In this document: positions 1 to 64,000 of the stretch, in pieces
Layout of the letters: every line of letters starts with the position of its first letter
Position numbering within the stretch: the first letter of the stretch is position 1
Assembly: GCF_018070575.1 (NCBI RefSeq)
Contig: NZ_JAGPXN010000010.1
Coordinates: forward strand, 186,001-250,000
Length of the DNA: 64,000 bases
Source of the DNA: Micromonospora sp. C31
GTDB taxonomy: Bacteria; Actinomycetota; Actinomycetes; Mycobacteriales; Micromonosporaceae
Direction: 5' to 3'
Translations under genes and position numbers: made by a program
Notes under the pieces: generated by a model
What the model was told of the DNA's origin: nothing
The model's database searches: none
Seen by the model: the letters and a program-made list of their open reading frames with translations, nothing else

Positions 1-1
1 G

Positions 2-634
2 ATCGTCATGGAGGTCTTCTCCTTCCGCACCGCCATCCAGGAGTCCAACCTCGTCCGGGGCAACCAGTCCTGGGTGCGGTTCGTCCGGCGGGCCAAGGCG
101 CCCGAGCTGCCGGTGGTGCTGTTGGAGGACCTGGGTGCGCTGGTCGGTCTGGTCTTCGCGCTCTTCGGCGTCGGCATGACGCTGATCACCGGCAACGGCC
201 GCTGGGACGCGGCCGGCACCGCGATGATCGGTGTGCTGTTGGTGGTGATCGCGATCATCCTGGCCATCGAGACCAAGAGCCTGCTGCTCGGTGAGGGTGC
301 CGAGGCGCAGGAGGTCGCGGCGATCGAGAAGGCGGTCACCGACGGTCCCGAGTTCGAGCGGATCATCCACATGAAGACGCTCTACCTCGGCCCCGAGGAG
401 CTGATGGTGGCCGCGAAGGTCGCCGTGCCGGCCGGCGACAACGCGGAGGCGCTGGCCCGCAGCATCAACACCGTCGAGACCCGGATCCGCGCCGCCGTGC
501 CGACCGCCCGGGTGATCTACCTGGAGCCGGACATCTACAGCGTCGCCGCCGAGCGGGCGGGCGCCGGGGTCGCGTCGCCCGCCGCCAAGCCCGGATCCGA
601 GCTGAACGAGGCCGCCGGGCGGCCCGGGAGCTGA
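2..634 (+). CDS. Cation diffusion facilitator transporter, 3' part only
   Basis: C-terminal part of a CDF (cation efflux) transporter that exports divalent metal ions across the cytoplasmic membrane. The reading frame is already open at base 2, so the true start lies before the window. The visible part has two hydrophobic segments (about residues 45-65 and 72-92 counted from the Met at base 8) that match the last membrane helices of CDF proteins. They are followed by a soluble alpha/beta tail of about 75 residues (ERIIHMKTLYLGPEELMVAA region) typical of the cytoplasmic metal-sensing domain. It ends 3 bp before manA, so the two are probably co-transcribed. The metal cannot be read from this fragment. 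Confidence 0.8.
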   Translation: MVMEVFSFRTAIQESNLVRGNQSWVRFVRRAKAPELPVVLLEDLGALVGLVFALFGVGMTLITGNGRWDAAGTAMIGVLLVVIAIILAIETKSLLLGEGAEAQEVAAIEKAVTDGPEFERIIHMKTLYLGPEELMVAAKVAVPAGDNAEALARSINTVETRIRAAVPTARVIYLEPDIYSVAAERAGAGVASPAAKPGSELNEAAGRPGS

Positions 635-637
635 CCG

Positions 638-1801
638 GTGGAGCTGCTGCACGGCCCGATCCGCGACTACGCCTGGGGCTCCCGCTCGGCCATCGCCGAG
701 TTGCAGGGGCGGCCGGTGCCGAGCGACGGCCCGGAGGCCGAACTGTGGCTGGGCGCCCACCCGGGCGGTCCGGCCGCCGTCGACCGCGACGGCGCCCGGG
801 TGAGCCTGACCGACCTGCTGCTCGCCGAGCCGCACCACTGGCTCGGCGAGCGGCTGGTCGGCCGGTTCGGCACCCGGCTGCCGTTCCTGCTCAAGGTGCT
901 CGCCGCCGACGCCCCGCTGAGCCTCCAGGCGCATCCGGACGCCGAGCAGGCCCGCGCCGGGCACGCCGCCGACGCCGCCCGCCCCGACGGGCAGCGCAAC
1001 TACGTCGATCCGTACCACAAGCCGGAGCTGCTGGTGGCGCTCTCGCCGATGGAGGCGCTCTGCGGTTTCCGGGATCCGGCGGCCTCGGCGGCGGCGCTGG
1101 CCGGCTTCGGCGTACCCGCGCTGGAGCCGGTGCTGACGGCGCTGCGTACCGGGCCGGCGGGCCTGCGTGACGCCGTACGGCTGCTGCTGACCTGGCCGGC
1201 CGACCGGCGCGACGCGCTGGTGGCGGCCGTGGCGTCGGCGCCGGTCGCGGGGCCGGACGCGGAGCTGGCCCGGGACCTGGCCGCCGCCTACCCGGGCGAT
1301 CCGGGGGTGCTGGTGGCGATGCTGCTCAACCGGGTGCGGCTGGCGCCCGGCGAGGCGATCTGGATGCCCGCCGGCAACCTGCACGCCTACCTGCGCGGCA
1401 CCGGTGTGGAGATCATGGCGGCCAGCGACAACGTGCTGCGTGGCGGGCTGACGCCGAAGCGGGTGGACGTCGAGGAGTTGCTGCGGGTGCTGCGCTTCGA
1501 GGTGCTGCGCGACCCGGTCGTGCCGCCGCTGGAGGTGGCCCCGGGCGTGGTCACCTGGCCGGTGCCGGTCGAGGACTTCTCGCTGCACCGGGTGACGGTG
1601 GGTGCCGGGCGGCCGCGGGTGACGGTCGAGGTGCCCGGGCCCCGGGTGGTGCTCTGCCGCGCCGGTGAGGTCTCGGTCGACGACGGGGCCGGCGCGGTGA
1701 CGCTCGGGCCGGGGCAGGCGGCCGTCGGCGGCGCCGCCGCCGGAGCGCTGCGGGTGGGGGGCGCGGGGGAGGCGTACGTCGCGAGCTGCGGCCTGCGCTG
1801 A
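638..1801 (+). CDS. manA: Mannose-6-phosphate isomerase, class I
   Basis: Interconverts mannose-6-phosphate and fructose-6-phosphate in the cytoplasm, feeding GDP-mannose for glycans and glycolipids. 387 residues, usual for type I phosphomannose isomerases. The zinc-ligand pattern is present: Gln97 and His99 in QAHPD, Glu130 after DPYHKPE, and His249 in the GNLHAY motif, followed by the SDNVLRGGLTPK block. The GTG start lies 3 bp after the CDF stop, inside the same transcription unit. The stop codon sits in a short GC-rich direct repeat that continues downstream. Confidence 0.93.
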   Translation: MELLHGPIRDYAWGSRSAIAELQGRPVPSDGPEAELWLGAHPGGPAAVDRDGARVSLTDLLLAEPHHWLGERLVGRFGTRLPFLLKVLAADAPLSLQAHPDAEQARAGHAADAARPDGQRNYVDPYHKPELLVALSPMEALCGFRDPAASAAALAGFGVPALEPVLTALRTGPAGLRDAVRLLLTWPADRRDALVAAVASAPVAGPDAELARDLAAAYPGDPGVLVAMLLNRVRLAPGEAIWMPAGNLHAYLRGTGVEIMAASDNVLRGGLTPKRVDVEELLRVLRFEVLRDPVVPPLEVAPGVVTWPVPVEDFSLHRVTVGAGRPRVTVEVPGPRVVLCRAGEVSVDDGAGAVTLGPGQAAVGGAAAGALRVGGAGEAYVASCGLR

Positions 1802-1845
1802 CCGGCGCGCTGACCGGCGCGGGGCACAGCGCGCTGACCGGCGCG
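1795..1845 (+). repeat. Three copies of a 15-bp repeat seeded at the manA stop
   Basis: The unit GCGCTGACCGGCGCG occurs at 1795-1809, 1807-1821 and 1831-1845. The first copy contains the manA stop codon TGA (1799-1801). Copies one and two overlap by three bases; copy three follows a 9-bp spacer. No function is evident; replication slippage at a GC-rich stop context is the simplest reading. Confidence 0.7.
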
Positions 1846-1894
1846 TGGAATGGCGCGCGGGACGGCGACACAAGTCCGACTTTTCCGTAATGGC

Positions 1895-1926
1895 TTGACT
1901 CCGCCCTGCCCCAGTGTGACTCTATG
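1895..1926 (+). promoter_or_regulatory. Possible ahcY promoter
   Basis: TTGACT at 1895-1900 is a good -35 hexamer in the least GC-rich part of the intergenic region. The best -10-like strings downstream (TCTATG at 1921-1926, TATGGG at 1923) give a long spacer of 20-22 bp, so the assignment is weak. A start here would give a leader of about 220 nt. Confidence 0.25.
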
Positions 1927-1989
1927 GGTACGCAGCGTTATCGCGACGACGGTCCGAGAACGCGCGAGGGGGAACCAAACCGGGGGGAT

Positions 1990-2044
1990 GCACGGGGCGG
2001 GCGGCTGGTGGGCGGAACTCCGTCCACGACCGACCGCCCCGTGC
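1990..2044 (+). promoter_or_regulatory. Nested hairpin in the ahcY leader
   Basis: Perfect 11-bp outer stem GCACGGGGCGG (1990-2000) with CCGCCCCGTGC (2034-2044). Inside it is a second 7-bp stem, TGGGCGG with CCGTCCA (one G-U pair), closing on AACT. It lies about 105 nt before the ahcY start, with no T-tract, so it looks like a leader structure rather than a terminator. It does not match the riboswitch consensus sequences I can recall, including SAH and c-di-AMP. Confidence 0.45.
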
Positions 2045-2149
2045 GCTGTCGTGCTGTCTTCGTGCCCTCTTCACCGGCCGGTCCGCACGAAGGCGGCCCG
2101 CGAGCGTAAGGTGAATGGTCGCGCAGCACATCGTCCGACAGGAGACTTC

Positions 2150-3649
<1,500 letters not shown>

Positions 3650-3658
3650 CACCCGTTG

Positions 3659-3706
3659 CGCCGACGGGCCGACCGCTCACTGCCAGCGGCCGGCCCGTCG
3701 GCGTTT
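3659..3706 (+). terminator. Terminator after ahcY
   Basis: CGCCGACGGGCC (3659-3670) pairs perfectly with GGCCCGTCGGCG (3692-3703). An inner 5-bp stem CCGCT/AGCGG extends it, and TTT follows. It separates ahcY from the convergent gene on the minus strand. Confidence 0.85.
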
Positions 3707-3797
3707 CCGGGGCGGGCGTGCACCGCGCGCCGACCCGGTCGGCGTGCTCGTCCGGGCCCAGGGGCAGGCACGACGGCCGGCGCGGGTCGTCGTGCGG

Positions 3798-3956
3798 TCA
3801 GTCCCGGCGGACGCGGCGGCGGGCGGGGCGGACCCAGCTCCACACACACCAGACGAGCCAGGCCACCGAGACCACGGCGGCCAGCGCGCGCAGGCCCAGC
3901 GCGTCGAGCAGCAGCACCACGGCGAGGACGGCCAGCCACGGCCCGAACGCCCTCAC
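3798..3956 (-). CDS. Small membrane protein resembling the tail of its upstream neighbour
   Basis: 52 residues from a GTG that overlaps the stop of the TPR gene (GTGA overlap), so translation is probably coupled. Two hydrophobic segments are followed by a basic tail ending RRRVRRD. The second segment (AWLVWCVWSWVRP) closely resembles the end of the preceding TPR protein (AWMLFCVWSWIAP), which suggests that part of the upstream gene was duplicated. Function unknown. A start further upstream in this frame would only read through the antisense-biased GC frame of the TPR gene. Confidence 0.6.
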   Translation of the reverse strand: MRAFGPWLAVLAVVLLLDALGLRALAAVVSVAWLVWCVWSWVRPARRRVRRD

Positions 3957-4825
3957 GACCGCCACCGGCCGAGCACCATCCGGCGGACCAGCGGTGGAGC
4001 GATCCACGACCAGACGCAGAAGAGCATCCAAGCCAGGGCGAACAGGCCGCCGAGCAGGTTCAGGCCGGCGGCCGTGAGCAGCACGATCACGCCCACCGCG
4101 AGCAGCCAGGTGCGGAAGATCCCCAGCCGGTGGAGCGGGCGCAACGGCAGCAGCAGCGGATGCGCGTACACCCGGGTCTCCCAGGCGGCGTCGGCGTAGT
4201 CGGCGTCGGTCGGGTCGTGGGCCGCCGCCTGCCCGAAGGCGCGGTGCGCGGTGCCCACCCGACCGCGCTGGGCGGCGGCGACGCCGTGCAGCGCGAGCGC
4301 CACCGGATTGCCCGGCCACGCACCGACGAACTCCCGGGCGACCCGCTCGGCCGCCCGGTCGTCCCCCCGGGCGTACGCGAGCTGGAACCGTGCGGCGAAG
4401 ACTGCCGGCGCTTCCGGCGCGACCGCCGCCGCGCGGGCCACCAGGCGTTCCGCCTTGTCCGTCTGGCCGACGGCCGAGCAGAGGTCGGCGTACTGGCAGA
4501 GCAGCCACGGGTGCTGCGGCTCGATGGCGAGCGCGTCGAGCAGCGCCCGCTCGGCGAGGGCGTGCTCGCGACGGTGGCGCAGCGCCAGGCCGAGCCGGCC
4601 CAGCAGTTCGGCGTCCGGGCCGTGCTCGGCGAGCCCCTGCCGGGCCACGGCCACCACGTCGTCCCAGCGGTCGAGCACGGTCAGCGCGCCCGCCCGCAGC
4701 CGGAACGCGAGCGGGCTGGTGGCCAGCGGGGCGGGCAGCCGGTCGACCTCCGTCAGGGCCTGCTCCGGGCGGTTCACCTCCAGCAGCTGGGCCACCCGGG
4801 CGAGCTGCCTCTCCGGGGCGGTCAC
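3953..4825 (-). CDS. TPR-repeat protein with C-terminal membrane anchor
   Basis: 290 residues. About residues 1-215 are Ala/Leu-rich helical repeats of the tetratricopeptide type (for example LAERALLDALAIEPQHPWLLCQYADLCSAVG). These are followed by two membrane helices in the last 60 residues, so the repeats are probably a cytoplasmic binding surface tethered to the membrane. The GTG start overlaps the stop of the upstream gene by 4 bp, and its own stop overlaps the next small gene, forming a three-gene coupled unit. The partner is unknown. Confidence 0.75.
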   Translation of the reverse strand: MTAPERQLARVAQLLEVNRPEQALTEVDRLPAPLATSPLAFRLRAGALTVLDRWDDVVAVARQGLAEHGPDAELLGRLGLALRHRREHALAERALLDALAIEPQHPWLLCQYADLCSAVGQTDKAERLVARAAAVAPEAPAVFAARFQLAYARGDDRAAERVAREFVGAWPGNPVALALHGVAAAQRGRVGTAHRAFGQAAAHDPTDADYADAAWETRVYAHPLLLPLRPLHRLGIFRTWLLAVGVIVLLTAAGLNLLGGLFALAWMLFCVWSWIAPPLVRRMVLGRWRS

Positions 4826-5268
4826 GCGCCCGCCACCAGGAAGACCAGGACGGTCTCGGCGAAGCCGAGCAGGAGCACCGCGGTGAGGCCGGGCAGCCAC
4901 AGCGACGCGGGCCGGCCGCCGCGCAGCTCGTACGCCCGGAACGGACGCTTCTGCGTGGCGGCGGCCGCGAGCCAGACCAGCCCGCCGGCCAGCGCCCCGA
5001 CCAGCCGTACGGGCCGGTCAGCCTCCTCGTCGAAGATCGCGAGCGTGATGGTCAGCCGGGCGACCAGCCCGGCCAGCCCGGCGCCGAGCATCGCCAGCTG
5101 GGCCGGGCGGGACACCCCGAGCCGACGCCCGTTGACCAGGGCCAGCACGGTGACGGCCGCCGGACCGCCGAACACGGCGGGAAAGATCAGCGACTGGGGC
5201 CGCCAGGGCGGGCGTCGCGCCTCGTACGCCGCCGGCGCGATCGTGGGGGTGAACAGGTCGTCGGCCAC
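4822..5268 (-). CDS. Conserved membrane protein, function unknown
   Basis: 148 residues, ATG start, about four hydrophobic segments (around residues 27-45, 58-76, 88-104 and 125-146). N-terminus MADDLFTPTIAPAAYEARR resembles other actinobacterial hypothetical membrane proteins. First gene of the leftward unit that continues into the TPR protein. No catalytic motif seen. Confidence 0.7.
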   Translation of the reverse strand: MADDLFTPTIAPAAYEARRPPWRPQSLIFPAVFGGPAAVTVLALVNGRRLGVSRPAQLAMLGAGLAGLVARLTITLAIFDEEADRPVRLVGALAGGLVWLAAAATQKRPFRAYELRGGRPASLWLPGLTAVLLLGFAETVLVFLVAGA

Positions 5269-5341
5269 GGTGATCCTGTCTCGGTAGGGGCGAGCCGGAT
5301 CCTGCCACAGCCGGCGCCCGGCCCGCCTGCCCGGCCACCGC

Positions 5342-6247
5342 TCAACTACCGGGCGGTGGGCCCACGCCGGCCGGCGCGGGCCGACCCGGCACCAGCTCGG
5401 GCCAGAGTGTCGCGGCGGCCGTCCGGCCGAGCCCCAGCCGGTAGCGCGCCCGCCGGTGCCGCTCGCCGAGGACCGCGGCCAGGTAGACCGACTCGGGCAT
5501 GCCCGCGGGCGGGGGCGGCGCGATCACCGCGGCGACCTCGGCCCACAGGCCGCGCCCCAGCCGCCCGCGCGCCGGCTCCGCGAGCTGGTGCACCCGGGCC
5601 AGGTACTGCCGGGCGGCCAACGCCAGGTCGTCGTCCAACCGGCTCAGGTCCACCGTGCACGCCCAGCCGGCCAGCGCGGGCACCGCCGTCGGGACCGGCC
5701 GCCAGGCGGTCGCCGCCCGGGTGTGCACTACCAGCGTGCCCGCGACCAGGTCGCCGAGCCGACGCCCGCGCCGGTCGGTCACCATCACCGTCACCCCGGC
5801 CACCCAGCTCAACAGCGGCAGTACCAGGCCGGGCCACTCCACGGCCACGCCGACCAGCGCCCGGGTCAGCGACTGCCGCGCCGCGACCGGTGCGCCGTCG
5901 GCGCTGACCACCCGCAGCCCCACCGCCATCTTGCCCAGCGTGCGGCCGTGGTTGAGCCGCTCGCACAGCACCGGGTAGCCGACCAGCACCAGGATCAGGC
6001 CCACCGTCGCGAGCCCGCCGGCCAGGGCGCCGTCGACCAGCCCCTCCGGCAGGTTGAGCAGCGCGATGCCGACGGTCATGGACAGCACCAGCATCAGGGC
6101 CACCTGGGCCAGGACGTCGAGCAGCAGCGCGAGCACCCGGGAGCCGATCCGGGCGGCCCGGACGTCCAGCTCCACGGCCTCCCCGCTGACCAGCCCGGCG
6201 TCCCCCCAGGGGGCGGGTCGGGCCGGCGGCCGCGGTTGTGCGCTCAC
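5342..6247 (-). CDS. RDD-family membrane protein
   Basis: 301 residues from GTG at 6247. The RDD domain spans about residues 30-180: an Arg in the first helix (ARIGSRVLALLLDVLAQ), then a central membrane pair, the hallmark NHGRTLGKMAVGLRVV segment and the DRRGRRLGDLVAGTLVV tail. The C-terminal third is soluble. RDD proteins are often linked to transport or ion stress, but the role here is unknown. It is divergent from the SpoIIM-like gene with only 33 bp between starts; this SpoIIM/RDD/DUF58/MoxR neighbourhood is common in actinobacteria. Confidence 0.85.
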   Translation of the reverse strand: MSAQPRPPARPAPWGDAGLVSGEAVELDVRAARIGSRVLALLLDVLAQVALMLVLSMTVGIALLNLPEGLVDGALAGGLATVGLILVLVGYPVLCERLNHGRTLGKMAVGLRVVSADGAPVAARQSLTRALVGVAVEWPGLVLPLLSWVAGVTVMVTDRRGRRLGDLVAGTLVVHTRAATAWRPVPTAVPALAGWACTVDLSRLDDDLALAARQYLARVHQLAEPARGRLGRGLWAEVAAVIAPPPPAGMPESVYLAAVLGERHRRARYRLGLGRTAAATLWPELVPGRPAPAGVGPPPGS

Positions 6248-6280
6248 CCCGACAGTGAACACTATGATCCCCGGACGGGG

Positions 6281-7279
6281 GTGACGGTGGATCTCGACGC
6301 GTACGTCGCGGAACACGGCGGACAGTGGCGGCGGCTGGAGGAGCTCTCCGGGCGTAGCCGGCTCGACGCCGCCGAGATCGACGAGCTGGTCGCCCTCTAC
6401 CAGCGGGCGACCACCCAGCTGTCGGTGCTGCGCAGCCGCTCACCCGACCCGGCGCTGGTCAGCCAGCTCTCCCAGGTGGTGCTGCGCGCCCGGGCCCGGC
6501 TCACCGGCCGCCCGCGCCCGTCGTGGGCGGCGGTCGGGCGGTTCCTCGTGGCCGGCTTCCCCGCCGCGGTCTACCGCGCCTGGCCCTGGTGGTGCGGGGT
6601 GGCGACGGGTTTCAGCCTGCTCAGCCTCTTCCTGATCTGGTTCGTGGCGGGCAACCCCGAGACGGCGGCGGCCTTCATCGGCGACGAGGCGGCCGCCGAC
6701 CTGGTCGAGTCCGGGTTCGCCGGCTACTACACCGAGTTCGCCGCGCCGACGTTCGCCTTCCACCTGTGGACGCACAACGCCTGGCTCGCCGCCCAGTGCC
6801 TCGCCGCCGGGGTGCTGATCGTCCCGGTGCTCTACCTGCTCTGGCAGAACGCCCTCAACATCGGCGTGGTCGGCGGAGTGATGGTCGCCCACGGCCGCGC
6901 GGACGTCTTCTTCGGCCTGATCACCCCGCACGGGCTGCTGGAGCTCACCGGGGTCTTCGTGGCCGCCGGGGTGGGCCTGCGCATCGGGTGGTCCTGGATC
7001 GCACCACCGACGCAGCTCACCCGGGGGCAGGCGGTGGCCCGGGCCGGCCGCGAGGGCGTCCTGGTCGCGGTCGGGCTGGTGGGGCTCTTCGCGGTGTCCG
7101 CCGTCATCGAGGCGTTCGTGACCCCCGCGCCCGTGCCGGTTGCGCTGCGTGTCGCCGTGGGCGCCGCCGTCTGGCTCGCCTTCCTGGCGTACGTGGTGCT
7201 CCTCGGCCGCCGCGCCACCCACCCAGATCTCGTTGATCATGAAGTTGTTGCCGTGACACGCCGGGTGGACGGGCAATAA
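6281..7279 (+). CDS. SpoIIM-like (stage II sporulation protein M family) membrane protein
   Basis: 332 residues from GTG at 6281 (GTG at 6287 is possible). About residues 1-85 are soluble, then five to six membrane helices including the family signature HNAWLAAQCLAAG and the NALNIGVVGGVMVAHG stretch, and GLITPHGLLELTG. Family members are polytopic membrane proteins; in Bacillus SpoIIM works in engulfment, but the actinobacterial branch has no assigned role. The last 15 residues (from Val318) are encoded by an inverted repeat (7231-7293) whose second arm supplies the TAA stop, so this C-terminus is probably acquired. Confidence 0.85.
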   Translation: MTVDLDAYVAEHGGQWRRLEELSGRSRLDAAEIDELVALYQRATTQLSVLRSRSPDPALVSQLSQVVLRARARLTGRPRPSWAAVGRFLVAGFPAAVYRAWPWWCGVATGFSLLSLFLIWFVAGNPETAAAFIGDEAAADLVESGFAGYYTEFAAPTFAFHLWTHNAWLAAQCLAAGVLIVPVLYLLWQNALNIGVVGGVMVAHGRADVFFGLITPHGLLELTGVFVAAGVGLRIGWSWIAPPTQLTRGQAVARAGREGVLVAVGLVGLFAVSAVIEAFVTPAPVPVALRVAVGAAVWLAFLAYVVLLGRRATHPDLVDHEVVAVTRRVDGQ

Positions 7280-7293
7280 CTTCATGATCAACG
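7231..7293. repeat. 20-bp inverted repeat overlapping the SpoIIM-like C-terminus
   Basis: Arm CGTTGATCATGAAGTTGTTG (7231-7250) and arm CAATAACTTCATGATCAACG (7274-7293) are inverse complements apart from one G-U pair, with a 23-bp loop. The left arm is inside the coding sequence and the right arm contains the stop codon. As RNA it would form a strong hairpin and could end transcription between two convergent genes. The AT-rich arms stand out from the surrounding base composition, as expected of a dispersed element. Confidence 0.85.
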
Positions 7294-7327
7294 GGGGGTA
7301 TGTCGGTGGTGGGGTGGATGGGGTGGG

Positions 7328-8638
7328 TCAGAGTTGGGCCAGGGACTTCAGGCGGAGGTAGGTGTCGGCCAGGGTGGGGGCCAGGCGGCCCGCCGGGGCG
7401 TCCACGACCGTCACGCCGTGGCGGGCCAGGGCGGTGCGGACGCGGTCGCGTTCGGCCAGGGCCCGCCAGGCGGCCGCCGCGGCGTAGGCGTCCGCCGGGC
7501 GCTGCGGGACGGTGGTGGTGAGGGCGGTCAGCACCGGGTCGTGCGTCGCCGCGATCACCACCCGGTGCCGGGCGGCCAGCCGGGGGAGCACGGGCAGCAG
7601 CCCCTCGCCAAGGGCGCCCGCCTCCAGCGCGGTGAAGAGCACCACCAGGCTGCGCTGGCGCTGCCGGCGCAGCAGCTCGCCGGCGATCAGGTCGAAGTCC
7701 GTCTCCGCCAACGTCGGCTGGAGCGGAGCGAGGGCGTGCACCACGCGCGGGAGCAGGGCCGGCCCGCCGGTGCCGGTGACCGTGGCCCGGACCGCCGTGT
7801 CCGCGGCGAGCACGTCGACCCGGTCGCCGGCGCGGGCGGCGAGGGCGGTCAGCAGCAGCGCGGCGTCGATCGCGGTGTCCAGCCGGGGCTCGTCGCCGAC
7901 CCGCACCGCCGAGGTCCGCCCGGTGTCCAGCACGCACAGCAGCCGGCGGTCGCGCTCCGGCCGCCACGTACGCACCAGCACGTCGGCCCGGCGCGCGCTC
8001 GCCCGCCAGTCGATCGAGCGGACGTCGTCGCCGACCACGTACTCGCGGAGGGTGTCGAACTCGGTGCCGTGGCCCCGCCCGCGGCTGACCTGGGTGCCGT
8101 CGATGACCCGCAGCCGGGACAACTTCTCGGGCAGGTGCCGGCGGGAGTCGAAGCGGGGCAGCACGCGCACCGTCCACGGCGGCGTGGCCGGCCGGCCGGC
8201 GCGTTGCCGGAACCCGAGCCCCAGCGGCCCGAACGAGCGCACCGTCAGCGCGACCGCCGGCCGGTCGCCCCGCCGCAGCGGGGTGAGCCGGCTGGGCAGC
8301 GCCACGGCTGCGCCCGGCTCGACGCGTACCAGCCGCGACGGGGGCACGTCGGGGCGGGCACCGGCGGAGGGCACCCAGGCGTCGCGGACCTTGGCCCGCA
8401 GCGTACGGCCGGAGGGGTTGTGCAGCAGCAGCGCGACGGTGGCGGTGCCGCCGAGCCGGACCGCGCGGTCGCCCTGCCGGGTGGCCGTGAGCGCGCCCGG
8501 CGGCGCGGCCAGCACCCGGTCGAGCAGCACCAGCAGCAGCACCGCCCCGGTCATCACCAGCAGCCCGGCGAACGGCGCCGGCCAGGCCGGCAGGGTCAGC
8601 GCGCCGACCGCCAGCAGGAGCGCCGCCCGCCAGGTCAT
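7328..8638 (-). CDS. DUF58 domain protein
   Basis: 436 residues. The N-terminus has two membrane helices (about 4-20 and 24-43). The DUF58 signature is FDTLREYVVGDDVRSIDWRASAR, followed by a von Willebrand A-like fold (LLCVLDTGRTSA as degenerate MIDAS). Proteins of this family are paired with MoxR ATPases and are thought to help assemble or activate envelope complexes. ATG at 8638 overlaps the MoxR stop (ATGA), so the two are translated together. Confidence 0.88.
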   Translation of the reverse strand: MTWRAALLLAVGALTLPAWPAPFAGLLVMTGAVLLLVLLDRVLAAPPGALTATRQGDRAVRLGGTATVALLLHNPSGRTLRAKVRDAWVPSAGARPDVPPSRLVRVEPGAAVALPSRLTPLRRGDRPAVALTVRSFGPLGLGFRQRAGRPATPPWTVRVLPRFDSRRHLPEKLSRLRVIDGTQVSRGRGHGTEFDTLREYVVGDDVRSIDWRASARRADVLVRTWRPERDRRLLCVLDTGRTSAVRVGDEPRLDTAIDAALLLTALAARAGDRVDVLAADTAVRATVTGTGGPALLPRVVHALAPLQPTLAETDFDLIAGELLRRQRQRSLVVLFTALEAGALGEGLLPVLPRLAARHRVVIAATHDPVLTALTTTVPQRPADAYAAAAAWRALAERDRVRTALARHGVTVVDAPAGRLAPTLADTYLRLKSLAQL

Positions 8639-9627
8639 CGCGGCGTCGGCACGGTGGCCAGCACCGTGTCCAGCACCGCGTCCACGCCGACGCCCTCCAG
8701 CTCCACCTCGGGACGCAGCCGCAGCCGGTGCCGCAGCGTCGGCCGGGCGACCGCCTTCACGTCGTCCGGTACGACGTGGTCGCGGCCGGCCAGCCAGGCC
8801 CACGCCTTGGCCGTGTTGAGCAGCGCGGTGGCACCCCGGGGCGAGGCGCCCAGCTCCAGCGCCGGAGTGTTGCGGGTGGCCCGGCAGAGGTCGACCAGGT
8901 ACCCGAAGAGCGGCTCGGCCACGTGCACCCGGCCGACCGCGGCCCGGGCCGCCGCCAGGTCGGCCGCGTCGGCCACCGGCCGTACGCCGGCAGCGGTCAG
9001 GTCGCGTGGGTCGAAGCCGGCGTGGTGCGCGCGGAGCACCCCCAGCTCCTCGTCCCGGTTGGGCAGCGGCACGGTGAGCTTGAGCAGGAACCGGTCGAGC
9101 TGCGCCTCCGGCAGTGGGTAGGTGCCCTCGTACTCGATGGGGTTCTGGGTGGCGGCGACGATGAACGGGTCGGGCAGCGGCCGCCGTTCGCCCTCCACCG
9201 AGACCTGCCGCTCCTCCATGACCTCCAGCAGCGCCGACTGGGTCTTCGGCGGCGTCCGGTTGATCTCGTCGGCGAGCAGCAGGTTGGTGAAGACCGGCCC
9301 CTCGCGGAAGGTGAAGGCGGCGGTGTGCGGGTCGAAGATCAGCGACCCGGTGACGTCGCCCGGCATCAGGTCCGGGGTGAACTGCACCCGCTTCGACCCC
9401 AGGTCGAGGGCGGTGGCCACGGTGCGGATCAGCAGGGTCTTGGCCACGCCCGGCACGCCCTCCAGCAGCACGTGCCCGCGGCAGAGCAGAGCGATCACCA
9501 GGCCGGTGACGACCGCGTCCTGCCCGACGACCGCCTTGGCGACCTCGGCGCGCAGCCGGTGCAGGGCGGCGCGGGGATCGACGGGCTCGATGGTCGACGG
9601 CTCGGCGGTGCCGGCGGGTCGGGTCAC
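8635..9627 (-). CDS. MoxR-family AAA+ ATPase
   Basis: 330 residues from GTG at 9627. Walker A GVPGVAKT, Walker B LLLADEINRTPPKTQSALLEVMEE, sensor AATQNPIEYEGTYPLPEAQLDRF and the C-terminal lid are all intact. MoxR ATPases act as chaperones that remodel partner proteins with VWA folds, here most likely the DUF58 product encoded just downstream. It overlaps the DUF4350 gene by 4 bp on one side and DUF58 on the other. Confidence 0.93.
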   Translation of the reverse strand: MTRPAGTAEPSTIEPVDPRAALHRLRAEVAKAVVGQDAVVTGLVIALLCRGHVLLEGVPGVAKTLLIRTVATALDLGSKRVQFTPDLMPGDVTGSLIFDPHTAAFTFREGPVFTNLLLADEINRTPPKTQSALLEVMEERQVSVEGERRPLPDPFIVAATQNPIEYEGTYPLPEAQLDRFLLKLTVPLPNRDEELGVLRAHHAGFDPRDLTAAGVRPVADAADLAAARAAVGRVHVAEPLFGYLVDLCRATRNTPALELGASPRGATALLNTAKAWAWLAGRDHVVPDDVKAVARPTLRHRLRLRPEVELEGVGVDAVLDTVLATVPTPR

Positions 9628-11156
9628 CGGGGGTCTCCTTCGGCTCGGTGCGGATGCGGTCCGGCGGGCGGGGGCGGCCCCTCGGCGGGCGGTGCGGCGG
9701 CCGGGGGCGGCCCCTGGAACGGCACCGCGGCCGTGGGCGGGGCTCCGGCGGGCGGGTACGGTCCGGCGGCGGCGTGCGGGGCGACGGCGCGGGTCAGCCG
9801 GTCCAGCGCGCGGGCCAGGTCCAGCAGTTCCCGATCGGTCTCGGGCGCGGCGCCGTGCAGCACCTCGTCGGCCCACCGGGGGGCGTCGCCGGTGCGCTCG
9901 GCGATCGCGGCGGCCACGTCGGCCGGCGGCGCGGTCGGCGGCAGGTGCAGCCGGGACTTCAGCCGGTCGAGGGCGGCGGCCCGCAGCGTCCGCGCGGCCG
10001 CGTCCCGGGCGCCGGCCTTCTCGTACAGGCGGGCCCGGCCGAGCACCGTCTCGGCCGAGCGGACCATCACCGGCAGCGGCTCCGGGGCCGGCGGGCCGAG
10101 CCGACGGGCCCGCCAGAGCGCGGCCAGCAGGGCGGCCACGGCGAGCTGGGCGAGCAACGCCCACAGCCAGCCGGGGAAGGCGGACCAGAGCGGGTTCGGC
10201 GGGTCGGGCCGGTCGGCCCGCGAATCGTCCCCGGTGCCCTCGCTGTCGCTGTCGCCGTCGGAGTTCCCGCCGGGGCCGCCGGGACCATCGTCGCCGGTGC
10301 CGTCGCCGTCGCCCGGTCCGCCGACTCCGGTGGAGCCGCCCGGCGTGGGCGACCAGGCCGGGCGGCCGGTGCTGCCCTCGCCGAAGACCGGCGGGGGTTC
10401 GGGGCCGTCCAGGTCGAGCCACACCACCCGACCGGGCCCGCCGAGCAGCGCGGTGGCGAACGCCCGGTTGTCCCACTCGTCGATCCGCTCGTTGCGGAAC
10501 GGATCGCTGGCGCCCACCACCACCATGCCGTCGGAGGGCCGGGGGAGCAGGGCGAGCCCGTCGCCGAAGCAGAACCGGACGGCCGAGGATCCGCCCGGGG
10601 CGACCGCGTAGCGTTGCAGCCCGACCGCCGCCCGCCCGAGCTGGCGCAGCTCGGGCAACGGGCAGGGCAGGTCCCGCGCGTCCGGCCCCACCGCCTGCGC
10701 GGCCCACCGGCGGCCGGCCGGTTCCACCGGTAGCCGGACCGCCTCCAGCACCCGGCGCGGCGGGTCCACCAGCACCAGCCTGGTGGTCGGGGGCAGCGAG
10801 CCCAGGGCGCCGACCGTGTCCGGGTGCAGCAGCGCCGGCGCGGGCACGAAGAGCGTGGCCGCCCCGCCGCGGACGGCCAGCAGCGCCCGCAGCGGGTCCG
10901 TCTCCCGCTGCACGGTGACGCCCCGCCCGCGCAGCGCGTCGGCGAGCCGGCTGCCGCCGTCGTCTCCGGTCGCGACCGGGGAGAGGAACCCCCGCTCGTC
11001 GGGGTCGGGCTGGTCGACCGCGTGGGTGACCAGGGTGGTGCTCAGCAGCAGCGCGGCCAGGCCCAGCGGGATCAGCAGCCGGTGGCGGCGGCGTCGACGC
11101 CGGGGAGCGGCGTCGGCCCGTCCGGCCGGTGGGGCGGCGGTGGCGTGTGCGCTCAT
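9624..11156 (-). CDS. DUF4350 domain membrane protein
   Basis: 510 residues, ATG at 11156. An Arg-rich N-terminus precedes a membrane helix (about residues 27-45). A periplasm-facing DUF4350 domain follows (about 50-290; RGFLSPVATGDDGGSRLADALRGRGV at its start), then a Gly/Asp/Ser-rich linker near 300-350 and a second membrane helix (WLWALLAQLAVAALLAALW). A cytoplasmic C-terminus with a Pro-rich end follows. The middle gene of the MoxR operon; function unknown, probably a membrane partner of the ATPase. Confidence 0.85.
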   Translation of the reverse strand: MSAHATAAPPAGRADAAPRRRRRRHRLLIPLGLAALLLSTTLVTHAVDQPDPDERGFLSPVATGDDGGSRLADALRGRGVTVQRETDPLRALLAVRGGAATLFVPAPALLHPDTVGALGSLPPTTRLVLVDPPRRVLEAVRLPVEPAGRRWAAQAVGPDARDLPCPLPELRQLGRAAVGLQRYAVAPGGSSAVRFCFGDGLALLPRPSDGMVVVGASDPFRNERIDEWDNRAFATALLGGPGRVVWLDLDGPEPPPVFGEGSTGRPAWSPTPGGSTGVGGPGDGDGTGDDGPGGPGGNSDGDSDSEGTGDDSRADRPDPPNPLWSAFPGWLWALLAQLAVAALLAALWRARRLGPPAPEPLPVMVRSAETVLGRARLYEKAGARDAAARTLRAAALDRLKSRLHLPPTAPPADVAAAIAERTGDAPRWADEVLHGAAPETDRELLDLARALDRLTRAVAPHAAAGPYPPAGAPPTAAVPFQGPPPAAAPPAEGPPPPAGPHPHRAEGDPR

Positions 11157-11719
11157 GCTGGGGGCCCGTCCTCGGGTCGGCCGGTCAGCACCCGGTCCAG
11201 CTCGGCGGCGTGCTCCCGCATCCGGTGGTCGTGCTCGGCCGAGGCGGGGCGCTGGCCGTACCAGAGCTCGGAGAAGATCGCCCCGGCGGCGCCGAGCGGC
11301 GGGCCGATCCGCGGGCTGGTGTCCGTCGCGGCCCGCACCAGCTCGACGACCGTCATCCCGGGCTGCGGCTGCACCACGCGGTGGGCGGCCAGCTCCCGGA
11401 CCATCGCCCGCAGCCGTTCCCGGACGGCCTCGGCGTACCGGCCCTCGGCGGCGAGCCGGTCCGCGAGGCAGACGTACGCGGCGGCCGGCAGCTCCGGCTC
11501 GCGGGGCGCGGGGACGACCGGCTGCGTGGCCGCCGGCGGCGACGGCCCGCGGCGGCGTCGGCGCAGCCGGGGCAGCCGCCGGGGGACCCAGGACGGGAAC
11601 GTGTACCAGCCGGCCGCGACCAGCACCGCGGCGAGCACCAGCAGCAGCGCGACCAGGGGCAGCGGCACCCGGTCGCCGAGCGCCGCGGTGGTCTCGGTCC
11701 ACCACCGGCTGAAGCTCAT
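11153..11719 (-). CDS. DUF4129 domain protein
   Basis: 188 residues, ATG at 11719. One N-terminal membrane helix (about 22-42), an Arg-rich stretch and then a helical cytoplasmic DUF4129-like domain (about 75-188). The conserved RYAEAVRERLRAMVRELAAHRVV helix and ELWYGQRPA motif are visible. Start and stop overlap its neighbours by 4 bp. In other actinobacteria this domain accompanies MoxR, DUF58 and DUF4350 genes, as here. Confidence 0.82.
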   Translation of the reverse strand: MSFSRWWTETTAALGDRVPLPLVALLLVLAAVLVAAGWYTFPSWVPRRLPRLRRRRRGPSPPAATQPVVPAPREPELPAAAYVCLADRLAAEGRYAEAVRERLRAMVRELAAHRVVQPQPGMTVVELVRAATDTSPRIGPPLGAAGAIFSELWYGQRPASAEHDHRMREHAAELDRVLTGRPEDGPPA

Positions 11720-12558
11720 CGCCCGGCCGCCAGCAGGACCGCCTCGGGCGTGCCCGTCCGGGCCCGGGAGAGCCGGATGTCCAGTCCCTCGGTACGCATC
11801 CGGGTCTCCAGGTGCAGCACCGCGTCCAGGCAGGCCAGCGCCGGGTAGGCGACGCTGTTCACACCCGCCCAGACGGCCAGCGACAGCCAGCCGGCCCAGG
11901 CCCGGTCGACGAGGTCGAACGACTCCAGCCCGAGGTAGACGCCGATGCCGAGGCCCAGGCGGACGATCCACCACACCAGGTAGCCGAGCAGCCGGATCCA
12001 GCCGGCCCGGCCGGCGCCCCGGACGGCCAGGGCGGCCGAGCGCAGCGGGGCCCGCAGCGGGTGCACCCGGTCCACGACCAGCGCCGGCGCGACGGCGCCG
12101 AGCAGGGCGAAGCCGACGATCCACGCCGGCCCGAACAGCGCGAGCCCGCACATCACCGCGCCGACCAGGACGGCCAGCAGCAGGGTGGCGCCCCAGCGCG
12201 CGCCGGCCGGCCGGAGCAGCTCCCGGGGGCCGACCGCGCGGTCGAACAGCGCGGCCCCGGCGGCGCGGGCGGCCGGGTTGCCCAGCAGCAGGACGACCAC
12301 CGCCTCGGTGGCCGCCCCCACCGCCAGCAGCAGCCAGTACGCCCCGAACCGCCCGAACTCCAGGAACCAGACGGGTGGCGCCGTGCCGGCGGCGAGGCGC
12401 AGCGGGTACAGCAGGAGCTGCTCGGCCACGGCCAGCGCGAGGGCGGCCGGCACCAGCACCCGGGCCTGGCCGCGCAGCAGCAGGACCGCGGAGTCCAGCA
12501 GCTCGCCGACCGTGAGGGGGCGGCGCGGGAGCACGGCGGTCGGGCCGGCGTCGGGCAC
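11716..12558 (-). CDS. Integral membrane protein heading the MoxR operon
   Basis: 280 residues from GTG at 12558, which has AGGAG seven bases upstream. About six hydrophobic segments between residues 25 and 240. Starts with a soluble LTVGELLDSAVLLLRG segment like that of glycerophosphoryl diester phosphodiesterase membrane-domain proteins, but no catalytic residues are present. It is the promoter-proximal gene of the five-gene leftward operon and is divergent from mtrA. Confidence 0.75.
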   Translation of the reverse strand: MPDAGPTAVLPRRPLTVGELLDSAVLLLRGQARVLVPAALALAVAEQLLLYPLRLAAGTAPPVWFLEFGRFGAYWLLLAVGAATEAVVVLLLGNPAARAAGAALFDRAVGPRELLRPAGARWGATLLLAVLVGAVMCGLALFGPAWIVGFALLGAVAPALVVDRVHPLRAPLRSAALAVRGAGRAGWIRLLGYLVWWIVRLGLGIGVYLGLESFDLVDRAWAGWLSLAVWAGVNSVAYPALACLDAVLHLETRMRTEGLDIRLSRARTGTPEAVLLAAGR

Positions 12559-12700
12559 GCGTACTCCTGGGGAGGGACGGCGGTGGCGCCTGACGGCGCA
12601 CGCGGGGATCATGGTGACACGCCCGTTCCGATCGGGTGGACCCGCACGTCGGGGCGGCGACGCCGGGCACCTGCTGCTGGGCGGCGACGTCCCACGGCAG

Positions 12701-12706
12701 TAGCGT
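12701..12706 (+). promoter_or_regulatory. Candidate -10 box for mtrA
   Basis: TAGCGT matches the actinobacterial TANNNT -10 pattern. It would place the start near 12713, leaving about 45 nt of leader with an AAGGGGA ribosome site before mtrA. No clear -35 is visible. Confidence 0.4.
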
Positions 12707-12757
12707 GCCGGGTGACGGGGATCCCACCGAACTGAAGGGGATGGAAACATTAACCCC

Positions 12758-13447
12758 ATGAGAGCCCGGGTACTGGTGGTCGACGACGACCCCGCGCTTG
12801 CCGAGATGCTCGGCATCGTGCTGCGCAGCGAGGGGTTCCTGCCCTCCTTCGTCGCCGACGGCGAGCGGGCGCTGGCCGCGTTCCGCGAGAACCGCCCCGA
12901 CATCGTCCTGCTCGACCTCATGCTTCCCGGCATGAGCGGCATCGACGTGGCGCGGTCGATCCGGGCCGAGTCGGGTGTGCCGATCGTCATGCTCACCGCC
13001 AAGAGCGACACCGTCGACGTGGTCCTCGGCCTGGAGTCCGGGGCCGACGACTACGTGGTCAAGCCGTTCAAGCCCAAGGAGCTGGTCGCCCGGATGCGGG
13101 CGCGGCTGCGCCGCGGCGAGGACGTCGCCCCGGAGATGCTGACCATCGGGCCGCCCGGCAACCAGATCACCATCGACGTGCCTGCGCACACCGTCAGCCG
13201 CGACGGCGAGGAGGTGAAGCTCACGCCGCTGGAGTTCGACCTGCTGGTCGCGCTCGCCCGTAAGCCGCGCCAGGTCTTCACCCGCGAGGTGCTGCTGGAG
13301 CAGGTCTGGGGCTACCGGCACGCGGCGGACACGCGGCTGGTCAACGTGCACGTGCAGCGGCTGCGGGCCAAGATCGAGCCCGATCCGGAGCGGCCGGAAA
13401 TCATCCTCACCGTGCGAGGCGTGGGCTACAAGGCGGGCACCGGATAG
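12758..13447 (+). CDS. mtrA: Response regulator MtrA
   Basis: OmpR-family response regulator, 229 residues. Receiver domain about 1-115 with acidic pocket DDD near residues 8-10 and phosphoacceptor Asp53 in VLLDLMLPG; Lys103-type KPFKPKEL follows. The winged-helix DNA-binding domain occupies about 130-229 (LTPLEFDLLVALARKP, VNVHVQRLRAKIEPD). In related actinobacteria MtrA controls cell-wall hydrolases, division and development. Followed after 12 bp by its kinase gene. Confidence 0.96.
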   Translation: MRARVLVVDDDPALAEMLGIVLRSEGFLPSFVADGERALAAFRENRPDIVLLDLMLPGMSGIDVARSIRAESGVPIVMLTAKSDTVDVVLGLESGADDYVVKPFKPKELVARMRARLRRGEDVAPEMLTIGPPGNQITIDVPAHTVSRDGEEVKLTPLEFDLLVALARKPRQVFTREVLLEQVWGYRHAADTRLVNVHVQRLRAKIEPDPERPEIILTVRGVGYKAGTG

Positions 13448-13459
13448 CCTGGTCACACT

Positions 13460-15277
13460 GTGGCCACCTCCCCCATCCCGGACCCCCCGACGGCAGCTCC
13501 GCGCCGGCACGTCGCCGCGCGGGAGCTGTGGCGTGGCGTGCACGGCCGGTCCGCCCACCTGCTCGCCGGCCTGCACCAGGCCTGGCGGCGGTCGCTCCAG
13601 CTGCGGGTGGTGACCATCACACTGGTCGCGTCCAGCCTGCTGGTGGGCGGTTTCGCCTACCTGATCGCCGACAAGATCACCGGAATCCTGGTGGAGAACG
13701 TCGAGACCGACGTGCGGGTGCGGCTGGGCAGCGGCGCGGACTACGCGGCTAAGCAGTTCGGCCTCTACAACCAGCCGCAGGAGACGCAGCTCCAGGAGAC
13801 CATCGAGGGCACGGTCAACTACCTGGCCGGCGGTGACCCGCAGCAGACCACCGGCGTGATCGTGGCGCTGGTCGCCGACAACCACGCCGACGCCATCCAG
13901 CCCCGCTCCTCGCCCGCGGTCAACGTCCGCCCGCTGATCAGCCCGGAGCTGCGCGAGACCGTCGCCGGGGGGAAGGTCGCCAGCCAGATCCGCACCGGCC
14001 GCCTCGGCGAGGAGCGCACGAAATACCTGGTCTACGGCTCGCCCGTGCCCACGAAGTTCGGTCAGGTGGAGCTCTACTACCTCGTGCCGCTGGCCCGGCA
14101 GGACGCCACGGCCGCCGACGTCCGGGACACGGTGGCCGCCACCGGGGCGGCCCTGGTGCTGCTGCTCGGCCTGCTCGCCGGCCTGGTCACCCGGCTGGTG
14201 GTGACCCCGGTGCGGGTCGCCGCCCGTACGGCCCAGCGGCTCTCCGCCGGCCTGCTCGACCAGCGCATGGTGGTCAACGGCGAGGACGACCTCGCCCTGC
14301 TCGCCGCGTCGTTCAACCAGATGGCGACCAACCTGCAACGGCAGATCCTGCGGCTGGAGGAGATGTCCCGGCTGCAACGCCGCTTCACCTCCGACGTCTC
14401 GCACGAGCTGCGCACCCCGCTGACCACGGTCCGGATGGCCGCCGACCTGATCTTCGCGGAGCGCGACGAGTTCGACCCGGCGGTGGCGCGCAGCGCCGAG
14501 TTGCTCCAGGCCGAGCTGGACCGGTTCGAGGAGCTGTTGACCGACCTGCTGGAGATCAGCCGCTTCGACGCCGGCTTCGCCATGCTCGACTCCGAGCCGA
14601 CCGACCTGGTGCCGGTCGTACACCGGGTGGCCGACCGGCTGGCCGGCCTCGCGGAGCGCGTCGGGGTGGACATCGAGCTGGACGTCCCCGGCACCCCGGT
14701 GATCGCCGAGGTGGACCCCCGGCGGGTGGAGCGGGTGCTGCGCAACCTGGTCGGCAACGCCGTCGAGCACGGCGAGGCCAAGCCGGTGCTGATCACGCTC
14801 GCGGTGGACGACACGGCGGTGGCGATCACCGTCCGCGACCACGGGGTGGGGCTCAAGCCGGGCGAGGAGAAGCTGGTGTTCAACCGCTTCTGGCGGGCCG
14901 ATCCGTCCCGGGCCCGGCAGACCGGCGGCACCGGGCTGGGCCTGTCGATCAGCCTGGAGGACGCCCGGCTGCACGGCGGCTGGCTGGAGGCCTGGGGCGC
15001 GCCCGGGCAGGGCGCCCAGTTCCGGCTCACCCTGCCGTCGCGGGCCGGTGACCGCTTGACCACCTCGCCGCTGCGGCTGGTCCCGGCCGACGCCGCGCTG
15101 CCCTTCGGCGGGCCCCGGGCGGGCGGGCTGCTGGCCATCGGCCCCGGCGCCGACGGCGCGCTCGCGATCGGTCCGGGCGCCGACGGCGCGCTCGCGATCG
15201 GTCCGGGCGCCGACGGCGCGCTGGCCGTCGGTCCGGGGCGGCCGGGCAACGGCGGGCACGCGGAGGTGGGATCGTGA
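13460..15277 (+). CDS. mtrB: Sensor histidine kinase MtrB
   Basis: Membrane sensor kinase paired with MtrA, 605 residues, GTG start. Two membrane helices (about residues 49-72 and 228-248) bracket an extracellular sensor region. HAMP domain follows, then DHp helix with phospho-acceptor His315 in SDVSHELRTPL, then ATPase N box NLVGNAVEHG and G boxes DHGVGL and GGTGLGLS. The C-terminal 40 residues are a repetitive AIGPGADGAL tail encoded by 30-bp tandem repeats, outside the kinase core. TAGCCT at 13445-13450, overlapping the mtrA stop, could give an extra leaderless start. Overlaps lpqB by 4 bp. Confidence 0.95.
   Translation: MATSPIPDPPTAAPRRHVAARELWRGVHGRSAHLLAGLHQAWRRSLQLRVVTITLVASSLLVGGFAYLIADKITGILVENVETDVRVRLGSGADYAAKQFGLYNQPQETQLQETIEGTVNYLAGGDPQQTTGVIVALVADNHADAIQPRSSPAVNVRPLISPELRETVAGGKVASQIRTGRLGEERTKYLVYGSPVPTKFGQVELYYLVPLARQDATAADVRDTVAATGAALVLLLGLLAGLVTRLVVTPVRVAARTAQRLSAGLLDQRMVVNGEDDLALLAASFNQMATNLQRQILRLEEMSRLQRRFTSDVSHELRTPLTTVRMAADLIFAERDEFDPAVARSAELLQAELDRFEELLTDLLEISRFDAGFAMLDSEPTDLVPVVHRVADRLAGLAERVGVDIELDVPGTPVIAEVDPRRVERVLRNLVGNAVEHGEAKPVLITLAVDDTAVAITVRDHGVGLKPGEEKLVFNRFWRADPSRARQTGGTGLGLSISLEDARLHGGWLEAWGAPGQGAQFRLTLPSRAGDRLTTSPLRLVPADAALPFGGPRAGGLLAIGPGADGALAIGPGADGALAIGPGADGALAVGPGRPGNGGHAEVGS
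15146..15235 (+). repeat. 30-bp tandem repeats in the 3' end of mtrB
   Basis: Three near-perfect 30-bp units start at 15146, 15176 and 15206, each encoding GADGALAIGP (the last unit ends in AVGP). A degenerate part-unit precedes them. They are in frame, so copy-number change would alter tail length in steps of ten residues without breaking MtrB. Confidence 0.9.
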
Positions 15278-17070
15278 GGCGTCGGCTGATCGCCGGGCTG
15301 CTCGGCGGCGCGCTGCTGCTGGGCGGCGCGGCCGGTTGCGGCATCCCGGAGAACACCGGGGTCCAGGTGAAGGGGCCGGGGCCGGCGGTGGAGGCGGGCT
15401 CGACCAGCGGCAGCCGGGGCGAGCCCCCGAGCCGGAGCGCGAGCGGCACCGACGCCGAGCAGTTCGTCGAGAACTTCCTCTCCGCCGCGGCCGGCGAGCC
15501 GGACCGGGCCTACCAACGCGTCCGGCAGTTCCTCGCGCCGAGCGACCGCGACCGCCTCCAGGTGAAGCAGGGCAGCGAGGTCACGCTGGCAGTCGTCCGG
15601 CTCACCGAGGAGCCGGTCATCGTCTACGCCCCGGACCGCACCGAGGTCACCCTCAAGGTGCAGCAGGTCGGGCAGCTGCGCACGGACGGCACGCTGGCCC
15701 CGCCGGAAACGAGCACCACGACCTACACCTTCGAGCTGCGCAGCCAGGCCGGGCGGGAGGGCCTCACGGACGGCGGTCTGTACGTGGCGAACCCGCCGAC
15801 CGCGCTGCTGCTCAGCGTCGAGGCGCTGGAGACGTACTACCAGAGCCGGACGATCTACTTCTGGAACAACGACCGCAGCCGGCTCGTCCCCGACCAGCGC
15901 TACCTGCCCCTCGCCGTGCCGGACGAGCGACGGGTCAGCGAGGTCGTCAAGTGGTTGACCGCCGGCCCCTCGGCCTGGCTCGGCACGGCCGTACGCCGGC
16001 TGCCGGACGGCACCCGCCTGATCAACAACGCCACCCGGACGGACGGCCGCTGGGAGGTCGACCTGGAGATGCCGGAGGACAAGGTCCGGCTGGAGCAGCT
16101 CGGCACCCAGCTCGCCTGGTCGCTGCCGGACCTCGACGGGCCGCTCGACATCAAGATCCGCAATCAGTCCCAGGAGTTCATCCCCGACCTGGAGCGGCGC
16201 CGCCTGGAACGCCCGGTGCACCAGCTCCCGGAGAGCTTCCAGCGGTTCTGCGTCTACGAGGGTGCCGTGCACCCGCTGGCCTACACCGGTGAGCCGAGCG
16301 GCCCGGTGCCCGTGGACGCCAAGGCGAACCGGAACGTCGTCTCGGCCGGGCTCAGCCGCGCCGACAACCGGATCCTGGCGGCGCTGGTGGTCAGCGACGC
16401 CGACCGCCAGTGGCTCTCGGTCGGCACCGGCACCGATCAGGTGACCACGTTCACCCGTAGTGCCAAGGGCTACGCCGCCATGAGCCGACCCGTCTGGCTG
16501 CGCTCGACGTACCGGGGACAGTCGGCCGGGCTGGTGGTCGCCGACGGAAGCCTGTACCGCTTCGACACGCAGGCACAGCTCACCGCCGTGTCGCTGGGCG
16601 TACCCGGCCCGGTGACGGCGGTGGCGGCCTCGCTGGACGGCCACCGGATCGCCGTCATCGCCGGGGGCACGCTCTACGTCGCGGCCCTCAGCCCCGACGG
16701 TGCGGGGGGCACCCCGGGCCCGGCCCGTCGGCTGCACACCCGGCTGACCAGCCTGTCGGCCGTCGACTGGTACGGCGAGAACACCCTGGTCCTCGCGGGC
16801 GCGGTCGGTCGCCCGGCGGTCTACGAGGTCAGCGTGGACGGCGCCCGGGAGAGCCGGCTGGAGGACAAGATCGGCGCCCGGGTGACACACCTCGCCGCGT
16901 ACCCGGCGAACGCCGTGGGCCGCCTCGGCGCCGCGATGTACGAGGCGAACGGGGTCGCGTACCGCAGCGGCCCGTTCGAGCGGATCCAGCCGGAGCAGGT
17001 GCAGGAGGTCACGCCGCCGTCGGCCGGGGCGCGTGCCGGCAACCCGACCGCCCCCTTCTTCCTCTACTGA
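15274..17070 (+). CDS. lpqB: Lipoprotein LpqB
   Basis: Extracytoplasmic lipoprotein that modulates MtrB sensing in actinobacteria. 598 residues, GTG start. Signal peptide with Arg-rich n-region, hydrophobic core and lipobox ending GGAAGC, so Cys22-24 region becomes the lipidated N-terminus. A sporulation/spore-germination-like (GerMN) domain lies in the middle (about 200-330) and a beta-propeller-like C-terminal region follows. The 4-bp overlap with mtrB is the usual mtrA-mtrB-lpqB arrangement. Confidence 0.95.
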   Translation: MRRRLIAGLLGGALLLGGAAGCGIPENTGVQVKGPGPAVEAGSTSGSRGEPPSRSASGTDAEQFVENFLSAAAGEPDRAYQRVRQFLAPSDRDRLQVKQGSEVTLAVVRLTEEPVIVYAPDRTEVTLKVQQVGQLRTDGTLAPPETSTTTYTFELRSQAGREGLTDGGLYVANPPTALLLSVEALETYYQSRTIYFWNNDRSRLVPDQRYLPLAVPDERRVSEVVKWLTAGPSAWLGTAVRRLPDGTRLINNATRTDGRWEVDLEMPEDKVRLEQLGTQLAWSLPDLDGPLDIKIRNQSQEFIPDLERRRLERPVHQLPESFQRFCVYEGAVHPLAYTGEPSGPVPVDAKANRNVVSAGLSRADNRILAALVVSDADRQWLSVGTGTDQVTTFTRSAKGYAAMSRPVWLRSTYRGQSAGLVVADGSLYRFDTQAQLTAVSLGVPGPVTAVAASLDGHRIAVIAGGTLYVAALSPDGAGGTPGPARRLHTRLTSLSAVDWYGENTLVLAGAVGRPAVYEVSVDGARESRLEDKIGARVTHLAAYPANAVGRLGAAMYEANGVAYRSGPFERIQPEQVQEVTPPSAGARAGNPTAPFFLY

Positions 17071-17075
17071 TCTCC

Positions 17076-17777
17076 GTGCGGGACCTCGGCGGGCTCTGGG
17101 CGGACCTCACCGACCTGGTGCTGCCCGTGGAGTGCGCCGGCTGCCGGGAACGCCGGCCGGGGCTGCGGCACGGCGTCTGCCCGGGGTGCGTGGCGGCGCT
17201 CGGCGCGCTGCGCCCCCGGGCCGTACGCCCCACTCCCGCCCCGCCCGGCCTGCCGCCCTGCGTCGCCCTCGGCCCGTACGGCGGCCCGCTGCGGGAGGCG
17301 CTGCTGGCGTACAAGGACCACGGCCGGCACGGGCTGGCCCGGCCGCTGGGGGCGCTGCTCGCCGAGGTCGTGGCGGCCGGGGTGGGCGAGGTCCGCCCGG
17401 TGACGCTGGTGCCGGTGCCGGACACCGCGGCGGCGGCCCGCGCCCGCTTCGGCGACCACCTCGGCCGGCTGACCCGGCACTGTGCGGACCGGCTGCGCCG
17501 GGCGGGCTGGCCGGTGCGGGTGCGCCGCCCCCTGCGGGCCCTGCCCCGCCCCGACTCGGTGACGTTGGACAGCGCCGGCCGGGCGGCGGCGGCGGAGTCG
17601 GCCTTCCGGGTCCGCCCGCGGTCACCGTCCGCGCCCGGCGGGGCGGTGGTGGTGCTCGACGACATCCTCACCACCGGGGCCACCCTCGCCGCGGTGGGGC
17701 GGGTGCTCGGCGCGAGCGGGCTGTCACCGACGGTCGCCGCGGTGCTCGCCGCGACCGAGAAACGGCACCGGCCGTAG
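17076..17777 (+). CDS. ComF-family phosphoribosyltransferase-like protein
   Basis: 233 residues, GTG start. N-terminal zinc-binding cysteines CAGC near residues 20-23 and CPGC near 35-38. The PRTase signature VVVLDDILTTGATL is near the C-terminus, and an LVPVP strand lies in the middle. ComF proteins act in DNA uptake in competent species; in actinobacteria the role is unclear and may be nucleotide salvage or single-strand DNA handling. It sits 5 bp after lpqB, as in many actinobacteria, and probably belongs to the same transcript. Confidence 0.9.
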   Translation: MRDLGGLWADLTDLVLPVECAGCRERRPGLRHGVCPGCVAALGALRPRAVRPTPAPPGLPPCVALGPYGGPLREALLAYKDHGRHGLARPLGALLAEVVAAGVGEVRPVTLVPVPDTAAAARARFGDHLGRLTRHCADRLRRAGWPVRVRRPLRALPRPDSVTLDSAGRAAAAESAFRVRPRSPSAPGGAVVVLDDILTTGATLAAVGRVLGASGLSPTVAAVLAATEKRHRP

Positions 17778-17869
17778 CGCTGCGTGTCTCCGTTTCACCC
17801 GATGGTGTATGGGCGGTGAAAAATTGTGGGCCGTCCTGGCGGCCGGGGGTGACTGTCGGGCGAATTGGA

Positions 17870-17894
17870 GTTAGCGTTTTCGTGTCGGGGGTAG
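17870..17894 (+). promoter_or_regulatory. Candidate stress-sigma promoter for hpf
   Basis: GTTA (17870-17873), 15 bp, then GGGTAG (17889-17894). This resembles the GTTT-N15-GGGTAT type recognised by SigB/SigF-like stress factors of actinobacteria. It lies in a notably AT-richer intergenic stretch, about 130 bp before hpf, whose products are often stress- or stationary-phase-induced. Confidence 0.4.
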
Positions 17895-18025
17895 GGCTCT
17901 TTCCATCCGCCCCCGGCGGCGAAAGGAGGCGTAGCCGCACTGACCGGTCGACGCCGAGTGGGACCTCCCCCGGGGGCGCGCGACCGGATGTTGGAACGAA
18001 CGACCGTCCGAACTAGGGAGGTCAC

Positions 18026-18658
18026 ATGGACATCGTGGTCAAGGGCCGTAACGTCGAGGTGCCGGATCACTACCGGGTGCACGTGGCGGATAAACTCGCG
18101 AAGATCGAACGCTACGACCACAAACTTATCCGTGTCGATGTAGAGCTTTTCCATGAGCGCAATCCGCGCCAGGCGGACCACTGCCAGCGCGTCGAAATCA
18201 CCTGCGTTTCCCGTGGCCCGGTGATCCGGGCGGAGGCCTGCACGAACGACTTCTACAGCGCGCTCGACGCGGCCATCGCCAAGCTGGACACCCGGCTGCG
18301 CCGGGCGGCCGACCGCCGCCGCGTCCACCGTGGTCGACACGCGCCGCTCTCCGTCGCCGCCGCCACCGCCGGTCTGCCGGTAGCCGGTCTCGACGCACCG
18401 CTGGGCGCGTCCCCCGACGGCGCCGGCACGGCCACCGCCGTGGCCGAACGGGTCGAGGAGGAGGAGCACGACCAGCCCTGGCACATCGCGCGGGAGAAGG
18501 TGCACCCCGCCGAGCCGATGACCGTCGACGACGCCCTGTTCCAGATGGAACTCGTCGGCCACGACTTCTACCTGTTCCAGGACAAGGAGTCCGGCCGCCC
18601 GAGCGTCGTCTACCGGCGGCACGCCTACGACTACGGGATCATCTCCCTCGCCCTCTGA
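18026..18658 (+). CDS. hpf: Ribosome hibernation-promoting factor, long form
   Basis: 210 residues, long HPF. The N-terminal S30AE domain (about 1-100, MDIVVKGRNVEVPDHYR) binds the decoding centre of idle 30S subunits. A variable linker follows (about 105-145). The C-terminal dimerisation domain (about 150-210; AEPMTVDDALFQMELVGHDF and GLIS-like IISLAL end) drives formation of 100S ribosome dimers. ATG preceded by GGGAGG. Monocistronic with a 248-bp upstream region that carries a possible stress-sigma promoter. Confidence 0.95.
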   Translation: MDIVVKGRNVEVPDHYRVHVADKLAKIERYDHKLIRVDVELFHERNPRQADHCQRVEITCVSRGPVIRAEACTNDFYSALDAAIAKLDTRLRRAADRRRVHRGRHAPLSVAAATAGLPVAGLDAPLGASPDGAGTATAVAERVEEEEHDQPWHIAREKVHPAEPMTVDDALFQMELVGHDFYLFQDKESGRPSVVYRRHAYDYGIISLAL

Positions 18659-18671
18659 TCCTGCCGGGCCG

Positions 18672-19781
18672 TCAGCGGAGTTCGTCGGGGAGCAGCCCGA
18701 AGACCAGGTCGTCGAGGCGGGTGCCGGACAGCCCCGGCAGCCGCCCGCGCAGCAGGCCCTCCCGGCGGAATCCCACCCGCTCCAGCACCCCGTGCGAGGC
18801 GGTGTTGTCGGGCACGGTGCCGGCGACCAGCCGGGCGAGCCCAGCCGGGCCGAACGCCCAGCCGGCCAGGAGCCGCACCGCCGCGGTGGCCAGTCCGCGT
18901 CCCCGCCGCTCGGGCAGGAGCGCGTAGCCGACCGACCCCTCACCGGCCTCCGGATCGGAGATGCTGAGCCCGCAACTGCCCGCCGGCTCGCCGGTGACCG
19001 CGTCGAGGATCAGCAGGCGGGCGATGGCGCCGGTGAGCCACGCGCTCTCGGCCAGCAGGCAGCGTCGCTCGATGGACGCCCGGGCCGGCGGCACCGGCGG
19101 GGCCTGGTTCGCCACCACCTCCGGAAGCGAGTGCAGGCGGAACATCAGGTCGACGTCGTCCGGGCCGAGCCGGCGCAGGGTCACCACGCCGTCGGTGAGC
19201 CGGCCCTCGGGCAGGTCCGGCAGCGGCCGGTGTGCGGGACCGGGCGGGTCGTCGGCGAGCCGTACCCACGCCAGCAGGTCCGCCCGGCCGCCGCCGCGCA
19301 GCTGGCCGGCCGCCCGGCGTACCCCCTCGTGGCGGAAGCCGGCGGCGAGCGCCACCCGCTGGCTGGCCGGGTTCTCGGCGTGGGTCAGCAGCTCCAGCCG
19401 GTGGAAGCCGTGCCGCAGCGCGGAGTCGGCCAGGGCCCGCGTCGCGGCGGTGGCGATCCCGCGCCGCCGGGCCCACGGCGCGACCCAGTAGCCCACCTCC
19501 GCCTGCCGCCGCGGCGTCACGACCTGGCCGATGCCCGCGCCGCCGGCCAGCCGGTCGGTGGTCGGGTCGGCGATGGCGTACGCGGCCCCGCCGGCGGCCC
19601 AGGCCGCCGGGGCTCCCTCGGCGATCCACCACCGGGCGTCGGCCTCGGTGTACGGCTGCGGCATGCCGGGGTTGAACCGCAGGTTGACCGGGTCGCCGCA
19701 GCCGGCGGCGAGGTCGGCGGCGTCGCCGGGGCGGAACTGCCGCAGCCGCACCCCGTCGGCCTCGATCACCTCCGGCGTCAC
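18672..19781 (-). CDS. Double GNAT-domain acetyltransferase
   Basis: 369 residues holding two GNAT folds in tandem. The first (about 5-175) has the acetyl-CoA loop APWARRRGIATAA. The second (about 190-369) has LPERRGRGLATAAV. Both resemble RimJ/RimL-type N-acetyltransferases that modify protein N-termini or small amines; substrate unknown. GTG at 19781 overlaps the stop of the upstream double-GNAT gene (GTGA), so the two are one unit with four acetyltransferase domains. Convergent with hpf, 13 bp apart. Confidence 0.85.
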   Translation of the reverse strand: MTPEVIEADGVRLRQFRPGDAADLAAGCGDPVNLRFNPGMPQPYTEADARWWIAEGAPAAWAAGGAAYAIADPTTDRLAGGAGIGQVVTPRRQAEVGYWVAPWARRRGIATAATRALADSALRHGFHRLELLTHAENPASQRVALAAGFRHEGVRRAAGQLRGGGRADLLAWVRLADDPPGPAHRPLPDLPEGRLTDGVVTLRRLGPDDVDLMFRLHSLPEVVANQAPPVPPARASIERRCLLAESAWLTGAIARLLILDAVTGEPAGSCGLSISDPEAGEGSVGYALLPERRGRGLATAAVRLLAGWAFGPAGLARLVAGTVPDNTASHGVLERVGFRREGLLRGRLPGLSGTRLDDLVFGLLPDELR

Positions 19782-20941
19782 GTCAGGTCTGCTGCGAGCA
19801 GCGCGCCGACCCAGACGTCCACCCGCTGGTCGCGGTGGGTGAGCCCGCCCCGGGCGATGCCCTCGACGGTGAAGCCGGCCTTCTCGGCGACCCGGCGGGA
19901 GGCGGTGTTGCCGACGTTGGCCCGCCACTCGATGCGGGCCAGGCCCAGCGTGGTGAAGCCCCAGGTGCCGAGCGCGGTCAGCGCGGCCGACAGGTGGCCC
20001 CGGCCCCGGGCCCGGGGGTCGGCCATGAAACCCACGTCGGCCAGCAGCGGGTCGGCGGCGGAGAGCCGCAGGTCGATCGTGCCGACGTACCGGTCGTCGG
20101 CGTCGGCGACCACGAAGCAGGCGCTGCTGCCGCCCGCCCAGGTGCCGCGGGTGTGGTGGAGGTACGACTCGGCGTCCGCCCGCTCGTACGGGTCGGGCAC
20201 GCTGGTCCAGCGGATGGTCTCCGGGTCCCGGCAGGTGTCGACGATCGCGTCGAGGTCGTGCTCCTCCATCGGGCGCAGCCGCACCTCGGTGGCCCCGGTG
20301 GTGGCGAAGAGGACGGGCGGCGGTGCGCCGAAGACGGCGGCGCGACGGGCCTGGAGGGTGCCCGGGCCGGCCGGACCGGTCTCCCCGGGGGCGGGCACCT
20401 CGCCGGGGAGCAGCGAGCCGATCCAGCCCTCTGGGCTGCCGCCGGGGGCGGGGTCGGCGAGCCGCAGTCGGCCCTCGACGCGGAAACCCGCCCGGAACGC
20501 GACCAGGCGGGAGGCGTGGTTGCCCACCTCTGCCTGCCAGATCAGCCGGCGCAGCCGCAGCGAGGCGAAGGCCCAGCGGGCGACGGCCCGGGCGGCCCGG
20601 ACGCTCACGCCCGCGCCCCGGGCCCAGGGCGCGGTCCAGTAGCCGATCTCGCCGGAGCGCAGGATGGGGTCGATCGAGACCAGCCCGCAGGAGCCGACCA
20701 GTTCGCCGGTTGCGGCGTCGCAGACCGCGAACGGTGCCGCGATGCCCGCCGCCCAGTCCGTCGTGGCCGCCTCGGTCACGAACCTGTGCGCGTGTTCGGG
20801 CAGGTATGGACGCGGTACGGTGGTCCAGCGCTGGATGTCCGGGTCTTGGCACGCCCGGTGCACCGCGTCGGCGTCGGTCGCCCGCCAGGGTCGCAGCAAC
20901 AGACCGTCCTCGGTGATCTCGACAGGTTCCACCCGAGCCAT
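19778..20941 (-). CDS. Double GNAT-domain acetyltransferase (second of the pair)
   Basis: 387 residues, ATG at 20941, again two GNAT folds. The first (about 5-165) carries TAPWARGAGVSVRAARA, where the acetyl-CoA loop is slightly altered. The second (about 215-387) has ADPRARGRGHLSAAL, a standard loop. The halves share opening motifs (RWTTVPRPY and RWTSVPDPY), indicating internal duplication. Divergent from secA with a 160-bp gap. Substrates cannot be read from sequence. Confidence 0.85.
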   Translation of the reverse strand: MARVEPVEITEDGLLLRPWRATDADAVHRACQDPDIQRWTTVPRPYLPEHAHRFVTEAATTDWAAGIAAPFAVCDAATGELVGSCGLVSIDPILRSGEIGYWTAPWARGAGVSVRAARAVARWAFASLRLRRLIWQAEVGNHASRLVAFRAGFRVEGRLRLADPAPGGSPEGWIGSLLPGEVPAPGETGPAGPGTLQARRAAVFGAPPPVLFATTGATEVRLRPMEEHDLDAIVDTCRDPETIRWTSVPDPYERADAESYLHHTRGTWAGGSSACFVVADADDRYVGTIDLRLSAADPLLADVGFMADPRARGRGHLSAALTALGTWGFTTLGLARIEWRANVGNTASRRVAEKAGFTVEGIARGGLTHRDQRVDVWVGALLAADLT

Positions 20942-21101
20942 CGTGCCGGACCGTTCGCGGACGGCGTAACCGGATTTCGGCCGGGCGGCGCGAGTCGGGC
21001 GTGTTATGTCGGTTTCGCCGGCTCGGAGGGCCGCCACCAGTGACCATCGCGCCGATGGAGCGCCTACGATGGTTCGAGACTGTCTAGGGGAGCGTTGATC
21101 C

Positions 21102-24005
<2,904 letters not shown>

Positions 24006-24042
24006 CCAGCAGTTGAGCGGGCCTGCGCCCGTCCGGAGCAGT

Positions 24043-24073
24043 CGAGCCGCGGTCGTTCGCCGACCGCGGCTCG
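24043..24073. terminator. Terminator between secA and the convergent DUF6459 gene
   Basis: CGAGCCGCGGTCG (24043-24055) and CGACCGCGGCTCG (24061-24073) form a perfect 13-bp stem with a TTCGC loop. No long T-tract. Placed exactly between two convergent genes, so it may serve both directions. Confidence 0.75.
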
Positions 24074-24081
24074 CCCTCGTC

Positions 24082-24678
24082 TCAGAGGACCTGAAGCGCC
24101 GTGCAGAGCCAGCTGCCCCGGCGGTGCTCCAGGCGCAGCGCCATCGCCCAGCTGTGCCCGCCCGCCCCGGCGAGGACCGCGGCGACCTCGACGGCGGCGG
24201 CGCGCGGTTCGCAGACCCGCAGCCGACGCAGGTGTACGGCGGGCCGAGTCGACCGGCGGCGGACCGGAGCGGAGCGGGCGGTGGCGCGGGCCAGTTCGGG
24301 CAGCAGCCCGGCCGCCCGGGTCGGGTCGAGCAGCGGCCTGAGCTGCCCGGGCGGGCGGTAGCCGTTGAACACCTCCAGGCAGGTGCGGACGAAGCGTTGG
24401 GCGGCCCGGGTCGCCTCGGGGGTGGCGGTCACCAGGGCGTCCAGTGGCAGCGGTGCGGCGGTGTGACGGCCGGGACCGGTCGGCGTGGGCCGCTGCCGTC
24501 GGCCGGGCGGCCGGTCGGTCTCGCGTCGGGCCGGCTCGAAGAGGCCGAGCACGAGTTGGGCGTGGCCCGGAGCTGGCCAGTGGGCGGCGTCGTCGTCGGT
24601 GAACGGCGGCTCGAACGAGGGGGCGGGACGCAGCCGGACGGGAGGCCGTGCCGGCCCGGGACGGCGGGGGTCGGTCAC
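24082..24678 (-). CDS. Rv3235-like protein (DUF6459 type)
   Basis: 198 residues from GTG at 24678, with GGGAGG six bases upstream. A Pro/Arg-rich N-terminal half is followed by a conserved helical-beta domain (about 95-198) beginning EATRAAQRFVRTCLEVFNGYRPPGQLRPL and ending SWLCTALQVL. The family sits next to secA throughout actinobacteria and has no known function. Just upstream lie two GTTTGC direct repeats (24702-24721) that also occur before the neighbouring HTH gene. Confidence 0.8.
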   Translation of the reverse strand: MTDPRRPGPARPPVRLRPAPSFEPPFTDDDAAHWPAPGHAQLVLGLFEPARRETDRPPGRRQRPTPTGPGRHTAAPLPLDALVTATPEATRAAQRFVRTCLEVFNGYRPPGQLRPLLDPTRAAGLLPELARATARSAPVRRRSTRPAVHLRRLRVCEPRAAAVEVAAVLAGAGGHSWAMALRLEHRRGSWLCTALQVL

Positions 24679-24701
24679 CGTGAACCTCCCATGATTCCTG
24701 T

Positions 24702-24721
24702 GTTTGCCTTCGTTTGCCTTC
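24702..24721. promoter_or_regulatory. Direct-repeat operator before the DUF6459 gene
   Basis: Two perfect copies of GTTTGCCTTC at 24702-24711 and 24712-24721, head to tail with 10-bp period (one helical turn). They end 23 bp before the start codon of the leftward gene. The same GTTTGC pair with the same period and nearly the same distance lies before the adjacent BldC-like gene, whose protein family binds direct repeats. Confidence 0.55.
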
Positions 24722-24782
24722 GACAGGCTCCATTCTCGGGCACGGCAGAGCCTCCGGTCAATGCCTCTGCGGATCGGTACGG

Positions 24783-25010
24783 TTACTCGGGGTCGCGCTC
24801 GGCAAGGGGGTTGCTCCGCACCCACTCGGCCGTCTCGGCGTACTTGCGCTCGATGTACTCCTCCAGTCGGGCGCGCTCCACCCGCCACTGGCCGCGCCCG
24901 CCGATCTTGATCGCGGCCAGTTCGCCGCTGCGCACCATGTGGTAGACCTGCGAGTCCGACACGTTCAGCTCGGTGGCCACGTCGGAGAGCAACAGGAACC
25001 TCGGCTCCAC
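24783..25010 (-). CDS. BldC-like excisionase-type DNA-binding protein
   Basis: 75 residues from GTG at 25010. A single winged helix-turn-helix of the MerR-like/excisionase type: LLLSDVATELNVSDSQVYHMVRSGEL contains the recognition helix, and AIKIGGRGQWRVERARLEEYIER forms the wing and last helix. There is no effector domain. BldC-type proteins bind DNA cooperatively on head-to-tail direct repeats and control development in actinomycetes. GTTTGC direct repeats lie 22 bp before its own start and 23 bp before the next gene, suggesting autoregulation and control of its neighbour. Confidence 0.85.
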   Translation of the reverse strand: MEPRFLLLSDVATELNVSDSQVYHMVRSGELAAIKIGGRGQWRVERARLEEYIERKYAETAEWVRSNPLAERDPE

Positions 25011-25032
25011 GAGAACCCCCGGGGTTGACGTC

Positions 25033-25052
25033 GTTTGCTTCAGTTTGCCACC
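25033..25052. promoter_or_regulatory. Direct-repeat operator before the BldC-like gene
   Basis: GTTTGCTTCA (25033-25042) and GTTTGCCACC (25043-25052): the hexamer GTTTGC repeats with exact 10-bp period, 22 bp before the GTG start of the leftward HTH gene. It mirrors the pair at 24702-24721. Confidence 0.55.
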
Positions 25053-25223
25053 GACCACCGACGTGGCCCAGCCGGCGGGGCGCGACCTCCCGCGACACGC
25101 CACAAGGAAACACCGGCGGGACACGTCCGGCCGGTAGGTGCGCGATGTGCGAGGGTCCCGCATAGGGCATGATCGGCCGGGACCGGCGCAGGCCGGCGCG
25201 GAACCTGAGCGGGGAGACGACCG

Positions 25224-25730
25224 GTGACCGAGCAGCTTGTCCGGGTGTACGTGCCGGCGACCGTCCCGATGCTGACCCTACTGCGAGGCCCCGGGCTGCC
25301 GGTGGCCGCCGCGCACGCCGTGACCCCCGCGCTGCGGGAGTGGTACGCCGAGGGCGACGAGGAGGAGCTGGAGTACGTCGCCTTCACCCGGGCCGCCCAG
25401 GACGCGTTGCAGCTGCTCCGGGCCGACCCCGACGCGCCCCGCCGCCGGGTCGTCGTCTCGGTGGACCTGCCCGCCCCGGCGGTGGGCCGGGGCGACGGCG
25501 AGCTGGGCTCCAGCGCGGTCGAGCTGGGCGCTCCCGTGGCGGTGGGCGCGGTCGCGGCCGTCCACGTGGACGGCGCCGACGCGGTCGAGGACGTCTCCGC
25601 CGCGACGGAGGTGGTCACCGAGGCCCTGGCCGGCGACCCGGACGCGCAGTTCACGGTCGACGGTGCCGAGGACCACGAGCTGGAGTGGTACGACGTCACC
25701 GAGCTGGACCTGCTGCTCCGCGCCTCCTGA
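25224..25730 (+). CDS. Conserved actinobacterial protein (DUF6912-like)
   Basis: 168 residues, GTG start preceded by GGGGAG. Opens with [15 protein letters not shown] and contains [28 protein letters not shown], with a very acidic C-terminal half and no membrane segment or cysteine. Matches a family that lies beside secA and the Rv3235-type gene in many actinobacteria. Function unknown. Confidence 0.75.
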
Positions 25731-25831
25731 CCGCCGCGGGTCGCCTGCGGCACCCGCCGACGGGGTGCCGGCCAGCGCCGGGCGACGCCCGTGCCGGCGG
25801 CGTGGGCGGTCGCCGGGGTCAGCCCGGAGGG

Positions 25832-26890
25832 TCAGCCGGCGGGGGCGGCCTCGACCGGCTCGTCGTCGTCGCCGTGGGCCGGCCCCAGGGTGCGGCCGAA
25901 GGCGATCACCGCGGTCAGGGCGCCGACGAAGAGCACCCAGATGGCGTTGTCGATCCGGGAGGTGCCAAGCGCGGTCTGGGCCACCGCGTCCGCCTCGCTC
26001 AGCGCCCCGGCCAGGTCGAGCAGGGACCGGCCGCCGATCCGGATGATCACCTCGGCGGCGAGCAGGAGCAGGCCCGAACCGGCGCCGGCCAGCAGGTAGG
26101 CCGGCCAGCGGGGCGCGGGCGCCGCCGCGTCGTGCCGGGCGGCCCGGCGGCGGGCCAGGGTCAGGTATGCGAAGGCCAGCAACCCGGCCACCAGGCCGGC
26201 GAGCAGGGACTCGGTGCGGGACACCCACTTGGCCGCGCTCAGCAGCGACTCCTGGGAGTCGCCGTCACCGAACAGGTCGAAGAGCGGGTCGCGGGCCCGA
26301 CTGAAGGCCACCACGAAGATCAGCGTGCCCAGGGCGGCGGCCACCACGGCCCCGACCACGGGCCCGCTACGCGCGCCGGCGACGGCCCCGCCGATGGTCG
26401 CGGCGGCGGCGGTGGTGGCGGCGATCACGTTGGTGGTCGCGTTGTCGGCGTACGTCAGGTTGATCGCGAACGCGGCGGCGAGCCCGACGAGCAGGCCGGT
26501 GCCGATCGCCGCCAGGAAGCGCAGGGTGACCCGGTCGCTGCCCCGGCGGGCGAGCAGGTCGACGCCGAACAGGGCGAAGCCGGCGCCGGCGACCAGCGCG
26601 GCCGAGATCACCCCCGGCAGGGCGAACGCGGAGAGGCTGATGGCGGTGAGCCCGGCGGCCGCCGAGCTGATCACCTCGCGGGTCGACCAGAGCATCGCGG
26701 CCAGCCACCCGAGCGCCAGGAGCGCGAGCACCGCCGCCCCGGGCGCGAGCGCCGGAGCCGTGCCGTCGTGCGGGCCGGCCGAGCGCCCGCTCCCGGCCTC
26801 GGTCTCGCCGGTGGTGTCCGCCGCCTCGCCGGTGGCGCCGCCGGTGGTGTCCGGCTCCGCGGCTGCGGAGCCGCCGGGCTGCTTGGTCAT
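25832..26890 (-). CDS. Polytopic membrane protein, function unknown
   Basis: 352 residues, ATG at 26890 with GGAGGG seven bases upstream. The Thr/Gly/Ala-rich N-terminal 50 residues are probably disordered. Eight to ten hydrophobic segments then run to about residue 335, and the tail is acidic (HGDDDEPVEAAPAG). No recognised transport or enzyme motif. Monocistronic and divergent from pruA. Confidence 0.7.
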   Translation of the reverse strand: MTKQPGGSAAAEPDTTGGATGEAADTTGETEAGSGRSAGPHDGTAPALAPGAAVLALLALGWLAAMLWSTREVISSAAAGLTAISLSAFALPGVISAALVAGAGFALFGVDLLARRGSDRVTLRFLAAIGTGLLVGLAAAFAINLTYADNATTNVIAATTAAAATIGGAVAGARSGPVVGAVVAAALGTLIFVVAFSRARDPLFDLFGDGDSQESLLSAAKWVSRTESLLAGLVAGLLAFAYLTLARRRAARHDAAAPAPRWPAYLLAGAGSGLLLLAAEVIIRIGGRSLLDLAGALSEADAVAQTALGTSRIDNAIWVLFVGALTAVIAFGRTLGPAHGDDDEPVEAAPAG

Positions 26891-27244
26891 CGTGTTCCCT
26901 CCGACGGACGCCCGGCCCCGGTCGGCCGGCAGTTCACCGGCCACCCAGCGTACGCGCCAACGGCCCCGTTCCCCGTCGCCCGCCCCGCGGCTCCCGAGCG
27001 GGGGCTCGGGTCACGAGCCCGCCGTTGCCGGAGGGGACAGCGACCCTGGTCGACGAAGCCGGGCACGGTGCGCCGGGCGGCGGCGACAGGGACGGGTGGG
27101 ACGGCGGTGAACGTGGGGCGTGGGAGAATCGGGAAAGGTCCCGCTGCCGTGACCGGTGAACCCGGCGCGGCGTCGGCGCCGGTCGCCCGGCCGGTGCCCG
27201 CGGGGCCGGTTTCGCCACCGCTGTCGAGATCGCCAGGAGCCTTG
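26891..27244. other. Gene-free region upstream of pruA
   Basis: 354 bp between divergent genes. The pruA frame is open through it but begins to look like pruA only at 27245. A GAGAAT string near 27124-27129 (GGGAGAATCGGG) is the most promoter-like element toward pruA. The left part carries short GC-rich inverted repeats (GAGCGGGGGCTC area near 26996-27007). No RNA gene or conserved motif recognised. Confidence 0.5.
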
Positions 27245-28873
27245 ATGGACGCTGTGTTCTCCGTGCCCGAGCCCCGCAACGAGCCGGTACGCAACTACGA
27301 GCCGGGCAGCGCCGACCGGGAACGGCTCCAGCGGCGGCTGACCGAGCTGGCCGCCGAGCGGATCGACCTGCCGATGACCATCGCCGGTGAGCAGCGGATG
27401 GCCGGCGGCGAGTCGATCGACGTGGTGCAGCCGCACAGGCACGCGCACGTGCTCGGCGTCACCGCCCACGCCACCCACGACGACGCCCGCGCCGCGGTCA
27501 AGGCCGCCAAGGACGCCGCCCCGATGTGGCGGGCCCTGCCGTTCGAGGAGCGGGCGGCGATCTTCCTGCGCGCCGCCGAGCTGCTCGCCGGCCCCTGGCG
27601 GGACACGCTGAACGCGGCCACCATGCTCGGCCAGTCGAAGACGGCGATCCAGGCCGAGATCGACGCGGCCTGCGAGTTCATCGACTTCCTCCGCTTCAAC
27701 GTGCACTTCGCGCGGGAGTTGCTCGAGGCGCAGCCGATGTCGTCGCCGGGGGTGTGGAACCGTTTCGACCACCGCCCGCTCGAGGGCTTCGTCTACGCGG
27801 TCACCCCGTTCAACTTCACCGCCATCGCCGGCAACCTGCCCTCCGCGCCGGCCCTGCTGGGCAACACCGTGGTCTGGAAGCCGGGCCCCACCCAGCAGTT
27901 CGCCGCGCACTTCACCATGCGGCTGTTCGAGGCGGCCGGCCTGCCCCCCGGTGTGATCAACATGGTCACCGGGCGCGGCGAGGAGGTCTCCGACGTGGTG
28001 CTCGCCGACGCGGACCTGGCCGGCATCCACTTCACCGGCTCCACGAAGGTCTTCCAGCACCTGTGGCGGACCGTCGGCGAGAACATCTCCCGCTACCGTG
28101 GCTACCCCCGGCTGGTCGGCGAGACCGGGGGCAAGGACTTCGTGGTCGCGCACACCAGCGCCGACGTCGACGCCCTGCACACCGCCCTGATCCGCGGTGC
28201 CTTCGAGTACCAGGGCCAGAAGTGCTCGGCGGCGTCGCGGGCGTACGTCCCGCGTTCGCTGTGGGAGGGCGGGCTGCGCGACCGGCTGGCAGCCACCGCG
28301 GAGTCCCTCACCTACGGCGACGTCACCGACTTCGGCAACTTCGGCGGCGCGGTGATCGACGCCAGGGCCTTCGACCGGCACACGGCGGCGCTGGAGCTGA
28401 TCGGCGGCGACGACGCGTGCCGGGTCCTCGCCGGCGGCACCGCCGACGACTCGGTGGGCTGGTTCGTCCGGCCGACGCTCTTCGAGTGCACGGACGCGGC
28501 ACACGAGACGTTCACCACCGAGTACTTCGGGCCGATCCTCGGCGTGCACGTCTTCGACGACGGCCGCTTCGACGACGTGGTCGGCCAGGCCGAGTCGATC
28601 GCGCCGTACGCCCTGACCGGGTCGATCTTCGCGACGGACCGCCGGGTGGTCGACGCGGTGGCCGAGAAGATGCGGTACGCCGCCGGCAACTTCTACATCA
28701 ACGACAAGCCGACCGGCGCGGTGGTCGGGCAGCAGCCCTTCGGCGGCGCCCGGGCCAGCGGCACCAACGACAAGGCCGGCTCCTGGCACAACCTCGTCCG
28801 GTGGATGTCCCCCCGGACGATCAAGGAGACCTTCGTCGCGCCGACCGACCACACGTACCCACACATGGGCTGA
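27245..28873 (+). CDS. pruA: 1-pyrroline-5-carboxylate dehydrogenase
   Basis: Oxidises pyrroline-5-carboxylate (glutamate semialdehyde) to glutamate with NAD, the second step of proline catabolism. 542 residues, the size of the stand-alone enzyme. Aldehyde dehydrogenase core: YAVTPFNFTAIAGNL, NAD-binding FTGSTKVFQHL, catalytic Glu in LVGETGGKDF and catalytic Cys327 in YQGQKCSAASRAY, then QQPFGGARASGTNDK. The ATG at 27245 has AGGAG nine bases upstream. No proline dehydrogenase gene is adjacent in the window. Confidence 0.96.
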   Translation: MDAVFSVPEPRNEPVRNYEPGSADRERLQRRLTELAAERIDLPMTIAGEQRMAGGESIDVVQPHRHAHVLGVTAHATHDDARAAVKAAKDAAPMWRALPFEERAAIFLRAAELLAGPWRDTLNAATMLGQSKTAIQAEIDAACEFIDFLRFNVHFARELLEAQPMSSPGVWNRFDHRPLEGFVYAVTPFNFTAIAGNLPSAPALLGNTVVWKPGPTQQFAAHFTMRLFEAAGLPPGVINMVTGRGEEVSDVVLADADLAGIHFTGSTKVFQHLWRTVGENISRYRGYPRLVGETGGKDFVVAHTSADVDALHTALIRGAFEYQGQKCSAASRAYVPRSLWEGGLRDRLAATAESLTYGDVTDFGNFGGAVIDARAFDRHTAALELIGGDDACRVLAGGTADDSVGWFVRPTLFECTDAAHETFTTEYFGPILGVHVFDDGRFDDVVGQAESIAPYALTGSIFATDRRVVDAVAEKMRYAAGNFYINDKPTGAVVGQQPFGGARASGTNDKAGSWHNLVRWMSPRTIKETFVAPTDHTYPHMG

Positions 28874-28928
28874 GGCGTAAGGAAGGGCCCCTTCTTAACG
28901 CCTCGTGTATAGGAAGGGTCCCTTCCTT
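28874..28928. repeat. Palindromic repeat element between pruA and kynA
   Basis: Two palindromes back to back. The first runs from GGCG at 28874 through AGGAAGGGCCCCTTC (28880-28894) to TTAACGCC (28895-28902). The second has AGGAAGGG at 28911-28918 and CCCTTCCTT at 28920-28928. The stretch 28880-28928 is 49 bp long and shares both ends with a 49-bp element inside the AAA+ ATPase gene at 46946-46994. Also likely to fold and stop pruA transcription. Confidence 0.8.
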
Positions 28929-28970
28929 GCCGGCGGGCGGGGGTGGGGCGACGGCGGTACCGTGGCCGCT

Positions 28971-29774
28971 GTGACCCACCCCACCCCCGCGCATGATCCC
29001 CACTTCGGCGAGCAGGGTGGCCTGCTCACGTACACCGACTACCTCCGGCTGGCCGACCTGCTGGCCGCCCAGGTGCCGGAGTCCGATCCGGCCTCCCATG
29101 ACGAGCTGCTCTTCATCACCATCCACCAGGTCTACGAGCTGTGGTTCAAGCTGCTGCTCGCCGAGCTGACGGACGCCCGGGACCGGCTGCTCGCCGGCGA
29201 GACCTACCTGCCCCGCGTACGGCTGGAACGCTGCCACGTGGTGGAACGGGTCCTGATCGGTCAGGTCGACGTGATCGACACGATGACGCCGCAGGACTTC
29301 CTGGCCTTCCGCACCAAGCTCGCCCCGGCCTCGGGCTTCCAGTCCGCCCAGTTCCGGGAGATCGAGTTCCTCTCCGGCCTGAAGGACCCGGACTACCTGC
29401 GCCGCTTCCGGGGGCTGCCCGACGTGGAGCGGGAGCGGTTGGAACGGCGACTGGCCGAGCCGAGCCTCTGGGACGGCTTCCTGACCGTGCTGGGTAAGGC
29501 CGGCTTCGACGTCGCCGAGGAGGAGGCGCGCTTCGCTGCTTACGCCACGATCGCCGAGGACCGGGAGCGGTTCGGGCCGCTGTGGGACCTCGCGGAGGCG
29601 CTGGTCGCCCACGACCAGGCGTTCTCGCTGTGGCGGGCCCGGCACGTGCTGATGGCCGAGCGGCAGATCGGCACCAAGCCCGGCACCGGGGGCTCGGCCG
29701 GTGGGGCGTACCTGCGCTCGCGGGTGGAGACCCGGTTCTACCCGGAGCTGTGGGAGATGCGTAGCCGGCTGTGA
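28971..29774 (+). CDS. kynA: Tryptophan 2,3-dioxygenase
   Basis: Haem enzyme that opens the indole ring of tryptophan to N-formylkynurenine. 267 residues from GTG at 28971. Family motifs are clear: LTYTDYLRLADLL, DELLFITIHQVYELWFKLLL (haem ligand His and substrate residues), GFQSAQFREIEFL and the C-terminal RHVLMAERQIGTKPGTGGSAGGAYLR. No kynureninase or formamidase gene lies next to it here, so it may serve degradation or supply kynurenine to a pathway elsewhere. Confidence 0.95.
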   Translation: MTHPTPAHDPHFGEQGGLLTYTDYLRLADLLAAQVPESDPASHDELLFITIHQVYELWFKLLLAELTDARDRLLAGETYLPRVRLERCHVVERVLIGQVDVIDTMTPQDFLAFRTKLAPASGFQSAQFREIEFLSGLKDPDYLRRFRGLPDVERERLERRLAEPSLWDGFLTVLGKAGFDVAEEEARFAAYATIAEDRERFGPLWDLAEALVAHDQAFSLWRARHVLMAERQIGTKPGTGGSAGGAYLRSRVETRFYPELWEMRSRL

Positions 29775-29974
29775 CCGGCCCGGCGGCCCGTCGTCCCGGC
29801 GGCCCGTCGTCCCGGCGGCCCGGGCATCCCCCGGGGTGGACCGTCCCGGTGCTCCCGGGGGGACCGTCCCCCGTCTCCCCGGCGGACTGTCTCGCGCCGA
29901 CAGTGCACATAGGAACCCGACCGGGTGGCGAAAATGCCAAATCCTGGACGCCGCGTCGGCAAAGTGGCAGCGTA

Positions 29975-30496
29975 ATGGGCATGGCGGATTCCGGAGTCAA
30001 CCCCACGGCGGCGGCCCTGCTCGGGCTCCTCCACGAGGGCCCCATGACAGGTGGCCAGTTGATGGCCGCCGCCGAGCGCCGGCTGGCGCCGTACTGGTCG
30101 ATGACGCGCAGTCAGGTCTACCGGGAGCTACCGGTGCTGGCCGAGCGTGGCCTGGTCCGGATGGGCAAGCCCGGCCCGCGCTCCAGCCAGCCGTACGCGA
30201 TCACCGCAGCGGGAAAACGGACATTCACCCGTTGGCTGGCCGAGGAGCCGGGGCGGGACACCATCCGCAACCCGATCGCCCTGCGGATCGCCTTCGGCGA
30301 GCTGCACTCGGCCAGCCAGCTCAAGAACCTCCAGGCCGCGGCCAACGACTACCACACCGAGGCCCTGGCCAAGGTCCGGGAGCAGGTCAAGAACGCCAAG
30401 AAGGAGGGCGACGCGTACGACGCCAGCGCGCTGGAGTTCGCCGTCGCCTACCACAAGGCCGCCCTGTCCTGGCTGAAGAGCGCCCCGGTCGGCTGA
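29975..30496 (+). CDS. PadR-family transcriptional regulator
   Basis: 173 residues from ATG at 29975 (ATG at 29981 is equally possible; neither has a strong ribosome site). N-terminal winged helix (about 8-85): AALLGLLHEGPMTGGQLMAAAERRL, SMTRSQVYRELPVLAERGLVRMG, YAITAAGKRTF. The C-terminal helical dimerisation region follows (about 95-165). Next to kynA, but a regulatory link is only suggested by position. Its stop codon overlaps the first base of a 54-bp tandem repeat. Confidence 0.88.
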   Translation: MGMADSGVNPTAAALLGLLHEGPMTGGQLMAAAERRLAPYWSMTRSQVYRELPVLAERGLVRMGKPGPRSSQPYAITAAGKRTFTRWLAEEPGRDTIRNPIALRIAFGELHSASQLKNLQAAANDYHTEALAKVREQVKNAKKEGDAYDASALEFAVAYHKAALSWLKSAPVG

Positions 30497-30603
30497 CGAG
30501 CTGGACCTTTTTGGCTCGTGACTGCGGGGCTCGGGAGCGTAGTCCTCGCACGAGCTGGACCTTTTTGGCTCGTGACTGCGGGGCTCGCAAGCTCACTCCT
30601 CGC
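30496..30603. repeat. 54-bp tandem duplication before prfB
   Basis: Two units at 30496-30549 and 30550-30603. The first 38 bases of each are identical and the last 16 are diverged. Each unit contains the hairpin ACGAGC/GCTCGT around a loop holding five T residues. The second unit ends 22 bp before the prfB start, so it is part of the prfB promoter or leader. Confidence 0.9.
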
Positions 30604-30625
30604 ATGAGCAGTACCCTTGTCTGTC

Positions 30626-31747
30626 GTGACCGCTGCCGATTACGCCGAACAACTCAAGAGCCTCGACGCCACCCTGCGCAACATCGAGGCGGTGCTCGAC
30701 ATCGACCGGCTGCGCGCGGACAAGGACCGCCTGGAGCAGGAGGCATCCGCGCCCGACCTGTGGGACGACCAGGCGAAGGCCCAGCAGGTGACCTCGCAGT
30801 TGTCGTACGTCAACGGCGAGATCAGCAAGCTGGGCAGCCTCCGCTCGGGGCTCGACGACGCCAAGGTGCTGCTGGAGTTGGCCGAGGCGGAGTCCGACCC
30901 GGGGGTGCTCGTCGAGGTCGAGACGGAGATCGCCGGGCTGGGCAAGGCCATCGAGGAGATGGAGGTCCGCACCCTGCTCTCCGGCGAGTACGACTCCCGG
31001 GAGGCGCTGGTCGCCATCCGGGCCGGCGCCGGCGGCGTGGACGCCGCGGACTTCGCCGAGATGCTGCTGCGGATGTACCTGCGCTGGGCGGAGCGGCACG
31101 GCTACCCGACGGAGGTCTACGAGACCTCCTACGCCGAGGAGGCGGGCCTGAAGTCGGCCACCTTCACGGTCAAGGTGCCCTACGCCTACGGCACACTCAG
31201 CGTCGAGTCGGGCACCCACCGGCTGGTGCGCATCAGCCCCTTCGACAACCAGGGTCGCCGGCAGACCAGCTTCGCCGGCGTCGAGGTGTTGCCGGTGGTC
31301 GAGCAGACCGACAGCATCGAGATCCCCGAGAACGAGATGCGGGTCGACGTCTACCGTTCGTCGGGGCCGGGCGGGCAGAGCGTCAACACCACCGACTCGG
31401 CCGTGCGGCTCACGCACATCCCGACCGGCATCGTGGTCACCTGCCAGAACGAGAAGTCCCAGCTGCAGAACAAGGCGTCCGCGCTGCGGGTGCTCCAGGC
31501 CCGCCTGCTGGAGCGCAAGCGCCAGGAGGAGCAGGCCAAGCTCCAGGGCCTGAAGACGGACGCCGCCGGCTCGTGGGGCGACCAGATGCGCTCGTACGTC
31601 CTGCACCCGTACCAGATGGTGAAGGATCTCCGAACCGAGCAGGAGACGGGCAACCCGACCGCCGTCTTCGACGGCGACCTGGACAAGTTCCTGGAGGCGG
31701 GCATCCGGTGGCGCAAGCAGCAGCAGCTCGCCGGCGACGCTGCGTGA
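30626..31747 (+). CDS. prfB: Peptide chain release factor 2
   Basis: Recognises UGA and UAA and triggers peptide release. 373 residues from GTG at 30626 (TTG at 30617 also in frame). The codon-recognition motif SPF is in [14 protein letters not shown], and the catalytic GGQ in [14 protein letters not shown]. The reading frame is continuous: the in-frame stop and frameshift that autoregulate RF2 in many bacteria are absent, as usual in actinobacteria. Upstream of ftsE, a gene order conserved in the phylum. Confidence 0.96.
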
Positions 31748-31829
31748 TCGACCGTGGGCGGAGCGCGTCGTCGATCTCTCCGGTACGCCCGAATTGGATG
31801 ACGCGACTCGCAACGGCGGGGCGTGGGGC

Positions 31830-31857
31830 TTGGCTCCCCGGTTACACCGCGTAGACT
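31830..31857 (+). promoter_or_regulatory. Candidate ftsE promoter
   Basis: TTGGCT (31830-31835), 16 bp, TAGACT (31852-31857). The -10 ends 8 nt before the ftsE GTG, so the transcript would be leaderless or nearly so. Confidence 0.5.
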
Positions 31858-31865
31858 CACCACCC

Positions 31866-32546
31866 GTGATTCAGCTTGAGCAAGTGACGAAGACGTACCC
31901 GAAGGCGTCCCGGCCTTCGCTCGACAACGTGTCCGTCTCGATCGAGAAGGGCGAGTTCGTCTTCTTCATCGGTCCATCCGGCTCCGGCAAGTCCACCATC
32001 ATCAAGTTGCTGCTGCACGAGGTCTCGCCCAACAAGGGCCGGGTCGTCGTCAACAGCAAGGACGTCACGTCGATGCGTTCCTGGAAGCGACCACACTTCC
32101 GGCGTTCCATCGGCTGCGTCTTCCAGGACTTCCGGCTGCTGCCGAACCGCACCGCGTACGAGAACGTGGCGTTCGCCCTCGAGGTGATCGGCAAGACCAA
32201 GGCGGTCGCCCGCCGGGTCGTGCCGGAGGTCCTGGAGCTGGTCGGGCTCGGTGGCAAGGAGCACCGCTACCCGCACGAGCTCTCCGGTGGTGAGCAGCAG
32301 CGGGTCGCCGTCGCCCGGGCGTTCGTGAACCGTCCGCTGATCCTGCTCGCGGACGAGCCGACCGGAAACCTGGACCCGGACACCTCGATCGAGATCATGC
32401 GCCTGCTGGACCGGATCAACCGCACCGGCACGACCGTCGTGATGGTCACGCACGACTCCAACATCGTGAACCAGATGCGCCGCCGGGTCATCGAGATCGA
32501 GAGTGGCCGCATCGTGCGCGACCAGGCCCGCGGCGTCTACGGCTGA
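31866..32546 (+). CDS. ftsE: Cell-division ATP-binding protein FtsE
   Basis: ATPase subunit of the FtsEX complex, which activates cell-wall hydrolases at the septum. 226 residues, GTG start. Walker [11 protein letters not shown]-loop [11 protein letters not shown] signature [15 protein letters not shown], Walker [15 protein letters not shown]-loop VMVTHD. Followed after 65 bp by ftsX. No ribosome site precedes the GTG, fitting the leaderless promoter proposed above. Confidence 0.97.
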
Positions 32547-32611
32547 GCCGACGCCACCCCTGCGCAGCCTGACGACGAACACCTCATGCCGGAGACCCGG
32601 AGGAAATCCCG

Positions 32612-33487
32612 ATGCGCGTGAAATACGTCCTGTCCGAGGTACTGGTCGGACTGTGGCGCAACGTGACCATGACCATCGCGATGATCATCACGATGGCGGT
32701 CTCGCTGACCATGCTCGGCGCCAGCGGTCTGATGTACCGCCAGGTCGACGACATGAAGGACCTTTACTACAAGAACATCCAGGTCTCCATCTTCCTCGAC
32801 CAGGAGGTGAGCCCCGAGCAGCGTGACGCGCTGGCCGCCCAGCTGGAGGGCGACCCGCTGGTCAAGGAGAGCATCTACGTCAACAAGGACGAGGCGTACA
32901 AGCGCTTCCAGGAGATGTTCCAGGACGCTCCGGACCTGCTCAGCGCCGTCAAGGCCGACAGCCTGCCCGAGTCGTTCCGGCTCACGCTGAACGATCCCGA
33001 GCAGTACAAGAGCATCTACGACCAGTACAAGGACACCGAGGGCGTCGACGAGATCGTCGACCAGAGCCGGCTACTGGACAAGATCTTCGACATCCTCACG
33101 GCGATCCAGAACATCGCCCTGGCCGCCGCCATCGTGATGGCCGTCGCCGCGCTGCTCCTGGTCGCCAACACCATCCAGGTGGCCGCCTACAGCAAGCGGC
33201 GTGAGGTCGCGGTCATGAAACTGGTCGGCGCGTCGAACTGGTTCATCCAGGCGCCGTTCGTGCTGGAGGCCGTGGTGGCCGGCCTCGTCGGCTCGCTGCT
33301 CGGCCTGGTGGCCCTGATCGCGGCGAAGTACCTGCTCTTCGACGGGTCGCTCCAGGCGCTCCAGGGCCTGCTCTCGCCGGTGAGCTGGGGCGACATCCTG
33401 TTCATGTTCCCGCTGATGGCCGGTGCCGGTGCCCTGGTCAGCGCGGTCACCGCCTGGGTCACGCTCCGCTTCTACCTGCGGGTCTGA
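32612..33487 (+). CDS. ftsX: Cell-division permease-like protein FtsX
   Basis: Membrane subunit of FtsEX, 291 residues. One N-terminal helix (about 22-42), an extracellular domain (about 45-165) that contacts wall hydrolases, then three helices (about 168-290), including the VANTIQVAAYSKRREVAVMKLVGASNWFIQAPF motif next to FtsE. ATG with GGAGGAAA upstream. A strong terminator follows. Confidence 0.96.
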   Translation: MRVKYVLSEVLVGLWRNVTMTIAMIITMAVSLTMLGASGLMYRQVDDMKDLYYKNIQVSIFLDQEVSPEQRDALAAQLEGDPLVKESIYVNKDEAYKRFQEMFQDAPDLLSAVKADSLPESFRLTLNDPEQYKSIYDQYKDTEGVDEIVDQSRLLDKIFDILTAIQNIALAAAIVMAVAALLLVANTIQVAAYSKRREVAVMKLVGASNWFIQAPFVLEAVVAGLVGSLLGLVALIAAKYLLFDGSLQALQGLLSPVSWGDILFMFPLMAGAGALVSAVTAWVTLRFYLRV

Positions 33488-33507
33488 CGCCCGTACGGCT
33501 CGACGAG

Positions 33508-33550
33508 AGGGCCCTCCCGCGCCGGGAACAAACGGCGCGGGAGGGCCCTT
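33508..33550 (+). terminator. Terminator after ftsX
   Basis: AGGGCCCTCCCGCGCCG (33508-33524) pairs perfectly with CGGCGCGGGAGGGCCCT (33533-33549), 17 bp, loop GGAACAAA, followed by a short TT. Ends the prfB/ftsEX transcript. Confidence 0.9.
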
Positions 33551-33625
33551 GTCGTTCGGGTAGCATGATCTCCGCCCCGCGGCCGGTGACGTCCGGCGCG
33601 GATCACCGGAAAGGGGGTGGCGCCG

Positions 33626-34105
33626 ATGCCACGGGAAAAGGGACGCAAGGTCGTCGCCTCCAACAAGAAGGCCCGGCACGACTACGCGATCCTCGACACC
33701 TACGAGGCGGGCATGGCGTTGACGGGCACCGAGGTCAAGTCGCTGCGGGCCGGGCGCGCGTCGCTGGTCGACGCGTTCGCGCAGGAGCGCAACGGCGAGC
33801 TCTACCTGCACGGGATGCACATCCCGGAGTACACGCAGGGCACGTGGACCAACCACGAGCCCCGGCGTACCCGCAAGCTGCTGCTCAAGCGGCTGGAGAT
33901 CGACCGGCTGATCGGCAAGACCCGCGAGGGCGGCCTGACCATGGTGCCGTTGCAGGTCTACTTCTCCGACGGCTGGGCGAAGGTGGAGATCGCCCTGGCC
34001 AAGGGCAAGAAGTCGTACGACAAGCGGCAGGACCTCGCCAAGCGGGACGCGGACCGGGAGATCGCCCGGGTCGCCGGACGGCGCGGCAAGGGCATGGACG
34101 ACTGA
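33626..34105 (+). CDS. smpB: SsrA-binding protein SmpB
   Basis: Partner of tmRNA in rescuing ribosomes stalled on broken mRNA. 159 residues. Motifs [31 protein letters not shown] and [23 protein letters not shown] are diagnostic; the basic C-terminal tail enters the decoding centre. ATG at 33626 is preferred over GTG at 33617 because GGGGG lies 8 bases before it. The ssrA gene follows within 105 bp. Confidence 0.97.
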
Positions 34106-34150
34106 TCTGTCGCATTCGTCCCGGTCGGCTCGTCGGCCCCGGGGCTCGGG

Positions 34151-34179
34151 ATGAAACCCGTTGCGGCAGGCGTTAGGCT
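34151..34179 (+). promoter_or_regulatory. Candidate ssrA promoter
   Basis: ATGAAA (34151-34156), 17 bp, TAGGCT (34174-34179). Transcription would start near 34186, about 25 nt before the mature tmRNA 5' end. Confidence 0.4.
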
Positions 34180-34210
34180 TGTCAGTGCCGCCACACCGGC
34201 GGCCTGTCGA

Positions 34211-34586
34211 GGGGGTGACTGGTTTCGACTTCGTACGCAGCGACAGGGGAAGCGAGCCGAGGAAGCCGACGTCGTCTCGAGAATCGTTCGTCGGAAACCA
34301 ATAAGCGCCAAGAACAATCGCGCTGACTTCGCTCTCGCCGCCTGAGGCGAGTAGTGAGTCTGTCGGCCTGGGAGTGCCTTCGACCCAGTTTGCCGGCATC
34401 AGCTAGGAGGCTGGCCAATCGGACCCGGTCGCGGGGTCCGTGCGGCGAGATCAATCAGCGACTGGGCCCGTCACACCAACTCGCTCGCGTGAGCGGTGGG
34501 GCCGAGTAGAGGCATAGCGAGCTGCGCTCGGAGAAGCCCTGACAAACCGGCGAAGGACCCGGGTTCGATTCCCGGCACCTCCACCA
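34211..34586 (+). ncRNA. ssrA: Transfer-messenger RNA
   Basis: Opens with the tRNA-like 5' arm GGGGGTGACTGGTTTCGAC and closes with the T arm GGTTCGATTCCC and acceptor strand CACCTCC (34576-34582) plus ACCA encoded in the DNA. The acceptor stem pairs with one G-U. The tag reading frame begins with GCC at 34307 and ends at TGA 34343-34345, encoding AKNNRADFALAA, which marks stalled products for proteolysis. 376 nt, usual for actinobacteria. Confidence 0.97.
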
Positions 34587-34590
34587 CCAG

Positions 34591-34627
34591 ACGATGCGCC
34601 CCGGTCCACCGGACCGGGGCGCATCGT
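34591..34627 (+). terminator. Terminator after ssrA
   Basis: ACGATGCGCCCCGGTCC (34591-34607) and GGACCGGGGCGCATCGT (34611-34627): perfect 17-bp stem with ACC loop, five bases after the tmRNA 3' end. No T-tract, common in high-GC genomes. Confidence 0.85.
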
Positions 34628-34717
34628 CGTCCCTGGCCCCCCGGCCCGTACGCCGAACTGCTCGGCCAGGCACCCCGGCTGGAGCGTGGCGTACGACTGC
34701 TGGCCCGGGAGGACACC

Positions 34718-34891
34718 GTGATCACCGCCGCGCCGGCTGCCCTCCAGCACGCGGTGGAGGCGCCGGACGCCTCGGTCGACGACCTGCTCGGCCGGGCCGC
34801 GCACCTGCTGCGGGCCCTCGCCGGGCACCGGCAGCGCGGCGCGGACCTGCTCTGGGAGGCGTACGAGACGGATCCCGGCGGGGAGACCTGA
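34718..34891 (+). CDS. Small hypothetical protein or gene remnant after ssrA
   Basis: 57 residues from GTG at 34718, with GGGAGG five bases upstream. Sequence VITAAPAALQHAVEAPDASVDDLLGRAAHLLRAL is predicted helical. The open frame and its amino-acid character continue upstream to the terminator without a start codon, so this may be the tail of a larger decayed gene. No family recognised. Confidence 0.35.
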   Translation: MITAAPAALQHAVEAPDASVDDLLGRAAHLLRALAGHRQRGADLLWEAYETDPGGET

Positions 34892-34930
34892 CCGCGGGAA
34901 CCGGCGTGGCCGTGCCGGCGTCCAACCGAC

Positions 34931-35893
34931 ATGCGCCGAACCGCTGCCCTGCTGGGCCTTCCACTGTTGATGATCGCCGCCGGGTGTGCGCCGGCCGGCT
35001 CCGATCCCGCCGGCGACGCGCCCGGCTCCGACCCGCGCCGGGACGCCTTCGCCCAGCGGGCCGCCGAGGTGGCCGACGCGTGGCGACCCGTCCCCGCGTG
35101 GACGTCCGGCTACGTGCCCATGCGTGACCCGACGGTGCTGCTCGGCGACCCGGGCTTCACCGAGGAGACCAAGGTCGCCTTCCTCAGCGGCTGGTACCGC
35201 GACCAGATCGACCTGCCGGCCGCGAAGCCCGCCGAGGGCACCATCCGCTTCCCGGACGGCACACTGACCGTTCCGCTGGTCAGCGCCGCCACCGCGTACG
35301 GGCAGCTCGACCAGGGTGACCCGCCGCCGTGCGCCGGCCGTCCGAAGGATCCCGGGCCGAAGCGCCCCGGCGGTGGTCCCACCATCGAGCCGGGGCCCGA
35401 CGGCCCGGTGAGCAGCGCCCCGCAGACCGCCTGCGTCGCGCTCACGGTCACGGCCGCGAAGCTGGGCACCGCGCCGGTGCACACGAGCCGGGGTGAGGCG
35501 CAGGTGCCGGCGTGGCTGTTCACCGTCGAGGAACTCGCCGCGCCGGTGGCCCGTCTCGCCGTGGCGCCGCAGGCCGTCACCGCACCGCCGCAGCCCGCCC
35601 CGCCGGCCGGCCCGGCCCCGCAGGGCGTGGTCGGTGCTCAGGACCTACGGTCCGTGGACGGCGCGGAGCTGACCTGGCGGCTCGGCGTGGGTAGCTGCGA
35701 CACCGGGATCACGCCACTGGTGCAGGAGCGCGACGACGTCGTGGTGGTTGGCGGCAGCGTGGTCACCGCCACCGGTGTGTGCGACGCGATGCTGAAACTC
35801 GAGCCGGTCACCGCCACGCTGAAGGCGCCGCTGGGCAACCGGCCGGTGCTCGACGTGCTCACCGGCACGCCACTGCGGCTCGTGGCTAGCTGA
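34931..35893 (+). CDS. Lipoprotein, function unknown
   Basis: 320 residues. Signal peptide MRRTAALLGLPLLMIAAGC ends in a lipobox with Cys19, so the mature protein should be lipid-anchored outside the cell. Two folded parts (about 40-195 and 230-320) are joined by a Pro/Ala-rich linker (about 205-230). Further cysteines lie near residues 134, 168, 256 and 281 and could form disulfides. No catalytic motif recognised. Stands alone; the next gene is convergent. Confidence 0.75.
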   Translation: MRRTAALLGLPLLMIAAGCAPAGSDPAGDAPGSDPRRDAFAQRAAEVADAWRPVPAWTSGYVPMRDPTVLLGDPGFTEETKVAFLSGWYRDQIDLPAAKPAEGTIRFPDGTLTVPLVSAATAYGQLDQGDPPPCAGRPKDPGPKRPGGGPTIEPGPDGPVSSAPQTACVALTVTAAKLGTAPVHTSRGEAQVPAWLFTVEELAAPVARLAVAPQAVTAPPQPAPPAGPAPQGVVGAQDLRSVDGAELTWRLGVGSCDTGITPLVQERDDVVVVGGSVVTATGVCDAMLKLEPVTATLKAPLGNRPVLDVLTGTPLRLVAS

Positions 35894-35998
35894 GCGGCGC
35901 GAGCTGAGCCGGCGCGGACCGGGCGGCGGCTGACGGCTACCCGGCCCGTGCGGTACGGACCGTCTCGGGGCGCGGCAGCGGGCTCGCCGGGCGGCGGC

Positions 35999-37594
35999 TC
36001 ACAGGAGGCGGGGCACCTCGGTGCTGACCGGCACCGGCAGTACCGTCGGGCCGTCCGCGCGCAGCCCGGCGGTCAGGGCGTCGCCGAACTGCTCCGGGGT
36101 CTCCGCGACGGTGGCGGCGCAGCCGTAGCCGCGGGCGATGGCGGCGACGTCCAGCCCGGGCAGGTCCAGCCCGGGCACCCCGGGCGTGTCCTTGAACTCG
36201 GCGAAGGCCTTCAGGATGGCGTACTGCTGGTTGACCGGCACCACGACGACCAGCGGCAGGCGCAGCCGCGCCGCCGTCCACAGCGCCTGCACGGAATAGT
36301 GGAACGACCCGTCCCCGATGACCGCCACCACCGGCCGTCCCCGGCCGGTGTCGCGCTGTGCGAGCGCGACGCCGACCGCCGCCGGCAGGCCGTACCCGAG
36401 GCCGCCGCTGGCCATCGTGAGGTACGACCCGGGGCGGGTGCTGCGCAGCCGGCGACGCAACGCCGGCAGGCTGGACGGCGACTCCTGGACCAGGATCCCG
36501 TCGGCCGGCCAGTGCCGGGCCAGGGCCGCGAAGAGGGCGTCCGGGGCCAGCGGCAGCCCGTCCGCCGGCGGGGGCGGGTCGGGGCGTGCGGGCGGCGCCG
36601 GCCGGTCCGTAGCCGGGAGCAGGTCGACCAGGGCGGCCAGGGCCAGCCCGGCGTCGCCGAGCAGGCTGTCGCCCACGGGGGCGCGGGCCGCCTCGTCCGG
36701 GTCGTCGGTGACGTGCAGCAGGCGGGCTCCGGCGGGCAGGTGCTCGCCCGGCACGTGCGGGTAGTAGCGGAACACCGGCGCCCCCACGACCAGCACGGTG
36801 TCGTGCCCGTCCAGCGCCTGCGCCAGCGGCCCGATCGCGAAGGGGAGCACTCCCCGGAAGTGCGGGTGGTCCTCGGGGAAGACGGCCCGCTCCGGGGCGG
36901 GTGCCGACCAGACCGGCGCGGCCAGCCGCTCCGCCAGCGCCACGGCGGCGGGCCAGCCGTCGGCCCGGTCCACGGCCGCGCCGAGCACCAGCGCGGGCGC
37001 GCTGCTGGCGGCCAGCACGTCGGCGAACTCGCGCAGCCGGTGCGGGTCGGGCGCGAACCGGGTGGCCACCGTACGCACCGGCGGCGGGGGGTCGGCCGGC
37101 TGCGCCCAGTCGTCGAGGGGCAGCGAGAGGAAGACCGGCCCGGCGGGCGGCTGCACCGCCGTCGCGTACGCCCGCATCAGCGCCGCCGGGACGTCCTGCG
37201 CGCGGACCGGCTCGTGGCTCCACTTCACGTACGGCTGGGGCAGTTCGGTGGCCCGCCGGCTGGTCAGCCGGGGCTCGGTCAGCAGCATCTCCCGGGTCTG
37301 CTGGCCGGCGGTGACGATCAGCGGGGTGCGGTTGTGCCACGCGGTGACCAGGTTGCCCATGCCGTTGCCCGTGCCGGGGGCGGTGTGCAGGTTGACGTGC
37401 GCCGGCCGGCCGGTGGCCTGGGCGTAGCCGTCCGCCATGCCGACGGCCGACGCCTCGTGCAGGGCGTGCACGTAGTGGAAGTCGTCGGGGAAGTCCCGCA
37501 GGAACGGCTCCTCGGTGGAGCCCGGGTTGCCGAAGACGGTGGTCAGGCCGAGAGCACGGAGCAGGTCGTACGTGGTGTCGTGGACCGTTGCCAT
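35999..37594 (-). CDS. mdlC: Thiamine-diphosphate decarboxylase, benzoylformate decarboxylase-like
   Basis: 531 residues. ThDP-dependent fold: the N-terminal Pyr domain has the active-site loop VFGNPGSTEEPFLRDFP and the ThDP-activating Glu within EASAVGMADGYAQATGR. The C-terminal domain has the ThDP/Mg motif GDGSFHYSVQALWTAARLRLPLVVVVPVNQQY (GDG...N). GNPGSTE and the NQQYAILK block point to the benzoylformate decarboxylase branch, which converts benzoylformate to benzaldehyde and CO2. No mandelate or benzoate genes are nearby, so the substrate is uncertain and another 2-oxo acid is possible. Confidence 0.82.
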   Translation of the reverse strand: MATVHDTTYDLLRALGLTTVFGNPGSTEEPFLRDFPDDFHYVHALHEASAVGMADGYAQATGRPAHVNLHTAPGTGNGMGNLVTAWHNRTPLIVTAGQQTREMLLTEPRLTSRRATELPQPYVKWSHEPVRAQDVPAALMRAYATAVQPPAGPVFLSLPLDDWAQPADPPPPVRTVATRFAPDPHRLREFADVLAASSAPALVLGAAVDRADGWPAAVALAERLAAPVWSAPAPERAVFPEDHPHFRGVLPFAIGPLAQALDGHDTVLVVGAPVFRYYPHVPGEHLPAGARLLHVTDDPDEAARAPVGDSLLGDAGLALAALVDLLPATDRPAPPARPDPPPPADGLPLAPDALFAALARHWPADGILVQESPSSLPALRRRLRSTRPGSYLTMASGGLGYGLPAAVGVALAQRDTGRGRPVVAVIGDGSFHYSVQALWTAARLRLPLVVVVPVNQQYAILKAFAEFKDTPGVPGLDLPGLDVAAIARGYGCAATVAETPEQFGDALTAGLRADGPTVLPVPVSTEVPRLL

Positions 37595-37652
37595 CGCCCC
37601 CCAATCTATCGGGACGACTCGGATGGTCCGGGCCTTTCGCCGCTCCCTCTTC

Positions 37653-38456
37653 TCAGGGGAGCGCGAAGGGCAGGGTGATGCCGTCCAGCGCGCGCCCACA
37701 GGCGCAGTCCCGTTCGGCCGGCAGCGTGGCGACGGCTGCCAGCAGCAGGCCCCGCAGCCGGTCGGTGTTCTCCCCGAAGACCCGGAACACCTCCTCCTGC
37801 GTCACCGCTCCGCCGCCCGCCACGCCCGCGTCCAGGTCGGTGACCAGGGCGATCGAGGAGTAGCAGAGGGCCAGCTCGCGGGCCAGCACCGCCTCCGGAT
37901 GGCCCGTCATGTTGACCACCGTGCCGCCGATCGAGGCGTACCACCGCGACTCGGCCCGGGTGGAGAAACGCGGGCCCTCGACCACCACCACCGTCCCGCC
38001 GTCCACCGCCGGCACGTCCCGGCGGGCCGCGGCGGCCAGCAGCGTACGCCGGCCGGCCGGGCAGTACGGGTCGGCGAAGGTGACGTGCACGGCGCCCCGG
38101 TCGTAGTAGGTCTGCGCCCGCCCGTTGGTGCGGTCGATCAGCTGGTCGGGCACCACGAACGTGCCCGGCCCGAGCTCCGGGCGCAGGCCGCCCACGGCGC
38201 AGGGGGCGAGCACCTGGCGTACGCCGAGCGAGCGCAGCGCCCAGAGGTTGGCCCGGTAGGGGATCAGGTGCGGCGGGTGGCGGTGGTCGCGGCCGTGGCG
38301 GGGCAGGAAGGCCACCCGCCGCCCACCCACCTCGGCCACGGTGACGGCGTCGGACGGCGGCCCGTAGGGCGTCTCCACCACATGCTCGGTCGCGCCGTCG
38401 AGCAGCGCGTAGAGCCCCGAACCACCGATCACCGCGAGTTCCGCCGTGGGACCCAT
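37653..38456 (-). CDS. mtnP: S-methyl-5'-thioadenosine phosphorylase
   Basis: Splits methylthioadenosine from polyamine or autoinducer synthesis into adenine and methylthioribose-1-phosphate. 267 residues. Motifs: IGGSGLY phosphate loop, LPRHGRDHRHPPHLIPYRANLWAL, VVVVEGPRFSTRAESRWY and INMTGHPE-type VVNMTGHPEAVLARE, then YSSIALVTDLDAGV. The TGH/NMT arrangement fits MTAP-like enzymes; some actinobacterial homologs accept other purine nucleosides. ATG at 38456 has GGAGG five bases upstream. Confidence 0.88.
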   Translation of the reverse strand: MGPTAELAVIGGSGLYALLDGATEHVVETPYGPPSDAVTVAEVGGRRVAFLPRHGRDHRHPPHLIPYRANLWALRSLGVRQVLAPCAVGGLRPELGPGTFVVPDQLIDRTNGRAQTYYDRGAVHVTFADPYCPAGRRTLLAAAARRDVPAVDGGTVVVVEGPRFSTRAESRWYASIGGTVVNMTGHPEAVLARELALCYSSIALVTDLDAGVAGGGAVTQEEVFRVFGENTDRLRGLLLAAVATLPAERDCACGRALDGITLPFALP

Positions 38457-38607
38457 CGGTCCTCCCTCGTGTCCGTCGATCAACCGACCGTCAGACCTTA
38501 GCCACCGCCCCGGGGGCAAGCTATGGTGCCAGGCATGGCGTTCACAGCGCGGATGACACCGGTGCCCCCGGGTGTCCCGGTCCGGCCGGTCTGACGGGGT
38601 GTCCGGC

Positions 38608-39198
38608 ATGCAGGGAGAGGGGCAGGCCATCGGCGGGCGGGCGACGGAGTCGATGGCCGGGCGGCTGCTGGTTGCGACGCCGGCGCTGAAGGACCCGAAC
38701 TTCGACCGTACGGTGGTGCTGCTGGTGGCGCACGAGCCCGGCGGCGCCCTCGGCGTGGTGCTCAACCGGGCCACCGAGGTGCCGGTCGCCGACGTGCTCG
38801 GCGACTGGAGTGACCTGGCCCGCGACCCGGCGGTGCTCTTCGAGGGCGGCCCCGTGCAGCCCGACTCGGCGATCTGCCTGGCCCGGATGCGGCACCCGGT
38901 GCAGCGGCTCAGAGGGTTCCACCAGGTCTCCGGGGCGGTCGGCACCCTCGACCTCTCCGTCGACCCGGGGCCGCAGCGGGAGGGCATCACCGGCATCCGG
39001 GTCTTCGCCGGCTACTCCGGCTGGGGCACCGGGCAGTTGGAGCAGGAGATCGAGGACGGCTCCTGGTTCCTGCTGGACGCGCTGCCCGGCGACGCCTTCG
39101 TCGACCGGCCGGACGACCTGTGGCCGATGGTGCTGCGCCGCCAGGGCGGCATGATGGCGGCGGTCGCGCACTTCCCGCCGGACGTGGCGCTCAACTGA
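38608..39198 (+). CDS. YqgE/AlgH family protein
   Basis: 196 residues. Single DUF179 fold: LLVATPALKDPNFDRTVVLLVAHEPGGALGVVLNRATEVPV at the start, FEGGPVQPDSAICL in the middle and IRVFAGYSGWGTGQLEQEI near the end. The family is soluble and of unknown function. Start could also be GTG 38599 or ATG 38653; 38608 keeps the usual short N-terminal extension. A tRNA gene follows 88 bp downstream. Confidence 0.88.
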   Translation: MQGEGQAIGGRATESMAGRLLVATPALKDPNFDRTVVLLVAHEPGGALGVVLNRATEVPVADVLGDWSDLARDPAVLFEGGPVQPDSAICLARMRHPVQRLRGFHQVSGAVGTLDLSVDPGPQREGITGIRVFAGYSGWGTGQLEQEIEDGSWFLLDALPGDAFVDRPDDLWPMVLRRQGGMMAAVAHFPPDVALN

Positions 39199-39225
39199 AC
39201 CGCGTACGGGGTGGCCCCCCGCGAG

Positions 39226-39254
39226 ATGACCATGCGGCGGGCGCTGTGTATAGT
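39226..39254 (+). promoter_or_regulatory. Promoter for tRNA-Ala
   Basis: ATGACC (39226-39231), 17 bp, TATAGT (39249-39254). The -10 is close to consensus and lies 32 bp before the mature tRNA, a normal distance for a short 5' leader. Confidence 0.6.
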
Positions 39255-39286
39255 TCTGTCGTGCCCGGGCGACCGGGACGAGGCAA

Positions 39287-39359
39287 GGGGCCGTGGCGCA
39301 GCTGGTAGCGCACCACACTGGCAGTGTGGGGGTCAGGGGTTCGAGTCCCCTCGGCTCCA
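39287..39359 (+). tRNA. tRNA-Ala (anticodon GGC)
   Basis: 73-nt cloverleaf. Acceptor GGGGCCG (39287-39293) pairs with CGGCTCC (39352-39358) and has the G3-U70 pair that marks alanine tRNAs. Anticodon loop CTGGCAG gives GGC. The T loop has GGTTCGAGTCC. Discriminator A; the 3' CCA is not encoded (ACCC follows). Confidence 0.95.
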
Positions 39360-39368
39360 CCCTTGCGA

Positions 39369-39408
39369 AAAGCCCTGGTGGGGGATCATGATCCCCCACC
39401 AGGGCTTT
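39369..39408 (+). terminator. Terminator after tRNA-Ala (40-bp perfect palindrome)
   Basis: Perfect 40-bp palindrome centred between 39388 and 39389: left half begins AAAGCCCTGGTGGGGG and right half ends CCACCAGGGCTTT. Ten bases after the tRNA. It ends in TTTC, enough to act as an intrinsic terminator. Confidence 0.85.
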
Positions 39409-39581
39409 CGGCTTTCCGGGCGCGTTCCGCACCGCCGTCCGCCGACGGCGGCCGGAATAGGGGTTCCGTCCCACGAATGAGGCGTTGTCGCCCGTCGGCG
39501 CCCGTGCCACGATCGCCGCACTGGAGGTCCTTCCCCCGCCCGGTGGTTGGGCTCAATCCCGTGCGGCCAGCGAAGGAGCCG

Positions 39582-40526
39582 ATGGTGGACCACCCCCACG
39601 CGTTGACAGCCGAGCAACTGGACCAGTTCCGGCGCGACGGGCACCTGATCCTGAGAGGCGTGCTCCCGACCGGGACGCTGGACGCGCTGCACGGCTCGTT
39701 CAGCCGCGTCGTCGACCACCTCGCCCGGCAGTGGCAGCAGCGGGGGGTGACCACCGAGACCTTCGCCGACCTGCCGTACGACCAGCGCTACCTGCGCCTG
39801 ATCGAGTCCAGCCAGGTGCGCGTGCCGGCCGCCTGGCGGCGGATCCTGGTGGGACGCCCGGTGTACGACCTGTGGCGCACCCCGGAACTGCTCGGTCCGG
39901 TGCGCAGCCTGATCGGCGACGAGGTCTACGCGCACGGCGTCTGGAACGCCCGACCGCGCGACCCCCACGGCCGCACCCAGCAGGTCGCCTGGCACCAGGA
40001 CGCGTACTACTACAAGGGTTGGGACGCCTCGGTCGGGCCGCTGCTGTCGATGTGGATCCCGCTGGTGCCGGTGGACGAGGACACCGCCTGCCTCCAGTTC
40101 GTCACCGGCTCGCACACCCGGGGCTGGATTCCCCGCGACCGCCTGCCGAACGGCGAGTACGGCACGTCGGACGAGGCCGTCGGGGACGGCCCGGTCAGCA
40201 CCGCCCGGATGGAGCCCGGCGACGTGGTGATCTTCACGGACACCACGCTGCACCGCTCGACGCCCAACGTGTCGGACCGCATCCGGTGGAACATCGACAT
40301 CCGGTTCGCCCCGGCCGTCGACGAGGTGATCCGGAACTCGCCGCGCGGCTACCGCTGCTTCAGCGCCGCCGACCCGGACCGGGTCGAGTCGTTCGAGACC
40401 TGGGCCGGCCGGTACCGGTACGAGCCGGAGGACCTGCTGACCGAGCTGACCAACTTCGAGGAGGGTTACGACCTCGACGCGCTCAGGGCGTTCTCCCGGG
40501 CGTCGCCGTACGCCGACATCTACTGA
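39582..40526 (+). CDS. Phytanoyl-CoA dioxygenase (PhyH) family oxygenase
   Basis: Fe(II)/2-oxoglutarate oxygenase fold, 314 residues. The iron triad is visible: His138 and Asp140 in AWHQDAYYYKGW and distal His224 in TTLHRSTPNVSD, with the 2-oxoglutarate-binding Arg in DRIRWNIDIRF. Hydroxylates an unknown small molecule; PhyH members act on lipids, ectoine or secondary metabolites. ATG with AGGAG five bases upstream. Convergent with an aldo-keto reductase, one base apart. Confidence 0.87.
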   Translation: MVDHPHALTAEQLDQFRRDGHLILRGVLPTGTLDALHGSFSRVVDHLARQWQQRGVTTETFADLPYDQRYLRLIESSQVRVPAAWRRILVGRPVYDLWRTPELLGPVRSLIGDEVYAHGVWNARPRDPHGRTQQVAWHQDAYYYKGWDASVGPLLSMWIPLVPVDEDTACLQFVTGSHTRGWIPRDRLPNGEYGTSDEAVGDGPVSTARMEPGDVVIFTDTTLHRSTPNVSDRIRWNIDIRFAPAVDEVIRNSPRGYRCFSAADPDRVESFETWAGRYRYEPEDLLTELTNFEEGYDLDALRAFSRASPYADIY

Positions 40527-40527
40527 G

Positions 40528-41523
40528 TCAGCCGAGGTGGCGCTCGATCTCGGTCAGCTCCTCGGCGCCGAGGTCGAGGTTGTCCAGGGCGGCGACGTTC
40601 GCCTCCAGCTGCGGCACGCTGCTCGCCCCGATGATCAGGCTGGTCATCCGCGGGTCGCGCAGCGCCCAGGCGAGCGCGAGCTGGGCCAGCGACTGGCCGC
40701 GCCGCTCGGCGACCGCGCCGAGTGCCCGGATGGTGGCCATCTTCTCCTCGCCGAGGTCGTTCTCGTTGAGGATGACGCTGGTGCGTACCCGGGAGTCCGC
40801 CGGGATGCCACCCAGGTAGCGGTCGGTGAGCAGGCCCTGGGCCAGCGGGCTGTACGCGATGCAGCCCGCGCCGACCCGCTCCAGCGTGTCCAGCAGGCCG
40901 TCGTGCTCCGTCCAGCGGTTGAACATCGAGTACGACGGCTGGTTGACCAGCAGCGGCGTACCCAGGTCGCGCAGGATCGCGGCAGCCCGCTCGGTCTGCG
41001 CGGAGTCGTAGTTGGAGACGCCGACGTAGAGCGCCTTGCCGGCCCGGACGACGGCGTCCAGGGCGCCCATCGTCTCCTCCAGCGGGGTGTCCGGGTCGAA
41101 ACGGTGCGAGTAGAAGATGTCGACGTGGTCCAGCCCGAGGCGGCGCAGCGACTGGTCCAGCGAGGAGACCAGGTACTTGCGGGAACCCCACTCGCCGTAC
41201 GGGCCGGGCCACATCAGGTAACCGGCCTTCGTGGAGACGACGAGTTCGTCCCGGTACGGCCTCAGGTCGGTGGCGAGCATCCGGCCGAAGTTCTCCTCGG
41301 CGGCGCCCGGCGGCGGCCCGTAGTTGTTCGCCAGGTCGAAGTGGGTCACGCCGAGGTCGAAGGCGCGGCGGACGATGTCCCGCTGCCGCTCGTACGGCCG
41401 GTCCGGCCCGAAGTTGTGCCACAGTCCGAGCGAGATGGCGGGCAGCCGCAGGCCGCTGCGCCCGCTGCGCCGGTAGGTCATCTGGTCGTAGCGCTCGTCC
41501 GCGGCGAGATAGGTCACGGTCAC
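40528..41523 (-). CDS. Aldo-keto reductase, YghZ/Kv-beta type
   Basis: NADPH-dependent reductase of aldehydes, 331 residues, GTG at 41523. Catalytic tetrad visible: Asp and Tyr in FDLANNYGPPPG, Lys in VVSTKAGYLMW, His in IFYSHRFDPDTP. NADP-binding IIGASSVPQLEANVAAL near the C-terminus. The GPPPGAAEENFGRML stretch is typical of L-glyceraldehyde-3-phosphate reductase-like proteins. Divergent from another aldo-keto reductase, 77 bp between starts. Confidence 0.9.
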   Translation of the reverse strand: MTVTYLAADERYDQMTYRRSGRSGLRLPAISLGLWHNFGPDRPYERQRDIVRRAFDLGVTHFDLANNYGPPPGAAEENFGRMLATDLRPYRDELVVSTKAGYLMWPGPYGEWGSRKYLVSSLDQSLRRLGLDHVDIFYSHRFDPDTPLEETMGALDAVVRAGKALYVGVSNYDSAQTERAAAILRDLGTPLLVNQPSYSMFNRWTEHDGLLDTLERVGAGCIAYSPLAQGLLTDRYLGGIPADSRVRTSVILNENDLGEEKMATIRALGAVAERRGQSLAQLALAWALRDPRMTSLIIGASSVPQLEANVAALDNLDLGAEELTEIERHLG

Positions 41524-41600
41524 CGACCCTATCCCCGCCGGCCACGGGCGTGCCCGGCGAACGGGCCTGCGGCGACGGACACCGGGGTAGTTTCGGGACC

Positions 41601-42569
41601 ATGCGTTTCGTCCCGCTCGACACCCCCAAGCCCATGTCCAAGATCGGCCTCGGCACCTGGCAGTTCGGGTCCCGGGAGTGGGGCTACGGCCCCGAGTACG
41701 AGCGCCGGGCCGCCGACATCGTCCGGCGCGCGGTCGACCTCGGGATCACCGTCTTCGACACCGCCGAGCTGTACGGCTTCGGCCGCAGCGAACGGATCCT
41801 CGGCGAGGCGCTCGGTGACGACCGGCAGAAGGTGGTGCTCGCCACCAAGATCTTCCCGATCCTGCCGGTCGCCCCGGTGGTGCAGCAGCGGGCGGTCGCC
41901 TCGGCCGCCCGACTCGGCGTCACCCACCTCGACCTCTACCAGGTGCACCAGGCCAACCCGCTGGTCGCCGACCACACCACCATGCGGGGCATGCGCGCGT
42001 TGCAGGACGTCGGGCTGGTCGGCGAGGTCGGCGTCAGCAACTACGGCCTGCGCCGGTGGCAGGTCGCCGAGGCGGCGCTCGGCCGGCGGGTGCTGAGCAA
42101 CCAGGTCCGCTACAGCATGGTCGACCGGGGGCCCGAGCACGACCTGCTGCCGTACGCGCAGCAGGCCGGCCGCGTCGTCATCGCGTACAGCCCGCTCGCC
42201 CAGGGCTTCCTCTCCGGCCGGTACGACGCGAAGAACCCGCCGAGCGGGGCGGTGCGCCGGGCCAACCCGTACTTCCTGCCGGAGAACCTGGAGCGCGGCG
42301 CGACGCTGATCGACACGCTGCGGCAGGTGGCCGACGCGCACGACGCCACCCCCAGCCAGATCGCCCTGGCCTACCTGCTGCGCCACCCGAACGTGCTGGC
42401 CATCCCCGGCGCGTCCGGCGTGGAGCAGGTGGAACGCAACGCGGCGGCCGCCGACATCGACCTGACCGACGACGAGCATGCCGCGCTCGCGCGGGCGGCC
42501 AGGGAGTTCCGCCCGATCACCGGGCTCGCGGCGGCGCCCCGCCTGCTGCGGGCCCGGGCCGGAAGGTGA
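41601..42569 (+). CDS. Aldo-keto reductase
   Basis: 322 residues, ATG at 41601. Tetrad: FDTAELYGFGRSE (Asp, Tyr), VVLATKIFPILP (Lys), LYQVHQANPLV (His). Cofactor motif IPGASGVEQVERNAAA. Only moderately similar to the divergently encoded reductase, so not a recent duplicate. TAGTTT at 41588-41593 ends 7 nt before the ATG, suggesting a leaderless transcript. Confidence 0.9.
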   Translation: MRFVPLDTPKPMSKIGLGTWQFGSREWGYGPEYERRAADIVRRAVDLGITVFDTAELYGFGRSERILGEALGDDRQKVVLATKIFPILPVAPVVQQRAVASAARLGVTHLDLYQVHQANPLVADHTTMRGMRALQDVGLVGEVGVSNYGLRRWQVAEAALGRRVLSNQVRYSMVDRGPEHDLLPYAQQAGRVVIAYSPLAQGFLSGRYDAKNPPSGAVRRANPYFLPENLERGATLIDTLRQVADAHDATPSQIALAYLLRHPNVLAIPGASGVEQVERNAAAADIDLTDDEHAALARAAREFRPITGLAAAPRLLRARAGR

Positions 42570-42595
42570 GCCGGGCACCGGGTTGACCGTCCGTT

Positions 42596-42653
42596 GGGCC
42601 GGCCGCGTCGTACCGTCGCCCGCCGGGCCGGCCGCGCCGCGCTGTCGCCCGCC
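42596..42653. repeat. 29-bp GC-rich tandem repeat
   Basis: Two 29-bp units (42596-42624, 42625-42653) start GGGCCGGCCGCG and end GTCGCCCGCC; two degenerate units follow to about 42711. They fill the gap between the reductase and the kinase gene. No function evident. Confidence 0.7.
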
Positions 42654-42778
42654 GGGCCGTCCGCGTCGCCCGCCCGCCGGGCTGACTGCTCGGCGGCGTC
42701 GCCCGCCCGCCGGCCGGGCCGCCGATCTCCCCGACGCGGGGGAGTCGGTGCCGGGTGCGACCGGGACAGAATGGGCGG

Positions 42779-44023
42779 GTGGAAGCCCGCACGGTCCTCG
42801 CCCCGCTGGTGGCCGGCAGTACCTGGCGGCGCGGCGTGTTCCTGCTGCTCGGCGGGGTGCTCGCGCTGCCGTACGTGCTGCTGGCGGTGGCCTTCACCCA
42901 GATGCTGACCCGCTCGGACGTGCCCCGGCCACTGGTGCTGGCCCTGCTCGGCGTCGCGGCGACCATCGCGGCGGCCCCCGTTTTCCTCGAAGGCCCCCGG
43001 GCCCTGGAGATCGCCGCCGCGCGGGCCCTGCTCGGCGTCGACCTGCCGGACCCGGCGCCCGGGCACGCCGCCGACCGGGAGACCCGGCTGCGCTCGGCGC
43101 TCTGGATCGCGCTGCACCTGGTCAGCGGCGGGCTCGTGGTGGCGGCCCTGTTCAGCGCCGTGCCGATGGCGCTGGCCTTCATCGGGCAACAGTTCGGCCT
43201 CGACACCCAGCTGACCGGCGGCGACCGGTTCGGGCCGTTCGACGGGCGGGACACCGGCTGGCTGACCCTCACCGGCCTCGTCGTGCTGGTGGCGCTCGGC
43301 TACGCCGTGGCCGGGCTGGGCGCGCTGGCGGTGTCGATGGCCCCGGCGCTGCTCGGCCCCGCCCAGGCGGAACGGATCGCCGCCCTGGAGGCGCGCACCA
43401 CCCGGCTCGCCGAACGCAACCGGCTGGCCCGCGAACTGCACGACTCGGTGGGCCACGCCCTCACCGTCGCCACCCTCCAGGCCGGCGCCGCCCGCGAGCT
43501 GCTGGACCGGGACCCGGAGTTCGTCCGGCGCGCGCTGGGCGCGATCGAGGAGGCCGGGCGCAGGGCCATGGACGATCTTGACCACGTGCTGGGGCTGCTG
43601 CGCGAACCCGACGGCCGGCCGGTGGCGCCGGCGCCGCAGCGTACGCTCGCCGACCTGGACCGGCTCGTGGCCGACACCCGCGCGGCCGGCCTGCCCGTCG
43701 ACGCCCGGTGCACCGGCGACCCGGTCGACCTGCCGGCGGCGGTCTCCCGGGAGGGCTACCGGATCGTCCAGGAGGGGCTGACCAACGCCGCCAGGTACGG
43801 CCGGGGGCCGGTCGCGCTGCGCCTCGACGTGCAGGCCGACGCGCTGGAGCTGGAACTGGCCAACGCGCTGGGCCGACCGCGTCGCGCCGACCCGGGCCGG
43901 GGCGGCCGGGGCCTGGACGGGATGCGGGAACGGGTGCTGCTGCTCGGCGGCCGGCTGACCGTCGGGCCGGACGGCGACCGCTGGCGCATCCGGGTGCGGC
44001 TGCCGTTCGAGGAGGCCCGATGA
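42779..44023 (+). CDS. Sensor histidine kinase (HisKA_3 type)
   Basis: 414 residues from GTG at 42779. Four membrane helices (about 21-42, 48-66, 102-130 and 160-185) with little extracellular loop, as in kinases that sense within the membrane. Dimerisation motif ERNRLARELHDSVGHALTVATLQAG with phospho-acceptor His221; C-terminal ATPase with NAARYG N box and GGRGLDGMRERV G box. NarL-type kinase paired with the overlapping LuxR-type regulator. CAGAAT six bases upstream suggests a near-leaderless start. Confidence 0.9.
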   Translation: MEARTVLAPLVAGSTWRRGVFLLLGGVLALPYVLLAVAFTQMLTRSDVPRPLVLALLGVAATIAAAPVFLEGPRALEIAAARALLGVDLPDPAPGHAADRETRLRSALWIALHLVSGGLVVAALFSAVPMALAFIGQQFGLDTQLTGGDRFGPFDGRDTGWLTLTGLVVLVALGYAVAGLGALAVSMAPALLGPAQAERIAALEARTTRLAERNRLARELHDSVGHALTVATLQAGAARELLDRDPEFVRRALGAIEEAGRRAMDDLDHVLGLLREPDGRPVAPAPQRTLADLDRLVADTRAAGLPVDARCTGDPVDLPAAVSREGYRIVQEGLTNAARYGRGPVALRLDVQADALELELANALGRPRRADPGRGGRGLDGMRERVLLLGGRLTVGPDGDRWRIRVRLPFEEAR

Positions 44024-44691
44024 CGACCGCGACCGCGACGCCGACCACGGGCGTGCTGATCGTCGACGACGACGAACTGATCCGGGTCGGGCTGCGGGCC
44101 ATCCTCGACGCCCAGCCGGACCTGCGGGTGCTCGGCGAGGCCGCCGACGGCGCGGAGGTGCCGCCGCTGGTCGCCCGGCTGCGCCCACAGGTCGTGCTGA
44201 TGGACGTACGGATGCCCGGCATCGACGGCATCCAGGCGACCCGGCGGCTGCTCGCCACCTCCGCCGACCCACCCCGGGTCCTGGTGGTCACCACGTTCGC
44301 CAACGACGAGTACGTCTACGAGGCACTGCGTGCCGGAGCCAGCGGATTCCTGCTCAAACGGGCCCGGCCCGCCGAGGTGGTGGAGGCGGTCCGGGTGGTG
44401 GCGCGCGGCGAGTCGCTGCTCTTCCCCGCCGCCATCCGCCGCCTCGCCGGGGCGTACGGGGGGCGCGGCGCCGACCGGCTGGCGGCTGCCCGGCTCACCG
44501 ACCGGGAAGCCGAGGTGCTGCGGCTGATGACCACCGGGCGGTCCAACCCGGAGATCGCCGCGCATCTGGTGCTCGGGGTGGAGACCGTGAAGACCCACGT
44601 CGGCAACGTGTTGGCCAAGCTCGGCGTACGCGACCGCACCCAGGCGGTGATCGCCGCGTACGAGTCGGGATTCGTCACCCCGTCGGGCTGA
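44020..44691 (+). CDS. LuxR/NarL-family response regulator
   Basis: 223 residues. Receiver domain about 10-130 with phospho-acceptor Asp62 in VVLMDVRMPGIDG and Lys in FLLKRARPAEV. The LuxR helix-turn-helix is about 155-215 (LTDREAEVLRLMTTGRSNPEIAAHLVLGVETVKTHVGNVLAKLGV). ATG overlaps the kinase stop by 4 bp. The next gene, a membrane protein 77 bp on, is its likely target by position. Confidence 0.93.
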   Translation: MTTATATPTTGVLIVDDDELIRVGLRAILDAQPDLRVLGEAADGAEVPPLVARLRPQVVLMDVRMPGIDGIQATRRLLATSADPPRVLVVTTFANDEYVYEALRAGASGFLLKRARPAEVVEAVRVVARGESLLFPAAIRRLAGAYGGRGADRLAAARLTDREAEVLRLMTTGRSNPEIAAHLVLGVETVKTHVGNVLAKLGVRDRTQAVIAAYESGFVTPSG

Positions 44692-44768
44692 GCGTTCCCT
44701 CCCGAGGGGGAGCCGGTTCACCGCCACCCGGGAGGGCGGACGCGGCCCGCCGGCCGAGGCTGGAGAGC

Positions 44769-45845
44769 ATGACGACGAACACCGCTCCCAACCGTCACCC
44801 GGCCCCCGGCCGGCTCGACCGGCTCGCTCCGGCTGCCGCCGGTTGGCTCGGCCTCTGGGGACTGCTCGCCCTGCTCTGCGCCGTCACCGGCGCCGGCTAC
44901 CCGTTCGGGGCCAACGATCCGCGCGGCGGCGAGGCCAACCTGCTCCGGCTGGTCCCCACCGACCTCGGGCCACCCCTGTTCGCCGTGCTGCTGCTCGGCG
45001 CCGCGGTGGCCGCGCTCGCCATGACCGGGCCGGCCCGCCGCCCCGCCCGGCCGCTGCGCACCCTGCTGCTGGCGTACGCCTGGGCCGTCGCCTTCGTGCT
45101 CGCCGTCGTCGTGCCGGACGTGGCGGTGCTGACCATCCTCGGCTACCTCCCGATCCTGATCGTCGGCGCGCCGTTCGGCTGGCCGCCGGTCGACTACGCC
45201 GACGTGTTCACGTGGGCGCTGTTCGCCCGGTTCGCGGCCCTGGTCGGCGGGGTGCTGCTGGCCGGGGCGGCGCTGCGCTGGCAGCGGCGTACCGCCGGCG
45301 CCTGCCCGGCCTGCGGGCGCGACGGCGTCGACCACGGCTGGACCTCGCCCGCCTCGGCCGCCCGCTGGGGGCGCCTGGCGGCCTGGACGGCGGCCACCGT
45401 CCCCGCCCTGTACGCGGTCACCCGCTTCGCCTGGGCGGTCGGCGTCCCGCTCGGCATCGAACGGTCGTTCCTCGCCGAGATGCGCGAGTCCGGGCTGGTC
45501 TGGGCGGGTGCCGGGCTGGGCGGCTTCGCCCTGGTGGGCGCGGTGCTCACCCTCGGGCTGGTGCAGCGGTGGGGGGAACGGTTCCCGCGCTGGACGGTGG
45601 GCGTGGTCGGACGGCCGGTGCCGGTCGGGCTGGCCGTCGTCCCGGCGACCCTGGTCGCGGTGGCGGTCACCGCGGCGAGCCTCGGCCTGCTCGCCACCCC
45701 CGACTTCTGGGACTTCTCCGGCGGGCTCAGCCTGGCCACCGCCCCGATGCTGCTCTGGCCGTTCTGGGGCGTCGCGCTCGGCGCCGCCACGTACGCGTAC
45801 CACCTGCGTCGCCGGGGCGCCTGCCGGCGTTGCGGGCGCGGCTGA
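44769..45845 (+). CDS. Membrane protein with two CxxC zinc-ribbon halves
   Basis: 358 residues, eight or so hydrophobic segments. Between segments four and five is a cytoplasmic loop with GACPACGRDGVDHGW, and the protein ends GACRRCGRG. The two CxxC pairs could together hold one zinc. No family recognised. It follows the two-component genes and is closed by a terminator, so it reads as the output gene of that system. Confidence 0.7.
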   Translation: MTTNTAPNRHPAPGRLDRLAPAAAGWLGLWGLLALLCAVTGAGYPFGANDPRGGEANLLRLVPTDLGPPLFAVLLLGAAVAALAMTGPARRPARPLRTLLLAYAWAVAFVLAVVVPDVAVLTILGYLPILIVGAPFGWPPVDYADVFTWALFARFAALVGGVLLAGAALRWQRRTAGACPACGRDGVDHGWTSPASAARWGRLAAWTAATVPALYAVTRFAWAVGVPLGIERSFLAEMRESGLVWAGAGLGGFALVGAVLTLGLVQRWGERFPRWTVGVVGRPVPVGLAVVPATLVAVAVTAASLGLLATPDFWDFSGGLSLATAPMLLWPFWGVALGAATYAYHLRRRGACRRCGRG

Positions 45846-45858
45846 GCCGTACCGCCCG

Positions 45859-45897
45859 GCGGGGGCGTCCGAAGGACGGGCCGGGCGTCCCCGCTTT
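45859..45897 (+). terminator. Terminator after the zinc-ribbon membrane gene
   Basis: GCGGGGGCG (45859-45867) pairs with CGTCCCCGC (45886-45894) with one G-U; an inner TCC/GGA stem lies between, and TTTC follows. Confidence 0.55.
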
Positions 45898-45917
45898 CGT
45901 GAGCTAGCGTGGGTCGG

Positions 45918-47426
45918 GTGACTGCGCCTTCCCCGGTTACCCCGGCCCCACCGGCCGACCTGCCCGGCACGCTCGGCGAGCTGCGGTCGGCCGGCCACGC
46001 GTACCGCACGGTCAAGCAGGAACTCCGCGACAACCTCCTGGCCCGGATGCGTTCCGGCGCCGACCGCTTTCCCGGCATCGTCGGCTACGACGACACGGTG
46101 CTGCCCGAGGTCGAGCGGGCCCTGCTCGCCGGGCACGACATGGTGCTGCTCGGCGAGCGGGGCCAGGGCAAGACCCGGCTCATCCGCTCGCTCGTCGGCC
46201 TGCTCGACGAGTGGACCCCGGTGATCGCCGGCTCGGTGCTCAACGAGCACCCGATGCACCCGCTCACGCCGGGCTCGCGGGCGCTGGTCGCCGAGGCCGG
46301 TGACGCCCTGCCGGTGGCCTGGCTGCACCGCTCGATGCGCTACGGCGAGAAGCTGGCCACCCCGGACACCAGCGTCGGCGACCTGATCGGCGACGTCGAC
46401 CCGATCCGGATCGCCCAGGGGCGCACGCTCGGCGACCCGGAGACCATCCACTTCGGCCTCGTCCCGCGCACGAATCGGGGCATCTTCGCCGTCAACGAGC
46501 TGCCCGATCTGGCCGAGCGGATCCAGGTGGCGCTGCTCAACGTGCTGGAGGAGCGGGACATCCAGGTCCGCGGCTACCAGTTGCGGCTGCCGCTGGATCT
46601 GTTCCTGGTGGCCAGCGCCAACCCGGAGGACTACACCAACCGGGGCCGGATCATCACGCCGCTGAAGGACCGCTTCGGCGCCGAGGTCCGCACCCACTAC
46701 CCGCTCGACCTCGACCTGGAGTTGGCTCTGCTCCGGCAGGAGGCCGACCTGGTCGCCGAGGTGCCGGAGCACGTGCTGGAGGTCCTCGCGCGGTTCGCCC
46801 GCGCGGTACGCGAGTCGCCGTCGGTGGACCCGCGCTCGGGGGTCTCCGCCCGGTTCGCCATCGCCGCCGCCGAGACGGTCGCCGCCGCCGCGTTGCGCCG
46901 CGCCGGCCTGCTGGCCGCCGCGGTGCCCCCGGCCGCCGAGGTGTTAGGAAGGGCCCCTTCCTCGTCAGAAGGCGTTAACAAGGTGCCCTTCCTTTCATCT
47001 GAGGCGGCGGTTGCTCGGGTGGGTGACGCGGTTTCCGTGACGAGTACCCTGCGCGGCAAGGTCGAGTTCGAGAGCGGCGAGGAGGGGCGGGAGGTCGAGA
47101 TTCTCGGCCACCTGCTGCGGACCGCGACCGCCGAGACGTTCCGGGCCCGACTGGCCGGGCTGGACCTCTCCGGCTTCACCGCTCTGGTCGACGAGGACGC
47201 GGTGATCGAGACCGGGGAACTGGTGGGCTCCGCCGAGTTGCTGCGCCAGGTGGGCACCGTCCCCGGGTTGGCCAAGGCGCTGGACCGGCTGGGGCTGGGT
47301 GACGCGCCCAGCCCCGAGCAGGCGGCGGCCGGCGTGGAGTTCGTCCTGGAAGGGCTGCACCTGACCCGCCGGCTCGGCAAGGACGTCACCGACTCCGGCC
47401 GGACCCGCTACGGCGGCCGGGCCTGA
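45918..47426 (+). CDS. AAA+ ATPase of the ChlI/MoxR type, partner of a VWA protein
   Basis: 502 residues from GTG at 45918. Walker A GERGQGKTRLI, Walker B/sensor IFAVNELPDLAERIQVALLNVLEERDI, SANPEDYTNRGRIITPLKDRFGAEV. Resembles magnesium-chelatase-I-like ATPases that remodel VWA-domain partners; the VWA gene starts 2 bp after it. Residues about 343-361 are encoded by a palindromic repeat found also at 28880-28928 and look foreign to the family. The insert brings a TTA leucine codon (46944-46946), which in actinomycetes can make translation depend on the rare bldA-type tRNA. TAGCGT seven nt before the start suggests a leaderless mRNA. Confidence 0.88.
   Translation: MTAPSPVTPAPPADLPGTLGELRSAGHAYRTVKQELRDNLLARMRSGADRFPGIVGYDDTVLPEVERALLAGHDMVLLGERGQGKTRLIRSLVGLLDEWTPVIAGSVLNEHPMHPLTPGSRALVAEAGDALPVAWLHRSMRYGEKLATPDTSVGDLIGDVDPIRIAQGRTLGDPETIHFGLVPRTNRGIFAVNELPDLAERIQVALLNVLEERDIQVRGYQLRLPLDLFLVASANPEDYTNRGRIITPLKDRFGAEVRTHYPLDLDLELALLRQEADLVAEVPEHVLEVLARFARAVRESPSVDPRSGVSARFAIAAAETVAAAALRRAGLLAAAVPPAAEVLGRAPSSSEGVNKVPFLSSEAAVARVGDAVSVTSTLRGKVEFESGEEGREVEILGHLLRTATAETFRARLAGLDLSGFTALVDEDAVIETGELVGSAELLRQVGTVPGLAKALDRLGLGDAPSPEQAAAGVEFVLEGLHLTRRLGKDVTDSGRTRYGGRA
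46946..46994. repeat. 49-bp palindromic element inside the ATPase gene
   Basis: Begins AGGAAGGGCCCCTTC (identical to 28880-28894) and ends CCCTTCCTT (identical to 28920-28928). Total length is 49 bp in both copies, while the centre is different, with GGCGTTAA here against TTAACGCC there, as if inverted. The insertion is in frame. Confidence 0.85.
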
Positions 47427-47428
47427 GC

Positions 47429-49384
47429 ATGGCCGGCAACCGGTTCCGGTACGGGCAGTGGCGGGGCGGCGTCGATCCGCTCGCGCCCCCGTACGACGTG
47501 CGGGGGGCGGTTGACGCCGTCGGCACCGAGGTGCTGGCCGGCGGCAGCCTGCGGGAGGCGCTGCGGGACCTGCTGCGGCAGGGGCCCCAGGGGCGCGGCG
47601 GCCTCGAAGACCTCGCCGCCCGGGCCAGGCGGCTGCGGCGGGAGGCGCTGCGCCGGGGCGACCTGGACGGGGCGGTCACCCGGGCCCGGGCCCTGCTCGA
47701 CCAGGCGCTCGCCGCCGAGCGGGACGAGCTGCGCGGGCGCGACGACCACGACGCGCGGTTCGCCGAGGCGGTGCTGGACAACCTGCCCCGCTCGACGGCC
47801 CGTGCCGTGGCGGAGCTGACCGGATACCGGTGGAGCAGCGACGAGGCCCGCGGGACGTACCAGCGGATCCTCGACGGGCTGCGCGACGACGTGCTCGGCC
47901 AGCGCTTCGCCGGGCTGCGGGACGCGGTGCGCGCCTCGGCGGACCCGGCCGCGCAGCAGCGGCTGGCCGAGATGATGCGCGGCCTCAACGACCTGCTCGC
48001 CCGGCACGTCCGGTCCGAGGACACCACCGACGCCTTCGCCGAGTTCATGCGCCGGCACGGCGAGTTCTTCCCGGAGCAGCCGGCCGATGTCGACGAGCTG
48101 GTCGACGTGCTGGCCCGGCGGTCGGCCGCCGGTGAGCGGCTGATGCGCTCGCTGTCGGAGCGCCAGCGCGAGGAACTGGCCGGGCTGATGCGGCAGTCGC
48201 TGGGCGACCGGCTCGCCGGGGAGCTGTCCGCGCTGGACGCCAACCTCCGCGCGCTCCGCCCGGACCTGCATCGGGGCCCGGGCGAGCGGGTGCGGGGCGA
48301 GCGGCCGCTCGGCTACGGCGAGGCTGCCGGCGCGCTCGGCGAGATCGCCGAGCTGGACGAGCTGCTGGACCAGCTCGACCAGGAGCATCCGGGCGCCACC
48401 CTGGACGACGTCGACGTCGACGCGGTGGCCCGGACGCTGGGCCGCGACGCCGCCGACGACGTACGCCGGTTGCGGGAGCTGGAGCGCGAGCTGCGCCGGC
48501 AGGGGTGGGTGACCCGGGACGCCGAAGGGCTGACCCTGAGCCCGAAGGCGCTGCGCCGGCTCGGCGGCACGGCGCTGCGGCGGGTGTTCGCGGACCTTAC
48601 CGCCGGGCCACGCGGCCAGCACGACCTGCGCGCGGCGGGCGCCGCCGGTGAGGTCAGCGGCGCCTCCCGGCCATGGGAGTACGGCGACGAGCAGCCCCTG
48701 GACGTGGTGCGGACGCTGACCCGGGCGGTCCGCCGCGCCGGCTCCGGCGTGCCGGTACGGTTGGCCGTCGAGGACTTCGAGGTGGTCGAGACCGAGCGGC
48801 GGGCCTCGGCGGCGGTGGTGCTCTGCGTCGACCTGTCCTACTCGATGGTCTCGCAGGGCCGGTGGGGTCCGATGAAGCAGACGGCGCTGGCGCTGGCGCA
48901 CCTGATGGCCACCCGGTTCCCCCAGGACGCGTTGCAGATCGTCGGCTTCGGCCTGGAGGCGCTGCCGCTGACCCAGCAGGAGCTGGCCGCCGTCGAGCCC
49001 GACCTGCGCCAGGGCACGAACCTCCAGCACGCGCTGCGGCTGGCCGCCAGACACCTGCGGCGGCACCCGGATGCCGAGCCGGTGGTGCTGGTGGTCACCG
49101 ACGGGGAGCCGACCGCCCACCTGGACCCGGACGACGGGAAGGCGCTGTTCCACTGGCCGTCGCTGCCGGAGACGATCGACGCGACGGTACGCGAGGTGGA
49201 CCGGCTCACCCGCTACGGCGCCACGCTCAACCTGTTCATGCTCGGCGACGATCCCGGCCTGCGCGGCTTCGTCGACGCGGTGGCCCGCCGCTCGAAGGGC
49301 CGCATGTTCACCCCGGACCTGGAGGACCTCGGCGAGTACGTGGTCTCCGACTACCTGCGCGCCCGCCAGCCCCGCCGCCGGTGA
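47429..49384 (+). CDS. VWA-domain protein
   Basis: 651 residues. A long helical N-terminal region rich in Arg, Asp and Leu (about 1-430) is followed by a von Willebrand A domain (about 455-640). The MIDAS metal site begins CVDLSYSMVSQG (DxSxS) and continues with a Thr in QGTNLQHAL and VTDGEPTAHLDPDDGKA. Pairs with the ATPase just upstream (2-bp gap). Such ATPase/VWA pairs act as metal-chelatase-like or chaperone machines; the client is unknown here. Confidence 0.9.
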   Translation: MAGNRFRYGQWRGGVDPLAPPYDVRGAVDAVGTEVLAGGSLREALRDLLRQGPQGRGGLEDLAARARRLRREALRRGDLDGAVTRARALLDQALAAERDELRGRDDHDARFAEAVLDNLPRSTARAVAELTGYRWSSDEARGTYQRILDGLRDDVLGQRFAGLRDAVRASADPAAQQRLAEMMRGLNDLLARHVRSEDTTDAFAEFMRRHGEFFPEQPADVDELVDVLARRSAAGERLMRSLSERQREELAGLMRQSLGDRLAGELSALDANLRALRPDLHRGPGERVRGERPLGYGEAAGALGEIAELDELLDQLDQEHPGATLDDVDVDAVARTLGRDAADDVRRLRELERELRRQGWVTRDAEGLTLSPKALRRLGGTALRRVFADLTAGPRGQHDLRAAGAAGEVSGASRPWEYGDEQPLDVVRTLTRAVRRAGSGVPVRLAVEDFEVVETERRASAAVVLCVDLSYSMVSQGRWGPMKQTALALAHLMATRFPQDALQIVGFGLEALPLTQQELAAVEPDLRQGTNLQHALRLAARHLRRHPDAEPVVLVVTDGEPTAHLDPDDGKALFHWPSLPETIDATVREVDRLTRYGATLNLFMLGDDPGLRGFVDAVARRSKGRMFTPDLEDLGEYVVSDYLRARQPRRR

Positions 49385-49482
49385 CCCGGGCGCTGGCCCG
49401 CTGGCCGGTGGACAGGCGGCCTGCCAAGACGGACCGACCCCGCCGGTCCGGCCCTCGGTCATGACGAGGGTGCCGGCCCGTC

Positions 49483-49552
49483 AAGCCCGCCAACCCGGCA
49501 AGCCCGCCAACGCCGGGAAGCCCGCCAACGCCGGGAAGCCCGGGGACCCGGC
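49483..49552. repeat. 18-bp tandem repeat
   Basis: AAGCCCGCCAACGCCGGG occurs exactly at 49500-49517 and 49518-49535, with degenerate copies on each side (49483-49499 and 49536-49552). Lies between the VWA gene and a small DinB-like gene. Confidence 0.8.
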
Positions 49553-49622
49553 AAGCCTCGTCCGGGTGAACCAGCCGGGGGAACGTCGCCTCGGGCGGCG
49601 CGGGTCGGGATTGACTGGAGGA

Positions 49623-50099
49623 ATGGACGGCGGGGCGTTGCGGAAGGCGTACGCGGAGGTGCTCGCGGAGATCGACGCGGGCGGGTTCGGGGCGCCGCCG
49701 GCCGGGCAGTTGAGCGCCGAGCAGATCGTCGCGCACCTCGCCGCCAACGACGAGCTGATGACGGAGGCCACCGAGGCGGCCCTCGCCGGTTCGCCGTTCG
49801 CGTACTACGACCTGGAGACCGTCCACCGTCCCCAGGTGGACGCGCTGGTCGCCGAGTGCGGTGGGCTGGACGGGCTGGCCACCCTGCTGCGGGCCACGAG
49901 CCAGAAGCTCTGCGCCCTGACCGATCGGCTCGGCCCGGCGGCCCAGACCCCGGTCGACACCCACCTGCGCGAGGGCTTCGACCTCGTCGTCGACGAGCCG
50001 CTGCCCTGGGGGCGCACCCTCGACCTGCACGCCCGCGTCCACCTGCCGAAGCACCTGGCCCAGTTGCGCATGCTGCGCGCCGGAAGACCGGACGGGTGA
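49623..50099 (+). CDS. Small helical protein, possibly DinB-like
   Basis: 158 residues from ATG at 49623 with GGAGG almost touching the start. Predicted as a helical bundle; SAEQIVAHLAANDELM and LHARVHLPKHLAQLRML resemble the first and last helices of DinB/mycothiol-dependent proteins, whose metal-binding histidines these could be. The assignment is tentative. No operon partner is obvious. Confidence 0.6.
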   Translation: MDGGALRKAYAEVLAEIDAGGFGAPPAGQLSAEQIVAHLAANDELMTEATEAALAGSPFAYYDLETVHRPQVDALVAECGGLDGLATLLRATSQKLCALTDRLGPAAQTPVDTHLREGFDLVVDEPLPWGRTLDLHARVHLPKHLAQLRMLRAGRPDG

Positions 50100-50148
50100 C
50101 GCCACGCCGGCGATGGTGGGCGTGGCGGCGACCACCTACCCTCGCGGC

Positions 50149-50706
50149 ATGGCGCGGTTGCGACAGGCGGTGCTGCGGCGGGTCGACCACGTGTGGGAAC
50201 TCGGTTGGTTCAACCTGTTCGGGGCGGCGCTGGTCGGCTTCTTCCTCTGGCTGACCCTGATGCCGCTCGGCGACGGCATCGACCAGTTGCGGGCCGAGAG
50301 GTGGGGCATCGGCGGGACCGTCAGCCTTTCCCGATGCGCGATCGACGACTGGGCCAGGGGCGACCCGTGGCGGTGCGAGGGCACGTTCGTCTCTGCCGAC
50401 GCCACCGTACGGATCGACGGTGTCGCGTACGAGGAGAACTTCGACGACGACCCGCGGATCGCGGGAGAGCCGGTCAGCCGCGCCGCCCGGGTGAGTGGAC
50501 CGGGCTCGTCGAGCGCGTGGCCGCCGGGGAGCGGCTGGCAGGCGTCCCTGATCAGCGGCATCTTCTGCCTCTTCCTGACGACGATGGTCCTCGGGTGGTG
50601 GGTCGATCCGGGCGAGGGCCGACCGGCCCCGGCCCCGGCGACGCGTCGGCGGCCCCGGTCGGCCAGGCCGCCCGCCCGGCTGCGGATGCGGCGGCGCCGA
50701 CGGTGA
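50149..50706 (+). CDS. Membrane protein with extracellular loop, function unknown
   Basis: 185 residues from ATG at 50149 (an earlier ATG at 50113 is in frame). TM helix about 22-42, an extracellular segment with two Cys (SLSRCAIDDWARGDPWRCEG) that could form a disulfide, a second TM helix near 130-150, and an extremely basic tail ending RMRRRRR. No family recognised. TACCCT about 12 nt before the ATG suggests a leaderless start. Confidence 0.6.
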   Translation: MARLRQAVLRRVDHVWELGWFNLFGAALVGFFLWLTLMPLGDGIDQLRAERWGIGGTVSLSRCAIDDWARGDPWRCEGTFVSADATVRIDGVAYEENFDDDPRIAGEPVSRAARVSGPGSSSAWPPGSGWQASLISGIFCLFLTTMVLGWWVDPGEGRPAPAPATRRRPRSARPPARLRMRRRRR

Positions 50707-50758
50707 GCCGCCTGTCGTCGACCGATGACGCGAAGTCCGCGCCCCGTCGGCAGGCGCG

Positions 50759-51043
50759 TCAGTCGACGACCCGGACGTCCTTCCAGAAGGCGACCCGGTC
50801 GCGGACCATCTCCGCCTCCGGCTTCGGCTCCGGGTAGTACCAGACCGCGTCGGCGCTGGTCCGGCCGTCGTGTTCCAGGGTGTAGTAGGACGCGGTGCCC
50901 TTCCAGGGACAGACGGTGTGCGTGTCGGATCCGCGGAGCAGGTCGTCGCGCAGAGCGGCGCGCGGAAAGTAGTGGTTCCCCTCGACCAGCACGGTGTCTT
51001 CGCTCTCGGCCAGGACCAGGTCGTTCCAGACGGCTTTCGGCAT
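50759..51043 (-). CDS. DUF427 domain protein
   Basis: 94 residues from ATG at 51043. Family hallmarks: AVWNDLVLAESEDTVLVEGNHYFP and the VCPWKGTASYYTL motif, ending with DRVAFWKDVRVVD. Small beta-rich protein of unknown function, widespread in actinobacteria. TAGCGT lies 7 nt upstream on the minus strand (51056-51051), suggesting a leaderless message. Confidence 0.88.
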   Translation of the reverse strand: MPKAVWNDLVLAESEDTVLVEGNHYFPRAALRDDLLRGSDTHTVCPWKGTASYYTLEHDGRTSADAVWYYPEPKPEAEMVRDRVAFWKDVRVVD

Positions 51044-51152
51044 GACCCTCACGCTATGCCGGCGGATCGGCGACGGCCAGTCGATCGACGGGGCCGAGAG
51101 CGCGCCGGTGGACGTCCCCCGTCGCGGGCGCCCTGACGCTTACAGTGATCGC

Positions 51153-52553
51153 ATGTGTGCGGTCCGTGTGGATCATCATCCTGTCGACCACGACGGTGCC
51201 GTGGCCCGGTTGCGACGGTCGTACGCGGCGGTGCCCGCCGGCGCACCGGTGCGGCTCGCCAAGCGCACCTCCAACCTGTTCCGCCCCCGGTCCGCCCCCC
51301 GCGCGCCGGGCCTGGACGTCGGCGGGCTCACCGGCGTGCTCGCCGTGGACCCGGTCGCCCGCACGGCCGACGTGCAGGGCATGTGCAGCTACGAGGACCT
51401 GGTCGACGCGACCCTGCCGCACGGGCTGATGCCGCTGGTGGTGCCGCAGTTGCGCACCATCACCCTCGGCGGGGCGGTGACCGGGCTCGGCATCGAGTCG
51501 ACCTCGTTCCGCAACGGCCTGCCGCACGAGTCGGTGGTCGAGCTGGACGTGCTGACCGGTGCCGGCGAGCTCGTCACCGCCCGCTCGGCGGGCGAGCACG
51601 CCGACCTCTTCGCGGCGTTCCCCAACTCGCTGGGCAGCCTCGGCTACGCCACCCGGCTGCGCATCGAACTCCAGCCGGTACGCCGCTTCGTGACGCTGCG
51701 CAACGTCCGGTTCACCCGGCTGGAGGCCCTCGCCGACGCGCTCGCCGAGGTCGTCGCGACCCGGTCCTGGGCGGGGGAGGCGGTGGACGCGATGGACGGG
51801 GTGATGTTCAGCCCCGGCGAGGCGTACCTCGTGCTCGGCACCTTCACCGACGACGCGCCGCCGGCCAGCGACTACACGGGCCAGGACATCTACTACCGGT
51901 CGCTGCGCCGGCGTACGCGCGACGCACTGACCACGTACGACTACCTCTGGCGCTGGGACACCGACTGGTTCTGGTGCTCTGCGGCGTTCGGAGTGCAGCA
52001 CCCGGTGCTCCGGCGGGTCTGGCCGGCGCGGTGGCGGCGCAGCGACGTCTACCACCGGCTGGTCCGGTTGGAGCACCGGCACGGCGTGGCCGCCCGGATC
52101 GACCGTCTGCGCGGCCAGCCGGCGCGCGAGCGGGTGGTGCAGGACGTGGAGATCCCGCTGGAGCGGACGGCGGAGTTCCTGCGCTGGTTCGCCGGCACCG
52201 TCGGGATGACCCCGGTCTGGCTGTGCCCGTTGCGGTTGCGCGAGCCGGCCGGTCCCGGATCGGCCCGGTCCTGGCCGTTGTATCCGCTCCGCAGTGGACA
52301 GACGTACGTGAACATCGGCTTCTGGGGCAGCGTGCCGATCGCGGCGGGCGCCGCCGACGGCGACGTCAACCGGGCGATCGAGCGCATGGTGTCGGAGTCG
52401 GGCGGCCACAAGTCGCTCTACTCCGACGCGTACTACGACCGGGAATCCTTCGACCGGCTCTACGGCGGCGCGACGTGGCGCGCGGTGAGGGACCGCTACG
52501 ACCCCGACCACCGGCTCACCGGACTGTACGAGAAGGCGGTAGCACGAGCATGA
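51153..52553 (+). CDS. FAD-binding reductase, putative TmsA/BfaA-type
   Basis: 466 residues. An FAD-binding (PCMH/FAD_binding_4) domain occupies about 45-190: DVGGLTGVLAVDPVARTADVQGMCSYEDLVDATLPHG and RTITLGGAVTGLGIESTSF. The C-terminal part resembles DWARF1/Delta24-sterol-reductase-like proteins. Its stop overlaps the start of a cyclopropane-synthase-like methyltransferase gene by 4 bp. In mycobacteria and other actinobacteria such a pair makes 10-methyl fatty acids: the methyltransferase adds a methylene and the flavoprotein reduces it. Micromonospora lipids contain 10-methyl chains, which fits. Confidence 0.8.
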   Translation: MCAVRVDHHPVDHDGAVARLRRSYAAVPAGAPVRLAKRTSNLFRPRSAPRAPGLDVGGLTGVLAVDPVARTADVQGMCSYEDLVDATLPHGLMPLVVPQLRTITLGGAVTGLGIESTSFRNGLPHESVVELDVLTGAGELVTARSAGEHADLFAAFPNSLGSLGYATRLRIELQPVRRFVTLRNVRFTRLEALADALAEVVATRSWAGEAVDAMDGVMFSPGEAYLVLGTFTDDAPPASDYTGQDIYYRSLRRRTRDALTTYDYLWRWDTDWFWCSAAFGVQHPVLRRVWPARWRRSDVYHRLVRLEHRHGVAARIDRLRGQPARERVVQDVEIPLERTAEFLRWFAGTVGMTPVWLCPLRLREPAGPGSARSWPLYPLRSGQTYVNIGFWGSVPIAAGAADGDVNRAIERMVSESGGHKSLYSDAYYDRESFDRLYGGATWRAVRDRYDPDHRLTGLYEKAVARA

Positions 52554-53893
52554 GCCTGACCGATCGAGACCAGGGGGCGGCGAGCGCTCCCGCCAGCCCG
52601 CCGGCGGGGAGCCGGCGCCCCGGGCCGACCGTGGCGGACGTCGTCCGCGCGTTGACCACCGGTGCCCTCCCGGTGCGGGTCACCGGGTACGACGGCAGCG
52701 CGGTGGGCCCGGCCGACGCCGGGATCACCCTGTCGATCCGCACCGAGCGGGGCCTGACCTACCTGCTCACCGCCCGGGGCGACCTGGGCATGGCGCGGGC
52801 GTACGTCGGCGGCGACCTGGCGTTGCAGGGGGTGCACCCGGGCGACCCGTACGAGGCGTTGCGGGTGCTCAAGGACGAGCTGCGGCTGCGTACGCCGTCG
52901 CTGGCCGAGGTGATGACCCTCGTGCGTGGGCTGGGCTGGGAGCGGCTGATGCCGCCGCCGCCCCCGCCCCAGGAGGCGCTGCCACGCTGGAAGCGCCTGG
53001 TCAACGGGCTGCGGCACTCCCGATCCCGGGACAGCACCGCGATCTCCCACCACTACGACGTCTCGAACGCCTTCTACGAGAGGGTGCTCGGCCCGTCGAT
53101 GACGTACACCTGCGCGGTCTTCCGTGCGCCCGACGACACGCTGGAGCAGGCGCAGGCGGCCAAGTACGACCTGGTGGCCCAGAAGCTGGCACTCGGGGCC
53201 GGGACGCGGCTGCTCGACGTGGGCTGCGGTTGGGGCGGCATGGTCCGGCACGCGGCCCGCGAGTACGGCGTGAAGGCGCTCGGGGTGACCCTGTCCCGGG
53301 CACAGGCCGAGTGGGCCCGGGTGGCGATCGAGCGGGAGGGGCTTACCGGCCTGGCCGAGGTGCGTCACCTCGACTACCGGGACGCGCCGCACGAGCAGTT
53401 CGACGCGGTCTCCTCGATCGGCCTGACCGAGCACATCGGGGTACGCAACTACCCGGTCTACTTCGCCGCCCTGTCCGACCGGTTGCGGCCGGACGGCCGG
53501 CTGCTCAACCACTGCATCACGCGGGCCGACAACCACGCGCCGCACCGATCGGGCGCGTTCATCGACCGGTACGTCTTCCCCGACGGGGAACTGGCCGGCC
53601 CGGGGCGCGTCATCAGCGAGATCCACGACGCCGGGCTGGAGGTGCAGCACGAGGAGAACCTGCGGCTGCACTACGCGCTGACCCTGGCCGGCTGGTGCCG
53701 CAACCTGGCGACGCACTGGGACTCCTGCGTCTCCGAGGTGGGGCCGGGCACGGCGCGGGTGTGGGGCCTCTACATGGCCGGGTCCCGGCTGGCCTTCGAG
53801 CGCAACGGCATCCAGTTGCACCAGGTGTTGGCCACCCGAAACGGCCCGGAGGGCGCGAGCGGCTATCCGCTGCGCCCCGACTGGCTGGCCTGA
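52550..53893 (+). CDS. Cyclopropane-fatty-acid-synthase-like methyltransferase, putative TmsB/BfaB-type
   Basis: 447 residues. An N-terminal CFA-specific extension (about 1-165) holds SRDSTAISHHYDVSNAFYERVLGPSMTYTCAVF. The SAM-binding motif is LLDVGCGWGGMVRHAA, then the bicarbonate and lipid-site elements SSIGLTEHIGVRNYPVYF and RADNHAPHRSGAFIDRYVFPDG. With the flavoprotein encoded just upstream it should convert oleoyl-type phospholipids to 10-methylene and then 10-methyl chains. A plain cyclopropane synthase is the alternative, but the flavin partner argues against it. Confidence 0.82.
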   Translation: MSLTDRDQGAASAPASPPAGSRRPGPTVADVVRALTTGALPVRVTGYDGSAVGPADAGITLSIRTERGLTYLLTARGDLGMARAYVGGDLALQGVHPGDPYEALRVLKDELRLRTPSLAEVMTLVRGLGWERLMPPPPPPQEALPRWKRLVNGLRHSRSRDSTAISHHYDVSNAFYERVLGPSMTYTCAVFRAPDDTLEQAQAAKYDLVAQKLALGAGTRLLDVGCGWGGMVRHAAREYGVKALGVTLSRAQAEWARVAIEREGLTGLAEVRHLDYRDAPHEQFDAVSSIGLTEHIGVRNYPVYFAALSDRLRPDGRLLNHCITRADNHAPHRSGAFIDRYVFPDGELAGPGRVISEIHDAGLEVQHEENLRLHYALTLAGWCRNLATHWDSCVSEVGPGTARVWGLYMAGSRLAFERNGIQLHQVLATRNGPEGASGYPLRPDWLA

Positions 53894-53903
53894 CTGTGCC
53901 GCG

Positions 53904-53955
53904 TCCGACCGGCCTCGGGCGCGCTTCCGCCGTGGAGCGCGCCAGGCCGGTCGGA
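53904..53955 (+). terminator. Terminator after the lipid-modification pair
   Basis: TCCGACCGGCCT (53904-53915) pairs with AGGCCGGTCGGA (53944-53955), and GGCGCGC (53918-53924) with GCGCGCC (53937-53943); a two-base bulge separates the stems. It stands 10 bp after the methyltransferase stop. Confidence 0.8.
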
Positions 53956-53997
53956 GTTCGAGGTGATAGTCGGGCCCTCGGTGGGTACTGACGGGCG

Positions 53998-54231
53998 ATG
54001 TTCTTCATCTTCGGCCTCCGTACCAAGGTCAGCCAGTCCGGCGTGGTGCAGCAGGTCTGCCGCAACTGCCGCAACCACGCCGCGCAGGTGATCACGCGCC
54101 GGTCGACGAAGTTCAGCCTGTTCTTCGTGCCGATCGTCCCGATTCGCACCCGCTACGTGCAGCAGTGCACCTTCTGCGGCGCCCAGTACGACATCTCCCG
54201 CTCCGAGGCCGAGCGCCTCCCCGTCGGCTGA
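53998..54231 (+). CDS. Zinc-ribbon membrane-associated protein
   Basis: 77 residues. Two CxxC pairs (CRNC and CTFC, about 36 residues apart) form a zinc ribbon around a hydrophobic, basic middle (RRSTKFSLFFVPIVPIRT). The family is common in actinobacteria and has no known role. A further small frame follows after 9 bp. Confidence 0.75.
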   Translation: MFFIFGLRTKVSQSGVVQQVCRNCRNHAAQVITRRSTKFSLFFVPIVPIRTRYVQQCTFCGAQYDISRSEAERLPVG

Positions 54232-54240
54232 GCCCCACCG

Positions 54241-54417
54241 ATGGCCCGTTTCCTCTGCTGGCTGATCGGCCGGCAGCCCGCCGCCGTGCCCGCCCCCGTG
54301 CACACCGTCTCCCGGCCGCCGTGCAGCCCCGGGCGTCGCCGCCGTCGCCGCGACCGCCGGCCGCTCGCCGGCACCGCCCTGCCCAGGTCCCCCTGGAACC
54401 GCTCCGCCGGGCGCTGA
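54241..54417 (+). CDS. Short Arg-rich open frame, doubtful gene
   Basis: 58 residues, ATG nine bases after the zinc-ribbon stop. Starts MARFLCWLIGRQPA and becomes a stretch of Arg and Pro. No ribosome site is evident apart from GAGCCC. Could be a coupled small protein or chance. Confidence 0.3.
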   Translation: MARFLCWLIGRQPAAVPAPVHTVSRPPCSPGRRRRRRDRRPLAGTALPRSPWNRSAGR

Positions 54418-54471
54418 CCGGCCGGGGCGGCACCCGGCACCCGTCGCAGGAACCGCCTATCGTGGCGGATC

Positions 54472-55581
54472 GTGACGAGCACCGAGGAGCGACTGGCCGC
54501 GATCCGCGGCGGCGTGCCACCGAGGCGGCACAACGCGCGCACCATCGCCGCCCTGACCGGCAACCCGGGCTGCACCCGGCGGGCCGTGCTGGACGGCGCC
54601 GGGGTGGACAAGCCGAAGCTGGCCGAGCTCATCGGCTTTCCCGCCCGGTTCGGGCAGTCCCGGTTCGCCATCACCCGGGGCAACGCGTTCGAGGCGCAGG
54701 TCAAGGCCGACGGCGGGGCCGAGCTGCTGCGGCTGGTCGCCGAGCGGTTGGGCGTACCGGTGCCGGCGGCGGCGAGCTGGACGGACCTCGGCGACGGCGT
54801 CGAGGACGACACGGCCGCCCGGCACCGGCGTTCCGCCGCGCTGCTGACCGACGCCACCCCCGGTGGGGCCGACGACATCGCCGCGCTGTTCGACCACCCG
54901 CTGCTCGGCCTGGACGTCGCCGGCCGTCGGGTGCACCTGGAGCCGGACCTGGTCGCCGCCCGGCTCGCCGGCCGGTTCCACGTCGTCGAGATCAAGTCGT
55001 TCCCGGTGGTCGACGGCCAGGCCGACCCGGCCAAGGTGTCCGCCGCCGCGATCCAGGCCGCCGTCTACGTGCTGGCCCTGCGTGAGCTGCTCGCCGCCGC
55101 CGGCCACGATCCGGAGCTGGTGTCGCACGACGCGGTGCTGGTCTGCCCGCGCGACTTCGCCAACCAGCCGGTGGCCAGCCTGGTCGACGTACGCAAGCAA
55201 CTGCTGGTGCTGCGCCGCCAGCTCGACCGGATGGCCCGGGTCGACGCGCTGCTGGCCGCCGTGCCCGAGGACTTCACCGCCGACCTGACGGCCGAGCCCA
55301 CCGCCCTGCTCGCCGCGTTGTCGGGGGTGCCGGCCCGCTACGCGCCCGACTGCCTGGCGGCGTGCGAGCTGGCGTACTTCTGCCGCGACGAGGCGCGCGG
55401 GCACACCGGGGCGCTGGGCCGGCCGGTCCGCGAGGCGCTCGGCGGGGTCGCCGAGGTCGACGCGGTGCTGGCGCTGGCCGCCGGTGAGCGCGCTGCGGAG
55501 CCCGGGCAGGAGGAGGCCGCCGCGCTGCTGCGGGCCGCCGCCCGGCTGCGCGCCGACGCCCTCGCCGGGACCCCCGCATGA
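54472..55581 (+). CDS. RecB/Cas4-like iron-sulfur nuclease
   Basis: 369 residues, GTG start. PD-(D/E)XK nuclease core: Glu74 in TRGNAFEAQ, Asp159 in HLEPDL, Glu173 and Lys175 in VVEIKSF, and the RecB-family motif Gln195-x3-Tyr199. One cysteine at 34 (NPGCTRR) and three near the C-terminus (294, 298, 304) give the C-xn-C-x3-C-x5-C pattern that binds a 4Fe-4S cluster in Cas4 and AddB. Thus a probable Fe-S exonuclease or endonuclease. No cas genes or helicase are nearby. Its stop overlaps the next gene by 4 bp, so the two products are likely to work together. Confidence 0.85.
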   Translation: MTSTEERLAAIRGGVPPRRHNARTIAALTGNPGCTRRAVLDGAGVDKPKLAELIGFPARFGQSRFAITRGNAFEAQVKADGGAELLRLVAERLGVPVPAAASWTDLGDGVEDDTAARHRRSAALLTDATPGGADDIAALFDHPLLGLDVAGRRVHLEPDLVAARLAGRFHVVEIKSFPVVDGQADPAKVSAAAIQAAVYVLALRELLAAAGHDPELVSHDAVLVCPRDFANQPVASLVDVRKQLLVLRRQLDRMARVDALLAAVPEDFTADLTAEPTALLAALSGVPARYAPDCLAACELAYFCRDEARGHTGALGRPVREALGGVAEVDAVLALAAGERAAEPGQEEAAALLRAAARLRADALAGTPA

Positions 55582-57203
55582 GTACGCTGCGCGCGTTCGC
55601 CCGGGCCCAGGCGCTCGCCGCCGGCGTGGCCCAGCCGGTCGCCACCGTCCGGCACCTGCACCTGGCCCAGCGACCGCTGGTGCTGGTGCCGCTGGCGATG
55701 GCCGGCGAGGCGAACGCGCCGCTGGCGGCGCTGGTCGGCGACGCCCCGGACGCGGCGCGGCTGCTGATCGTGCCGCAGCCCCGCAACCGCGACCAGCGGT
55801 TCGCGTTCGCGGCCGAGCTGGCCGGGATCGTGCTGCCCTACCTGGACGGGTTCCGGGGCGTGGCCGAGGCGGTGCCGGTCGACCGGGGCCGCGACGTGCG
55901 CTACCGGTACGTCGACGCTCCGCAGCTGCTGGTGCCCAACCCCGCCGGGATCACCTTCCTGCGGCTGCTGGGCCGCTCCACCCGTTTCCGTCGCCCCGAC
56001 GGGGAGTATCCGGTGCACCCCTCGGTGCCGGTGCTCGGGCGTTGGCTGACCTTCTTCGCCGAGCGGGCCGAACACCCGGGCTCGTCGGCGCTGCTGGCGA
56101 TGACCGACGCGCTGAGCCTGCACTGGGCCACCGGGCAGAGCGTGGTGGAGGACCTGCACCTGCCGGCGCTGCTCGGCTGGATCGACCCGCCCACCGGGCT
56201 CACCGGCGCCGAGGCGGCGGTCCGGGCCGAGGACCCGGCGACCTGCCCACCCGCCGGCCCGGCCACCGACCCGGACTTCGACAACCAGCGGCTCGCCCCG
56301 GCCATCGACACGTACGCCGCCGCCGAGGACGACGCGGTCGCGCGCGCCGGGGCGTACGCGGAGCTGGAACGGTTGTTGCGCGACCAGCTAGAGCCGACCT
56401 GGGAGCTGATGTGGCGGGGCGTGGGGCTGCTGCGCGGCCTGCCACCGGGCGCCCGGGTGGCCGGCCGGTGGGACGGCGACAAGGACGCCTTCACCGGCTA
56501 CGCGGAGCACGTCGACTCCGGTGGTGCGCCGCAGCCCCGCCGGGACGGTGCGGTCGCCGCCGCGCAGCGGCTGCACCGGCTGGAACGTTCCCTGACCTCA
56601 TACGCGGTGCAGCGCGCCTACGACGACCCGCTGGTGATGGCGGAGCACCGGCTGAGCGGGGAGGCGTTCGTCGGCGAGGTGACCCTGGCCGACCCGAAGC
56701 GGGTGGACGACACGGGCAGGCGGCCGGTGCTGCGCCCCCGGATCCAGCTCGTCACCACCGAGCCGGTGCCGATGCCGCTCGGCGCGACGCTGTACTCGCC
56801 GGCCCGGCCGGCGCAGAAGGCCCGGGTGGTCTTCGTGACCCCGGTGAGCGACGGCAGGACCGAGGTGGTGCTGGAGCTTTCCGGCGGAATGGGGCGGGGG
56901 CTGACCGCACCGCCGGGCAGCGTGCCCGAGGTGGGGGAGCGGCTCTGCTACACGACCCTGTCGGACGCGTTCATGCCGGCGGGGGCGTTCCCCGCCGTCG
57001 AGGAGACGCCGTGGACGCACGGGGGACCGCCGGTGCCGACGCTCGTGCCGTCCGGCTCCGCTCCCGACGCCGAGACCGGCGCGGGGTCCGCCCCCGACGC
57101 CGAGACCGGCTCGGGCTTGGTCCTCGGCGCCGCTGCCGGGGACCGGGCGGTCGCGGCCGTGTCGTTCCCCGTCGACGGCGACCCCGGTGAGGACTGGGCC
57201 TGA
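55578..57203 (+). CDS. 541-residue protein of unknown function coupled to the nuclease
   Basis: 541 residues, ATG at 55578 overlapping the nuclease stop. Soluble, no signal peptide, no Walker motif or other catalytic signature that I can see. N-terminal domain about 1-200 (AQRPLVLVPLAMAGEANAPLAALVG; IVPQPRNRDQRF), a helical middle (about 235-345), a beta-rich segment (about 390-480; VVFVTPVSDGRTEVVLEL) and a low-complexity tail with two SAPDAETG repeats. The beta-rich segment is the kind of fold seen beside helicase or nuclease subunits, but this is a guess. It is the main unknown of the window. Confidence 0.75.
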   Translation: MSTLRAFARAQALAAGVAQPVATVRHLHLAQRPLVLVPLAMAGEANAPLAALVGDAPDAARLLIVPQPRNRDQRFAFAAELAGIVLPYLDGFRGVAEAVPVDRGRDVRYRYVDAPQLLVPNPAGITFLRLLGRSTRFRRPDGEYPVHPSVPVLGRWLTFFAERAEHPGSSALLAMTDALSLHWATGQSVVEDLHLPALLGWIDPPTGLTGAEAAVRAEDPATCPPAGPATDPDFDNQRLAPAIDTYAAAEDDAVARAGAYAELERLLRDQLEPTWELMWRGVGLLRGLPPGARVAGRWDGDKDAFTGYAEHVDSGGAPQPRRDGAVAAAQRLHRLERSLTSYAVQRAYDDPLVMAEHRLSGEAFVGEVTLADPKRVDDTGRRPVLRPRIQLVTTEPVPMPLGATLYSPARPAQKARVVFVTPVSDGRTEVVLELSGGMGRGLTAPPGSVPEVGERLCYTTLSDAFMPAGAFPAVEETPWTHGGPPVPTLVPSGSAPDAETGAGSAPDAETGSGLVLGAAAGDRAVAAVSFPVDGDPGEDWA

Positions 57204-57396
57204 CCCGCGGATGCCTGCCTCCCGGCCGCCACCAGGGCTCGGGTCGGCTCCCGCCGCCGGCCCGGCGCCACGCCGAGGCAGACACCGGGCCGACCGCCGG
57301 CCCGGTGCCACCAGCGCTACCAGCGCCACTGGCGGACCAGGTCTTCAGTCGCTCAGAGTGAGTTCCGCTCGCCGTCGAGGCGGACCCGTCGCCGCG

Positions 57397-57532
57397 CTTT
57401 GCTCTGCAGCCACCGACGCACCAGGCACGCTGGGTGAACTCACCGAACTGCCGCCAAAGTAGATAGCCGCAGGTGAAGGCGCATGGTGCGGTGATGGGTG
57501 CAGAGCAAAGGGGCGACAGGCCGCCTTTGCTC
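57397..57532. repeat. Nested inverted-repeat element
   Basis: CTTTGCTCTGCA (57397-57408) is the exact inverse complement of TGCAGAGCAAAG (57499-57510), 90 bp apart. GAGCAAAGG (57503-57511) also pairs with CCTTTGCTC (57524-57532) as a compact hairpin. The same heptamer family thus occurs three times. It looks like a small dispersed element or a large alternative RNA fold. Confidence 0.7.
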
Positions 57533-57687
57533 CTCCGCGCCTCGTGACGTTGAGTGAGGGAGCGGGCGCTGTTACTTAGCGTGACGGTGGGGTCTGGCGT
57601 GAGCCGCGAGTAGGGTGCTGCGGTCGACGGCCCGAGCGCGCCCCCGATAGCGGCGTCCGCGCCTCGCCCGGAATTTCAGAATCGGGC

Positions 57688-57709
57688 TTGACCCTGACGT
57701 AACGGCAGG
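57688..57709 (+). promoter_or_regulatory. MerR-type operator and -35 box
   Basis: TTGACC (57688-57693) followed by the near-palindrome CCTGACGT-A-ACGGCAGG (57693-57709, one mismatch). This is the layout of MerR/TipA-controlled promoters, where the regulator binds between -35 and -10. Located 33 bp before the MerR gene start, so autoregulation is likely. The -10 box is unclear. Confidence 0.55.
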
Positions 57710-57741
57710 CGGGAGCCTCGTTGTCGGAAGGGAGGGAAATC

Positions 57742-58500
57742 ATGGCCTACACGGTGGGACAGGTGGCGAAGGCGGCCGGCGTGACCGTGCGGACGCTGCA
57801 CCACTACGACGAGATCGCCCTGCTCTCGCCCAGCGGGCGCAGCGGCACGGGCTACCGGCGCTACGACGACGCCGACCTGGAGCGGTTGCAGCACATCCGC
57901 TACTACCGGGAGCTGGGATTCCCGCTGGAGGAGATCGCCGCGATCCTCGACGACCCGGCGAGTGACCCGGCGGCGCACCTGCGTCGCCAGCACGAGCTGC
58001 TGTCCGTACGGATCAGGAAGCTCCAGGAGATGGTCACGGCGATCGAGTTCGCGATGGAGGCGAGCAAGTTGAACATTCCACTCACCCCGCAGGAGCGGTT
58101 CGAGGTCTTCGGCGACTTCGACCCGGACGCGCACGCCGAGGAGGCCGAGCGTCGCTGGGGCGGCAGCGAGGCGTACCGGGAGTCGAACCGGCGCGTGTCG
58201 GGCTACACGAAGGACGACTGGCTGCGCAACAAGGCCGAGAACGAGGACTGGGGGCGGCGGTTCGCCGAGGTGATGTCCTCCGGGGCGCCGGCGGACGGGC
58301 CTGCGGCGATGGACCTGGCCGAGGAGCACCGGCAACTGATCAGCCGCTGGTTCTACGAGTGCCCGTACGAGATCCACACCGGGCTGGCCGACATGTACGT
58401 AGCGGACGAGCGGTTCACCGCGTACTTCGAGAAGATCAGGCCGGGGATGGCCGCGTACCTGGGCGATGCCATCCACGCCAACGCGATCACCCGCGCCTGA
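57742..58500 (+). CDS. TipA-type MerR regulator
   Basis: 252 residues. N-terminal MerR helix-turn-helix (about 1-70; YTVGQVAKAAGVTVRTLHHYDEIALLSPSGR), a coiled dimer helix (about 75-115), and a C-terminal TipAS ligand domain (about 135-252; WFYECPYEIHTGLADMYVADERFTAYFEKI). TipAS domains bind thiopeptide-like antibiotics; the ligand here is unknown. GGAAGGGAGGG precedes the ATG. Likely autoregulated through the operator upstream. Confidence 0.92.
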   Translation: MAYTVGQVAKAAGVTVRTLHHYDEIALLSPSGRSGTGYRRYDDADLERLQHIRYYRELGFPLEEIAAILDDPASDPAAHLRRQHELLSVRIRKLQEMVTAIEFAMEASKLNIPLTPQERFEVFGDFDPDAHAEEAERRWGGSEAYRESNRRVSGYTKDDWLRNKAENEDWGRRFAEVMSSGAPADGPAAMDLAEEHRQLISRWFYECPYEIHTGLADMYVADERFTAYFEKIRPGMAAYLGDAIHANAITRA

Positions 58501-58526
58501 GGCGCGGCCGTACCCGGAGGTCAGCA

Positions 58527-58811
58527 GTGCTCATCGTCGCCGGCAGTCTCTACGTCGACCCGGACCAGCGGGACGCCTATCTCGCCGACTGCGTGCGGGT
58601 CGTCCGCCAGGCGCGGTCCGCCCCGGGCTGCGTCGACTTCGCGATCGGCGCGGACCTGGTCGAGCCGGGACGGATCAACGTCTACGAGCGCTGGGAGTCC
58701 GCGGAACAGCTGCTCGACTTCCGGGGCTCCGGCCCCTCGGAGGAGCAGGCGGTGGCGATCCGCGGCGCGGAGGTGCACCGGTACCTGATCTCCGGCGTCG
58801 AGGCGCCCTGA
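58527..58811 (+). CDS. Antibiotic-biosynthesis-monooxygenase-fold protein
   Basis: 94 residues from GTG at 58527 with GGAGG about seven bases upstream. ABM/YgiN fold: IVAGSLYVDPDQRDAYLADCVRVVRQARSAPGCVDFAIG, then NVYERWESAEQL. Family members are small cofactor-poor oxygenases or quinol-handling proteins. Follows the MerR gene by 26 bp, probably in one transcript. Its stop codon forms part of a 15-bp tandem repeat. Confidence 0.85.
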   Translation: MLIVAGSLYVDPDQRDAYLADCVRVVRQARSAPGCVDFAIGADLVEPGRINVYERWESAEQLLDFRGSGPSEEQAVAIRGAEVHRYLISGVEAP

Positions 58812-58912
58812 CCGGTGCCGCCCTGACCGGTGCCGCCCTGACCGGGGCCGCCCTGACCGGGGCCGCCCTGACCGGGGCCGCCCTGACCGGGGCCGCCCTG
58901 ACCGGGGCCGTC
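58808..58912 (+). repeat. 15-bp tandem repeat, seven copies
   Basis: CTGACCGG starts at 58808 and recurs every 15 bp at 58823, 58838, 58853, 58868, 58883 and 58898; the unit is CTGACCGGKGCCGCC, with T in the first copies and G in the later ones. The first unit contains the stop of the monooxygenase-fold gene. The array runs up to the edge of the broken acylase gene. Confidence 0.95.
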
Positions 58913-58919
58913 CGGACGC

Positions 58920-59544
58920 GTGCGCGTCCGGGCGGCTCGTCGGGGGAACGACCGGTTTCCCGGTCGGGTCTTCCTCGACACGCCCGCGCCCGGCGAGAAT
59001 GTCGACCTGGACAGCCGGGGCGCGCACCTGTTCACCGAGTTCGCTCTGTCGGGCGGCATCCGGTTCGCCGACGCGTTCGACGCCGCCGACCCGGTGCGCA
59101 CCCCGAGCCGGCTGGACACCGCCGACCCGCGCGTGCGCATGCCTCGCCGACGCGGTCCGCAGGCTCGCCGGCATCCCGCTCGCCGCGCGCCTCGGCGACA
59201 TCCAGACCGAGCCGCGCGGCGGCCGGCGCATCCCGATCCACGGCGGACGCGCCGAGGCCGGCGTCTTCAACATGATCATCGGTCCGCTGGCGCCCGGTGT
59301 CGGCTACCCGAAGGTGGTGCACGGCTCGTCCTTCGTGATGGCCGTGGAGCTGGGCCGCGACGGCCCGTCGGGGCGGCAGATCCTCACCTACTCCCAGTCG
59401 GCCAACCCGAACTCGCCCTGGTACGCCGACCAGACCAGGCTCTACTCCGGCAAGGGCTGGGACACCGTCAAGTACACGGAGGCGCAGATCAAGGCCGATC
59501 CGAACCTGCGCACCTACCGGGTGGGGGAGGGCCGCCGCCTCTGA
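58920..59544 (+). pseudogene. Penicillin-acylase-family gene remnant (5' truncated, frameshifted)
   Basis: C-terminal quarter of an Ntn-hydrolase of the penicillin acylase/AHL acylase family. The first piece reads VDLDSRGAHLFTEFALSGGIRFADAFDAADPVRT and ends near 59139. The second piece, in another frame from about 59140, reads LADAVRRLAGIPLAARLGDIQTEPRGG, then GSSFVMAVELGRDGPSGRQILTYSQSANP. Together they make a continuous family tail if one frameshift between about 59131 and 59142 is corrected. The signal peptide, the alpha chain and the catalytic N-terminal Ser are missing. The break on the left coincides with a 15-bp repeat array. Confidence 0.82.
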
Positions 59545-59754
59545 CCCGCCCGTTCACCCACCGACCCGCCTGCACGTGCCCGCGTGCCATCGACACGCCC
59601 GACGGACGCGAATCGGTCGGGCGAAATCCTCCTATCGTCCGATTTCGTCCGTCGTTCGGGCAATTTGCCCCGTTGCGGCGTGTCCCCGCCGGGCGTCGTC
59701 GCAGTTGACACCTGTGACACCCCGGTTGGTGGCCTGCGCGGCGAAGGAGTCGGC

Positions 59755-60906
59755 GTGGCAAGGACTGATTCGACGGGTTCCACGTGGCGGTACCGGTGGG
59801 TGCACCGGCAGAACGAACGGCGGCGGCGGGAGTACCGCAGCGCCGACAAGGCATGGCGACGCCGCGACGACGAGCTGCGCCGCCTGCGTACCCTCGCCGA
59901 GCAGTTCCGGGGCTCGGCCGCGGCGGGCGCCGGCCTGCCCCTGGAGCTCGCGCCCGGCGAGGTGGTCTTCTGGGTGCTGCCGGCCGCGCGGCTGGCGGAG
60001 GTCCGACACAACACCGTGCTGCCCGCGCCCGACCTGACGGTCGCTCCGGCGGCCGGTTCGCTGCGGGCCCGCCGGCCCGACGGGATCCGGGTCGCCGACG
60101 CCGGCATGGCGGTGATCACCAACCGCCGGCTGGTGCTGCTCGGCGGTCGCGGCCGGCGCGACTGGCCGTACGGGAGGATGACCGGCCTGGCCCACGATCC
60201 GCACGCGCCGGTCACCCTGATGCAGGTGCTGGACCGGCGGCGCACCTCCGGGGTGATGCTCCCCGCCGACGTCGCCGCGGACTTCCGGTTCAAGCTGACC
60301 CTGGCCTTCGCCGACGCCATCGAGCAGCGCGGCGCGGTGCTCGACCAGCTCGACGAGGCGATCGCCGAGCACGCCCAGCTCAAGCCGTTCCGGCCGCTGA
60401 TCGCCACCCCGGCGCAGGCCCGGCACTTCGCGTCCGTGCCCGGCGGCCGGCGCACCGTGGCCGTCGCCGCCGGCATCGCCCTGCTGGTGCCGGCCGCCCT
60501 GCTGGACACCGATCCCGCCGACCCGGCCGGCGCCGAGGTCGCCGTCGCCGCGACCCCCGCGCCCGCCTCCGTCGCCCCACCGGTCGCCCTCCCGGCGGCG
60601 CAGGCGAAGGCGCCGCCCGCCGCGTCGCAGCCGCGCCGCGGCACCCCCGCGCCCACGCCCACGCCGACGCCCGCCCGTGAGCGGCTCTGCGGCGCCCCCA
60701 CCAACCCGATGGGGTACGACTTCTGCGGCGGCGACCGCATCCGCAGGCCGGCCGTCGAGGTCTGCGACTGGTTCGACTGCGTGCCCGGGTTCTGGGCCGG
60801 TCGGGGCCACCTCGTGCAGTGCGGCGACGGCTCGGTCAGCCTCACCGGCGGGCGGCCCGACGCCTGCGCCGACCACGACGGCGTGCGCCGCACCGTCTGG
60901 CGCTGA
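59755..60906 (+). CDS. Single-pass membrane protein with Cys-rich exported tail
   Basis: 383 residues from GTG at 59755 with GAAGGAG seven bases upstream. Very basic N-terminus (HRQNERRRREYRSADKAWRRRDDELRRL), a cytoplasmic beta-rich domain (about 75-200; MAVITNRRLVLLGGRGRRDWPYGRM, like GRAM/PH-type folds), a TM helix near 240-258, a long Ala/Pro linker ending TPAPTPTPTPAR, then a C-terminal domain with at least six Cys that is probably outside the cell and disulfide-bonded. No named family recognised. TTGACA at 59705-59710 could be its -35. Confidence 0.65.
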   Translation: MARTDSTGSTWRYRWVHRQNERRRREYRSADKAWRRRDDELRRLRTLAEQFRGSAAAGAGLPLELAPGEVVFWVLPAARLAEVRHNTVLPAPDLTVAPAAGSLRARRPDGIRVADAGMAVITNRRLVLLGGRGRRDWPYGRMTGLAHDPHAPVTLMQVLDRRRTSGVMLPADVAADFRFKLTLAFADAIEQRGAVLDQLDEAIAEHAQLKPFRPLIATPAQARHFASVPGGRRTVAVAAGIALLVPAALLDTDPADPAGAEVAVAATPAPASVAPPVALPAAQAKAPPAASQPRRGTPAPTPTPTPARERLCGAPTNPMGYDFCGGDRIRRPAVEVCDWFDCVPGFWAGRGHLVQCGDGSVSLTGGRPDACADHDGVRRTVWR

Positions 60907-60976
60907 CGGCCGGGCGCCGGGTGCCCCGGCAGGGGGGCGCGGTCGCGGGGTGGCGCGGCCGTCGCATGATGTTTCC

Positions 60977-61408
60977 GTGATCAACCTGAGGGGCGACCGG
61001 CGTCGCAAGAAGAAGAGCCGCTTCGACGGCTGCGACGGCTGCGATGCCTGCGACGTGCCCTGCTGCGACCTGGGCCTCTTCTCCACCCTGCTCACCCTCG
61101 GCGCGCTTGCCGCCCGGCTCGTGGCGCCCGGCCGGTCCTCGGCACCGTCGACCGACGCCACCGGGCGCACCACTGTCGACGGGCGGGCGCCGCTGGTGGA
61201 CCGGGCCGGGCGGGCCGCGATCCGGGGCTACCGGCGCTGGCTGTCGCACCGCTGGCCCGGGCAGTGCCGCTTCACCCCGACGTGCAGCGCGTACGGGCTG
61301 GCCGCCGTCGAGCGCCACGGGCTGGCCGTCGGCGGGCGGCTGGCCGCCGACCGGCTGCGCCGCTGCCGGCCCGACGTGCCGCGCGGCACCCACGACCCGG
61401 TGCGCTGA
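60977..61408 (+). CDS. yidD: Membrane protein insertion efficiency factor YidD
   Basis: 143 residues, GTG start. The C-terminal YidD core is IRGYRRWLSHRWPGQCRFTPTCSAYGLAAVERHG with CRCRPDVPRGTHDPV-type ending. The 60-residue N-terminal extension is unusual: Arg/Lys-rich, then CDGCDGCDACDVPCC with six cysteines, followed by a membrane-like segment. Assists YidC-dependent insertion. It is not beside rnpA or yidC here, so it may be a second, stand-alone copy. Confidence 0.9.
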   Translation: MINLRGDRRRKKKSRFDGCDGCDACDVPCCDLGLFSTLLTLGALAARLVAPGRSSAPSTDATGRTTVDGRAPLVDRAGRAAIRGYRRWLSHRWPGQCRFTPTCSAYGLAAVERHGLAVGGRLAADRLRRCRPDVPRGTHDPVR

Positions 61409-61500
61409 CCGGGCGGTCACGACCGGCCTTGCCGACCTTCGGGGAGCCTGAGCTGCGTGGATGCCCCATCCGGGCCCTCGGGATCGGTCATGATGGCAGC

Positions 61501-61989
61501 ATGGAGATCCGTTCCGACGACGGCGCCCGGGTGCGGATCCGGCCCGTGGGCTACCAGCCCGGGGTCTCCCCGCCGGACGACCCGGACGAGGCGACGTACT
61601 GGGACGACTGGCTGCTCGTCGAGACCGACGCCCGCACCGCCGACGGGCAGGCCTGGTCACACCTGGAACCCTGCCTGACGGTCACCGAGGCGTACGCGCT
61701 GGCGGGCTGGCTGCGGCAGCAGGCCGAGACGACCTGCGACCCGGCGGAGCCCTCGGCGGTGGCCCGGTTCACCGAACCGAACCTGGCCTTCCGCGCCCGG
61801 GTGCTGCGGCGTCGCCGGCTGGCGCTGACCGTGGAGTTCGCGTACGAGTCCCTGCCGCCGTGGATGCGGCGGCAGCCGCCCGGCGCGGTCTACCCGTTGA
61901 CGCTCACCGTCTCCGCCGACGCCCTCTCCGTGGCCGCCGAGCAGTGGGCGCGGGAGGCCGACGCGTACCCCCGCCGCGCCACCTGCTGA
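61501..61989 (+). CDS. WapI-like immunity-type protein
   Basis: 162 residues, ATG at 61501. YWDDWLLVETDARTADGQAWSHLEPCLTVTEAYALAGWLRQ and ARFTEPNLAFRARVL fit the small family of WapI-type proteins, some of which are immunity partners of contact toxins. No toxin gene is adjacent, so the name reflects fold similarity only. CATGAT six bases upstream suggests a near-leaderless start. Confidence 0.65.
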   Translation: MEIRSDDGARVRIRPVGYQPGVSPPDDPDEATYWDDWLLVETDARTADGQAWSHLEPCLTVTEAYALAGWLRQQAETTCDPAEPSAVARFTEPNLAFRARVLRRRRLALTVEFAYESLPPWMRRQPPGAVYPLTLTVSADALSVAAEQWAREADAYPRRATC

Positions 61990-61993
61990 CTGC

Positions 61994-62437
61994 TCAGCTG
62001 CGTCCCGTCATCCGGTCGGCGAGGCGGCGCAGGGCGGGGGCGGCGGCGAGCAGCGTCTCGCGGTCCGGGCCGTCCAGCTCGGCCAGGGCGGCGCCGAGCA
62101 GGTCGCGCCGGTGCCGCCCGTACGCGGCGATCCGCTCCCGCGCCGCGTCGGTCAGCGCCAGCCGGATCGTGCGCCGGTCGGCCGGGTCCCGCTCCCGGTG
62201 CAGCAGCCCGGCGGCGGTCAGCTCGCCGACGAGGGTGCTGATCGTGTTCGGGGCGGTGCCGAGTCGCTCGGCGGCCTCGCGGACGCCGATGCCCGGGTGC
62301 CGCTGCACCAGCCGCAGCACCTCCACCTGGGCGTCCGGCAGGGCGGTGCGCCCGACCCGCTGGGTGGCCGCCCGGCGCAGCACCCGGTGCAGGTCGCCGA
62401 GCGCGCCGCCGAGCTGGTCGACCGTCTCGTCCGTCAC
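61994..62437 (-). CDS. MarR-family regulator
   Basis: 147 residues from GTG at 62437. Winged helix: LPDAQVEVLRLVQRHPGIGVREAAERLGTAPNTISTLVGELTAAGLLHRERDPADRRTIRLALTDAARERI. Divergent from an MFS exporter with a perfect 9-bp inverted repeat between them, the classical layout of a drug-responsive repressor and its pump. Confidence 0.92.
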   Translation of the reverse strand: MTDETVDQLGGALGDLHRVLRRAATQRVGRTALPDAQVEVLRLVQRHPGIGVREAAERLGTAPNTISTLVGELTAAGLLHRERDPADRRTIRLALTDAARERIAAYGRHRRDLLGAALAELDGPDRETLLAAAPALRRLADRMTGRS

Positions 62438-62459
62438 AGTCAGGCCTTTCGTCGGCGCA

Positions 62460-62481
62460 ATAGCTCTGTAGTCAGAGCTAT
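62460..62481. promoter_or_regulatory. MarR operator between marR and MFS genes
   Basis: Perfect palindrome ATAGCTCTG (62460-62468), spacer TAGT, CAGAGCTAT (62473-62481). It overlaps TATCGT (62479-62484), a candidate -10 for the MFS gene, and lies 22 bp before the marR start, so binding would block both promoters. Confidence 0.75.
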
Positions 62482-62516
62482 CGTAGCCGGGCCGAGCCGT
62501 CAGCGAGGGGACCGCC

Positions 62517-63776
62517 ATGCCGCACGCCACCGCACCGCCCGTACGACCGGAAGAACGCGTCGCCGCGCCCACCGGGCGGCCCGCCGTCGTCCTGCTGGCG
62601 CTGCTCGGCACGCTCACCGCGTTCGGGCCGCTCTCCCTGGACACCTACCTGCCGGCGTTCCCCGAGATGACCCGCGACCTGTCCGCCAGCCAGGCGCGCA
62701 TCCAGCTCTCGCTGACCACCTGCCTGATCGGCATGGCCCTCGGCCAACTCGTCACCGGCCCGCTCAGCGACCGCTTCGGGCGGCGCCGACCGGTGCTGGT
62801 GGGCGTCGCCGCGTACACCCTGCTGTCGCTGGTCTGCGCGGCCGTGCCGACGGCCGAGACGCTGGCCGCGGCGCGGCTCGCGCAGGGCTTCGCCGGCGGC
62901 ATGGGCGTCGTCGTCGCCCGCGCGATCGTCCGCGACCTCTACGCCGGCCGCGCGGCCGCCAGGTACTTCTCCCGCCTCATCCTGGTCTTCGGCATCGCCC
63001 CGATGGTCGCGCCCGCCTTCGGCAGCCTCGTGCTGCGCTTCGGCGACTGGCGTACCGTCTTCGTCGCCCTCGCCGTGATCGGCGCGCTGCTCGCCGCCGC
63101 CGTCGCGTGGCGGCTGCCGGAGACGCTGCCCCCGGCCCGCCGCAGCACCGGCGGCCTCGCCGCCACGGCCGCCGCCGGCCGCTCGCTCTGCACCGACCGG
63201 ATCTTCCTGGGGTACGCGCTGGCGCAGGGCCTCGTCTTCGCCGCGCTGTTCGGCTACATCTCCGGGTCGTCCTTCGTCTTCCAGGACGTCTTCGGCACCT
63301 CGGCCGGCGCGTTCAGCCTCATCTTCGGCGTCAACGCGCTCGCCCTGGTCGCCGTCGGCCAGCTCAACGCCCACCTGCTGGACCGCTTCGAGCCCCGCAC
63401 ACTGCTGGTGCGGGCGCTGGGCCTGGGGCTGCTGGCCGCCGCCGTCCTGCTCGCCGGGGCGCTCCTCGGCAACCTGCCGCTGGTGGCGGTGGCGCTCTTC
63501 GTCTTCGTCGGCTCGCTCGGCATGGTGATGCCGAACGGCACCGCGCTCGCCCTGGACCGGCACCCCGCCCACGCCGGGACGGCCGCCGCGCTGCTCGGCA
63601 CCATCCAGTCGCTGGTGGCAGCGATGGCCGCGCCGCTGGTCGGGCTGGGCGGCGAGGGCAGCGCCGTCCCGATGGCCGTGGTGGTGGCGGGGGCGGCGGT
63701 CGCCTCCCTCGCGGTCGTCGGCACCCTCGCCCGCACCGTTGATAACCCCTCGCTCAGGCCCGGCGGCCGGCGGTAG
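62517..63776 (+). CDS. MFS drug exporter, Bcr/CflA type
   Basis: Proton-driven efflux of drugs or small molecules; 419 residues with 12 predicted membrane helices from about residue 25 to 405. The Bcr/CflA signature is LSLDTYLPAFPEMTRDLSAS; the MFS loop motif GPLSDRFGRRRPVLVG follows helix 2, and motif C-type RAIVRDLYAG lies between helices 4 and 5. Controlled by the divergent MarR gene. The stop overlaps a TAGCGT that may drive the next gene. Confidence 0.93.
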   Translation: MPHATAPPVRPEERVAAPTGRPAVVLLALLGTLTAFGPLSLDTYLPAFPEMTRDLSASQARIQLSLTTCLIGMALGQLVTGPLSDRFGRRRPVLVGVAAYTLLSLVCAAVPTAETLAAARLAQGFAGGMGVVVARAIVRDLYAGRAAARYFSRLILVFGIAPMVAPAFGSLVLRFGDWRTVFVALAVIGALLAAAVAWRLPETLPPARRSTGGLAATAAAGRSLCTDRIFLGYALAQGLVFAALFGYISGSSFVFQDVFGTSAGAFSLIFGVNALALVAVGQLNAHLLDRFEPRTLLVRALGLGLLAAAVLLAGALLGNLPLVAVALFVFVGSLGMVMPNGTALALDRHPAHAGTAAALLGTIQSLVAAMAAPLVGLGGEGSAVPMAVVVAGAAVASLAVVGTLARTVDNPSLRPGGRR

Positions 63777-63785
63777 CGTGCCGGC

Positions 63786-64000
63786 GTGTCCCGCACCGTG
63801 ACCCTCGTCCTGGTCGATGCCGCCGGCGCCCCGCTGGGCGCCCTGCCGCCGTTCGACGTGCCGTCGCCCTGGTGGCAGGAGGTCGCCCCGGTCGTGGCCG
63901 AGGCCCGCCGGCGGTACGGCGTCGAGGTGGCCGTGCTCCGCCTGCTGACCGGCGACGCGCCGCAGCCGATGGGCGGTGCGGTCACGTACCTCGGGCAGGT
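63786..64000 (+). CDS. 5' part of a gene cut by the window end, possibly a phosphotransferase
   Basis: At least 71 residues from GTG at 63786; the frame is still open at the edge. VTLVLVDAAGAPLGALPPFDVPSPWWQEVAPVVAEARRRYGVEVAVLRLL is the kind of N-terminus I associate with actinobacterial aminoglycoside-phosphotransferase-like proteins, but the kinase motifs lie beyond the window. TAGCGT (63774-63779), overlapping the MFS stop, gives a leaderless start 6 nt later. Confidence 0.6.
   Translation, partial: MSRTVTLVLVDAAGAPLGALPPFDVPSPWWQEVAPVVAEARRRYGVEVAVLRLLTGDAPQPMGGAVTYLGQ

Follow-up and report, generated by a model that had tools for sequence, protein, structure and literature searches.

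A Cas4-like nuclease, its overlapping partner and a distant helicase as candidate subunits of one helicase-nuclease in Micromonospora

Introduction

What does a Cas4-like nuclease do together with a partner protein that matches no known family, when no helicase gene lies nearby? This question is raised by two overlapping genes, here called A and B, in a 64,000-nucleotide stretch of DNA (hereafter the window; G000:C2:186001-250000 in the host genome). The nearest named relatives of the window are Micromonospora records, and the host genome is 6.45 Mb long and of high GC content. A first-pass annotation, made from the letters of the window, had described the pair as a two-gene nuclease module and had suggested that it might serve in DNA processing or in defence. 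We judge these roles to have been well chosen and the module to have been drawn too small: a helicase, gene C, belongs to it as well, and so does a fourth gene, D, in most copies in which all the genes are linked.

Results

Gene A (54472..55581, forward strand) encodes a protein of 369 aa and begins with GTG, relatives having nearly always ATG or GTG at that place. Gene B (55578..57203, forward strand) encodes a 541-aa subunit, and its ATG start shares four bases, ATGA, with the stop of gene A, so that both open reading frames and their overlap are as first annotated. One scan of genome contigs confirmed 121 relatives of gene A, from which 80 loci were kept. Gene B adjoins gene A on its 3' side in 79 of these, the exception (L032) being cut by a contig end; the distance between the two is -4 nt in 45 of the 79 relatives and falls within -20 to +60 nt in 73. 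The proposed coupling of the nuclease to gene B is thus borne out. Ka/Ks lies at 0.21-0.41 for both genes across the six pairs tested, and gene B is present in 12 of 296 genomes, or 4 of 198 genera, of a phylum-wide sample. Neither protein has a match in Pfam, PADLOC, NCBIfam or PHROGs at E<=1, or among PDB sequences at E<=5, and profile searches of the PDB gave no identification for either. Two PDB profile matches with low E-values, one to an engineered and one to a de novo protein, arose through short repeats and were counted as chance.

Conservation and an AlphaFold2 model identify gene A as a PD-(D/E)XK nuclease of the Cas4/RecB/Dna2 type, probably carrying an Fe-S cluster. The RecB-type active site read at first pass, consisting of D159, E173-x-K175 and Q195-x3-Y199 (54946..55068, forward strand), is invariant in all 33 aligned sequences. 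So are the four cysteines, namely C34 (codon at 54571..54573) and C294-x3-C298-x5-C304 (55351..55383, both on the forward strand), which are putative Fe-S ligands; their number and identity stand as first reported, and their spacing is here corrected to C-x3-C-x5-C, one residue more than in the TM0106 protein L231, where it is C-x2-C-x5-C. All nine residues are therefore invariant in the 33-sequence alignment. In a broader set of 31 sequences, which includes one relative at 30% identity, C34, D159, Q195, Y199, C294, C298 and C304 are again invariant (31/31), and E173 and K175 are kept in at least 90%. One gene A relative, L092, lacks both E173 and K175, and its genome (G246) holds a second copy, L101. 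In the loci examined, the A-B pair stays together and its catalytic and cysteine residues are conserved.

The gene A model (pLDDT 90.8) was compared with solved structures by VIA-align, whose results are ranked lists, such that a fold missing from them may still be shared. The four top ranks are the Cas4-complex chain 7mi4_A (Z 10.2, 198 residues aligned, rmsd 4.7), 7mi5_A (Z 10.1), 8d3l_J (Z 8.9) and EXO5 (Z 8.8), with lower scores for AdnA (7.7), Dna2 (6.8) and AddB (6.6), whilst the top Foldseek match is MGME1 (E 5.8e-4). Every feature of the Cas4/RecB nuclease group that we tested (catalytic residues, four cysteines and fold) is found in gene A, which is very probably a Cas4-like nuclease with a predicted Fe-S cluster.

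Gene B had been described as having no recognisable motif, which holds for the four family libraries and does not hold for its predicted structure (mean pLDDT 84.4, below 70 after about residue 460 and below 50 from residue 489). By VIA-align, residues 31-345 (55668..56612, forward strand) adopt an RNase H-like fold comparable to that of the exonuclease domain in archaeal DNA polymerases of family B (8s87: Z 9.5, rmsd 3.5, 182 residues aligned), and ranks 1-11 are DNA polymerases throughout. Residues 357-462 (56646..56963, forward strand) form a beta barrel that both VIA-align and Foldseek compare to domain 1B of the helicases Sen1 and Senataxin (Z 8.5, 8.5 and 8.4; 85-88 residues aligned; rmsd 2.6-3.0), Sen1 being the first Foldseek match for gene B at E 0.037, with nothing below 0.001. 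The barrel is likewise similar to flavoprotein and ATP-synthase barrels (Z 6.6-7.2). Three long helices of the model (residues 253-286, 294-313 and 325-349) lie N-terminal to the barrel, as a stalk would. The remainder, residues 490-541 (57045..57200, forward strand), is a variable and disordered tail (pLDDT below 50 for 489-541), and many relatives stop near residues 490-505. Models that have no clear match typically reach a best Z of 7-8 in VIA-align, and gene B lies only moderately above this stated background. The structural check proposed at first pass thus yields polymerase-exonuclease-like and Sen1 1B-like folds at moderate scores (Z 9.5 and 8.5): the predicted B protein is moderately similar to an exonuclease domain of RNase H-like fold, to which the stalk and 1B barrel of a Sen1-type helicase are attached C-terminally.

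Outside the clade to which the window belongs, gene B is followed by a gene coding for about 450 aa, here called C. It adjoins B in 35 of the 72 loci that have enough downstream sequence; the remaining 37, in which C is absent within 4.7-8.8 kb downstream, belong to Micromonospora or Micromonosporaceae, as does the window. The C protein matches AAA_11 (6.5e-10) and AAA_12 (6.1e-7) of Pfam, both over the cut-off, and UvrD at 0.04, below it. Against solved structures its profile finds DNA2 first (E 1.3e-12), followed by SMUBP-2 and UPF1. In L086 only 52 residues precede the Walker A motif PPGAGKST, which leaves no room for a 1B domain or stalk, and C is best read as a compact, bare RecA1-RecA2 helicase core. 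A further gene, D (about 270 aa), immediately precedes A in 32 of the 35 linked loci. It has no match in Pfam (E<=0.1), PADLOC (E<=0.1) or NCBIfam (E<=0.01) and weak ones in the PDB (best E 0.23). Of 121 same-genus genomes 15 carry it, namely 14 of the 15 with a linked copy, plus G392; it was not found in the window's own genome. As a guess, the D protein, encoded in most linked copies, may bind DNA or have a control function.

The first-pass statement that no helicase lies around the pair is true within the window, and the partner helicase is encoded elsewhere in the same genome: its gene C (G000:C3:228091-229380) shares 76% identity with gene C of the Actinomadura locus L086. If contig C2 adjoins the reversed C3, this gene would share the strand of B and lie about 31.5 kb downstream of it. 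Across the genus, B and C each occur in 85 of the 121 genomes, and these are the identical genomes (the two lists were matched by eye). Leaving out fragments, we counted 75 B-C pairs on one contig, of which 15 are linked (less than 4 kb) and 60 are far apart; in all 60 of the latter, C lies downstream of B and on the same strand, at 10.7-151.7 kb (median 38 kb).

We mapped these copies onto a gyrB tree of 120 genomes, G385 being omitted for want of a full gyrB. The resident set, as in the window (77 genomes), needs 5 changes on this tree (shuffled labels: mean 35.3, range 29-41), with A-B and C changing together; the matching presence of B and C hence rests on about 5 joint events, and not on 36. 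The resident copy is vertically inherited. For the linked copies, which 15 genomes carry, the count is 14 changes (mean under shuffling 14.4, range 11-15), and this scatter fits repeated horizontal gain. The neighbourhood survey suggested at first pass shows, in sum, that A and B travel together (79/80), that linked copies are scattered and that the resident copy has conserved neighbours. As A-B-C is absent from 36 of the 121 same-genus species, it is dispensable.

We then considered the surroundings of the linked copies, for which 155 neighbouring genes were picked from 26 loci and reduced to 131 by removing near-duplicates and proteins above 1300 aa; these were scanned in two sets, of 98 and then 33 (L051, L199, most of L197 and a few others). 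The PADLOC models matched by the 98 are, among others, those for type I methyltransferases and for the Wadjet components JetA and JetC. The 262 models matched are an inflated figure relative to the proteins, one methyltransferase alone matching 42 (E<=1e-4), and the mad3 model was matched by 7 of the 98 and also by one control gene. The other 33 of the 131 matched 0 defence families. By Pfam, the neighbours also include ResIII, SbcC, phage integrases and transposases.

Defence genes stand beside at least seven linked copies (L181, L182, L184, L190, L192, L284 and L285). The neighbour is JetC2 in L181, a type I methyltransferase in L182 and a type IV enzyme in L184, whilst those of L190 and L192 are JetC and JetA at 27% identity. 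Two of the at least seven copies are found on Streptomyces plasmids directly before Wadjet operons: both records read D-A-B-C, then, after about 150 nt, DUF3375, DUF4194, an SbcC/MukB-like or ATP-binding protein, and JetD, with B and D placed by search, A and C by position and annotation, and the Wadjet genes by annotation. Plasmid records matched three times, one of them being a record of 11.9 Mb. Phage records gave 0 matches and viral contigs 0 relatives, such that carriage by phages is not supported.

Genes also occur between B and C. In L050 this is a GmrSD_N gene, in L057 one of the same family, and other linked copies have genes of like size there. Among the resident-clade intervals, of which we looked at examples, the presumed B-C interval of the window's own genome holds DarT, an Mrr-like gene and a 1857-aa PDC-S37/Mokosh-like helicase, and that of L245 holds DarG and a type IV restriction enzyme. 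Within the window, the other 56 genes match four mad models alone, with one member each, and no cas model (PADLOC, 1e-10), in agreement with the first-pass reading that no cas genes are around. Defence neighbours together with horizontal spread are thus found for the linked copies, and not for the resident copy within the window.

Discussion

Taken together, gene order, conservation, co-occurrence, fold resemblance and genomic context suggest that one ATP-driven helicase-nuclease of the Dna2/TM0106 type is made up of three subunits, A, B and the unlinked C, and that its linked D-A-B-C copies act against invaders; we put the probability of this reading at roughly 0.7. The complex and its biochemistry, direction, substrate and role are proposed from those observations. 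In such a machine, C would translocate on DNA as a RecA1-RecA2 motor, B would supply the stalk and 1B barrel absent from C and join the helicase to A, and A, an Fe-S nuclease, would cut the single strand displaced by unwinding. Linked D-A-B-C copies would act on phage or plasmid DNA, whilst the resident copy would do either the same defence job or process DNA ends and flaps in repair. Defence against foreign DNA is likely for the linked copies, and repair could be the role of the copy in the window. Defence need not be the sole role, since the resident copy is vertically inherited, the window has no defence model beyond the four mad matches, and 33 of the 131 neighbours of linked copies gave no defence family.

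The readings that compete with a three-subunit machine active in defence differ in which part of it they replace. A-B-C might be a vertically inherited DNA end-resection or flap enzyme, like eukaryotic Dna2, its adjacency to defence genes reflecting the spread of a useful repair module. The five changes of the resident copy on the gyrB tree and its conserved chromosomal neighbours speak for such a housekeeping role, as do the conserved neighbourhoods of the Actinomadura and Dactylosporangium copies and the SbcC/SbcD-type genes that adjoin some copies (seen by eye, in the Pfam tally and in annotation). We nonetheless consider it unlikely, if clearly the strongest of the competitors, given that 36 of 121 same-genus species do without A-B-C, that linked copies are scattered like random labels (14 changes for 15 genomes against a shuffled mean of 14.4), that at least seven copies have a Wadjet gene or a type I or type IV restriction gene as neighbour, and that a GmrSD_N gene, or one of its family, lies between B and C in L050 and L057. 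Alternatively, A-B could be a stand-alone nuclease pair and C an unrelated hitch-hiker, as might be thought from the window's clade, in which A-B is found alone and 37 of 72 loci have no C in the 4.7-8.8 kb downstream. This reading is already disfavoured and very improbable: C is present in all 85 B-bearing genomes among the 121, all 60 unlinked same-contig C genes lie downstream on the same strand, in 24 of the 32 linked copies measured B and C share 4 or 10 nt, and C lacks the very 1B/stalk part that B resembles.

A further alternative concerns gene B itself, whose RNase H-like domain could be an active DEDD-type exonuclease, giving the machine two nucleases. The likeness to polymerase proofreading domains and three invariant acidic residues (E44, E218 and D231, 29/29) favour this. 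Against it, the first strand (VLVPLAMAGE) has no D-x-E and the VPNPAG loop has no Asp, these being the places at which proofreading exonucleases presumably have their acidic residues. With the canonical acidic residues of the first strand and second motif seemingly absent, the domain is probably inactive and structural, and a second nuclease is improbable, although less so than an unrelated C.

Within the preferred three-subunit reading, we tentatively posit, at slightly under even odds, that D-A-B-C is an undescribed four-gene defence system of actinobacteria that works next to Wadjet and restriction systems and degrades foreign DNA once it is linearised or unwound, and that in Micromonospora B and C were driven apart by the growth of a stretch rich in defence genes (10.7-152 kb), which the split enzyme now flanks, the subunits being kept or lost jointly. 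"Undescribed" refers here to the literature searched, at the level of titles and the opening lines of abstracts: D-A-B-C is not described in those on Cas4-helicase in Actinobacteria, Streptomyces or Micromonospora among the matches listed, nor in those on Mokosh, Argonaute-Cas4 or Wadjet-Streptomyces among the matches listed, and a search for TM0106 returned corrosion papers alone. This reading offers a hypothesis at the level of function for gene families without a match in four family libraries, and accounts for gene B, whose product would complete a helicase with its gene tens of kilobases distant. The reading also presents a helicase-nuclease type known as a single chain in the form of separate subunits, with mobile and resident copies contrasting within one genus. 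Since D-A-B-C precedes jetABCD on plasmids, a cooperation with Wadjet, in which plasmid cleavage would be followed by degradation, is open to direct test.

Among known systems, Cas4 and solo-Cas4 proteins resemble gene A in fold (Z 10.2) and in catalytic and cysteine residues, and share the pairing of nuclease and helicase in defence contexts. Cas4-like nucleases are paired in such contexts with UvrD or YprA helicases, according to PMC5704561; those helicases are UvrD (SF1) or COG1205 (SF2), as given there, unlike the Dna2/Upf1-type core found here. The main text of that paper contains the words Streptomyces, Actinobacteria and Micromonospora 0 times, and its passages on these pairings do not describe the D-A-B-C set. 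CRISPR Cas4 differs in that the pair has no cas neighbours within the window. AddAB, AdnAB and RecBCD are likewise multi-subunit helicase-nucleases, and the fold of A matches the nuclease parts of AdnA (Z 7.7) and AddB (Z 6.6). In these enzymes a UvrD-like motor is fused to the nuclease, whereas C scores UvrD below the cut-off (E 0.04). Mokosh is similar in that C matches MkoA in its helicase motifs (9.5e-13), but its nuclease is of the PLD type, and PADLOC has no match for A, B or D.

Dna2 is the closest solved relative of C (E 1.3e-12), and its nuclease, around which four cysteines are arranged, has a fold like that of A (Z 6.8). It is, however, a eukaryotic single chain, whereas here the parts are separate genes, adjacent in 35 linked loci and unlinked in the window's clade, and Dna2 is not known to have a counterpart of the RNase H-like part of B. 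At the loci surveyed we noticed no gene in which A, B and C are fused. The TM0106 family (TIGR03491) combines a RecB-like nuclease with RNase H-like and helicase parts, and, by fold, A, B and C taken one after another give the same order of parts. Its helicase part is homologous to C (hhalign with ten TM0106 proteins: 99.6%, E 3.9e-24, 359 columns). The alignment of A with TM0106 is not significant (hhalign, E 0.036, probability 1.4%); in it, the register is kept for Q-x3-Y and for two of the three clustered cysteines, and not for the D, E and K of A. By hhalign TM0106 has no sequence similarity to B, TIGR03491 matches neither A nor B at E<=1 and nothing in the window's own genome, and TM0106 proteins are encoded in one frame, mostly of 1130-1220 aa, rather than by three or four genes. 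A-B-C is thus probably a member of neither TM0106 nor Dna2, though it probably works like them.

Surroundings and variant copies of the nuclease module

Just 5' of the Cas4/RecB-type nuclease gene A lies a zinc-ribbon gene (PF17032; window:53998-54231), whose cluster is contained in 23 loci. A paralogue of A at L092 (G246:C8) has lost the residues E173 and K175; this genome also retains a second A copy, L101.

In the window's own genome, the Dna2-like helicase core gene C is separated by one gene from two others, one coding for an Mrr-like type IV restriction protein and one for DarT (L253:2442-3685, contig C3). A second copy of C (G000:C36:570-1619, L112) is broken and fragmented, with stops present. 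Elsewhere, a gene that by eye resembles a RhuM-type protein lies between C and the partner gene B (L184:6917-7723), and in G392 the ~270-aa gene D (G392:C21:18239-19027, in L196) does not adjoin A-B.

Across two Streptomyces plasmid records, genes annotated as Wadjet directly follow D-A-B-C (L284:2318-13844 and L285:7971-19676), the latter additionally carrying sbcD and a divergent SMC-type ATPase. Downstream of A-B in the window's own genome, beginning 1.4 kb past the window end, a gene encodes an 1857-aa helicase-like protein (G000:C2:251411-256984, equivalent to L252:8411-13984), which matches the PADLOC defence model PDC-S37 (2.9e-52) and, further, the Mokosh models MkoC and MkoA.
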